Shown: piece after piece, positions 1 to 33,861 of the stretch
Layout: every line of letters starts with the position of its first letter
How positions within the stretch are numbered: position 1 is the first letter of the stretch
Source of the DNA: [Clostridium] clostridioforme AGR2157
GTDB taxonomy: Bacteria > Bacillota > Clostridia > Lachnospirales > Lachnospiraceae
Length of the DNA: 33,861 nucleotides
Direction: 5' to 3'
Assembly (NCBI RefSeq): GCF_000424325.1
Contig: NZ_AUJR01000051.1
Span: 1 to 33,861, forward strand
Notes under the pieces: model-generated
The model's database searches: none
What the model was told of the DNA's origin: nothing
Seen by the model: only the letters and a program-made list of their open reading frames with translations
Made by a program: the position numbers and the translations under genes

Positions 1-15
1 CCGGTCCCGCTCTGC

Positions 16-44
16 TTGACTTTCTCTCCCATCTGCTTCATACT
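16..44 (+). promoter_or_regulatory. Candidate sigma-A promoter for the small acidic ORF
   Basis: TTGACT (16-21) and CATACT (39-44) are separated by 17 bases. The start codon at 75 and a GGGAGG ribosome site at 60-65 follow, so the leader would be only about 25 nt. The -35 matches 5 of 6 and the -10 matches 4 of 6 consensus bases. Confidence 0.45.
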
Positions 45-74
45 ACATTTATTACAGATGGGAGGCAGTTGCAA

Positions 75-260
75 ATGAATCAAAGATATGTGGATGAACT
101 CAGACAAAAATACATCAAAAATCCTCCAGAAGGAATGACACCCAAACTGGTCAAGGACATGACCGATTCTGATTTATTGGATATGCATTACTTTTTAACT
201 GAAGATGACGACCTCGACGATGATGGATGGGAAGAAGGGTTCTATATCGACCTGTTCTAA
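75..260 (+). CDS. Small acidic hypothetical protein
   Basis: This 61-residue protein is not recognised. The C-terminal half is strongly acidic (a run of Asp/Glu around DDDLDDDGWEE) and ends in an aromatic/hydrophobic tail; the N-terminal third is basic. No signal peptide or membrane segment is visible. I chose ATG 75 because GGGAGG at 60-65 lies 9 nt upstream; a TTG at 69 in the same frame is too close to it. A plausible promoter sits at 16-44. It is the only clearly plus-strand gene in the first 29 kb and points toward the end of spoIIQ, so it is likely monocistronic. Its charge pattern resembles small cytosolic adaptor-like proteins, but I assign no function. Confidence 0.6.
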   Translation: MNQRYVDELRQKYIKNPPEGMTPKLVKDMTDSDLLDMHYFLTEDDDLDDDGWEEGFYIDLF

Positions 261-343
261 ACCACCGTCTGTTTTCTATACCCTCCTTTGGCAGAATCAT
301 TAGTTTACATAACTTCGTTTCAGCAAGGACTTTCCTATAATAT

Positions 344-384
344 AAAAAAAGGAAAAGCAGAAAACATCCTTTTGCTTTCTGCTC
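344..384 (-). terminator. Rho-independent terminator after spoIIQ
   Basis: An 8-bp stem (AGCAGAAA at 356-363 with TTTCTGCT at 376-383) is followed, on the minus strand, by the T-rich stretch that is the complement of 343-356. It lies about 50 bases past the spoIIQ stop. Weak T content on the other side suggests mainly minus-strand use. Confidence 0.7.
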
Positions 385-433
385 TTCCCGAATTTCTTTC
401 CAATATTTACGTTTTCGCGATAATTTTCCGGCC

Positions 434-1189
434 CTATTCCATATAATCTAACGGGTCCACCGTCTTATCCTGATGCTTCAGCTCAAAGAATACATTGACA
501 CCTTCCACGGAATAATACTTGGTAGGCTCTGACACATAGCCCAGGGTCTGTCCCTTTTTCAGGTACTCTCCCTCTGCCGCGCAGACCTCCTTTAACTGGC
601 CGCAGGTAGCTGTGTACTCATTGCCCAGGTCCATGACAATGTAATTTCCGATTTCCTCATTGGAACCCACTTCCAGTATCCTGGCATTTGCCGGGGCCCT
701 CACCGGAGTGCTAACATCAGACTGAATCACAAGGCCGGGATTACATTTATACTGGTCCAGTGTGGGGAAATAAATGGTCCGGTCCATGCTGTAGTCCAGA
801 AGCACATTTCCCTTTACAGGCCACTCCATCTTACTGGTATCTGTAAAATTCAGCACCAGTGCATCGGCCGCATCCTTTCCTGCGCCGGCTTCCGCCGCCA
901 GGTCATTTCCCTGGTTGGCGTTCTGGGCCACGGCTGCCTTGGTAGGAGCCGGCTCGCTCTTTTGTGTCTCTTTTGCCGCATCAGAGGCACCTGCCACCTG
1001 CGGCATTTCCGGTGCGGTCTCCTGGGCAATCATTTCGGGCTGGGGCACTTCAAGGTATGGATTGGTCTCATTACCTTTTCCTCTTTGTACGGTAATCACT
1101 CCTGCTGCGGCTACTATAGTCAGCAGGCCTAACACTAGCATGACAAGAAACAGCTTATCCTTGAACATCTGGTTTACTTTCTCTTTCAC
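434..1189 (-). CDS. spoIIQ: Stage II sporulation protein SpoIIQ-like, degenerate M23 peptidase
   Basis: It is a single-pass membrane protein with a short basic N-terminus, a hydrophobic segment at about residues 13-33, a low-complexity Ala/Pro/Glu linker, and a C-terminal LytM/M23-like domain (about 120-250). In sporulating Firmicutes SpoIIQ sits in the forespore membrane and docks with SpoIIIAH across the engulfing septum. The usual zinc ligands are not visible: the H-x3-D position reads NPGLVIQ and the terminal HxH reads NVFFE, so it is probably a structural, non-catalytic LytM. It follows spoIID by about 40 bases on the same strand, the arrangement known from clostridia. The GTG at 1189 is favoured over the in-frame GTG at 1198 because GAGGTGA then lies about 5 nt upstream; the other GTG overlaps that ribosome site. 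Confidence 0.85.
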   Translation of the reverse strand: MKEKVNQMFKDKLFLVMLVLGLLTIVAAAGVITVQRGKGNETNPYLEVPQPEMIAQETAPEMPQVAGASDAAKETQKSEPAPTKAAVAQNANQGNDLAAEAGAGKDAADALVLNFTDTSKMEWPVKGNVLLDYSMDRTIYFPTLDQYKCNPGLVIQSDVSTPVRAPANARILEVGSNEEIGNYIVMDLGNEYTATCGQLKEVCAAEGEYLKKGQTLGYVSEPTKYYSVEGVNVFFELKHQDKTVDPLDYME

Positions 1190-1229
1190 GTTTATCACCT
1201 CGGTACTATTCTTACCAAACCAAGGCTAC

Positions 1230-2183
1230 TTATTCAGAAATGAAAGCAATATTTTTATAAAAATATCCAAGGATATCTTCGGCCTTCCATCCCTCCTTTG
1301 CTTTGTCATTGGCAGTGGCCTGACTCAGCCCGTAGCCGTGCCCAATGCCCTTCACTACTGCCCTGATTCCGTCCTCATAGGGCTCCAGCACAAAGCAGGA
1401 GGAAGCCAGGCCCAGGGCATACTGAACCTCCTCTCCTGTGTAGCCGGCGCTGCCAATCTGTACGGTATCCACATACCCGGCATCGTCCCTGGACACAATC
1501 TGTATGGTATCCGGCACCTGGGATGCCTCAATGGTCCTGGGGCCGGAGTCCCCGGCCGGAATGCTGTTGATATCCGACACAAACGACTCCCTGGAAAAGG
1601 AAAGCATCTGTATGTATCCCTCTGCCTCCACGTCCCCGGGACAGTCCACGGTCTGAAGATAGGGATGGGTAAAATCTCCCTGTCTGGTCATGCCGGCCGT
1701 AGCCCTGCAATACATGGGGTCAATACATTTTCCCTCGTAGGTCATGACAATGCCGGAGGTGGCCTTTACCGCGTCCTCCAGTTTTTTGTAATATTCCGGG
1801 AACCGGCTGGAACCCCACAGTTTTTTTAACTGGTCCGCCTCCAGATAATCCATATCCAGGGCGGATTCCGCTATCTCTTCCTCATCCCCGGCGCCCTCCA
1901 TCTGCCTGCATATGTATGTCCTGGCAATGATGGCCTGGGCTTTCAGTGCTTCCGGCTCGTACTCCACCGGCACCTGCCTGGCAATGACTCCGGGCAGGTA
2001 TTCCTCCATATCCATATAGTAGGAGCCGCCGGTCCGGTCCAAAAGGATCCGCCGCCTGCCGGATACCTCCTTCTGCTGCTCATATCGCAGCTCCTCTCCC
2101 CGGATCGTGCCTGTCCATGCAAGGGTTCCTACATAAGGCACCATGAGCCCGGTGAGGGCCGCCCATATGATGCGTTTATTCAC
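1230..2183 (-). CDS. spoIID: Stage II sporulation protein SpoIID (lytic transglycosylase family)
   Basis: It has an N-terminal membrane anchor (about residues 5-23) and then the SpoIID domain: MEEYLPGVIARQVP, EALKAQAIIARTYI and the C-terminal GHGYGLSQ motif. In the family SpoIID degrades septal peptidoglycan with SpoIIM/SpoIIP during engulfment. The canonical family motif has a catalytic Glu (SEMP in Bacillus); here the aligned residue is Gln (ARQVP), so classical glycan cleavage may be lost or moved. Two starts are possible. GTG 2183 has AAGGAGGGG at good spacing; TTG 2192 sits almost on the ribosome site, so I prefer 2183. It is first in the unit with spoIIQ. About 260 bases without a gene lie upstream; I see no convincing sigma-E promoter there. 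Confidence 0.88.
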   Translation of the reverse strand: MNKRIIWAALTGLMVPYVGTLAWTGTIRGEELRYEQQKEVSGRRRILLDRTGGSYYMDMEEYLPGVIARQVPVEYEPEALKAQAIIARTYICRQMEGAGDEEEIAESALDMDYLEADQLKKLWGSSRFPEYYKKLEDAVKATSGIVMTYEGKCIDPMYCRATAGMTRQGDFTHPYLQTVDCPGDVEAEGYIQMLSFSRESFVSDINSIPAGDSGPRTIEASQVPDTIQIVSRDDAGYVDTVQIGSAGYTGEEVQYALGLASSCFVLEPYEDGIRAVVKGIGHGYGLSQATANDKAKEGWKAEDILGYFYKNIAFISE

Positions 2184-2375
2184 AAAATACAATCCCCTCC
2201 TTCCTGTATGCTGACACGGGAACCTGTTATCTGTATTCGAAAACGATTCCTGTCACCGGAACCTGTCCCTGTATCAGGAAAATTTCATTTCACCGGGAAG
2301 CTTACCTGTATCAGGGCACTCCCCTGTAATTAATATATGAATAGAAGGACATACCTATGTGCCATGCCTTTTACA

Positions 2376-2422
2376 GCACAAAAAATATCGCCGCACCGTT
2401 CTCATGCCGGCAGGCGATATTT
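2376..2422 (-). terminator. Rho-independent terminator after the M42 peptidase gene
   Basis: The 10-bp perfect stem AAATATCGCC (2383-2392) / GGCGATATTT (2413-2422) has a 20-nt loop. On the minus strand it is followed by a run of T (complement of 2379-2385). It lies about 30 bases beyond the stop at 2450. Confidence 0.75.
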
Positions 2423-2449
2423 AGGTTATTATATAATATTTTCCCAGAC

Positions 2450-3490
2450 TTACCCGATATATGCCTGAATCAGCCTGAACGTATTCTCTGCGCCGTCCCT
2501 ATGGCTTCTCTCATATCCATGGGATGCGTAGACGCCTGGCCCAATCAGGGCATGGCGCACGTCATGGCCTGCTTTCAGTGTAGTCTCAACATCAGAACCG
2601 TAATGCGGATACACATCCACGGCATAGCTGATTCCATGCTCCCTAGCCAGCTCCACCAGGCGGCACACGATATCGTAGTTATAGGGGCCTCCGCTGTCCT
2701 TTGCACAGATGGATACCTCACGCTCCGTACACTGAAGGCCCTCTCCCACACAGCCCATGTCCACGGACCAGGCTTCGGTTACGCCCTCCGGAACAGAGGC
2801 AGAGCCTCCGTGCCCCACTTCCTCATAGATGGTAAAATGGGCATATACCCGGCGCTCAGGGGTCACGGACTCATCCTTAAGATATTTGGCATATCCCATC
2901 AAAATGGCTGCGGACAGCTTATCGTCCAGAAAACGGCTCTTGATATAACCGGATGAAGTAATCCTTGTCCTGGCTTCAAAGCACACATAATCGCCAGGCA
3001 TGATGCCAAGTTTCACCGCGTCTTCCCTGCACTTAACATCCTCGTCCACCAGCACTTCCACCGTATCCCATGTGCGCTCGGTCTTCTCATAGCTGCCGTT
3101 TACATGTACGGAGGCATCCACCAGCTGGCAGGTTCCCTCATAGATTCCGTCCGCCTTGGTGACAATCCGCACATTCTCAGCCTCGGCATTAGCCGGCTTC
3201 ATGCCTCCTATATTGGTCAGCTTCAGCCTGCCGTTTTCCTTAATCCGGACAACCATGCCTCCCAGGGTATCGCAGTGGGCCTCCAGCAGGATTCCGTCTT
3301 CCTTATTCCTGCCGCCAAAATCAGCGATGACTCCTCCCTTTACCGTGCGCCTGGCCGGCACCCCCAATGCCTCCAATTCCTTTAACAGGTACTCCGTCAC
3401 TTCTCTGCCATAGCCGGAAGGACTGTCAATGGCCAACAGATTCTTCGCCTGCTCCATTATATAATCCACATACTTCCTACAGTCAGACAT
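2450..3490 (-). CDS. M42 family metallopeptidase (glutamyl/aminopeptidase, FrvX-like)
   Basis: The product is a 346-residue cytosolic di-metal aminopeptidase. M42 enzymes form tetrahedral complexes that trim peptides to amino acids. The full ligand set is visible: AHCDTLG (His and Asp), RFLDDK (bridging Asp), YEEVGHGG (general-base Glu and metal Glu), SVDMG (Asp) and the C-terminal SHGYERSH His. Length fits the family. The start is ATG 3490 because AAAGGAGA lies 6 nt upstream; the longer frame to 3532 has no ribosome site. It appears monocistronic, with an extended -10 promoter about 90 bases upstream and a terminator at 2376-2422. Substrate specificity cannot be read from the sequence. Confidence 0.9.
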   Translation of the reverse strand: MSDCRKYVDYIMEQAKNLLAIDSPSGYGREVTEYLLKELEALGVPARRTVKGGVIADFGGRNKEDGILLEAHCDTLGGMVVRIKENGRLKLTNIGGMKPANAEAENVRIVTKADGIYEGTCQLVDASVHVNGSYEKTERTWDTVEVLVDEDVKCREDAVKLGIMPGDYVCFEARTRITSSGYIKSRFLDDKLSAAILMGYAKYLKDESVTPERRVYAHFTIYEEVGHGGSASVPEGVTEAWSVDMGCVGEGLQCTEREVSICAKDSGGPYNYDIVCRLVELAREHGISYAVDVYPHYGSDVETTLKAGHDVRHALIGPGVYASHGYERSHRDGAENTFRLIQAYIG

Positions 3491-3578
3491 ATCCGTTCTC
3501 CTTTGTTGTTGGTATTTCTTACTCAGAGTCATTCTACCAGAAAAAAGGCGGTATTACAAGCAGGGTGTTCAGACCACT

Positions 3579-3587
3579 ATTATAACA
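3579..3587 (-). promoter_or_regulatory. Extended -10 promoter for the M42 peptidase gene
   Basis: On the minus strand TATAAT (3584-3579) is preceded by TGT, giving a TGnTATAAT extended -10. No good -35 hexamer is seen at 17 bases. The leader would be about 80 nt. Confidence 0.5.
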
Positions 3588-3674
3588 AATATCAAAATAT
3601 GGATTTATCAACATCACAAAGGGAAATCCTATATTATCAAATATCCTCATAATAAATTTATATCACTGGATATT

Positions 3675-6305
3675 CTATTTGCTTAATAACAGCGATAATA
3701 CCTTAGGTCTCGCTCCCCTTTCATATTTAAACTTTAATGCATGTCTAATTATCTCTGGAAGGTAATATTTATCATTATCAATTTTCAAATATCCCTCCTG
3801 TTTCATTAGTTTTTCGTCCGTTGCTGTTAATTCAAAAGTATCACTATGAAATGGAAGTATTCTTTTTTCTTCCGGAAGACTTTCCAATTTAGTGAAAATT
3901 GGTTTAAGAGCAGCTATTTCCTGTATAACCTCATTTAATTTTTTATTAGAGCAATTGGGGACTGCTTTCTTTATTTCTGCTGGCATAATATACCTATCTT
4001 CATATATTGGCCGGCCTGCATCTTCGGTCGCATATTGTAAAAACCTGATGATATCACGAGCCTGTAATTGTCCATTAAAATCTGATAATGCTGCCAAAAT
4101 CCATCTTGCTGAATATGCTTCATTTGATGTTATTTTCCCCAGCTTCACTCCCCATAGCTTAGTAAGATTCCTTTCAATCAATTCTTGAGACGCTACCTCA
4201 ACAGCAACCTCTTCTTGGTAAAATCCCGGGACCGCTTGATTTACAAGCCAGACTACCAATCTCAGTGCTTCCGTCCTGGACCACTTTAGTTCTACCGAAT
4301 TATAAAGCGTATTAAATTGTTCAAAATTAACCTCTATTGAATCTCTAGCCAAATCTTTTCTCAAAAATATAATTGCACCAATATTTTTATATTTCACTTT
4401 CCATTCATTTAACATATCCTGGCAGAGACCTAAAATAGCGTTTTTTTCTGTCTTAGATGATAATGTTTGAATAAAAATTTCTTCTAAACCATCAAATAAA
4501 AAAACCACCCTTTGAGCACGTTCTCCTAAAACGTTTTCTAAGGATTCTAAAGAATCAAATCCCCCTCCCAATGTCTCTAGCATTATCTGTTTCCAAAAAT
4601 CTAACCACTCTAAGGAATCATGCTCATTTCTATTAAAAGTTTTAATTTTATTGCTATTATCCAGCCAAACAGAGTTACTAATATTTCCGTTAACTCCACA
4701 TGCATTATACTTTTTAATAGCTGCTTGTAGTATATCCTTAAAACCACTGGCATTGGAAGAGGCTAAGACAGGAATGAAAAATGTCCTTGGTTCTTTTATC
4801 TCTTTATTGTTTTCCATCTTCACTATAAAAGTTTCCCAATATTTATTTCTCAGCATTTCTCTATATAAAAATGTCTTACCTGATCCTTTAGCTCCCATAA
4901 TAACTGTATGAGGAATATTAACCCTAAATTTTTTTATTAAATTATTAATAGGAGCTGTCATTAGTATGTTAAATTCAACATTCCCTTCTGCATTTATTTG
5001 AGTATCTGCTAATCGATTAATCTTTCTTATAACTTCCTCTCTTCTATTAACAGATGTTGTTAAGTTCTTTTCTTTTTGGACAACATAATTATCCTTGACT
5101 AGTGAATAAATATTCTTATAAAATGCACATCCATCTAAATTTTTGATAATCTGTCTTAAGGAACCTAGATGCAACAACTCACTAGCAAATGGAAGTTCAG
5201 TTACAAGATTATCAATTAAGGATTCTTCCTTCTCGTCTACCTCGTCATATAAAGAGACCAATCCACTAACAATATCCAAAGTTTGTAATCCATCCGGAAT
5301 CATTGTCATAAAAATTTCAGGAATTAGTGTACTCTCATTTATAGGCAGACCTTTATTTAACTCTTGTATCAATAATTCTGTTCCCTTAACCGACTGATAC
5401 GATGTAGATGTTACCAAATATTTTTTCACCCTAGGATCGAATAATAACGGAGCTGAAAATTCGCTTACGCCAGCTCTTAAATCAACCAGTACAGCCGATA
5501 CATTTAACCGTTTTCCTAACATTGACAAAATCTCTGCCAAAATAAACTTCTTATTATAACTGACAACTATACTCTCCGGACTGGCATACATATCCAATAA
5601 CTGTTCGATATATCGATAAGTAGGTAAAACAAAATGTTCAACAACTTTAACATCTGTCTCAACCTGAAAAGTCATCTCGCTTACTTTATCTGCCACTAAT
5701 CCAACTATCTCTTCGATTCTATCCATTCCCTGTGTTATTTCCAATAAATCCAAATAGCTAAAAGAACACTGCCCATCCTTGGCCGTAAGCCAGGTGATTC
5801 CCGGGGCTTCTATATCTGAATCCACAATCAAAAGTCTGCTGGTCTCTTTAACATCTGCAAGCACTGACCATGCTTTTACAAAAGCAAGAAGTGATAAAGT
5901 CCTACCTACTCCTCCCTTATATGAATGAAATGCTATAACTGGACACCCAGGAAGACTTTCTTGAATCATATCCTCATAATAGGCAGATTTCTTATATAAT
6001 ACATTTCTAAATAATGGCACTATCTGCTTGTCATGTTCTTTTTCTTCCCCAATCTCATACGTTACTGTTAAATATGCTTCTTTTCCCAATTCAAGATAAA
6101 GTTTCTGATCTTTATGAATATATTTATACTCAAAAATATCTGCCAAATTTTCTCCAACTCTATTTATATTATCTAAAGATTTTACATAAATGTAAATATC
6201 AGAAGAATAAATTTCTGCATCCAAAATATCTTTATCCCATCTATCCCGGTTTAGAAACAAATGTCGCTCTACATCTTTCCATGTATAAAATATCACTCTT
6301 CTCAC
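3675..6305 (-). CDS. Dual-ATPase protein: ParA/MinD-type KGGVGR domain plus STAND/AAA-like P-loop domain
   Basis: This 876-residue protein has several regions. Residues 1-110 are an unrecognised N-terminal domain. Residues 120-400 are a SIMIBI (ParA/MinD) ATPase: deviant Walker A KGGVGRT at 130-136, DSDIEAPG at 162-169, VLVDLRAG at 272-279. Residues 450-700 form a second P-loop NTPase: Walker A GAKGSGKT at 471-478, Walker B VFLFDGLEEI at 601-610, then IIFLRKD at about 645. A helical region and a winged-helix-like C-terminus follow. The GTG start overlaps the upstream HEPN-like stop (GTGA), with GAGGAAGG as ribosome site, so the two are translationally coupled. The gene is far richer in A+T than its neighbours, a sign of transfer. 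KGGVGR-variant ATPases and STAND NTPases beside HEPN proteins are typical of phage-defence loci; the defence role is inference. I do not recognise a named system. Confidence 0.75.
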   Translation of the reverse strand: MRRVIFYTWKDVERHLFLNRDRWDKDILDAEIYSSDIYIYVKSLDNINRVGENLADIFEYKYIHKDQKLYLELGKEAYLTVTYEIGEEKEHDKQIVPLFRNVLYKKSAYYEDMIQESLPGCPVIAFHSYKGGVGRTLSLLAFVKAWSVLADVKETSRLLIVDSDIEAPGITWLTAKDGQCSFSYLDLLEITQGMDRIEEIVGLVADKVSEMTFQVETDVKVVEHFVLPTYRYIEQLLDMYASPESIVVSYNKKFILAEILSMLGKRLNVSAVLVDLRAGVSEFSAPLLFDPRVKKYLVTSTSYQSVKGTELLIQELNKGLPINESTLIPEIFMTMIPDGLQTLDIVSGLVSLYDEVDEKEESLIDNLVTELPFASELLHLGSLRQIIKNLDGCAFYKNIYSLVKDNYVVQKEKNLTTSVNRREEVIRKINRLADTQINAEGNVEFNILMTAPINNLIKKFRVNIPHTVIMGAKGSGKTFLYREMLRNKYWETFIVKMENNKEIKEPRTFFIPVLASSNASGFKDILQAAIKKYNACGVNGNISNSVWLDNSNKIKTFNRNEHDSLEWLDFWKQIMLETLGGGFDSLESLENVLGERAQRVVFLFDGLEEIFIQTLSSKTEKNAILGLCQDMLNEWKVKYKNIGAIIFLRKDLARDSIEVNFEQFNTLYNSVELKWSRTEALRLVVWLVNQAVPGFYQEEVAVEVASQELIERNLTKLWGVKLGKITSNEAYSARWILAALSDFNGQLQARDIIRFLQYATEDAGRPIYEDRYIMPAEIKKAVPNCSNKKLNEVIQEIAALKPIFTKLESLPEEKRILPFHSDTFELTATDEKLMKQEGYLKIDNDKYYLPEIIRHALKFKYERGARPKVLSLLLSK

Positions 6306-6739
6306 ATCCCTTCCTCAATCCAGTCTGCAATTTTTTTTAGCTCAATTTCATATTTATCTTCTTTTACTCTATCCTTATCCTTTACTCTTATGCAATATCT
6401 ACATAATTGATGGTAATTTTCGGATGTTATGCTATCTTGATGTGCTGTAATCAATTGAGGAAATTTGAATGTTCCTAATTGTCCTAACTCTTTTAATATC
6501 TTTTCCAGATTATGACTTTTCAAAACATCTCTTCTCTTGTCTTTTTCGTTTCCTATTATCTTTTCTGGATTTTCCTCATGCCATTTATCCAACAGCAAAT
6601 ATTTCAATCCACACTCAACGCAATAAGAGAGTAGTAACCGTTTACTGTTTATGCTTGCATTTGTTTCCATGAGTTTATAGTAGGCTGAGTAATGTTTCTT
6701 ATATCCTTGCCTGTAATCTCTTTTATCTGCCAGTATCAC
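6302..6739 (-). CDS. HEPN-like small protein, partner of the dual ATPase
   Basis: It is 145 residues, all helical in character. A CVECGLKYLLL helix is followed by KSHNLEKILKEL, the pattern of many HEPN proteins. An R-x5-H pair (RDVLKSH, about residues 69-75) could be an RX4-6H ribonuclease motif, although in classical HEPN nucleases that motif lies in the last helix, so catalysis is uncertain. Start: GTG 6739, with GGAGGAGGA 6-7 nt upstream. Its stop overlaps the start of the ATPase gene by 4 nt, which implies a stoichiometric pair. It is AT-rich like its partner and is first in the islet. Possible roles are toxin or RNase effector with the ATPase as sensor, or adaptor; neither is proved. Confidence 0.65.
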   Translation of the reverse strand: MILADKRDYRQGYKKHYSAYYKLMETNASINSKRLLLSYCVECGLKYLLLDKWHEENPEKIIGNEKDKRRDVLKSHNLEKILKELGQLGTFKFPQLITAHQDSITSENYHQLCRYCIRVKDKDRVKEDKYEIELKKIADWIEEGM

Positions 6740-6777
6740 TTACTGTCCTCCTCCAGATAATTCTTAACATTGTCTTA

Positions 6778-6806
6778 AGTATACAATAAATGGTTTAAAA
6801 AAGAAA
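6778..6806 (-). promoter_or_regulatory. Weak candidate promoter for the HEPN-ATPase pair
   Basis: On the minus strand TATACT (6783-6778) lies 17 bases downstream of TTTCTT (6806-6801). The -10 is good and the -35 poor. Transcription would start about 30 nt before GTG 6739. Confidence 0.35.
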
Positions 6807-6831
6807 GGCAAAATCTCTAATGATAACAAAG

Positions 6832-6880
6832 AGACGTGTTCTTGCATAACTTAAACATAAAGTTATACAATAACACGTCT
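6832..6880. repeat. Nested inverted repeat at the islet edge, possible terminator of the M32 gene
   Basis: Outer arms AGACGTGTT (6832-6840) / AACACGTCT (6872-6880) enclose inner arms ATAACTT (6846-6852) / AAGTTAT (6860-6866). It lies just past the M32 stop at 6904, so it may terminate that gene, though the T run after the stem on the minus strand is weak. It also marks the edge of the AT-rich islet. Confidence 0.6.
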
Positions 6881-6903
6881 TTACACTTCTGGCAGTCCAC
6901 CTT

Positions 6904-8397
6904 CTACAGTCCATATACAGTGGAATACTTTTCCTTCAGATACCTGACATAATATTCCGGATTAAAATCCTCCCCGGTCACATCCTTCAGTATCTGACGG
7001 CTGTCTTTTAACTTTCCATACTGATGGATGTGTTCCCTAAGATAATCCCGTATCACATCCACCCTGCCTTCCTTAAGCAGGCCGTCAAAATCCATGATTT
7101 CCTTCATATGATAATATAACTGGGCTCCAAAAGCGCTGCCCAGGGCATAGGACGGAAAATATCCAAAGGAGCCCTGGGACCAGTGGATGTCCTGGAGCAC
7201 TCCCTCTGCCGGGTTCTCCGGGCGAACGCCCAGATACTCCTCATATTTATCAGCCCAGAGCTGCGGCAGTTTCTCCACATCCAAATCTTCCTCTATCAGC
7301 ATCTTCTCAATCTCATAACGAATCAGCACATGGAGACTGTAGCTCAGTTCGTCGGCCTCCGTGCGGATTAAGCCCGGAGTAACTTTGTTGACCGCCTCCA
7401 CGAACCGGTCCAGTTCCACCTTTCCCAACTGTTCCGGAAACATCTCCTGCACCCTGGCATATATGGGAACCCAGAAGGAACGGCTGCGCCCAATGATGTT
7501 CTCAAAAAACCGTGACTGGGATTCATGCATGCCCATGCTGGCCCCCTGACCCACAGGCGTCAAAGTCAGATCATCCCGTATGCCCAGCTCATAGATGGCA
7601 TGACCGGCCTCATGGATGACAGAAAACATGGAACTGTCCACACAGTCCGTATAATGGGTGGTGATACGCACATCCTTGTTGTGAAGGTTGGTGGTAAAAG
7701 GATGGGCGCTGACCGCCATAACGCCCCGGTCAAAGTCAAATCCCACATATTCCGCCAAGAACCTCCCCAGCTCCTCCTGCTTTTCCTCCGGGTAATCGCC
7801 CTTTAAGAAAGAATCCTCAATCTTCTTTCCATCTTCCATCACCTTCTTAAGAAACGGCACCAGCTCTTTTTTCAGTAAGCCGAAAAACCGGTCCAGGTTC
7901 TCCATGGAAAAACCCTTCTCATAGTCATCCAGCATCACATCGTACAGCTTCTTTCCATCCTTTGCCCTGTAACCCGCAAACTTCTTCTGGAATCCGATGA
8001 CCTTCTTTAGCGTGGGGGCAAACGCCTCAAAATCCTGGTCCTTTTTTGCCCCGGCCCAAACGCTGGTAGCCCTGGCCGTGAGACGGGCGAATTCCTGGTA
8101 TTCATCCTGGGGAATGGGGCAGATATGCTCCCTCTCTTCCAGCAGCTCCCTTACATTGGCAGCCTCTGCCCCGGTCAGGCTTTTGTCAGCCTGGCATTCC
8201 TCCAGCAGTTTCTTCATCTCATCGCAGGTCACTGCCTGAAAATACTCCCCTGACAGGACCCCGATTACCTTGGAGGTAAGCTCTCCCGCTTCCCTGGGAG
8301 CCAGTGTCTCGTTGTCCCACTCGAACAGCGTCATGGCTGTCTTGATAGCCATGGCCTTATCCATGTATGTCTTTAACTCATCGTACGCTTTGCTCAT
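6904..8397 (-). CDS. M32 family carboxypeptidase (carboxypeptidase Taq type)
   Basis: At 497 residues it has the usual M32 length. The zinc motif HEAGH is at 262-266 and the third-ligand region MHESQSRFFEN follows at 290-300 (Glu292); both are diagnostic of thermostable carboxypeptidase 1. These cytosolic enzymes remove C-terminal residues from peptides and tolerate most side chains except Pro. Start: ATG 8397 with GGAG 7 nt upstream. It appears monocistronic. With the M42 enzyme it suggests active intracellular peptide recycling, the two being separated only by the inserted AT-rich islet. Confidence 0.93.
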   Translation of the reverse strand: MSKAYDELKTYMDKAMAIKTAMTLFEWDNETLAPREAGELTSKVIGVLSGEYFQAVTCDEMKKLLEECQADKSLTGAEAANVRELLEEREHICPIPQDEYQEFARLTARATSVWAGAKKDQDFEAFAPTLKKVIGFQKKFAGYRAKDGKKLYDVMLDDYEKGFSMENLDRFFGLLKKELVPFLKKVMEDGKKIEDSFLKGDYPEEKQEELGRFLAEYVGFDFDRGVMAVSAHPFTTNLHNKDVRITTHYTDCVDSSMFSVIHEAGHAIYELGIRDDLTLTPVGQGASMGMHESQSRFFENIIGRSRSFWVPIYARVQEMFPEQLGKVELDRFVEAVNKVTPGLIRTEADELSYSLHVLIRYEIEKMLIEEDLDVEKLPQLWADKYEEYLGVRPENPAEGVLQDIHWSQGSFGYFPSYALGSAFGAQLYYHMKEIMDFDGLLKEGRVDVIRDYLREHIHQYGKLKDSRQILKDVTGEDFNPEYYVRYLKEKYSTVYGL

Positions 8398-8702
8398 TGT
8401 TTAGCTCCTCTCACATTTTATGTTCTCCGGATGACTCATTTTCATTCGCCCAATACAGGTGTAAAACACTCTAAACAAGTTTCTCCTGTATTTTCATTAT
8501 TACTCATGACAGAAAAAATTATCTTTGGCGTGGCTTGAATCAATCTAAATTATAGTCCGGTTCCGGTTCGTATTCAATGGGTAAAAGGAGCACAGGACTG
8601 GATGTGACCTATGTGCGCCCGTTTTCCGTGGGGCTCAGTAAACAGAAGGCGCTGCAGAGCATCTGTGTATATCAGCTACTTTGCAGGGCCTTCCCGTCAT
8701 AT
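8398..8702. other. Intergenic region between the M32 gene and the RraA-like gene
   Basis: About 300 bases with no convincing gene. It holds the ribosome site and presumably the promoter of the M32 gene, but I see no strong -35/-10 pair. No terminator with a T run is evident for the long operon that ends at 8729. Confidence 0.4.
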
Positions 8703-8750
8703 CAGATATCCATTACACCAGATACCTATTACACCAGATACCCCTTCATC
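8703..8750. repeat. Three tandem 16-bp units at the end of the RraA-like gene
   Basis: CAGATATCCATTACAC (8703-8718), CAGATACCTATTACAC (8719-8734) and a diverged CAGATACCCCTTCATC (8735-8750) follow head to tail. The stop codon of the RraA-like gene lies inside unit 2, so slippage here could alter its C-terminus. Confidence 0.7.
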
Positions 8751-9637
8751 AATTCATCCACCGCTTCCTGGTTTCCTCTGGCAGCATCTATTTCCAAGGA
8801 CCAGTCCAGTCCCCTGTACTTCTCGCAGGACGAATCATGTTCAATAAAATTTATCATTTTGTCTACCATTTCCTCAGGCCAGACCGTGCTGTCTATTTCA
8901 GCCGCAGTATACATTCCCTGTTCCAGCATGGCAAAACCAAATATGTCCTTGGCATGTGATTTTTCAGCGCTGTTGACCAGCTCCTCCACAAGATATGCCG
9001 GGATGAACAGGATACCGCTGGTGGTGCCCATGACAATATCGCCGGGCATGCATACTGCCTTTCCAATCTTTGCAGGTCCGTTATAAGATGTCATCAGGCA
9101 TTCCCTGATGGGGGTAGGGTCCGTTCCTCTGTAATACACCTGCGTGCCAATCTTTTGCATCTGCTCGATATCGCGCACGCCTCCCCATATGACAGCGCCC
9201 CCTGTCCTGGTCCTGACATTGATGGCTGTGGTCAGATTCCCGCCTACAAATGTGCCGTTCCAAACCTTGTCAAACATATCGGCAACCACAACATCCCCTT
9301 CCTGCAGATGGTCAACCACCCATTGGTTACACGTACCCTTATAATCTCTGGCATCCCCTTCCGTCCTGACAGCTTCCATCAAATCAGGCCTTGCAGGCAT
9401 AAAGACTGCCGTTACAGCCCTCCCTATCAGTTTCAGTCCATCGTGCAGCTTCTTCATCTCCCCCTCAAACTGGAACTTGTAATCCTTAAGAAATAAAGGC
9501 AGCCATATCTCCTCAATTGTCATGGTCCGCAGTTTTTCCAGAAGATAGTCCGGTACCCTGGGCCTTCCGTCTTCAAAACGCTCTCCCTTCCAGCGGCTGG
9601 TCAATTCTATAATCTGATCCCTTGTATAATAAATCAT
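8729..9637 (-). CDS. RraA-like / HMG aldolase family protein
   Basis: The 302-residue product belongs to the RraA-like (dimethylmenaquinone-methyltransferase-named) family. Members are mostly class II 4-hydroxy-4-methyl-2-oxoglutarate aldolases or oxaloacetate decarboxylases. The family core is visible: a DVVVADMFDK segment, GGNLTTAINVRTRTGGAV, and WGGVRDIEQM with the conserved Arg-Asp. It is longer than the typical 160-220 residues, with an extra N-terminal region of about 90 residues. ATG 9637 follows GAGAGGGGA and lies 16 bases after the enolase-type gene stop, so the two are in one operon. Plausible role (inference): retro-aldol cleavage or decarboxylation of the keto acid made by the dehydratase. 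Confidence 0.85.
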   Translation of the reverse strand: MIYYTRDQIIELTSRWKGERFEDGRPRVPDYLLEKLRTMTIEEIWLPLFLKDYKFQFEGEMKKLHDGLKLIGRAVTAVFMPARPDLMEAVRTEGDARDYKGTCNQWVVDHLQEGDVVVADMFDKVWNGTFVGGNLTTAINVRTRTGGAVIWGGVRDIEQMQKIGTQVYYRGTDPTPIRECLMTSYNGPAKIGKAVCMPGDIVMGTTSGILFIPAYLVEELVNSAEKSHAKDIFGFAMLEQGMYTAAEIDSTVWPEEMVDKMINFIEHDSSCEKYRGLDWSLEIDAARGNQEAVDELMKGYLV

Positions 9638-9653
9638 ATTTTCCCCTCTCCCA

Positions 9654-11024
9654 TTACGACCAGGTGCGGTCATGTGAATAATCATTGTCCCAATCCGCTG
9701 TATCTGCCCACACATCCTGATAGTCAGGATGGAGATGCTCACGAATCACATCATCCTCCAGGTTTTCAATCCCAAGCCCTGGCGCATCAGGCACTGTTAT
9801 ATATCCATTGTCTACGATTGGTTTTGGCAATCCTGTTACCAGGTCAGACCACCATGGAACATCCACCGAATGGAACTCCAAAGCCAGGAAGTTCTCAGTG
9901 GCTGCGATACTGTGGACCGCTGCCATACAGGCGATAGGGCTTTCCGCCATATGTACTGCCATGGCGACTCCGTATTCCTGTGCCATATCCCCGATTTTCT
10001 TGTTCTCCAGTATGCCTCCGCTGGTCAGGATATCCGGATGGATGACTGATACGCCTCCGCGTTCCAGAAGCGGACGGAAATTCTCTTTCAGATATATGTC
10101 TTCACCTGTACAAATCGGCACTGTAGTGGAATTTTTAAGTCTAACGTACTGGTCTGTTAACTGCCAGGGTATCAGGTCCTCCATCCATGCGATATTGTAC
10201 TTCTCAATCCTTCTGGCCAGCCTGATACAGGATTCTACGCCTATATGCCCGAAATGGTCAATGGCGAGAGGGATCTCATACCCAATTACACTTCTTACAT
10301 CCTTTACATACTGCTCCAGAATATCATAACCATATTCCGTTACCTGGACACCCGTAAACGGATGGGGAATATTCTGCATGTCATACATCCGGTTCCTTAA
10401 GCTTCTCTTTTCCGGTGTCAGCTTGCGGCTGATAGCCTCATATGTCCTGGACGACTGTTTTAAATCCCCGACCATACCCAACGGTGCGCACAAAGTCCCC
10501 GGAATATCGTACAGAAGATCAATTCCCAAATCCATTTTCAGGAAGGTAAACCCCTTATCCATTCTCTTCTTAAGGGCTTCTCCCATCTCCTTGCCGGTAT
10601 GTTTTCCCTCAATATCCGTATCACAGTACATTCTGATGCGGTCTCTGAACTTACCTCCCAGCATCTGATATACCGGTACTCCATATGCTTTCCCTGCCAG
10701 GTCCCAGAGGGCAAGCTCTATGCCGCATACGCCTCCGCCCTGTCTGGCAGGGCCTCCGAACTGTTTAATCCTGCGGAATAGTTTATCAATATTGCAGGGA
10801 TTCTCACCTATGAGACGGCTTTTAAGAGCCAGCACATAATTCCGGGACCCGCCGTCCCTGACTTCTCCATAGCCCACCAGTCCCTGGTTTGTATAAACCT
10901 TTACCAGGGTACAATGCATGGGAGCCCCTACGATATCAGTTACCCTTATGTCTGTAATCTTTAAGTCACCTGGTCTGGAATTGGTATTCACATGATTCAT
11001 AAGCATATCGTCTCTATCTTCCAT
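9654..11024 (-). CDS. Enolase-superfamily sugar-acid dehydratase (mandelate racemase/muconate lactonizing type)
   Basis: It is 456 residues with an N-terminal capping domain and a C-terminal barrel. Candidate active-site residues are Lys163 in FLKMD, metal ligands Asp256 (AIDHFGH), Glu282 (WMEDLIP) and Glu308 (TGEDI), and His358 (AVHMAESP). This layout is that of mandelate racemase/dehydratase-group enzymes, which abstract the alpha proton of an acid sugar and eliminate water. The segment at about 165-245 is unusual, and the chain exceeds the common 380-420 residues. Start: ATG 11024 with GAGAGG about 8 nt upstream. It lies between the ABC permeases and the RraA-like gene in one operon, supporting a transport, dehydration and keto-acid cleavage route. 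The exact sugar acid is unknown. Confidence 0.88.
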   Translation of the reverse strand: MEDRDDMLMNHVNTNSRPGDLKITDIRVTDIVGAPMHCTLVKVYTNQGLVGYGEVRDGGSRNYVLALKSRLIGENPCNIDKLFRRIKQFGGPARQGGGVCGIELALWDLAGKAYGVPVYQMLGGKFRDRIRMYCDTDIEGKHTGKEMGEALKKRMDKGFTFLKMDLGIDLLYDIPGTLCAPLGMVGDLKQSSRTYEAISRKLTPEKRSLRNRMYDMQNIPHPFTGVQVTEYGYDILEQYVKDVRSVIGYEIPLAIDHFGHIGVESCIRLARRIEKYNIAWMEDLIPWQLTDQYVRLKNSTTVPICTGEDIYLKENFRPLLERGGVSVIHPDILTSGGILENKKIGDMAQEYGVAMAVHMAESPIACMAAVHSIAATENFLALEFHSVDVPWWSDLVTGLPKPIVDNGYITVPDAPGLGIENLEDDVIREHLHPDYQDVWADTADWDNDYSHDRTWS

Positions 11025-11053
11025 TCCTGTTTCCTCTCTTTTATTCTCACGTT

Positions 11054-11893
11054 TTACTTAACACTTCCTTCATATTTGCCGGATATGAGCATGCTCTGCG
11101 CAACAATATAAAGCAACGTTACCGGCAGTGAACAGACCACCGAAGCGCTCATGATTCTTCCCCATATGGCGGAATCAGCATACTTAAAGCCTGATATGGC
11201 TACCGTGGCCGTTTTCTGCACATTGCTGGTTGTCATAATCATGGCATACAGATATTCATTCCACGCCATGGTAAATGCAAAGGTGGCCACCACCGCAATT
11301 CCGGGAAGGGCAATTGGCATAATGATATACCACAGCGTCTGCAGACGATTGCAGCCGTCTATAAGCGCCGCCTCCTCCAGCGCATATGGAATCGCCTTAA
11401 AATAGCTGATAAGCATATAACAGCAATAGGGTACTACAAATGTAGGGTATATGATCAAAAGCGCATATTTGTTATCATAGAACCCAAGACTGCTCACAAA
11501 CACATACATGGGTACGAACAGCACCGCCGTAGGCATAAGGTATGAAATAATAATACTGTTCCTGAAAAATGATCTTCCCGGATACTTAAGCCGTGTCATT
11601 GCATACGAGCCAAGTATACCGATTGCCAGGCATATGATTGTAGTAATGGCTGCTATTGCAAAGCTGTTCCAGACATTGTGCATAAAAGAGGTGTTATAAA
11701 TCAAATCAATATAATGATCAAAGGTTATTACATTAGAAAATAACGGCGGTCTGGCCACATACATTTCTTCGTTTACGGTAAGGGATGATTTTATCATCCA
11801 GTAAATGGGAAAGATTGTCCATAAAAGCGCAATCATTAAAATCCCGTACGTGGCTGTGGTCCGCATGAGCCGGCTGCGTTTCTTCATTACCAT
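11054..11893 (-). CDS. Carbohydrate ABC transporter permease, MalG type
   Basis: This inner-membrane permease has about six hydrophobic segments and the EAA loop (EEAALIDGCNRLQTLWYIIM) that contacts the ATPase. Three ATGs are near the start. ATG 11893 is 9 nt from AAGGAG, whereas ATG 11902 abuts it, so 11893 is chosen. It is the fourth gene of the lacI-led operon, after the MalF-type partner by about 17 bases. No ATPase gene is present, so a shared MsmK/UgpC-like ATPase elsewhere is likely (family knowledge). Confidence 0.9.
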   Translation of the reverse strand: MVMKKRSRLMRTTATYGILMIALLWTIFPIYWMIKSSLTVNEEMYVARPPLFSNVITFDHYIDLIYNTSFMHNVWNSFAIAAITTIICLAIGILGSYAMTRLKYPGRSFFRNSIIISYLMPTAVLFVPMYVFVSSLGFYDNKYALLIIYPTFVVPYCCYMLISYFKAIPYALEEAALIDGCNRLQTLWYIIMPIALPGIAVVATFAFTMAWNEYLYAMIMTTSNVQKTATVAISGFKYADSAIWGRIMSASVVCSLPVTLLYIVAQSMLISGKYEGSVK

Positions 11894-11910
11894 CCAGTCC
11901 ATCTCCTTCC

Positions 11911-12825
11911 CTATTCATTTCTGTCCCCATTAATTACCTTCTGGGATACCAGAATCAGTATGAGCATAAGCGGTATCACCGACACTGCCACCGAGAGAGC
12001 CCTGCCAAAAGAATTCTGTATAAATGCCAGGTCATAGGTGTAAGTGGAGATTACGCTGGAGGAGTAAATCGGTCCACCTCCAGTGATTAAAAATACATTC
12101 TCAAAATCATTAAAGGTCCATATGGTGGACAAAAGTGTGGAAATGCCCAAAACGCTTGAGATTCCCGGAAGCGTTATATACCAGAAACGCTTAAACATAC
12201 CTGCACCGTCTACATAGGCTGCTTCAAAAATCAGTCCGTCCAGCGTCTGCAGCGCTCCCAGGAGACTGAACATGAAGAAGGGGACGCCTCTCCACACATT
12301 CACAATCATGGTGCTTAACAGCGTGATATCAGGGTTACTCAGCCATGGGACAGGAAGGCTGATAAGCCCGGTTTTCAGCAGCAGGCTGTTGATAATGCCA
12401 TAAGTGCTGTCATACATCCATCTCCAGGTAGTGGCAGCCACCATTCCGGGCAATGCCCAGGGAATAAGAAGCGCAGTCCTGAAAAATGCCTTTCCCCTGA
12501 ACTTCTGGTTCAGGATAACTGCCAGCAGAAGCCCCAGCGCCAGTTTCCCCGTGATACATCCCACCGTATAGATAATCGTATTGTACAGGGACTTCCAGTA
12601 AATCTTATCCCCAAAAAGAGCCAGGTAGTTATCAAACCCAATAAACTGTTCCGGTACCCCTACCACTTTGTTCGTAAAGCTTAAGTACAATGCCCTTATG
12701 AACGGGATTCCGGTAATACCAAATATCACGGCAACAACCGGCACCATCAACAGAAGCCCGAGACGCTTATCTAACAGCTGCTGGGAATGCGAATACTTCC
12801 TTATTCTCTGATTCTTTACTGACAT
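11911..12825 (-). CDS. Carbohydrate ABC transporter permease, MalF type
   Basis: At 304 residues it has a basic cytosolic N-terminus, an initial membrane segment at about 28-48, and further membrane spans. The EAA loop is FEAAYVDGAGMFKRFWYITL. Start: ATG 12825 with GGGGGAT upstream. It lies directly after the binding-protein gene and pairs with the MalG-type gene to form the heterodimeric channel. Confidence 0.9.
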   Translation of the reverse strand: MSVKNQRIRKYSHSQQLLDKRLGLLLMVPVVAVIFGITGIPFIRALYLSFTNKVVGVPEQFIGFDNYLALFGDKIYWKSLYNTIIYTVGCITGKLALGLLLAVILNQKFRGKAFFRTALLIPWALPGMVAATTWRWMYDSTYGIINSLLLKTGLISLPVPWLSNPDITLLSTMIVNVWRGVPFFMFSLLGALQTLDGLIFEAAYVDGAGMFKRFWYITLPGISSVLGISTLLSTIWTFNDFENVFLITGGGPIYSSSVISTYTYDLAFIQNSFGRALSVAVSVIPLMLILILVSQKVINGDRNE

Positions 12826-12854
12826 CTTATCCCCCTGTCATGCCAATTCCATTA

Positions 12855-14210
12855 CTAGTTATAAATCTTATTGAATTCTGCCTCCAAATGGTCCAGGGCC
12901 TCCTGCGGGTCAGCCTTGTTAACAACAATTTCCTGTACGGCCTTAACGCAAAGCTGGTTTGTAAAGGATACCGTAGCCCTTTCATCTGACGGCGCCGGAT
13001 AATAGGTCTTATATGTATTCTTAGAGTTGGCAAGCCATCCTGCATTGACCGGATCCTTCCAGAAATCCGTGTCATCCACTCCGTTCACCACCGGCTGCCA
13101 CATGGCCCCCATGGCTTCAATCATGGCATTATAATTATCCAGGTCCTCAAAATAGTATTTAACAAAATCTTTTGCGACCTCTGTATTTTTACCTGTCTCA
13201 AATATTCCGAATACATTGGCGCCGCCCAGGGTGAACGCCTCTCCGGTAGGCCCTGCGGGATATGCAATAATCTGTGTGTTCGCGAGAAGATCCGGCTTTT
13301 CCTCCTTCATGCTGGATACCACGGAACCTGAATTTGTGATGACACCCACAGTACCGGCCAGGTAAGCGTTGTTATTCCAGCTGTCGTCTCCGGTAATCGC
13401 ATCAGGCGGAATCAATCCCTCTTCATATAAGCTTGCAATAAATTTAAGTGCTTCCAGTGTTTCAGGAGAATTGACCGTGACCTTTCCGTTCTCGTCTGCC
13501 GGGATTCCTCCCCAGTCCAGTATAATGGTTCTGCAAAATCCCTCGGCATCTCCTCCGCCTGACGCACCCATGGCAAATCCAAGACCGTAGAAGCCGTTAG
13601 CCGGGTCATTCATCAGCTGGGCGCCTTCCTTCAGTTCTTCCCAGGTTGTGGGAATATCCATCCCCGTTTTCTCCCACTGGTCCATCCTTAGATACATGCC
13701 GGGCGCTGTAAATGCCAGAGGCACAAGATAAGGCTTACCGTTGAACGTTCCCAGTATTTTTGAATTCTCCGTAAAATCCACAGCCTCAAATATATCTGAG
13801 CACTCTGCTATCTGCTGCATGGAAACAAACTGCCCAACCAGCGTATCATCGCCCACAATCAGATCAGGGGCATTGCCTGCCTCAATGGCAGCCATCAGCT
13901 TTTGCTTCATATCAGCAGCAGGTATGACCACATAATCCACATCCACATGATTCCCGCTGGCAAATTCGTCTACCTTTGCCTTCATCATAGTGTTATAGCC
14001 CTCAACATACTCTGACTTATCCCAGAATACCATCTTCTTCTGTTCCGTGGCGCTTCCTCCTGATTCGGCTGATGCAGTTGTCTCAGCCTTAGCAGTGGTG
14101 GGCGCTGCTGTTGTAACCACATTTTCTGATGATTTCACGGAACATCCCGTAACCATGGATGCTGCTAATCCAAATACAAGAGATACTATTTTTATATATC
14201 TTTTCTTCAT
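12855..14210 (-). CDS. Extracellular solute-binding lipoprotein (sugar/sugar-acid, family 1 type)
   Basis: The product has 451 residues. A lipoprotein signal with lipobox MVTGC puts the lipidated Cys at 23, followed by a Thr/Ala/Ser-rich linker and a family-1 binding fold with aromatic-rich stretches (for example GMYLRMDQWEK). It captures ligand outside the membrane for the two permeases downstream. Its ATG overlaps the lacI stop (ATGA), and AGGAGG lies upstream, so repressor and binding protein are translationally coupled. The neighbouring dehydratase suggests an acid sugar or oligosaccharide ligand (inference). Confidence 0.9.
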   Translation of the reverse strand: MKKRYIKIVSLVFGLAASMVTGCSVKSSENVVTTAAPTTAKAETTASAESGGSATEQKKMVFWDKSEYVEGYNTMMKAKVDEFASGNHVDVDYVVIPAADMKQKLMAAIEAGNAPDLIVGDDTLVGQFVSMQQIAECSDIFEAVDFTENSKILGTFNGKPYLVPLAFTAPGMYLRMDQWEKTGMDIPTTWEELKEGAQLMNDPANGFYGLGFAMGASGGGDAEGFCRTIILDWGGIPADENGKVTVNSPETLEALKFIASLYEEGLIPPDAITGDDSWNNNAYLAGTVGVITNSGSVVSSMKEEKPDLLANTQIIAYPAGPTGEAFTLGGANVFGIFETGKNTEVAKDFVKYYFEDLDNYNAMIEAMGAMWQPVVNGVDDTDFWKDPVNAGWLANSKNTYKTYYPAPSDERATVSFTNQLCVKAVQEIVVNKADPQEALDHLEAEFNKIYN

Positions 14211-15268
14211 GACTTCCTGCCTCCTTGCTTTTTAGGCTTTGAAGTTGAGTTTTTCACACACACCTTCAAACCAACCAATTCCGACTCAAAAGGCTTTCCG
14301 CTGTCAATCAGCTTTACAAGCTTCCTCATGGCGATTCTCGTTACCTTCTCAGCCTTGGATTCCACACAGGTAAAATCCTGATACTCCTCATCTACATTGG
14401 AATTCTTATAATACTCAAGAATCATCACAGACAGGTCTTCCGGTATCCTGATTCCATATCCCCTTACCACATCCATGAATTGGCTCATAAAACAGCTGAT
14501 AATGCCGACTGCCGTTGGACGGTTTGCAGGATTGAGCAGTTCATTGAACAGCAGTTTGATATCGGATGATGATTCATTCTGGTTGATTCTGATATAAGAA
14601 TAGTCCAATTTCTCGTCTTTCATTTCAGACATAAATTCATTAAAAGCCATACTTCTCACAGTCTGCACCACGCTGTTGGACTTTCCCTCCGTGATAATGG
14701 CCACTTTTTTGTGCTCCAGGTTATAAAAATACTCCAGGACATCCTTCATCGCTTTGCCGTGGTCAGACGCCACATAATTATAATTATCCAGGCTGAGTAT
14801 CTTACCCACGCACACATAAGGGATGCCTGCCCTCTCAAACTCCCTGAAGGCCAGACTGTCTTCTTCCAGGTCATACAACAGGATTCCGTCTACCAGAGAC
14901 GATGACAGGCTCTTTAAATACTCTGTGTCTTTATTGATATCATCTGAGTCCATGGAATAAATCAGAGTATTATAATCAAATTTCTTTGCTTCCTCGCCAA
15001 GAGCCGAGAATATGACCGGGTAATACATGGTATCGTTTAAATGTGAAATGTTTCTGGGAATGGCTAAGCAAACTGTCTTGCTGTGATTTTTAGACGACAG
15101 CCTGCGGGCGCTCAAGCTTGGTGTATACCCCAATTCATCAATTGCATTTTTTATCTTCTTTTTAGTCTCGTCAGACATTCTCTCGAAATTTCCATTAAGA
15201 TAATTTGAAACAGTGGACTTGGAAACCCCTGAAAGCTTTGCTACATCAGATATTGTTGCGTTCTTCAT
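14207..15268 (-). CDS. LacI-family transcriptional regulator, first gene of the dehydratase operon
   Basis: The 353-residue product starts with the classic LacI helix-turn-helix and hinge (TISDVAKLSGVSKSTVSNYL, then LSARRLSS), followed by a periplasmic-binding-protein-like effector domain. Start: ATG 15268 with GAGGTGAGGG upstream. It shares a 4-base ATGA overlap with the binding-protein gene, so it lies inside the operon it probably controls. The long leader holds three CGGTTTA repeats downstream of a near-consensus promoter, fitting autorepression relieved by the transported ligand. The C-terminal tail is Lys-rich. Confidence 0.93.
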   Translation of the reverse strand: MKNATISDVAKLSGVSKSTVSNYLNGNFERMSDETKKKIKNAIDELGYTPSLSARRLSSKNHSKTVCLAIPRNISHLNDTMYYPVIFSALGEEAKKFDYNTLIYSMDSDDINKDTEYLKSLSSSLVDGILLYDLEEDSLAFREFERAGIPYVCVGKILSLDNYNYVASDHGKAMKDVLEYFYNLEHKKVAIITEGKSNSVVQTVRSMAFNEFMSEMKDEKLDYSYIRINQNESSSDIKLLFNELLNPANRPTAVGIISCFMSQFMDVVRGYGIRIPEDLSVMILEYYKNSNVDEEYQDFTCVESKAEKVTRIAMRKLVKLIDSGKPFESELVGLKVCVKNSTSKPKKQGGRKS

Positions 15269-15358
15269 ACCCTCACCTCATGAATTATGATATTAAACCA
15301 ATATTACCACACTTCCTGCTCAAAAAACATGGTCTTTTTCGCAAAATGAGTGTAGGTA

Positions 15359-15425
15359 GAGCGGTTTAGTAGAACGGTTTATCAAATGTTTAAAAAAATA
15401 AAAACTGCTTTGGTGGAGCGGTTTA
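15359..15425 (-). promoter_or_regulatory. Three CGGTTTA repeats, candidate LacI operator half-sites
   Basis: GAGCGGTTTA (15359-15368), GAACGGTTTA (15372-15381) and GAGCGGTTTA (15416-15425) are direct repeats. CG-centred AAACCG-type half-sites are typical of LacI-family operators (family knowledge). All three lie downstream of the predicted start of transcription, a position that blocks elongation or open-complex escape. Confidence 0.55.
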
Positions 15426-15443
15426 TCTCTTCCCTTGTTTAAT

Positions 15444-15472
15444 ACTATAGCATTGAACATTATGCTTGTCAA
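15444..15472 (-). promoter_or_regulatory. Near-consensus sigma-A promoter of the lacI-dehydratase operon
   Basis: On the minus strand TTGACA (15472-15467) and TATAGT (15449-15444) are 17 bases apart. Expected start of transcription is about 15437, leaving a leader of about 170 nt before ATG 15268. Confidence 0.85.
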
Positions 15473-15511
15473 TGTGTAATTCATTTTTATTTTTTTATGC
15501 ATAATTCACAT

Positions 15512-15558
15512 TATTTTAAAAAACACCAGCCAGGCCGGAACACTTCCGGCCTGGCTGG
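15512..15558 (-). terminator. Strong terminator after the CAP-domain gene
   Basis: The perfect 15-bp stem CCAGCCAGGCCGGAA (15526-15540) / complement at 15544-15558 has a 3-nt loop. On the minus strand it is followed by GTGTTTTTTAAAA. It lies just past the stop at 15574. Confidence 0.9.
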
Positions 15559-15573
15559 CTATCTTCTCCTATC

Positions 15574-16290
15574 TTACTTTATGAATAGCTGTGTCCAATA
15601 ATCGGTTCCGCTGGCATCCTTATAATGTCCTACCCCAATGGAAGTAAAATCACGGTTCAGAATATTTGCCCTGTGGCCTGAGCTGTTCATCCAGCTCTGC
15701 ATCACTGCCTCAGGCGAGTTCTGTCCATAGGCAATGTTCTCCCCAACACTTCTGTAGCTGATCCCGGCCTGTGTCAGGACTGTACTGAAATTGCTGCCAT
15801 CAGGTCTGGTATGTGAAAATGTGCTCTTGATTTCATGTGCTCTTGTGTTGGCTGCCTCTGCCACGCCTTTGTGGACAGACAGTGGATTAAGGCCCGCCTT
15901 TGCCCTCTCTGCATTTACCAGTTCAACCACTGCATCCGCATATGCGTCCTGGCTGCCGCCGTTATCCGGCTCACCTGGCAGTGAATTATCCGGCATCTCA
16001 GGTCCCGGCAGTTCCGGTGTGGGAAAGATGAAGTCAGGCGGCGTAACCTGCGGCCGACTGTTATCTGGCAGCACTGGGCCTGCGCCCCACCCGTTATTCT
16101 GGCCCCAGTTCCCATTCTGGCCTATATTACCAGGAAGGCAGTTCTGTCCTCCCACTCCAATCACGTATGCTCTTCCTTTGGCAAAAGGAATCTGATATGT
16201 AGATACGGCTGCCAGTGATGTCACCGGTATTGCTGTGGATACAAGCATGGCTGCGGCTGCGGACAATGTGTACATGGATATCTTTCTCAT
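15574..16290 (-). CDS. Secreted CAP/SCP-domain protein (YkwD-like)
   Basis: It is 238 residues with a Sec signal peptide (charged start, hydrophobic core, cleavage near TSLAA at about 24-28). A low-complexity Asn/Gly/Trp and Pro-rich linker (about 50-115) leads to a CAP domain: ELVNAERAKAGLNPL, FSHTRPDGSNF, SVGENIAYG, SSGHRANIL, WTQLF. The His and Glu residues of the CAP cavity are present. Such proteins are exported in spore-forming clostridia, sometimes to the spore or cell surface; their biochemical role is unclear. Start: ATG 16290 with perfect AAGGAGG. It is flanked by its own terminator and three TGTWAH boxes, so it is probably monocistronic and cell-envelope regulated. Confidence 0.9.
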   Translation of the reverse strand: MRKISMYTLSAAAAMLVSTAIPVTSLAAVSTYQIPFAKGRAYVIGVGGQNCLPGNIGQNGNWGQNNGWGAGPVLPDNSRPQVTPPDFIFPTPELPGPEMPDNSLPGEPDNGGSQDAYADAVVELVNAERAKAGLNPLSVHKGVAEAANTRAHEIKSTFSHTRPDGSNFSTVLTQAGISYRSVGENIAYGQNSPEAVMQSWMNSSGHRANILNRDFTSIGVGHYKDASGTDYWTQLFIK

Positions 16291-16306
16291 GGTTACCTCC
16301 TTATGT

Positions 16307-16334
16307 GTTACATAATTATTACATTTCTGTTACA
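16307..16334 (-). promoter_or_regulatory. Triple TGTWAH box (WalR-like) before the CAP gene
   Basis: On the minus strand TGTAAC (16334-16329), TGTAAT (16323-16318) and TGTAAC (16312-16307) recur with exactly 5-base spacers. The WalR consensus known from Bacillus and Staphylococcus is TGTWAH-N5-TGTWAH. The boxes lie only 17 nt before the start codon, so repression seems more likely than activation. A weak -10 (TATTAT) lies upstream. Confidence 0.5.
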
Positions 16335-16414
16335 AAACTATAATAACACATAATATTTGGAAAGCCATTAGGGAAAGATTGGAAAAAATGTATGCCGCGG
16401 GCCCCTCTCTGGTG

Positions 16415-17257
16415 CTATCCCTTTATGCCAGTGGATGCGATACCTTCCACGTAATATTTCTGAAGAAATACGAACATCAGCAGCATGGGGATTGCCGATA
16501 TGGTCAGGGACGCCATGATGGCGCCATAGTGTATTGGCTTTGAGCCAAAGAACGTCTGGATGGCAAGCTGGATTGTCCTCATATCCTCCCCTGTGACCAC
16601 CAGCATGGGCCACATGAAGTCATTCCAGTGGGCCACGAAGTCCAGGATGAATATAGTGGCGTACACCGTGCCTGAGATGGGCATTACAATGGTAAAAAAT
16701 GTCTTGATTGGGCCGCAGCCGTCTATGGCCGCCGCTTCCAGCAGGTCATCGGGAATGTCTAAGAAGAACTGACGGAACATGTAGATGGAGAAGCATTTCC
16801 CCACAAAGGGAACAATCAGTCCGGCCCAGGTATTCACCCAGCCAAGGCTGGCAACCTCCTTGTAAAGGGGCAGCATGATGGCCTCCATGGGAAGCACCAT
16901 AAGGCTGATGACCACTGTCAGCAGCAGCTCCTTTCCGGGGAAATCGAATTTTGCCAGGGCATATCCGCAGATGGAATTGACCGCCAGGTCCAGGATAACA
17001 ATGACAAACACATAGAACAGGCTGTTGAGGATGAATTTCATCATATTCACCCTGGTAAACACCTCAACATAGTTCCCAAGGGCGGCACCTGTGGGCCAGA
17101 ACGTCCTGATGGTGCTCATGTCGGAGAATATCTGCGCCTCCGGTTTCAGGGACGCGGCAATCATCCACAGGAGCGGCGATACAAAAATCAGGGCGACAAT
17201 TGCATTTCCGCCATAGAACAAAACGCGTTTCAGGATATCTTTTTCCTTTATTCCCAT
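16415..17257 (-). CDS. Carbohydrate ABC transporter permease, MalG type (GH32 operon)
   Basis: This 280-residue membrane protein has about six hydrophobic segments. Its EAA loop LEAAAIDGCGPIKTFFTIVM is the ATPase-contact motif. Start: ATG 17257 with AAGGAGG 7 nt upstream. It is last in the GH32-led operon, 12 bases after the MalF-type partner. No ATPase gene follows, so a shared ATPase is expected. No strong terminator is visible in the 120 bases before the CAP gene. Confidence 0.9.
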   Translation of the reverse strand: MGIKEKDILKRVLFYGGNAIVALIFVSPLLWMIAASLKPEAQIFSDMSTIRTFWPTGAALGNYVEVFTRVNMMKFILNSLFYVFVIVILDLAVNSICGYALAKFDFPGKELLLTVVISLMVLPMEAIMLPLYKEVASLGWVNTWAGLIVPFVGKCFSIYMFRQFFLDIPDDLLEAAAIDGCGPIKTFFTIVMPISGTVYATIFILDFVAHWNDFMWPMLVVTGEDMRTIQLAIQTFFGSKPIHYGAIMASLTISAIPMLLMFVFLQKYYVEGIASTGIKG

Positions 17258-17269
17258 GATTCTCCCTCC

Positions 17270-18157
17270 TTAATCTGCCTTGATAACCCGCTTTAACATC
17301 AGCGACATGGTTACCACTATAACAAAGAATACGGTTGCCACACTGCAGGCGTACCCGAAATTCCTGCTCTGGAAGCCCTGTTCATAGATATAATACACAA
17401 GGGTCCTGGTGGAGTTCTGGGGGCCGCCCTGGGTCATGACATAGGGCTGCGTGAACAGCTTCATGGCCTGAATCATAGTAATCATGACAACGTATTTAAT
17501 GACATTTTTAAGCCCCGGCAGGGTCACATACAGGAACTTCTGGAAAGCGCCCGCACCGTCGATGGACGCCGCTTCATACTGGTCTCCCGGTATGGCCTGA
17601 AGTCCTGCCAGGAAAATCATCATCTGATACCCTGCCGCCTGCCAGGCCGACATGAAGATAATGGAATTCATGGACGTCTTGGGGTCTGTCAGGAAACCGC
17701 AGGGGGAAAAGCCCAGCTTTGTGAGAAATGCGTTCAGAAGGCCTGTGCTGGGATTGGGATTGTACAGCACGCTCCAGAGGATGGCAACCACCACCATGGA
17801 AGTGATGTTGGGGCTGAAATAGGCTGCCCGGAATATGGATACTCCTTTTCTCCTGGATGAAATCAGCATGGCTAAAAGCAGGGCCAGAATACACTGGAAG
17901 GGAACTACCACCACCGTAAAGTAGATGGTGTTTACCAGGGATTTCTTAAAGTCCCTGTCCCCAAAAAGCTCCACGAAATTGTCCAGTCCGCAGAATTTAA
18001 TCTTATCCGGCCTGAGGATATTGTAATCAGTAAATGCATAGCGGACCGTGGAAACAGCGGGCAGTATGAGGAACGCTGCCAGCAGCACCACTGCCGGAAG
18101 GATGAACAGGAACGCGGCCCGCCTTTCATGGACCTTATTCTTAGTACCATACTTCAT
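17270..18157 (-). CDS. Carbohydrate ABC transporter permease, MalF type (GH32 operon)
   Basis: At 295 residues it has a basic N-terminus and about six membrane spans. The EAA loop is YEAASIDGAGAFQKFLYVTL. ATG 18157 is chosen because AAAGGAGG lies 6 nt upstream; the frame to 18211 has no ribosome site. It pairs with the MalG-type gene and follows the binding-protein gene by about 50 bases. Confidence 0.9.
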   Translation of the reverse strand: MKYGTKNKVHERRAAFLFILPAVVLLAAFLILPAVSTVRYAFTDYNILRPDKIKFCGLDNFVELFGDRDFKKSLVNTIYFTVVVVPFQCILALLLAMLISSRRKGVSIFRAAYFSPNITSMVVVAILWSVLYNPNPSTGLLNAFLTKLGFSPCGFLTDPKTSMNSIIFMSAWQAAGYQMMIFLAGLQAIPGDQYEAASIDGAGAFQKFLYVTLPGLKNVIKYVVMITMIQAMKLFTQPYVMTQGGPQNSTRTLVYYIYEQGFQSRNFGYACSVATVFFVIVVTMSLMLKRVIKAD

Positions 18158-18210
18158 GATATACCTCCTTTCCCTGTTAAAGGGAAGGGGGAGCATCGTC
18201 CCCCTCACCA

Positions 18211-19512
18211 TTACTCTGCGTAGTTCTTCTGGTAGTTGGAATCAAAATCAGCTGCCAGCTGGTCTAAGGACTCTTTTACACCCGCGCCCGTGAACATGTT
18301 CATCATGGCCTCTGAGAATCCGGGTGACAGCACGGTATAGCCAGGTGTTCTAGGTCTTGGATGGCCCGTATTCAGTGACTGCTCCTTAAAGAGGGAACGG
18401 GGATATTCATTGTACTCTGTCAGCGTGTCATAGCTGGATGCCCTGGTGGGAAGTTTTGCTATGGCCTGGGCGTAAGAGGTCACATTTTCCTCATTCATCA
18501 GATAGGAGATAACAACGCCTGCGGCTTCCTCGTCCGCATTCCTGGTGATACAGGCAGCCCAGTCCCCGGTAGGCGATGTGTTGATGCCGCCATTGTCAGC
18601 TACCGGAAAGTATGTAACGCCCCAGTTCAGGTCCGGGAAGGACTGCTCCAGAGTGGCCACTTCCCAGGAACCGCCCAGCATGGTGGCGCATTTTCCATTG
18701 TGGAACTCCTGCTTCATGGGGTCTATATTGGCATAGCCATCCTGAATCAGGCTGTTGAGGAAATTGGCTGCCTGAATTCCTTTTTCACTGTTCACATAGC
18801 CGTCTGCCTTGGAACCGTCCTCGCTTACAAAGTCAGTGCCGTTGGAAATCCAGAACTGCTCCAGCACATAGGGCAGCCCCTCTCCCTTATCCATGATAAT
18901 GTTGGTCCCGGCCACGTCGCTGGTGGTCAGCTTCCCGGCAATATCAGCGAATTCAGACCAGGTCAGGGCATCCTCCATCTTATCCGGCATGGTGATGCCG
19001 GCTGCGTCTGTCATATCCTTATTGTAGTACAATGCCACAGAACTCTCAGTGGCTCCCAGGGCGTACAGCTTGCCGTCATAGGTTCCCTGCACCTTGATGG
19101 ATTCCACGAAATCACTCAAATCCTCCTCTGTAAAATAGGCGTCAATGGGTACGATGATTCCGTCCGCCGCGTAATTGGATATGTTGGGACCGTCCACAAA
19201 CAGGATGTCAGGCAGGTCGTTGCTTGTCACGGCCGCGTTAATTTTATCCTCGTATGCATAGGAATCCGCCCGCACGATGGCTTCTCTCTTAAGCTCGATT
19301 TCTCCCTTGTGTTCTTCATTGAAAGCATTGATTTTCTCTCCCCACCATTCTTCAATAGCCGGTTCATCCGTGGGACTCCAGATGGTCACCATCTTAGCTC
19401 CGTCGCTGTTGGTCCTTCCTCCCCCTGATTTGGAACCGCCGCCGCAGCCGCTCAGTACGGATGCCGCCAAAACAGCCGCCAGTGTCATACATGCCAATCT
19501 CTTATTCTTCAT
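18211..19512 (-). CDS. Extracellular sugar-binding lipoprotein (GH32 operon)
   Basis: It is 433 residues with a lipoprotein signal whose lipobox VLSGC has Cys at 23, then a Gly/Ser linker and a family-1 solute-binding fold. It delivers sugar to the two permeases downstream. ATG 19512 follows GAGGGAGA; the frame to 19533 is open but has a poorer site. That longer start would overlap the GH32 stop (ATGA). The GH32 neighbour suggests fructo-oligosaccharide or sucrose-type ligands, which is inference only. Confidence 0.9.
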   Translation of the reverse strand: MKNKRLACMTLAAVLAASVLSGCGGGSKSGGGRTNSDGAKMVTIWSPTDEPAIEEWWGEKINAFNEEHKGEIELKREAIVRADSYAYEDKINAAVTSNDLPDILFVDGPNISNYAADGIIVPIDAYFTEEDLSDFVESIKVQGTYDGKLYALGATESSVALYYNKDMTDAAGITMPDKMEDALTWSEFADIAGKLTTSDVAGTNIIMDKGEGLPYVLEQFWISNGTDFVSEDGSKADGYVNSEKGIQAANFLNSLIQDGYANIDPMKQEFHNGKCATMLGGSWEVATLEQSFPDLNWGVTYFPVADNGGINTSPTGDWAACITRNADEEAAGVVISYLMNEENVTSYAQAIAKLPTRASSYDTLTEYNEYPRSLFKEQSLNTGHPRPRTPGYTVLSPGFSEAMMNMFTGAGVKESLDQLAADFDSNYQKNYAE

Positions 19513-19529
19513 AACCAATCTCCCTCTCT

Positions 19530-20576
19530 TCATGATTTATGGTTCCAGATGGACTCCATGGTCCATACCTCCAAACGATTCAGACTCCCGGCCGCAAAAT
19601 CCGCCTCCAGATGCCCCTCTGTGCTGTCCTGGTAAAACAGCTTGGTGCCTGCGGCCTCTCCGTGTTTAAGTAAACCTCCGCCCATCATTTCCTTCCTTTG
19701 CAAGGCCCGTTCATGCTCCTGGAGGAGAGGACCTTTAAAGCTCCACCCTCCATCCTCCCGGACATACAGCAGGATGGACGGCACGCCGTCCAGGCTGGAG
19801 CCCAATACCATATAGTCCTTGCCTTCCACCTGCTGTACCTTGGGGTCCCTGAAATCAAAGGACGCCCCCTCTGGTCTTTCAGTGATGCATGGGCGCTCCT
19901 TCTCCACATGGATGCCGTCGCTGCACACGGCCTCTGTCTGCCATTCCCTGGTTTTCTCACCGTCCTCCTGCGGACCGTGGTGACGGGTCAGATACAGATG
20001 CATCTGTTCCCCCATCACCTGGGCGCTTCCCGAAAAGGCCCCTCCTTTGTGTTCCTTATCCCTCCACAAGTCCGGCTGTGGTTCCAGAACATAAGGCATA
20101 TGTGTCCAATGAACCAAATCCCGGCTCACCGCATGGCCCCAGTACATGTCATTCCATTCCTGCCCAAAGGGATTGGACTGGTAGAACAGATGGTAATATC
20201 CCTTAAACCAGCAGAGTCCATTCGGATCATTTACCCAGTTCATAAAGGGATTGAAATGATACTGCTCCCTTACAGGAGTATCATACCATTTTCCCAGTTC
20301 ATTACCGCTGTCCGGGTCCAGGAACCTTATCCCCCGTTCCATCAAATCCGGTCCCCCGCTCAGATACATCTGGGTGAGACCAATCCCTTTATGCCTGATG
20401 CGGTATGTACCCTTCTCAGGAAGAGCCAGCTGTACCAGACGGTACCAGTCGTCATTCATGTGAACCTGCTGTTCCTTTCCTCCGGGTCCTTCCAGGCATA
20501 TCCAGCCATCCCTGTCATCAGATTTTTCAGCAAATATACAGATGGATTCATATTCCCCGCTGTCAAATTCCAACAA
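19530..20576 (-). CDS. GH32-family protein (beta-fructosidase-like), apparently lacking the acid/base region
   Basis: The ORF is 348 residues. An N-terminal extension (1-105) precedes the five-bladed propeller start: WVNDPNG with the nucleophile Asp117, the FSGSA motif at 181-185, and FRDPK with Asp244. The conserved EC(P) motif with the acid/base Glu, expected after the next strand, is not found. The chain instead passes from LLYVREDGGWSFKGPLL to a short tail ending RLEVWTMESIW, like the very end of GH32 C-terminal sandwiches. An in-frame internal deletion of 100 or more residues is likely. The start is also odd: TTG 20576 directly follows an A18-G9 tract, while an upstream frame opening near the transcription start is out of phase by one base. 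It may be a sugar-binding relic or inactive. Confidence 0.75.
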   Translation of the reverse strand: MLEFDSGEYESICIFAEKSDDRDGWICLEGPGGKEQQVHMNDDWYRLVQLALPEKGTYRIRHKGIGLTQMYLSGGPDLMERGIRFLDPDSGNELGKWYDTPVREQYHFNPFMNWVNDPNGLCWFKGYYHLFYQSNPFGQEWNDMYWGHAVSRDLVHWTHMPYVLEPQPDLWRDKEHKGGAFSGSAQVMGEQMHLYLTRHHGPQEDGEKTREWQTEAVCSDGIHVEKERPCITERPEGASFDFRDPKVQQVEGKDYMVLGSSLDGVPSILLYVREDGGWSFKGPLLQEHERALQRKEMMGGGLLKHGEAAGTKLFYQDSTEGHLEADFAAGSLNRLEVWTMESIWNHKS

Positions 20577-20579
20577 CCA

Positions 20580-20606
20580 CCCCCCCCCTTTTTTTTTTTT
20601 TTTTTT
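20580..20606 (-). repeat. A18-G9 homopolymer at the 5' end of the GH32 gene
   Basis: On the minus strand eighteen A (20606-20589) run directly into nine G (20588-20580), just before TTG 20576. The tract lies in the transcribed leader about 40 nt after the predicted start. Such tracts slip in replication and transcription, and may also be misread by sequencers. One extra base would place the upstream frame in phase with GH32. Confidence 0.85.
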
Positions 20607-20653
20607 ATTCTGTTTGTGTCTATTTTCCTGAATGGAACCCGTTTCACATCCAC

Positions 20654-20682
20654 ACTATAGTACTACTAGATTAGTATGTCAA
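20654..20682 (-). promoter_or_regulatory. Near-consensus promoter of the GH32-transporter operon
   Basis: TTGACA (20682-20677) and TATAGT (20659-20654) are 17 bases apart on the minus strand. Start of transcription would be about 20647-20649. Confidence 0.85.
20658..20665. promoter_or_regulatory. TAGTACTA palindrome in the GH32 promoter, candidate operator
   Basis: This 8-bp palindrome overlaps the -10 element. The same 9-mer GTAGTACTA occurs at the promoter of the adjacent lacI gene (21831-21839), pointing to one repressor acting on both. Confidence 0.55.
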
Positions 20683-20699
20683 TATTTTTTTGTAAAAGA

Positions 20700-20755
20700 A
20701 CGCAAAAATAGTGCACAATATACAGTTTTTCACTTCGCATATTGTGCACTATTTT
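20700..20755 (-). terminator. Strong terminator after the second lacI gene
   Basis: A perfect 17-bp stem (AAAATAGTGCACAATAT at 20705-20721, complement at 20739-20755) has a 17-nt loop. On the minus strand it ends in TATTTTTGCGTTCTTTT. It separates lacI from the GH32 promoter. Confidence 0.8.
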
Positions 20756-20818
20756 CATTTCATTTCCAATTATTGTATTTATGTTTCTCAGGTATCCTCT
20801 GTGTCCATGTGGAACATT

Positions 20819-21793
20819 TTATGTTGTTCCACCTTTTTGTATGGAAACAGGCAGGATTTGTTCCATTTCTACTTTCTTACCATCCAACAGATCCATCATG
20901 GTATCCACACAGGCCGTTGCCAGTCCCGGTATATCCTGCGCTATGCTGGTAAGCTTGGGGGTAAACAGCCGGGTCATGTCAACTGCGTCATAACCAACGA
21001 TATGGAGTTTCTCCGGAACCTTCACGCCTCTTTGGTTTGCTATGTTAAGGCAGTAGAGGGCTCCTATATCCGTAGTAAACACCCCGTCAATATCCCGGTA
21101 AATATCCATGTACTGTTCCATGATACGGCAATAGTAATCATATTCCATCATGTTCCAGGCCATTTCAATGGTTTTGACAGATGCACCATTTTCCTCCATA
21201 ACCCGCTTAAATTCCTGATGCCTGTCATTGGAAGGCGTATGTACGCGAAAGGAACCGCCAAAGTTCAGCACATTCCTGCATCCCGCATCCAAAAGAAGCC
21301 GGGCCGCCATCCTGCCTCCCGCCTTGTGGTCCGAGTGTATAACAGGAATATCCGGTCCCAGATTCCGGTCCATGGCAACCACCGGCTTGTTCAGGTTCAA
21401 GTACGCGTAATCCTGGAGGGAATGGGCACCGGTAATGATGCCGTCCATTACATTCTGGCGCAGCATGTCAATAAAGTCCTGCTCACGGTTGCTTATCTCA
21501 ATGGTATTGCAGATCATGGCCTTATACCCGTTCTTGTAGAGCTGGATTTCCATGTGCTTCAGCAGCTTGCTGAAAAATGGATTTTCCATATCAGGGACCA
21601 CGATTCCAATGATTCCCGTCCTGTTCCGAAACAGGTTCCTGGCCAGCTCATTTGGCTGATAGTCCAGCTCCTTAGCGACTTCAAGGATTTTTGCCTTGGT
21701 ATCCTCCGCCACATAGCCTGTCCCGTTAAGAGCACGAGAAACAGTCCCCACCCCTACACCTGCTTTTTTTGCCACATCCCTGATACTTGCCAT
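20819..21793 (-). CDS. LacI-family transcriptional regulator of the GH32 operon
   Basis: It is 324 residues. The N-terminal HTH (MASIRDVAKKAGVGVGTVSRAL) and hinge (LARNLFRNRTG) are followed by a sugar-binding-type effector domain (IIGIVVPDMENPFFS and similar). ATG 21793 is chosen because family members begin MxSIRDVA; GGAGG lies 12 nt upstream, somewhat far. A longer in-frame ATG at 21817 has no ribosome site. It is transcribed separately from the GH32 operon and closed by a strong terminator. The TAGTACTA palindrome at both promoters suggests autoregulation plus repression of GH32 and its transporter. Confidence 0.93.
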   Translation of the reverse strand: MASIRDVAKKAGVGVGTVSRALNGTGYVAEDTKAKILEVAKELDYQPNELARNLFRNRTGIIGIVVPDMENPFFSKLLKHMEIQLYKNGYKAMICNTIEISNREQDFIDMLRQNVMDGIITGAHSLQDYAYLNLNKPVVAMDRNLGPDIPVIHSDHKAGGRMAARLLLDAGCRNVLNFGGSFRVHTPSNDRHQEFKRVMEENGASVKTIEMAWNMMEYDYYCRIMEQYMDIYRDIDGVFTTDIGALYCLNIANQRGVKVPEKLHIVGYDAVDMTRLFTPKLTSIAQDIPGLATACVDTMMDLLDGKKVEMEQILPVSIQKGGTT

Positions 21794-21830
21794 TTGCCCA
21801 GACGACCTCCATCGCATAAAACTTCATTAC

Positions 21831-21870
21831 GTAGTACTAATATCTTAGCAGGAGGAAGGTAAAAACGCAA
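21831..21870 (-). promoter_or_regulatory. Promoter and operator of the second lacI gene
   Basis: TTGCGT (21870-21865) and TAAGAT (21847-21842) are 17 bases apart on the minus strand. The TAGTACTA palindrome (21832-21839) sits at the expected +1, framed by ATTA/TAAT. Confidence 0.5.
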
Positions 21871-21894
21871 GCGGGACCCAGAAAGGATTTGACA

Positions 21895-21972
21895 GAGAAC
21901 CACAACCAAATGTTTCCGCAATCTGTATTTTTTGTTATTTGGATATATCCTGTATTTGTATGCTTTTAACAT
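21895..21972 (-). pseudogene. Relic of IS605-type tnpB (N-terminus only)
   Basis: From ATG 21972 the frame reads MLKAYKYRIYPNNKK, the hallmark N-terminus of IS200/IS605 TnpB proteins. Homology fades after about 20 residues and the rest of the roughly 370-residue nuclease is absent. AGGCGGTG precedes the ATG. This is a truncated insertion-sequence scar. Confidence 0.6.
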
Positions 21973-22242
21973 TGACTGTCACCGCCTTTCTACCCTGGGA
22001 CCTGAGCGCATGCACTACATCCATAAACTCCTTGAACACGTTCCCTGTCAACCAGTTTCTCAAATTTTCCGTCTATTTTAAATGTAGTTCCTACAACTGC
22101 TCCAGTATGGAAGCTAGATTCCTACGAAACAGTAGTCACAAATCTTGACAAGGGGGGGGATTCCCTCTTGATGAGTTAAAGAAACTGAATGCATTTACTG
22201 TCCTATATGGAGAACGGTTGAGCGGTTATCTGTAGATAGGGA

Positions 22243-22290
22243 ATGGCCGGGAACAGCGCAAACTGTAACTCCCGGCCATCTTATTCTTTT
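22243..22290 (+). terminator. Plus-strand terminator left by a lost gene
   Basis: The 10-bp stem ATGGCCGGGA (22243-22252) / TCCCGGCCAT (22270-22279) is followed by CTTATTCTTTT. No intact plus-strand gene precedes it, only the short tail ending at 22235. Confidence 0.65.
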
Positions 22291-22396
22291 GGCATTAGCA
22301 GTATTACCAGAAATGCCCAACCTTATTCATGAGGCCGGGTGTGGGCAGCGCCCACGATCTGGAAAACCTGCGAATGCCTATTTGTCGTGTATCTGC

Positions 22397-24934
22397 CTAA
22401 TTCTCCATCACTTCCTGATATGTGGCATGGTTCTCCAGCGCCTCCGTCATAGCCGCCATCTGGGACAAATCACCTAACAGAATCACACCGCTCATCCGGT
22501 TATTCAGGAAATAGTATTTCCGGTACTGCTCCTTACCCATATCCCTAAATTCCACTGTCTTATAATAGAGATTCGGGTTTCTTCCGTTGTCGCCCGCCGC
22601 AAACAGGGCGGTGTTCATGCCGTGGAAGGTTAGGGCCGCAGGTACCGGCGTGTATTCCAGACTGTCACCGGCCGCGTTGGCGCCGGCAGTCTTGCCCTGC
22701 TCCACAGCCTCCGGCCAGATGCCGTAATTAGTGTCATGGTACTGTGCACAGTCACCACAGGCATAGATGCCGGAAACGGAGGTCTCCATCAGCTCATTGA
22801 CAACTACCCCCTTCTTCGTCTCCAATCCCATCTTCTTCGCCAGCTCTATGTTGGCGCGGATGCCTGCGGACACAATCACCATCCCGGCTTCCACCACTTC
22901 CCCGGTTTTCAGGCGGACACCGCTCACATGGCCGTCCCCCTCGATGGCTTCCACATTGACACCGGTGCGGATAACCACGCCGGCTTTGGATGCAATTATC
23001 TTCAACTGCTCCCCGGAACTCTCATCCAGCTGACGTCCCATCAGGGATGGCGCCATTTCAAGCACTGTCACCTCAAGGCCGGCCTTCTTAAGCTCCCACG
23101 CTGCTTCCAGTCCCAAAACGCCGCCTCCGATAACCACGGCCTTCCCCGTGCTCTTCATCAGAGTCTCCACTTTTCTGACATCAGAAAGCCGTCTGATTGC
23201 CGCCACCTCCGGTAACTTGCTTCCTTCCATAGGCGGAATAAAGCATTCACTTCCCAGCGCGTAAATCAGCTTCGTGAAATGCAGCTTCGTTCCGTCGTCA
23301 AGAAGCGCCTCCCTGGCATCCATATCCACGCTCTCCACCCGTTTTCCAAGCATCTGGTGCACCTGATTTTCCTCATACCATGCAGCATCCACCATAGCTA
23401 TCTGCTCCGGCTCCAGACCTGCGACCAGGGATTTGGTCAGCATGGGACGGTTGTAGGACGGATAGGGCTCCTCGGATACCATAATAATCCGCCCTGTGGC
23501 ATCCCTCTCCCGGATGGCTTTTGCGGCATTAAATCCGGCCGCGCCGTTACCGAGAATCAGATAGTCGCTGGCCGTGTTGTTGGTGAAATCATTTACCACA
23601 TCGTCCACCGGCACAAAGTTCTCCCGGCCCACGCCGCAGACAGGACAAATCTCGATGGAGGAATCAAAAATCTCCCCGCAAACCAGACATTTAACCAGCT
23701 TCCTGCTGCCCTTTGCCACCACCGCCTTCGGCTTCTTCGACTGCACCAGACATCCGAACTGATATCCGAACTCATAGGCACTCACCAAATCTGCCTCCGA
23801 CGGTTTGAACCGCACCTTGAATCCGTCTACCACCTTCATTTTCAACTGTTTCAAGCGCTCGGTGATATGGGGTACTCCCTCGCCGCTCCAGCCGTAGCTG
23901 CCGAAAGCTCCCGCATATTTTCCGCCGTGGGTCACACTGAACATGCCCAGCGTCAAATCCCAGATAGGACGCAGCGCCTCGGCAATAATGGTGGGCGTAC
24001 CAAACAGAATTCCGTCTGCAAACTGTAACTCCTCCTGCACCTTCGCCGTGTCGGCCGTCACCATATCGTAGCTGCGCACGTCGATATCGCCGCTGTCGGC
24101 AATTCCCTCCGCAATCTTCTCCGCCAGCAGTCCCGTATATCCGTAGGCGCTGACGTAAGGGATGATAACGGTTTTCTTCCCGTTTGGATTTACCACCGTG
24201 GACCATTCCCGGTAAAGGGCCATCACCTGCTTAATTCTGTCACCCACCAGCACCGGACCGTGACCCGTGCACACCATGCTGATATCCAGGGATTTCACCC
24301 GGTCCAGGGCCTTCAGCATAAACGGTTTATATGGACCGATAATACAGTCAAAATAGTAGCGCAGCGCCTTTATGTAATCGTCCTCATTCTGAATCTTATC
24401 CGACACCACCTCTTCCAGGCAGTAGTGGGAGCCAAAGGAATCGCAGGTCACCAGAATCTGCTCCTCCTCGATAAATGTGTACATGGTATCCGGCCAGTGC
24501 AGGTTTGGAACCAGCATGAAATGCAGCGTCCGCTGGCCAATGGTCATCCGCTGGCCGTCCTTCACCGCAATGCTGACAAAGTCCCGGTTCACGATTTCTT
24601 TTAAGAAACTAATGGCACAGGGAGTCGCCAGTATCTTCATCTGGGGACTGTAATCCAGCAGCCGCTCCACACTCCCCGCATGGTCCGGCTCCGTGTGGCT
24701 GGTCACCAGATAGTCAATCTTCGTGACGTCAATCACCTCTTTCAATTTTTCCAGATAGTCGTCAAAAAACCTGGCCTTTGCCGTCTCAAATAACACCACC
24801 TTATTCCCGGTCTTCATCACATAGGAATTGTAGGTTGTGCCAAACTCCGTATACATCACAATATCAAACACCCGCAGCTTGTCGTCAATAATACCCGTCC
24901 AGTAGAACCCGTCTCTCAATTTAATCGCTTCCAT
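22397..24934 (-). CDS. Class F flavodiiron protein: FDP core, short-spacer rubredoxin and NAD(P)H:rubredoxin reductase
   Basis: This 845-residue cytosolic fusion reduces O2 (or NO) to water with NAD(P)H. Residues 1-245 are the metallo-beta-lactamase diiron domain with all six ligands: His80, Glu82, Asp84, His146, Asp165, His225. Residues 254-400 are the flavodoxin FMN domain. Residues 413-440 form a rubredoxin with Cys416/419 and Cys430/433 separated by only about 10 residues, the short-spacer type. From 456 onward comes an FAD/NAD reductase (LILGNGAAG; VVIGGGVLG; YACGDCAQY). The same order is known for the C. difficile FDP_F class, so the cell carries its complete electron path in one chain. 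Start: ATG 24934 with AAAGGAGAGGTG; the frame to 24958 lacks a site. A 19-bp palindrome lies about 95 bases upstream. Confidence 0.95.
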   Translation of the reverse strand: MEAIKLRDGFYWTGIIDDKLRVFDIVMYTEFGTTYNSYVMKTGNKVVLFETAKARFFDDYLEKLKEVIDVTKIDYLVTSHTEPDHAGSVERLLDYSPQMKILATPCAISFLKEIVNRDFVSIAVKDGQRMTIGQRTLHFMLVPNLHWPDTMYTFIEEEQILVTCDSFGSHYCLEEVVSDKIQNEDDYIKALRYYFDCIIGPYKPFMLKALDRVKSLDISMVCTGHGPVLVGDRIKQVMALYREWSTVVNPNGKKTVIIPYVSAYGYTGLLAEKIAEGIADSGDIDVRSYDMVTADTAKVQEELQFADGILFGTPTIIAEALRPIWDLTLGMFSVTHGGKYAGAFGSYGWSGEGVPHITERLKQLKMKVVDGFKVRFKPSEADLVSAYEFGYQFGCLVQSKKPKAVVAKGSRKLVKCLVCGEIFDSSIEICPVCGVGRENFVPVDDVVNDFTNNTASDYLILGNGAAGFNAAKAIRERDATGRIIMVSEEPYPSYNRPMLTKSLVAGLEPEQIAMVDAAWYEENQVHQMLGKRVESVDMDAREALLDDGTKLHFTKLIYALGSECFIPPMEGSKLPEVAAIRRLSDVRKVETLMKSTGKAVVIGGGVLGLEAAWELKKAGLEVTVLEMAPSLMGRQLDESSGEQLKIIASKAGVVIRTGVNVEAIEGDGHVSGVRLKTGEVVEAGMVIVSAGIRANIELAKKMGLETKKGVVVNELMETSVSGIYACGDCAQYHDTNYGIWPEAVEQGKTAGANAAGDSLEYTPVPAALTFHGMNTALFAAGDNGRNPNLYYKTVEFRDMGKEQYRKYYFLNNRMSGVILLGDLSQMAAMTEALENHATYQEVMEN

Positions 24935-25026
24935 AGTCAGCACCTCTCCTTTACACACATGAATTACAGATAATAAGTTATTCTATGATTCCACTTTAAC
25001 GCAAATCCCGCCCTGTGTCTATTGCA

Positions 25027-25045
25027 TTTGCCACATATTGGCAAA
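25027..25045. promoter_or_regulatory. 19-bp palindrome upstream of the flavodiiron gene
   Basis: TTTGCCA (25027-25033) and TGGCAAA (25039-25045) form a perfect inverted repeat with a 5-base spacer. It is about 95 bases before ATG 24934 and just after the stop of a gene fragment. No T run follows, so an operator is more likely than a terminator. Confidence 0.45.
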
Positions 25046-25048
25046 CTA

Positions 25049-25150
25049 TTATAAATCTTTTTCTGGAATCTGCTCAACCAATGAGAGCGTTGACTCGATT
25101 TTAACATTCACTTTGCCACTCGTCATAAACCGGCGGAAGCCGTAGTCCCC
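25049..25150 (-). pseudogene. C-terminal fragment of an unidentified protein
   Basis: On the minus strand a frame reads DYGFRRFMTSGKVNVKI and ends PEKDL before TAA 25051-25049. It looks protein-like but has no start; the adjoining permease fragment runs into it out of frame. The end of a sugar dehydrogenase is possible, but I cannot name it. Confidence 0.35.
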
Positions 25151-25344
25151 AATATAATCTGCATGGGCAACTCCGGAGCAGGGAATATCATGATTCCAGT
25201 GATACAAGCTGTATTACCTACAGATAAATCAAAATCTGATGACAATATACACAACATTTGCCCCATGGCAACAATACCCAAAACCGAAGTGTTAAGTCCA
25301 ATGGCAAAAATATTTTCAACTGTCAGGAAGTATTCCGACAACAT
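25123..25344 (-). pseudogene. Fragment of a ribose-type ABC permease (RbsC family)
   Basis: The 73-residue frame contains TSVLGIVAMGQMLCILSSDF followed by DLSVG, the conserved second-helix region of RbsC-type permeases. Both the first helix and everything after about residue 60 are missing, against about 310 residues in full members. It follows the broken isomerase on the same strand, so a sugar operon was deleted here. Confidence 0.65.
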
Positions 25345-25354
25345 TGAAAAAATA

Positions 25355-26019
25355 TTATACTACAAACTGCTCTATGTAACGTTTTGAAAGCTTTAAGATG
25401 TCCAGAATTCTTTCCCGATCTGCTTCAAACGCCCGGTCCTCCACTTCCACACAGGTAAACCCATCATAACCAATATCAGTCAGCGCAGACACATAACGTC
25501 CCCAGTCCACATCTCCCAGTCCTGGAAGCTTGGGTTCCATATATTCAAGCGGATATGCCATGATTCCCACATCCTTAAGCTTCTGGGGATAAACCTTGAT
25601 ATCCTTATAGTGTACATGAAATATCCTCTCTCTGAATTCATAGATAGGCTGGATATAATCCATCATCTGCCACACAAAATGGCTGGGATCGTAATTGATG
25701 CCAAAGCTTTTGCTTGGTATAATATAAGGTGCCGTATGGCAGCCTCCCGTTTCTGAAGATCACCGTCCATGGTGTTGGGATAATATGCCAGGGCGCTGAT
25801 CTCAACTCCCGTCTTTTTACATGTCTCATGAATATGGTCCACGTACTCATGGCTGTCATTATCCACGTCAATATGGCTGACACCCGCATAGCGGCGTTCC
25901 GCTTTCCCTTGGGGCCAGCACGCGGCTTCCACGCACTCATACCCCAGTCCGGCAGCCGTATCCATCATTTCCTCAAAAGTCCATCCATCCAGGATGGCAC
26001 TGACAAACCCTAACTTCAT
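25355..26019 (-). pseudogene. Sugar-phosphate isomerase/epimerase, internally deleted and frameshifted
   Basis: The N-terminal part (from ATG 26019: MKLGFVSAILDGWTFEEMMD; YECVEAACWP; SHIDVDN) and the C-terminal part (GINYDPSHFVWQ; IFHVHYKDIKV; GLGDVDWGRY; YDGFTCVEVED) are both clear TIM-barrel xylose-isomerase-like sequence. They meet out of frame near 25715-25735, and about 80-100 middle residues of the usual 290 or so are gone. Metal-binding residues of the centre are therefore lost, and the gene is dead. Confidence 0.8.
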
Positions 26020-26029
26020 CTCATTCTCC

Positions 26030-26545
26030 TTAGCCTATTTTAATTGTTTTTCCTGTTTTGGCAGATACTATACTTGCAAAAACTGCTTCCATGGCGCTGA
26101 ATACGCTTTTTCCACTGAGCTGTGCTTCCTTTCCGTGAACAATACAGTCCATAAAGGCATCTATTACGCCTGATTTCGTCTGCTTGTCATTGGTCTGAAT
26201 CTGATCTACATTGTACAGGATGACCTCATTGTCTGGCTTTATAATCTTGATGCAGTATTCCGGGTCTTCATAGATACGCATAATTCCCTTGGACCCGTAT
26301 AATATGGTGGAGTTGTCTTCCTGACCATAGTAGGTCCAGCTGGCTGTCATAGTTCCCACTGCGCCTGATACCATCTTATAGATACAGATGGCATTGTCGT
26401 CCACCTCGATCAGGTTTCCGCTTCCATCTTTTTTATCCAGATGGTAATCACAGCGGTTGTCTCTGTCACATGTTCTCCCATCAGGTACTGGATCAGATCT
26501 GTCTTATGGATTCCCAGATCCGCCATAGCTCCCATGGCAGCCTTT
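26030..26545 (-). pseudogene. Gfo/Idh/MocA oxidoreductase, C-terminal remnant
   Basis: Read on the minus strand, MADLGIHKTDLIQYLMGEHV is the conserved central motif. A frameshift near 26440-26460 follows, then DKKDGSGNLIEVDDNA and the C-terminal barrel side (ASWTYYGQEDNSTILYGSKG). The NAD-binding Rossmann half is absent, cut off by a tnpA relic at about 26545. It lies directly upstream of the isomerase, a common inositol/sugar catabolic pairing. Confidence 0.75.
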
Positions 26546-26555
26546 TTTTGTCAAA

Positions 26556-26747
26556 TACACTATACTTAGGCGGGATTGCCACCAGCATATGTACATGATC
26601 CGGCATTAATTTTCCCTCCAATATTTCTACCCCTTTATAGCTTAGTTGTAATATATCTCGCAAATCCTCTTTATATTGATTATAAATGATTTTTCGTCTA
26701 TACTTAGGTGTGAAGACGATATGGTATTTGCACATCCACTTAGGTCA
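26556..26747 (-). pseudogene. IS200/IS605 tnpA (Y1 HUH transposase) remnant
   Basis: KWMCKYHIVFTPKYRRKI and LMPDHVHMLVAIPPKYS are unmistakable TnpA sequence, including the HUH pair in DHVHM. The first residues and the C-terminal half with the catalytic Tyr are missing. It is fused at an A7 run to the Gfo/Idh remnant on one side and abuts the mobilizable element on the other. Confidence 0.85.
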
Positions 26748-26888
26748 GTTTATAAGGAACTACACGCAGACCGTGAAACGGGCTGCTGACAACAAATAAA
26801 GGCTGAACATCAAGTACAGGGAAAGTGCGAGATATTCAGCCTGTTTTGTTGTCTGGGGTTTCCAAAGGGGCTTGCCCCTTGGCACACG

Positions 26889-26918
26889 ACTTTGCTTGCA
26901 AAGTGTAGTGTGTTATAC
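26889..26918 (+). other. Origin of transfer (oriT) of MobV/pMV158 type
   Basis: The inverted repeat ACTTTGC (26889-26895) / GCAAAGT (26898-26904) is followed at once by GTAGTGTGTTATAC (26905-26918). The pMV158 oriT nicked by MobM has the same layout, cut as TAGTGTG/TTA; the predicted nick here is between 26912 and 26913 on the plus strand. The cognate MobV relaxase lies 3.8 kb away in the same element. Confidence 0.8.
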
Positions 26919-27372
26919 GCTCTGTCAGCGTTGCCGTAAAAATGCTGTTGCCGCCGGTGAGGGCAAGGGCATTTGAAGCGGCAGGAAAACAGGGCTGTGA
27001 TTGCGTGGCGTGAAGCCGCAAGCGCAGGACTGGTTTCATCAGCAGACAGGGCGTATATGAAAGCCCCGTCCCCTGTCCCTCGTCCCACGCCCCGACTTGT
27101 GGACAAAGTGTCCCGAAGTGTGGCCACACTCCCGGAAAAGTAGCAGGACAGCGGGCAACCGTCAAGACTGAAATGAACGGGCTTGCGCCCGGTCTTGACT
27201 GTCGCTCGCCGTCCCGCTAAATGGATGGACAAGGCGGCCAATCTGTCAAAGTGCTTGGCCACCCTCTTTCTGATTTTGGGGCGTTTCCTTTTCTCAAAAT
27301 TGAAATGGGCGGGAAGCCGCCATCTTAGGGCTTTTCCGCCTTGATTGCCCATCAGCAAAGACAGGTGGGACT

Positions 27373-27417
27373 GTCAACGGCGGCGCATGAAATGCGCCGT
27401 TCATCTTGACCGTTGAC
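27373..27417. repeat. Nested inverted repeat in the left end of the element
   Basis: Outer arms GTCAACGG (27373-27380) / CCGTTGAC (27410-27417) enclose GGCGCAT (27382-27388) / ATGCGCC (27392-27398). It lies just after the SnoaL-like gene stop on the minus strand; no T run follows. Confidence 0.6.
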
Positions 27418-27457
27418 TGGCTCGACTGGCTTTGTTACCTCCCCGACAAACTGGGGC

Positions 27458-27868
27458 TTATACAGATTGAATTAAATGGTGTTCAAAAAAAGTTTCAAAA
27501 GTATTTGTAGCACCACCATGTTCTACAATTTTTCCATCTATAACTTTATCAATATCCACCCCTGTAATTTCCAAAACCTTATTTGTAGGTGTTATTCCGA
27601 GAAATTCTCCCTTATGAGTGCCTCTCATAATAAATTCTGAAATAACATAATCATCTACTTCATATTGACGGATAATTTTCATAATGTAATCAGGATAAGT
27701 TTTTTTCAATGCTAATAGGTGTTCTTTCATTCCGTCTATTCCTATGAACGTTTCTTTTTCTCCAATTCTTTGAACACAGTCCTCTGATATATATTTAGAG
27801 ATTTCATCAAGTAAATTATCCGAAATAATAACTTCATAGAAATATTTTACAATATCCTTATTTTTCAT
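27458..27868 (-). CDS. SnoaL-like / ester-cyclase fold protein
   Basis: It is 136 residues in the NTF2-like cone fold. A helical N-terminus (VKYFYEVIISDNLLDEI) is followed by the paired motif GIDGMKEHLLALKKTYPDY and the C-terminal strands ITGVDIDKVIDGKIVEHGGA. This family includes polyketide cyclases and many small enzymes or binding proteins of unknown substrate. ATG 27868 is chosen for GGAGG 6 nt upstream. It is last of the minus-strand cargo cassette after the XRE regulator. It is AT-rich compared with the element backbone, which suggests separate acquisition. Confidence 0.85.
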   Translation of the reverse strand: MKNKDIVKYFYEVIISDNLLDEISKYISEDCVQRIGEKETFIGIDGMKEHLLALKKTYPDYIMKIIRQYEVDDYVISEFIMRGTHKGEFLGITPTNKVLEITGVDIDKVIDGKIVEHGGATNTFETFFEHHLIQSV

Positions 27869-27903
27869 GCGAAACCTCCACAACTTCTAAATTTGTTGCC
27901 CTA

Positions 27904-28704
27904 TCATTTTCGTCCTCGCTGTGGATTTGGATTTTTCAGCAAGTCCGACTTCTCAGCAATCTTTTTCAGCCACTTCTTTTCTTCTTCCGACAGCTTCTTA
28001 TAGTTCAGTTTGAGCCGCTTACAGATAAAGACCATAGCCGCCTGTTCCGGGTCACTATCCGGGCTGGCGGTTTCCTCAGCGGTCTGCAAGAAATCTTCCA
28101 GTGGGTTATCCTCCGGGACGCTGAAAAAATCGTCCTTGTGGGCTTCCCGCAGGTCAAGTGCTATCCTGTTTATGTCCTGCTGTATCACATAGCGGCAAAA
28201 GCTATCCTCGTCAATGTGGGCGGTAATTAGCTGTCTTAACTGCGGGTCGGTCAAGCCGGGATTGTGCCGTTTCATAATTGTTGCACTCATAGCATCCACA
28301 ATGGCGTTTGCGGCTTGTACCTGCTTTGTTGCTACGCCGTTCACATAAATTTCAAGGTCGGCCATGAGTCGGGGAAAATCCGGGTGTGTCGCCAACTCGC
28401 ATAGGAGGGAATTGTCCACCAGCCCGCTTTTCAAGAGTTCAATCATATCATCACTCAAACGCAGGTCTGCAAGATCAGCGTTTGGGTGATTTTTTATTTG
28501 AGAACGGCCCAGCAGATAATCAACAGACACTTCGTAAAACTTCGCCAGCTTGATAAGGGCATAGTGGCTGATGTCCTTGAAATTGTCGCCCTCATAACTG
28601 CCTAAAGCAGATTTGGACAGGTGGGTTTCCTCTGCAAGCTGTTCCAGCGTCAAGCCACGCTCCACACGCAGGTCTTTTAGGCGTTCTTGTATGGATAGTT
28701 CCAT
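27904..28704 (-). CDS. XRE-family helix-turn-helix regulator
   Basis: It is 266 residues. An N-terminal HTH (RLKDLRVERGLTLEQLAEET, then SKSALGSYE, up to about residue 65 ending VDYLLGRS) is followed by a helical region of unknown function and a Lys-rich tail. Start: ATG 28704 with GAGGAGGGAG; the longer frame to 28764 overlaps the GNAT gene. It lies between GNAT and SnoaL-like genes on the minus strand and probably controls the element or cassette. Similar regulators sit in Tn4451-type elements. Confidence 0.9.
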   Translation of the reverse strand: MELSIQERLKDLRVERGLTLEQLAEETHLSKSALGSYEGDNFKDISHYALIKLAKFYEVSVDYLLGRSQIKNHPNADLADLRLSDDMIELLKSGLVDNSLLCELATHPDFPRLMADLEIYVNGVATKQVQAANAIVDAMSATIMKRHNPGLTDPQLRQLITAHIDEDSFCRYVIQQDINRIALDLREAHKDDFFSVPEDNPLEDFLQTAEETASPDSDPEQAAMVFICKRLKLNYKKLSEEEKKWLKKIAEKSDLLKNPNPQRGRK

Positions 28705-28741
28705 GCGCTCCCTCCTCGTCTGCTCGATAAACTGGGAGTTA

Positions 28742-29206
28742 TCACTCTGGCAATTCCATTTCATTATTCATTTTTATAAATCCGTATTTTTCATATAACA
28801 GCCGCCCCAAATCAGTTGCTTCTAATGATATAGCTGTAATCCCTTTATTCCTAGTATCTTTAATCAGCATATCTAATGTTTTAATAGCAATACCTCTTCT
28901 TCTGTATTCAGGGTCAGTATACATATTCATTATATAAGCTTTTTTTCCGCTCGGATTATGATAAGTTGGCATTACTTGAAAAAAACTGACACCACCAGCT
29001 CCAATGAAACGTTCTCCGTCAAAAACCAAATATGCAATATGGGAACCATCATGCAGTGCTTTTTGATAATAGCGATAGGACTCTTTTTCTACTTCATTCA
29101 TATCTACCTCATCAGATAGTTGATTAGCTGCCCTTAATACCTTTATCCTTGTTTCTGTTAACAGATTGATATCTTCAAGCGTTGCCCTTTTATAAGTTAA
29201 ATCCAT
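28742..29206 (-). CDS. GNAT-family N-acetyltransferase
   Basis: The 154-residue cytosolic protein transfers acetyl from acetyl-CoA to an unknown acceptor. Motif A is clear: YIMNMYTDPEYRRRGIAIKT with the R-x-x-G-x-A pyrophosphate loop, followed by the motif B region LYEKYGFIKMNNEMEL. ATG 29206 follows GAGGAGAG at about 8-11 nt; the frame to 29224 has no site. It is first in the minus-strand cargo cassette and AT-rich. A resistance role is possible, but the sequence does not match a known aminoglycoside acetyltransferase that I recognise. Confidence 0.9.
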   Translation of the reverse strand: MDLTYKRATLEDINLLTETRIKVLRAANQLSDEVDMNEVEKESYRYYQKALHDGSHIAYLVFDGERFIGAGGVSFFQVMPTYHNPSGKKAYIMNMYTDPEYRRRGIAIKTLDMLIKDTRNKGITAISLEATDLGRLLYEKYGFIKMNNEMELPE

Positions 29207-29597
29207 ATTATATTCTCTCCTCAAACTCCAATTTACCGTTCTGTTTCTTCCATTCTACCACAATTCCGAGAGCGTGGAAATAGAGAGTTTTTCGGGCTGA
29301 TTTCCTACCTTTCGGATATACGGCACAGGCGGTCAAAAAAGTGTAGACTTGAGATAGTTCATCGGTGGACAGCACTTTGAAAACAGAATGACCGTCCGAA
29401 AAGGAATACCCCGGCTGGGGAAGCACAGCAAGGAGCGTCGGGGCCCCCGCAAAGCCGTATGGCTTTGTGGGGAGAGGAGGAGCAGCGGAGCGAGTGAGTT
29501 TTGCCGCTTGCGGCGAAACGAACGATACACAGCTTGCGACGACGAGGCAGGAAACCTTTTCGGATAGAACGGCAACGGAGAACAAACGGAGGGACGC
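29207..29597. other. Gap between divergent GNAT and cysteine-rich genes
   Basis: About 390 bases. A minus-strand frame ending at 29208 reads LSTDELSQVYTFLTACAVYP and onward to the GNAT start and looks protein-like near its end, but it has no ribosome site and an implausible N-terminal part, so I do not call it. The rest is GC-rich element backbone. Confidence 0.4.
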
Positions 29598-30011
29598 ATA
29601 AAAGAAAATCCATATAAACGCTTGCCGCCGCTGGAGCGCAGACCGGACGGAACGCCCTACCGTATGACGCCAGCGCAAAGGAAACAGGCCAACGCCTTAA
29701 TACGGCGGGAGTGCTGTAACTGTGAGGACGGCAACTGCATTGTCCTTGACGATGGGGACACCTGCACCTGTCCGCAGATGGTTTCTTTCTCGGTCTGCTG
29801 TAAGTGGTTTCGGTGGGCGGTCTTGCCGCACGCCGGAACGCTGGAAGCGGAGATTTACCGGGGCAGGGACTTGAAACGCTGTGCGGTCTGCGGCGGCGTG
29901 TTCGTCCCCAAATCCAACCGGGGAAAATACTGCCCGGACTGCGCCGCCAGAGTTCACAGGCGGCAGAAAACAGAAAGTGAACGGAAAAGGAGGTCTGCTG
30001 TGGACAGTTAG
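29598..30011 (+). CDS. Cysteine-rich VLP-domain protein of mobilizable elements
   Basis: It is about 137 residues. Conserved beginning KENPYKRLPPLERRPDG, then RRECCNCEDGNC, the CTCPQ segment, and a C-terminal zinc-ribbon-like CAVCGGVFVPKSNRGKYCPDC. It matches the Cys-rich VLP family found beside relaxase genes; its role is unknown. The start is odd: GGAGGG at 29588-29593 points to ATA at 29598, and the natural N-terminus seems to need it. The first accepted start is TTG 29622, which would drop the conserved KENPYKR. An ATG-to-ATA change is inferred. Confidence 0.75.
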   Translation: MKENPYKRLPPLERRPDGTPYRMTPAQRKQANALIRRECCNCEDGNCIVLDDGDTCTCPQMVSFSVCCKWFRWAVLPHAGTLEAEIYRGRDLKRCAVCGGVFVPKSNRGKYCPDCAARVHRRQKTESERKRRSAVDS

Positions 30012-30124
30012 ACAGGAAAAAAGCCTTGATTTATCAGGCTTCGCAAGCCCCAAACCGGGGCGGGTGGTATAAAAAGTATCATTTCCCCCGGAAAACGGGC
30101 TTCTAACCGTCCACAAAGTACGCT

Positions 30125-30520
30125 ATGACAAGCACGATTTATATTCATCAGCCGGAAAAGGCGTTCAGCTTCACCCGGCTCCCGAATTTCCTCTTTGAAG
30201 CACCCACATTCCAGCCCTTGTCCAACGAAGCAAAGCTATTGTATGCCTTTATCCTGCGGCGGGCGGAGTTATCCCGGAAAAACGGGTGGGCGGACGAGTA
30301 CGGGCGTATTTACCTGTACTATCCCATCTGTGAGGTGGTGGACTTGCTCCATTGTGGGCGGCAGAAAGCCGTCAACACCCTGCGGGAGTTACAGTATGCG
30401 GAGCTGATTGACATTAAGAAACAGGGCTGTGGAAAACCCAACTGTATTTACCCAAAATCCTATGAAGCGGTTTCAAATACCAACTTCAAGAAATCCGATT
30501 ATGGAACGCCGGAGGACTGA
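30125..30520 (+). CDS. Replication initiator-like protein, RepA_N domain
   Basis: It is 131 residues. FTRLPNFLFEAPTFQPLSNE, then AKLLYAFILRRAELS, IYLYYPICEVVDLLHCGRQK and GCGKPNCIYPK match the RepA_N initiator domain. Many mobilizable elements carry only this N-terminal winged-helix part. No clear ribosome site precedes ATG 30125. It lies between the cysteine-rich gene and the relaxase gene. Whether it drives extrachromosomal replication after excision is unknown. Confidence 0.85.
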   Translation: MTSTIYIHQPEKAFSFTRLPNFLFEAPTFQPLSNEAKLLYAFILRRAELSRKNGWADEYGRIYLYYPICEVVDLLHCGRQKAVNTLRELQYAELIDIKKQGCGKPNCIYPKSYEAVSNTNFKKSDYGTPED

Positions 30521-30647
30521 AAACCGTACCCGACAAGTACGATAATCAATCCTCTTGAAGTATGAAAATCGGACGGTATATAGAAATACAAAGATTAAAA
30601 ATATTTTATTTATATCCATTCCATTCCAATCCTATCAGAGATAATTT

Positions 30648-30678
30648 CGGCGGGATTTTCCCTGTGGAAAACCCGCCG
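30648..30678 (+). promoter_or_regulatory. Hairpin in the mobV leader
   Basis: CGGCGGG (30648-30654) pairs with CCCGCCG (30672-30678), and inside it TTTTCC (30656-30661) pairs with GGAAAA (30666-30671), leaving one bulged A. It ends 30 nt before the mobV start and has no T run, so attenuation, translational control or relaxase autoregulation is possible. Confidence 0.6.
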
Positions 30679-30707
30679 GAAAGAAATGGAACGTGGAAAG
30701 GAGCAGA

Positions 30708-31649
30708 ATGGCACAACACGCAATTTTGCGGTTTGAGAAGCACAAGGGCAACCCGGCAAGGCCGCTGGAAGCCCACCACGAAAGGCAGAAAGAACAATAC
30801 GCCAGCAATCCCGACATTGACACCAGTCGGAGCAAGTACAACTTCCATATCGTCAAGCCGGAGGGACGCTATTACCACTTCATTCAGAGCCGCATTGAAC
30901 AGGCAAGGTGCCGCACCCGCAAGGACAGCACCCGGTTTGTCGATACGCTGATAACCGCCAGCCCGGAGTTTTTCAAGGGGAAATCCCCAAAGGAGATACA
31001 GGCATTTTTCCAAAGGGCGGCGGATTTCCTTATTGGCCGGGTAGGACGGGAAAATATCGTGTCGGCGGTGGTACACATGGACGAGAAAACACCCCACCTG
31101 CATTTGACCTTTGTTCCGCTGACAAAGGACAACCGCCTGTGCGCGAAAGAAATCATCGGCAACCGGGCGAATTTGACGAAGTGGCAGGACGATTTTCACG
31201 CCTATATGGTGGAGAAATACCCGGATTTGGAGCGTGGGGAAAGCGCAAGCAAGACGGGACGGAAGCATATCCCCACTCGTCTTTTCAAACAGGCGGTTTC
31301 CCTCTCTAAACAGGCCAGAGCAATTGAAGCCGCCCTTGACGGCATTAACCCGCTGAACGCCGGAAAGAAAAAAGAGGAAGCCCTCTCCCTGCTGAAAAAG
31401 TGGTTTCCACAGATGGAGAATTTCTCCGGGCAACTGAAAAAGTACAAGGTCACGATAAAATACCTTTTGGAAGAAAATCAAAAGCTGGAAGCAAGGGCAA
31501 AGGCCAGTGAAAGCGGCAAAATGAAAGACCGCATGGAACGGGCAAAGCTGGAAAGCGAACTGGAAAATATGCAAAGGCTGGTTGACCGTATTCCGCCGGA
31601 GGTACTGGCGGAACTGAAACGGGGGCGGCACTATAGAAAGGAAAGGTGA
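30708..31649 (+). CDS. MobV-family relaxase (plasmid Mob/Pre type)
   Basis: It is 313 residues. The N-terminal segment with His23/His24 before DIDTSRSKYNF matches the MobM region holding the catalytic His. The metal motif HMDEKTPHLH (123-132) is intact. The C-terminal third (from about 235) is coiled-coil rich. The enzyme nicks oriT, attaches to the 5' end and pilots single-strand DNA through a helper conjugation channel. ATG 30708 is chosen for AAAGGAG 4-5 nt upstream; GTG 30693 in frame has no site. The predicted target at 26912 shows the same element carries its own oriT. No coupling protein or type IV secretion genes are present. Confidence 0.93.
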   Translation: MAQHAILRFEKHKGNPARPLEAHHERQKEQYASNPDIDTSRSKYNFHIVKPEGRYYHFIQSRIEQARCRTRKDSTRFVDTLITASPEFFKGKSPKEIQAFFQRAADFLIGRVGRENIVSAVVHMDEKTPHLHLTFVPLTKDNRLCAKEIIGNRANLTKWQDDFHAYMVEKYPDLERGESASKTGRKHIPTRLFKQAVSLSKQARAIEAALDGINPLNAGKKKEEALSLLKKWFPQMENFSGQLKKYKVTIKYLLEENQKLEARAKASESGKMKDRMERAKLESELENMQRLVDRIPPEVLAELKRGRHYRKER

Positions 31650-31653
31650 TTTT

Positions 31654-31845
31654 ATAAGTAATATCAGATACAAAAAGGAAACAGAGGTCGTAACTTTTCA
31701 AGGAAAGGAAATCACGCTGGAAAACCTCTCCCCGGTGTTCACGCCGGAGCAGGAAACGGCCAAACGCCGGGAACTGGAACAACAGCTTTATGAGGTATTC
31801 CGCAAGTATGCCGACAAACGGCAGAATGAGGAAGCCGGGGCGTAA
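31654..31845 (+). CDS. Small element-borne ORF that appears to start at ATA
   Basis: Just after the mobV stop a 63-codon frame runs from ATA 31654 to TAA 31843-31845: ISNIRYKKETEVVTFQGKE, then NLSPVFTPEQE and EQQLYEVFRKYADKR. It reads as a real, Glu/Lys-rich small protein, with GAAAGG about 8 nt before the ATA. No ATG, GTG or TTG is available until the frame is well inside. An ATG-to-ATA change like that of the cysteine-rich gene is inferred. The function is unknown. Confidence 0.5.
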   Translation: MSNIRYKKETEVVTFQGKEITLENLSPVFTPEQETAKRRELEQQLYEVFRKYADKRQNEEAGA

Positions 31846-31939
31846 GGTTTTCCGAAGCCATCGTTGATTTGCAGGGCTGCTGGCGGTATAATATAAGTGT
31901 CAGCAGCTCCGTTTCTTTTTTAAGAAAAGGAGCGACAAA

Positions 31940-33444
31940 ATGAATAACAGAATAGACGCGATCTATGCAAGGCAATCGGTAGACAAAAAGAACAGCATTT
32001 CCATTGAAAGCCAGATTGAGTTTTGCAAATATGAATTGAAAGGCGGGAACTGCAAGGAATACACAGACAAAGGGTACAGCGGCAAGAACACAGACCGTCC
32101 GAAGTTTCAAGAACTGGTGCGGGATATTAAGCGGGGCTTGATTGCAAAGGTCATTGTTTACAAACTTGACCGTATCAGCCGTTCCATACTGGATTTTGCC
32201 AATATGATGGAACTGTTCCAGCAGTACAATGTGGAGTTTGTGTCCTCTACGGAAAAGTTTGATACCTCCACTCCGATGGGGCGGGCTATGCTGAACATCT
32301 GTATCGTGTTCGCCCAGCTTGAACGGGAAACGATACAGAAGCGGGTGATGGACGCTTACTACTCCCGTAGTCAGCGGGGCTTTAAGATGGGCGGGAAAGC
32401 CCCCTACGGCTTCCATACGGAGCCAATCAAAATGGACGGTATCAACACAAAGAAGCTGGTGGTAAACCCGGAGGAAGCGGCCAATATCCGGCTGATATTT
32501 GAGATGTACGCACAGCCCACAACCTCCTACGGGGACATTACCCGGCACTTTGCGGAACAAGGGATTTTGTTCTATGGCAAAGAACTGATACGCCCTACGC
32601 TGGCGCAGATGTTACGCAATCCCGTTTATGTTCAGGCAGACCTTGAGGTGTACGAGTTTTTCAAAGGTCAAGGGACGGTCATTGTCAATGACGCCGCCGA
32701 CTTTACAGGAATGAACGGGTGTTATCTGTATCAGGGGCGGGATGTAAAGCACAGCAAGAAAAACGACTTAAAAGACCAAATGCTTGTGCTGGCTCCTCAT
32801 GAGGGCATTGTCCCGTCTGATGTGTGGCTGGCGTGCCGTAAGAAGCTGATGAACAACATGAAAATCCAGTCCGCCCGGAAAGCTACTCATACATGGCTGG
32901 CGGGAAAAATCAAGTGCGGGAACTGCGGCTATGCGCTTATGAGTATCTTCAATCCGTCCGGCAAGCAATATCTCCGCTGTACGAAACGGCTGGACAATAA
33001 AAGCTGTTCGGGCTGTGGGAAAATCATGAACTGGAAGCGGTGGTTTATCAGCAGATGGTGAAGAAACTGGAAAAGCACAAGACGCTGACGGGCAGGAAGA
33101 AAGCGGCAAAGGCCAATCCGAAAATCGCCGCCCTGCAAGTGGAACTTCTCCATGTGGACAGCGAGATTGAAAAGCTGGTGGACAGTCTGACAGGCGCAAA
33201 CAATGTCCTGCTCTCCTATGTGAATGTGAAGATAGCGGAACTGGACGGACGCAAGCAGGAACTTGTGAAGCAGATAGCAGAGTTGACAGTGGAAGCCATC
33301 AGCCCCGAACAAGTCAATCAGATTTCCGGCTACCTCGACACATGGGAGAATGTATCCTTTGACGACAAGCGGCGGGTGGTGGATTTGATGATTACCACCG
33401 TAGCCGCCACAAACAACAGCTTGAACATTACATGGAAAATCTGA
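31940..33444 (+). pseudogene. Large serine recombinase, broken by a one-base frameshift
   Basis: The TnpX/TndX-like integrase excises and inserts the element. Part 1 (31940-33061) has the catalytic domain (YARQSVDKK with Ser13; VYKLDRISRS with the active Arg), the recombinase domain (GGKAPYGF) and a zinc ribbon (IKCGNCGYAL to CTKRLDNKSCSGC). Near 33017-33023 (GGGAAAA) the frame is lost; the other frame continues HELEAVVYQQMVKKLEK with a coiled coil and ends ITWKI at 33444. One extra base restores an uninterrupted chain of about 500 residues. ATG 31940 follows AAAGGAG. It may be a real inactivating lesion or a sequencing slip in a homopolymer. Confidence 0.85.
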
Positions 33445-33464
33445 CGGGCGGTACGCCTCCCGTC
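33443..33464. repeat. Hairpin after the recombinase gene
   Basis: GACGGG (33443-33448) / CCCGTC (33459-33464) with an inner GG/CC step overlaps the recombinase stop codon. No T run follows. It probably marks the right end of the element. Confidence 0.55.
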
Positions 33465-33604
33465 GAGGGCGTAAAAAATTCTGTGTCCATGGAGGTTTAG
33501 GTTTCTCTGGAAAGAGTTCGATATGTATTTTTTGGAGGGCGTAAAAAATTCTGTGTCCATGGAGGTTTAGGTTTCTCTGGAAAGAGTTCGATATGTATTT
33601 TTTG
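33465..33604. repeat. Perfect 70-bp tandem duplication
   Basis: Bases 33465-33534 are repeated exactly as 33535-33604, starting GAGGGCGTAAAAAATT and ending ATATGTATTTTTTG. It lies immediately outside the recombinase gene, at the expected right attachment region. The identical copies imply a recent event. Confidence 0.95.
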
Positions 33605-33807
33605 TTGTCGATTCTTTAGATTTTCCTGCTGTCGATTGTTCTTTCTATTTATAGTATAACCACTGACGGGGGTTTTATACATCCGGATCGGATTTTTTGC
33701 ATTAAAATAAAGGCATTCTCTGCATTGTCTCTTGTAGGCTCTGCCCACGCCCGGCCTTCGGAATAAGACCAGGGGTTCTGGCAATACTTTTAATGCCGAT
33801 GGAATAA
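33605..33807. other. Right flank, no gene seen
   Basis: About 200 bases without a convincing reading frame. A TATAGT near 33648 has only a weak -35. A short untranslated transcript ending at the terminator downstream is possible. Confidence 0.3.
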
Positions 33808-33859
33808 GGCTGGGGTGGCTGACCTTTCAAAATCAGTAGCCACCCTGGCTTTTTCTTTT
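33808..33859 (+). terminator. Strong plus-strand terminator at the window edge
   Basis: A 13-bp stem with three G-T pairs (33808-33820 with 33838-33850, core GGGTGGCT/AGCCACCC) is followed by TTTTTCTTTT. No plus-strand gene was identified in the 360 bases before it except the recombinase. Confidence 0.8.
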
Positions 33860-33861
33860 AT

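Follow-up and report, generated by a model that had tools for sequence, protein, structure and literature searches.

The phage-defence candidate PDC-M28 of PADLOC consists of three separate genes, A-B-C, encoding a HEPN-like protein, a KGGVGR ATPase and an Sll1717-type protein, respectively. A simpler arrangement, in which a HEPN gene of the MAE_18760 family lies beside a gene for a SIMIBI ParA/Soj-like ATPase, was predicted in 2013 to be a toxin-antitoxin dyad; according to that source, this HEPN family keeps the Rx4-6H motif, and Ex3[K/R] is described as a secondary HEPN motif (PMC3710099). In MNT-HEPN toxin-antitoxin systems, the regulator is a nucleotidyltransferase. DS-41, an E. coli defence system validated in the DefensePredictor work (PMC13092281), is linked to the proteins considered here by name only, through the NCBIfam model NF053860 ("DS41_1_antiphage"); this model weakly matches Sll1717-family proteins from relatives that are split or fused in another way (best 4.4e-11, far below its 370-bit cut-off) and gave no match to the large protein described below at E 1. 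In the literature searched, PDC-M28 and Sll1717 were not named, and KGGVGR appeared in an unrelated context only.

The locus analysed here lies in 33,861 nt of DNA from [Clostridium] clostridioforme AGR2157 (contig NZ_AUJR01000051.1; hereafter, the window). It has the three parts of PDC-M28 in the same order, but B and C form a single 876-aa chain (Table 1). By description, it also resembles the MAE_18760 dyad (PMC3710099), with a HEPN gene beside a SIMIBI ParA-like ATPase gene; unlike that dyad, it has a second ATPase as an extra component, and its small protein does not keep Rx4-6H. Relative to MNT-HEPN, a dual ATPase takes the place of the nucleotidyltransferase. As the initial annotation had described, the 145-aa and 876-aa ORFs overlap by 4 nt, and the large protein carries KGGVGRT (residues 130-136), GAKGSGKT (471-478) and FDGLEEI (604-610). 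The AT-rich islet between peptidase genes was likewise recovered, with 33.3% GC in the gene pair vs 49.0% in the flanks, which hold an M42 aminopeptidase (2450-3532) and an M32 carboxypeptidase (6904-8397). A 166-nt region containing the inverted repeat upstream of the HEPN gene folds with z = -3.27; an Rfam search of 3300-7100 gave no match, and a promoter scan saw 20 hits against 15.7 (sd 3.5) expected, with 0 hits in the terminator scan run alongside.

Table 1. Features of the gene pair and its islet (window coordinates).
Feature	Position	Strand	Basis or remarks
HEPN-fold protein gene, proposed toxic effector	6302..6739	(-)	ORF, 145 aa, GTG start
Fused dual-ATPase gene, proposed sensor and controller	3675..6305	(-)	ORF, 876 aa, GTG start
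N-terminal ~110 residues, large protein	5976..6305	(-)	W9, D11 and W23 kept by ≥95% of 67 homologues
KGGVGR-variant ParA/MinD-like ATPase domain, residues 121-316	5358..5945	(-)	
Sll1717-family P-loop ATPase domain, residues 465-812	3870..4913	(-)	GAKGSGKT, DGLEE; NF047389; PDC-M28C 5.4e-12
C-terminal tail of large protein, residues 813-876	3678..3869	(-)	sequence only
Islet	3568..6900	.	blastn: missing at same place in close relative G012
Inverted repeat, 21-nt arms, upstream of HEPN gene, within islet	6832..6880	.	

Two NCBIfam models score above their curated cut-offs in the large protein, i.e., NF047398 (KGGVGR-variant AAA ATPase) and NF047389 (ATPase_Sll1717), the latter just above, at 76.6 bits vs 75; a relative, L108, falls below that cut-off with 63.4. 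Together with a fold match, NF047398 upholds the earlier assignment of the KGGVGRT module to the SIMIBI (ParA/MinD) ATPases. For the second module, its designation as a P-loop ATPase held; the proposed STAND affiliation is at most possible, with NACHT (18 bits; cut-off 26.7) and nSTAND3 (16.5; cut-off 27.2) remaining below the Pfam cut-offs, as did AAA_16 (16.5; cut-off 32.6). The structural model of the large protein is moderate (mean pLDDT 63, pTM 0.44); its listed fold matches span residues 119-412 only and are ParA/MinD-like for the first ATPase, so the winged-helix-like C-terminus suggested earlier is not established. Searching the PDB with a large-protein profile returned MinD/ParA, weakly, and with the single sequence returned ribosomal-protein noise only. 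Pfam, NCBIfam and PADLOC assigned neither a nuclease nor any other effector domain to the large protein, and its N-terminal ~110 residues matched neither a Pfam or NCBIfam model above cut-off nor any known domain.

For the small protein, a HEPN helical-bundle fold is predicted, in line with its initial description as HEPN-like. The best structural Z to HEPN is 9.1, below the ~13 named as safe for helical bundles; Foldseek gave no match at E 0.001, with HEPN entries only at E > 1, and a PDB sequence search with the small-protein profile produced two implausible matches. Structural neighbours include the HEPN domain of sacsin, for which catalysis is unproven. In an alignment of 58 small proteins of 125-185 aa from the window and the 79 related loci described below, the Ex3[K/R] motif is present, with E42 and K46 in all 58; R114 is also invariant (58/58), and a His follows it at Rx4-6H spacing in 2/58 only (L075 and L139). 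An Rx4-6H string of any position occurs in 36 of the 58, among them 27 with the Arg ahead of the N-terminal H16. What the family keeps is Ex3K, H76 and R114-Y115; judged from this alignment, it does not conserve the canonical RNase motif of HEPN proteins, so RNase activity is not assured.

Against the PADLOC models, the small protein matched M28A weakly (0.0012, residues 6-68), whereas M28B (7.5e-16, 204/438 positions) and M28C (5.4e-12, 205/480) were matched by the two halves of the large protein. Split A-B-C loci are found in the same family (L055, L057, L058, L059, L061). Among proteins of split loci, B and C of L055, C of L059 and B of L060 align with the PADLOC models for the greater part of their length; the A protein of L055 matches M28A over 45/138 positions only. 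Split modules are also carried by plasmids of Calothrix (next to a type III restriction gene, with "HEPN domain protein" as the annotation of gene A), Enterobacter (beside an integrase) and Burkholderia, gene A being assigned by position only in the latter two; a Nostoc plasmid has a fused version beside hsdR, with a small gene upstream. In a KGGVGR-domain tree of 27 chosen rows (16 from the window clade and 11 PDC-M28-type, the latter nine split and two fused), 100/100 branches set the window clade apart from the PDC-M28-type rows, and the fused/split state switches at least two times. HEPN profiles from the window side and the split side had no mutual match at E 1e-3 (window small protein vs split HEPN profile, 0.019; hhalign probability 18.5). 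Given its own tree branch and HEPN profiles that do not match, the pair is treated as a sister lineage of PDC-M28 and not as a member. On these comparisons, the window proteins are a separate, deeply diverged, fused clade: a new lineage of fused type, neighbouring a candidate system that is itself uncharacterised. The initial designation of the pair as undescribed holds only in part, since its split relatives are already the PADLOC candidate PDC-M28.

At the home site, a genome of the same genus (G012) has the two flanking peptidase genes adjacent and the pair missing; homology of the window to that locus runs up to 3567 and picks up again at 6901, the relative having ~18 nt of unrelated sequence there instead (blastn). 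Both peptidase genes are also close together, without the pair, in G003, and G004 carries the pair in the corresponding position, with identities of 97.8% for the large and 100% for the small protein. By alignment, the islet is an insertion here or else reflects an old loss elsewhere. Between G000 and G004, dS is 0.093-0.113 for the pair, 0.127 for the M42 gene and 0.281 for the M32 gene; with a dS near that of one flank and below that of the other, the pair was probably present before the split of these two species, later exchange being also possible. The full-length large gene occurs in 2/17 genus genomes and any match to it in 4/17; any match was found in 16/397 genomes of a family sample and in 17/398 of a phylum sample, with a complete or nearly complete fused gene in four of the latter, the window's genome counted. 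The small-protein HEPN profile matches 4/392 genomes of the order.

A profile search with one genome per species gave 79 related loci from the best 80 of 86 matches, the set to which the locus counts below refer. Lachnospiraceae predominate among their hosts, which also include Tumebacillus, Domibacillus, Treponema, Actinospica and a Bacteroidales MAG. A HEPN gene lies directly upstream in 70/79, mostly within ~35 nt or overlapping; of the nine loci without a HEPN profile match (L090, L101, L111, L127, L129, L137, L138, L140, L141), L101 is cut by a contig end and most others are degraded. Purifying selection is shown by dN/dS values of ~0.06-0.12 in seven comparisons of the large gene and of 0-0.16 in the six of these in which the small gene allowed the calculation. 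The pair is more than a chance association, since both genes have full-length relatives, large-gene dN/dS is low and the arrangement recurs in 70/79 loci.

When loci were clustered by at least one of six neighbours shared at 45% identity, the 80 loci fell into 56 context clusters; one conserved housekeeping locus across the clade, which the initial annotation had named as the contrary outcome, was tested for and not seen. Islet GC is below that of the flanks in 75/76 loci with enough flank (mean 0.395 vs 0.496). In L071, L079 and L083, which come from different species records, the islets are 99.4-99.8% identical over 3,071 bp, whereas the alignable flank parts average 80-85% identity, and such near-identical islets within diverged flanks point to recent transfer in one piece. 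L071 and L083 share, at 96.8% identity, a further stretch of cargo measuring 1,786 bp. Based on these patterns, the pair is a horizontally mobile module at many unrelated sites, and its reading as a mobile accessory islet agrees with the empty site, low GC, 56 context clusters and recent transfer. Targeting of tRNA genes was rejected, with a tRNA within 1 kb of the islet in only 2/80 loci.

Enrichment in defence islands, proposed initially as a check, did not materialise across the family: PADLOC families were not enriched in 140 near neighbours (a random 140 of the 262 left of 280 after removal of near-copies and proteins of at least 1,200 aa) vs 135 far ones (of 237, left of 240). At E 1e-20, the near set had 10 families with 12 member matches, and the far set had 35 families, 25 of them listed. 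Most of the near-neighbour Pfam families listed (25/130) belong to everyday metabolism, transport and regulation; the list also has two phage integrases and two AAA-ATPase_like proteins. Searches with the fused protein gave no match in plasmids (tblastn) or in IMG/VR, and one weak ParA match in phages. The absence of enrichment and the empty plasmid and IMG/VR searches count against the explanation favoured below, as do the weak ParA match in phages, the rarity of Rx4-6H at R114, the HEPN Z of 9.1 with no Foldseek match at E 0.001, and the few loci behind the decay asymmetry; a defence role is plausible, but general genome context alone does not support it.

Repeats between 500-bp flanks were detected in 16/72 islets vs 12/142 random stretches of the same loci (blastn E < 0.01); direct repeats in eight islets measure 90-354 bp, repeat lengths having been recorded for islets and not for controls. 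In L069, L071, L075, L079 and L083, the repeated stretch corresponds to the 3' end of an apparently spmA-like gene, for which Pfam gives a sub-threshold Gate match only. There are four 3'-end copies in L079 and five in L071, one of them partial, with different cargo units between copies. The cargo of these and sister arrays includes HipA_C and HIRAN proteins corresponding to PDC-M03A and B (4e-128 and 7.8e-99), a nucleotidyltransferase with HEPN, BrnT, an AbiLi-like AAA_21 protein and an AAA-PDDEXK protein; the remaining cargo proteins tested had no match in Pfam or PADLOC. The sequence TTCGTGTCAYTAACTTGACACAAGG or a close variant stands directly before most extra 3'-end copies. Motifs of this type occur no more than 700 bp downstream of 8/79 islets (best 80 of 86 matches), in 1/200 family genomes at up to two mismatches and in no IMG/VR contig (exact search). 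Two cargo proteins, of 360 aa in L071 and 326 aa in L079, were considered as possible tyrosine-recombinase relatives, with no support from PDB searches of both or, for the L071 protein, from Pfam and PADLOC. A literature search on spmA-like insertion sites did not have spmA among the matches listed. The window's own islet has neither the TTCGTGTCAYTAACTTGACACAAGG-type motif nor flanking repeats, so the cassette arrays account for the spread of one lineage only.

Decay of the two genes was scored piece by piece, with automatic labels corrected by hand. The large gene is a full ORF in the window, L063, L070, L072, L075, L078 and L139, against automatic "broken" labels; the HEPN ORF of L085 is full, and L131 has a frameshift against its automatic "intact" label. 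Divergence is too great for a call in L122 and L127, and contig ends truncate L120 and L124 as well as, on the HEPN side, L092, L101 and L118. The HEPN gene alone is broken in seven loci (best 80 of 86 matches), i.e., in L076, by an insertion and stops in L073, by a frameshift in L079 (a copy otherwise 99.8% identical to that of L083) and in L131, and by loss of the front part in L082 and L099, with only a tail left in L111. Both genes are broken in nine (L090, L121, L125, L126, L129, L137, L138, L140, L141). Away from contig ends, no locus has damage confined to the large gene, although that gene is six times as long as the HEPN gene, and equal damage per base would lead to the opposite asymmetry. 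Drawn from few events, many draft assemblies, hand corrections and loci found through the large gene, this asymmetry suggests that the HEPN protein is a costly effector and the ATPase protein its controller; most simply read, the former is harmful without the latter, which would restrain it.

We therefore favour, at a probability of roughly 0.55, a self-contained mobile conflict module, whose most likely function is anti-phage defence by abortive infection and whose HEPN effector is restrained and triggered by the large protein. The latter, encoded just downstream in the same direction, would bind the HEPN protein and hold it inactive. Its ParA/MinD-type nucleotide switch and Sll1717-type P-loop ATPase would sense an infection cue; upon a change of nucleotide state, the large protein would release or assemble a HEPN dimer, which would bind or cut RNA, and growth would stop. 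The sensor/controller-effector arrangement put forward initially draws support from the pairing and decay asymmetry. The computations establish a mobile gene pair under purifying selection, HEPN and ParA-like folds at the level of prediction, a second ATPase family and the asymmetric decay; HEPN toxicity, restraint by the large protein, a phage cue and an RNA target are what we infer.

The same decay asymmetry would fit a toxin-antitoxin (addiction) module, with HEPN as toxin and the ATPase protein as antitoxin, selected for its own or its cassette's maintenance and sensing no phage. Several cassette-array companions are toxin-antitoxin types, and the HEPN-ParA/Soj dyad was itself proposed as one (PMC3710099); however, 876 residues with two conserved ATPase sites exceed what a mere antitoxin would need, and this sensor-like architecture suggests a signal. 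We consider addiction rather unlikely, and in practice its role and that of defence overlap. Were the HEPN protein instead a non-catalytic partner (adaptor, antitoxin, or RNA/nucleotide-binding subunit), with effector activity in the large protein, then the missing Rx4-6H, the retention of Ex3K, H76 and R114-Y115, and structural neighbours of unproven catalysis such as that of sacsin would be accommodated. This is distinctly improbable, as HEPN is lost and the large gene kept in seven loci, with the reverse never seen away from contig ends, and as the large protein has no matched nuclease or effector domain (Pfam, NCBIfam, PADLOC). A host housekeeping or regulatory pair, e.g., for partition-like positioning or stress signalling, would suit the ParA/MinD-like domain and the ordinary general neighbours, but a full-length gene in only 2/17 genus genomes, the empty site seen in a close relative, the scatter of 80 loci over 56 context clusters, AT-richness and recent transfer make it very hard to credit.

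Beyond the conflict-module reading, a more specific proposal can be offered tentatively, as something possible though doubtful: the pair may represent a new HEPN immune or addiction class, in which a ParA/MinD-Sll1717 chain holds and fires a HEPN effector without the canonical RNase motif. One of its lineages would then travel in a cassette system not recognised before, which stacks small toxin-antitoxin and defence units at the 3' end of the spmA-like gene, with units mostly ended by a conserved GTGTCA-N6-TGACAC site followed by a further 3'-end copy, and with a recombinase not found.

Ultimately, the locus offers a 3-kb module with defined boundaries, whose single HEPN protein would be under the control of two unrelated ATPase types and whose natural broken copies point to the toxic gene. 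Related parts, whether split or fused, recur in Pseudomonadota, cyanobacteria, Bacillota and others, so that one working mechanism would help to explain PDC-M28. Since many copies have ordinary genes as neighbours, such pairs could escape searches that start from defence islands. The spmA-like cassette arrays, in turn, may constitute a new route for the spread of such modules among gut Lachnospiraceae.

Within the islet, between the M32 peptidase gene and the HEPN gene, lies an inverted repeat whose two 21-nt arms are 90% complementary; it forms a strong hairpin and received no terminator call. In the same-genus relative (genome G012), the M32 gene adjoining the empty site reads in two overlapping frames (sequence record L031), reflecting either a genuine frameshift or a mistake in the assembly. 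In some genomes the HEPN/dual-ATPase pair is present at separate sites in two or three diverged copies, part of them decayed. Fused KGGVGR-Sll1717 proteins also occur, apart from the window's clade, on the side of the tree that holds PDC-M28 (a PADLOC phage-defence candidate).

Positions of repeats, arrays, sites and related genes, by sequence record
Feature	Record	Position
Inverted repeat	window	6832-6880
spmA-like cassette array	L071	3556-14577
spmA-like cassette array	L079	1624-16000
spmA-like cassette array	L073, L081, L083, L075, L069, L068	
TTCGTGTCAYTAACTTGACACAAGG-type site	L071	9153, 12721, 14336
TTCGTGTCAYTAACTTGACACAAGG-type site	L079	5177, 9070, 12721
TTCGTGTCAYTAACTTGACACAAGG-type site	L083	12721
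TTCGTGTCAYTAACTTGACACAAGG-type site	L070	12719
TTCGTGTCAYTAACTTGACACAAGG-type site	L072	12716
Fused protein, PDC-M28 side	L157 (Nostoc plasmid)	5247-8359
Fused protein, PDC-M28 side	L054	12126-14918
Multi-copy genome (DKVC01)	L074, L112, L137	
Multi-copy genome (CANREH01)	L107, L089	

At the 3′ end of the spmA-like gene, small cargo units are stacked with copies of that 3′ end between them; cargo among the units tested included HipA/HIRAN, MNT-HEPN and BrnT proteins, and no recombinase was identified for these arrays. Cassette ends bear a conserved TTCGTGTCAYTAACTTGACACAAGG or a one-base variant, with the inverted repeat GTGTCA-N6-TGACAC; in L070 and L072, no spmA-like copy was detected 3′ of this site. 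Site variants adjoin other genes in L177 and L172 (genome G736) and L154 (genome G163), where one ORF may resemble SIR2 proteins (L177) and another a DUF2971 protein (L154). At the cassette ends themselves, GTGTCA-N6-TGACAC looks like a candidate recombination site.
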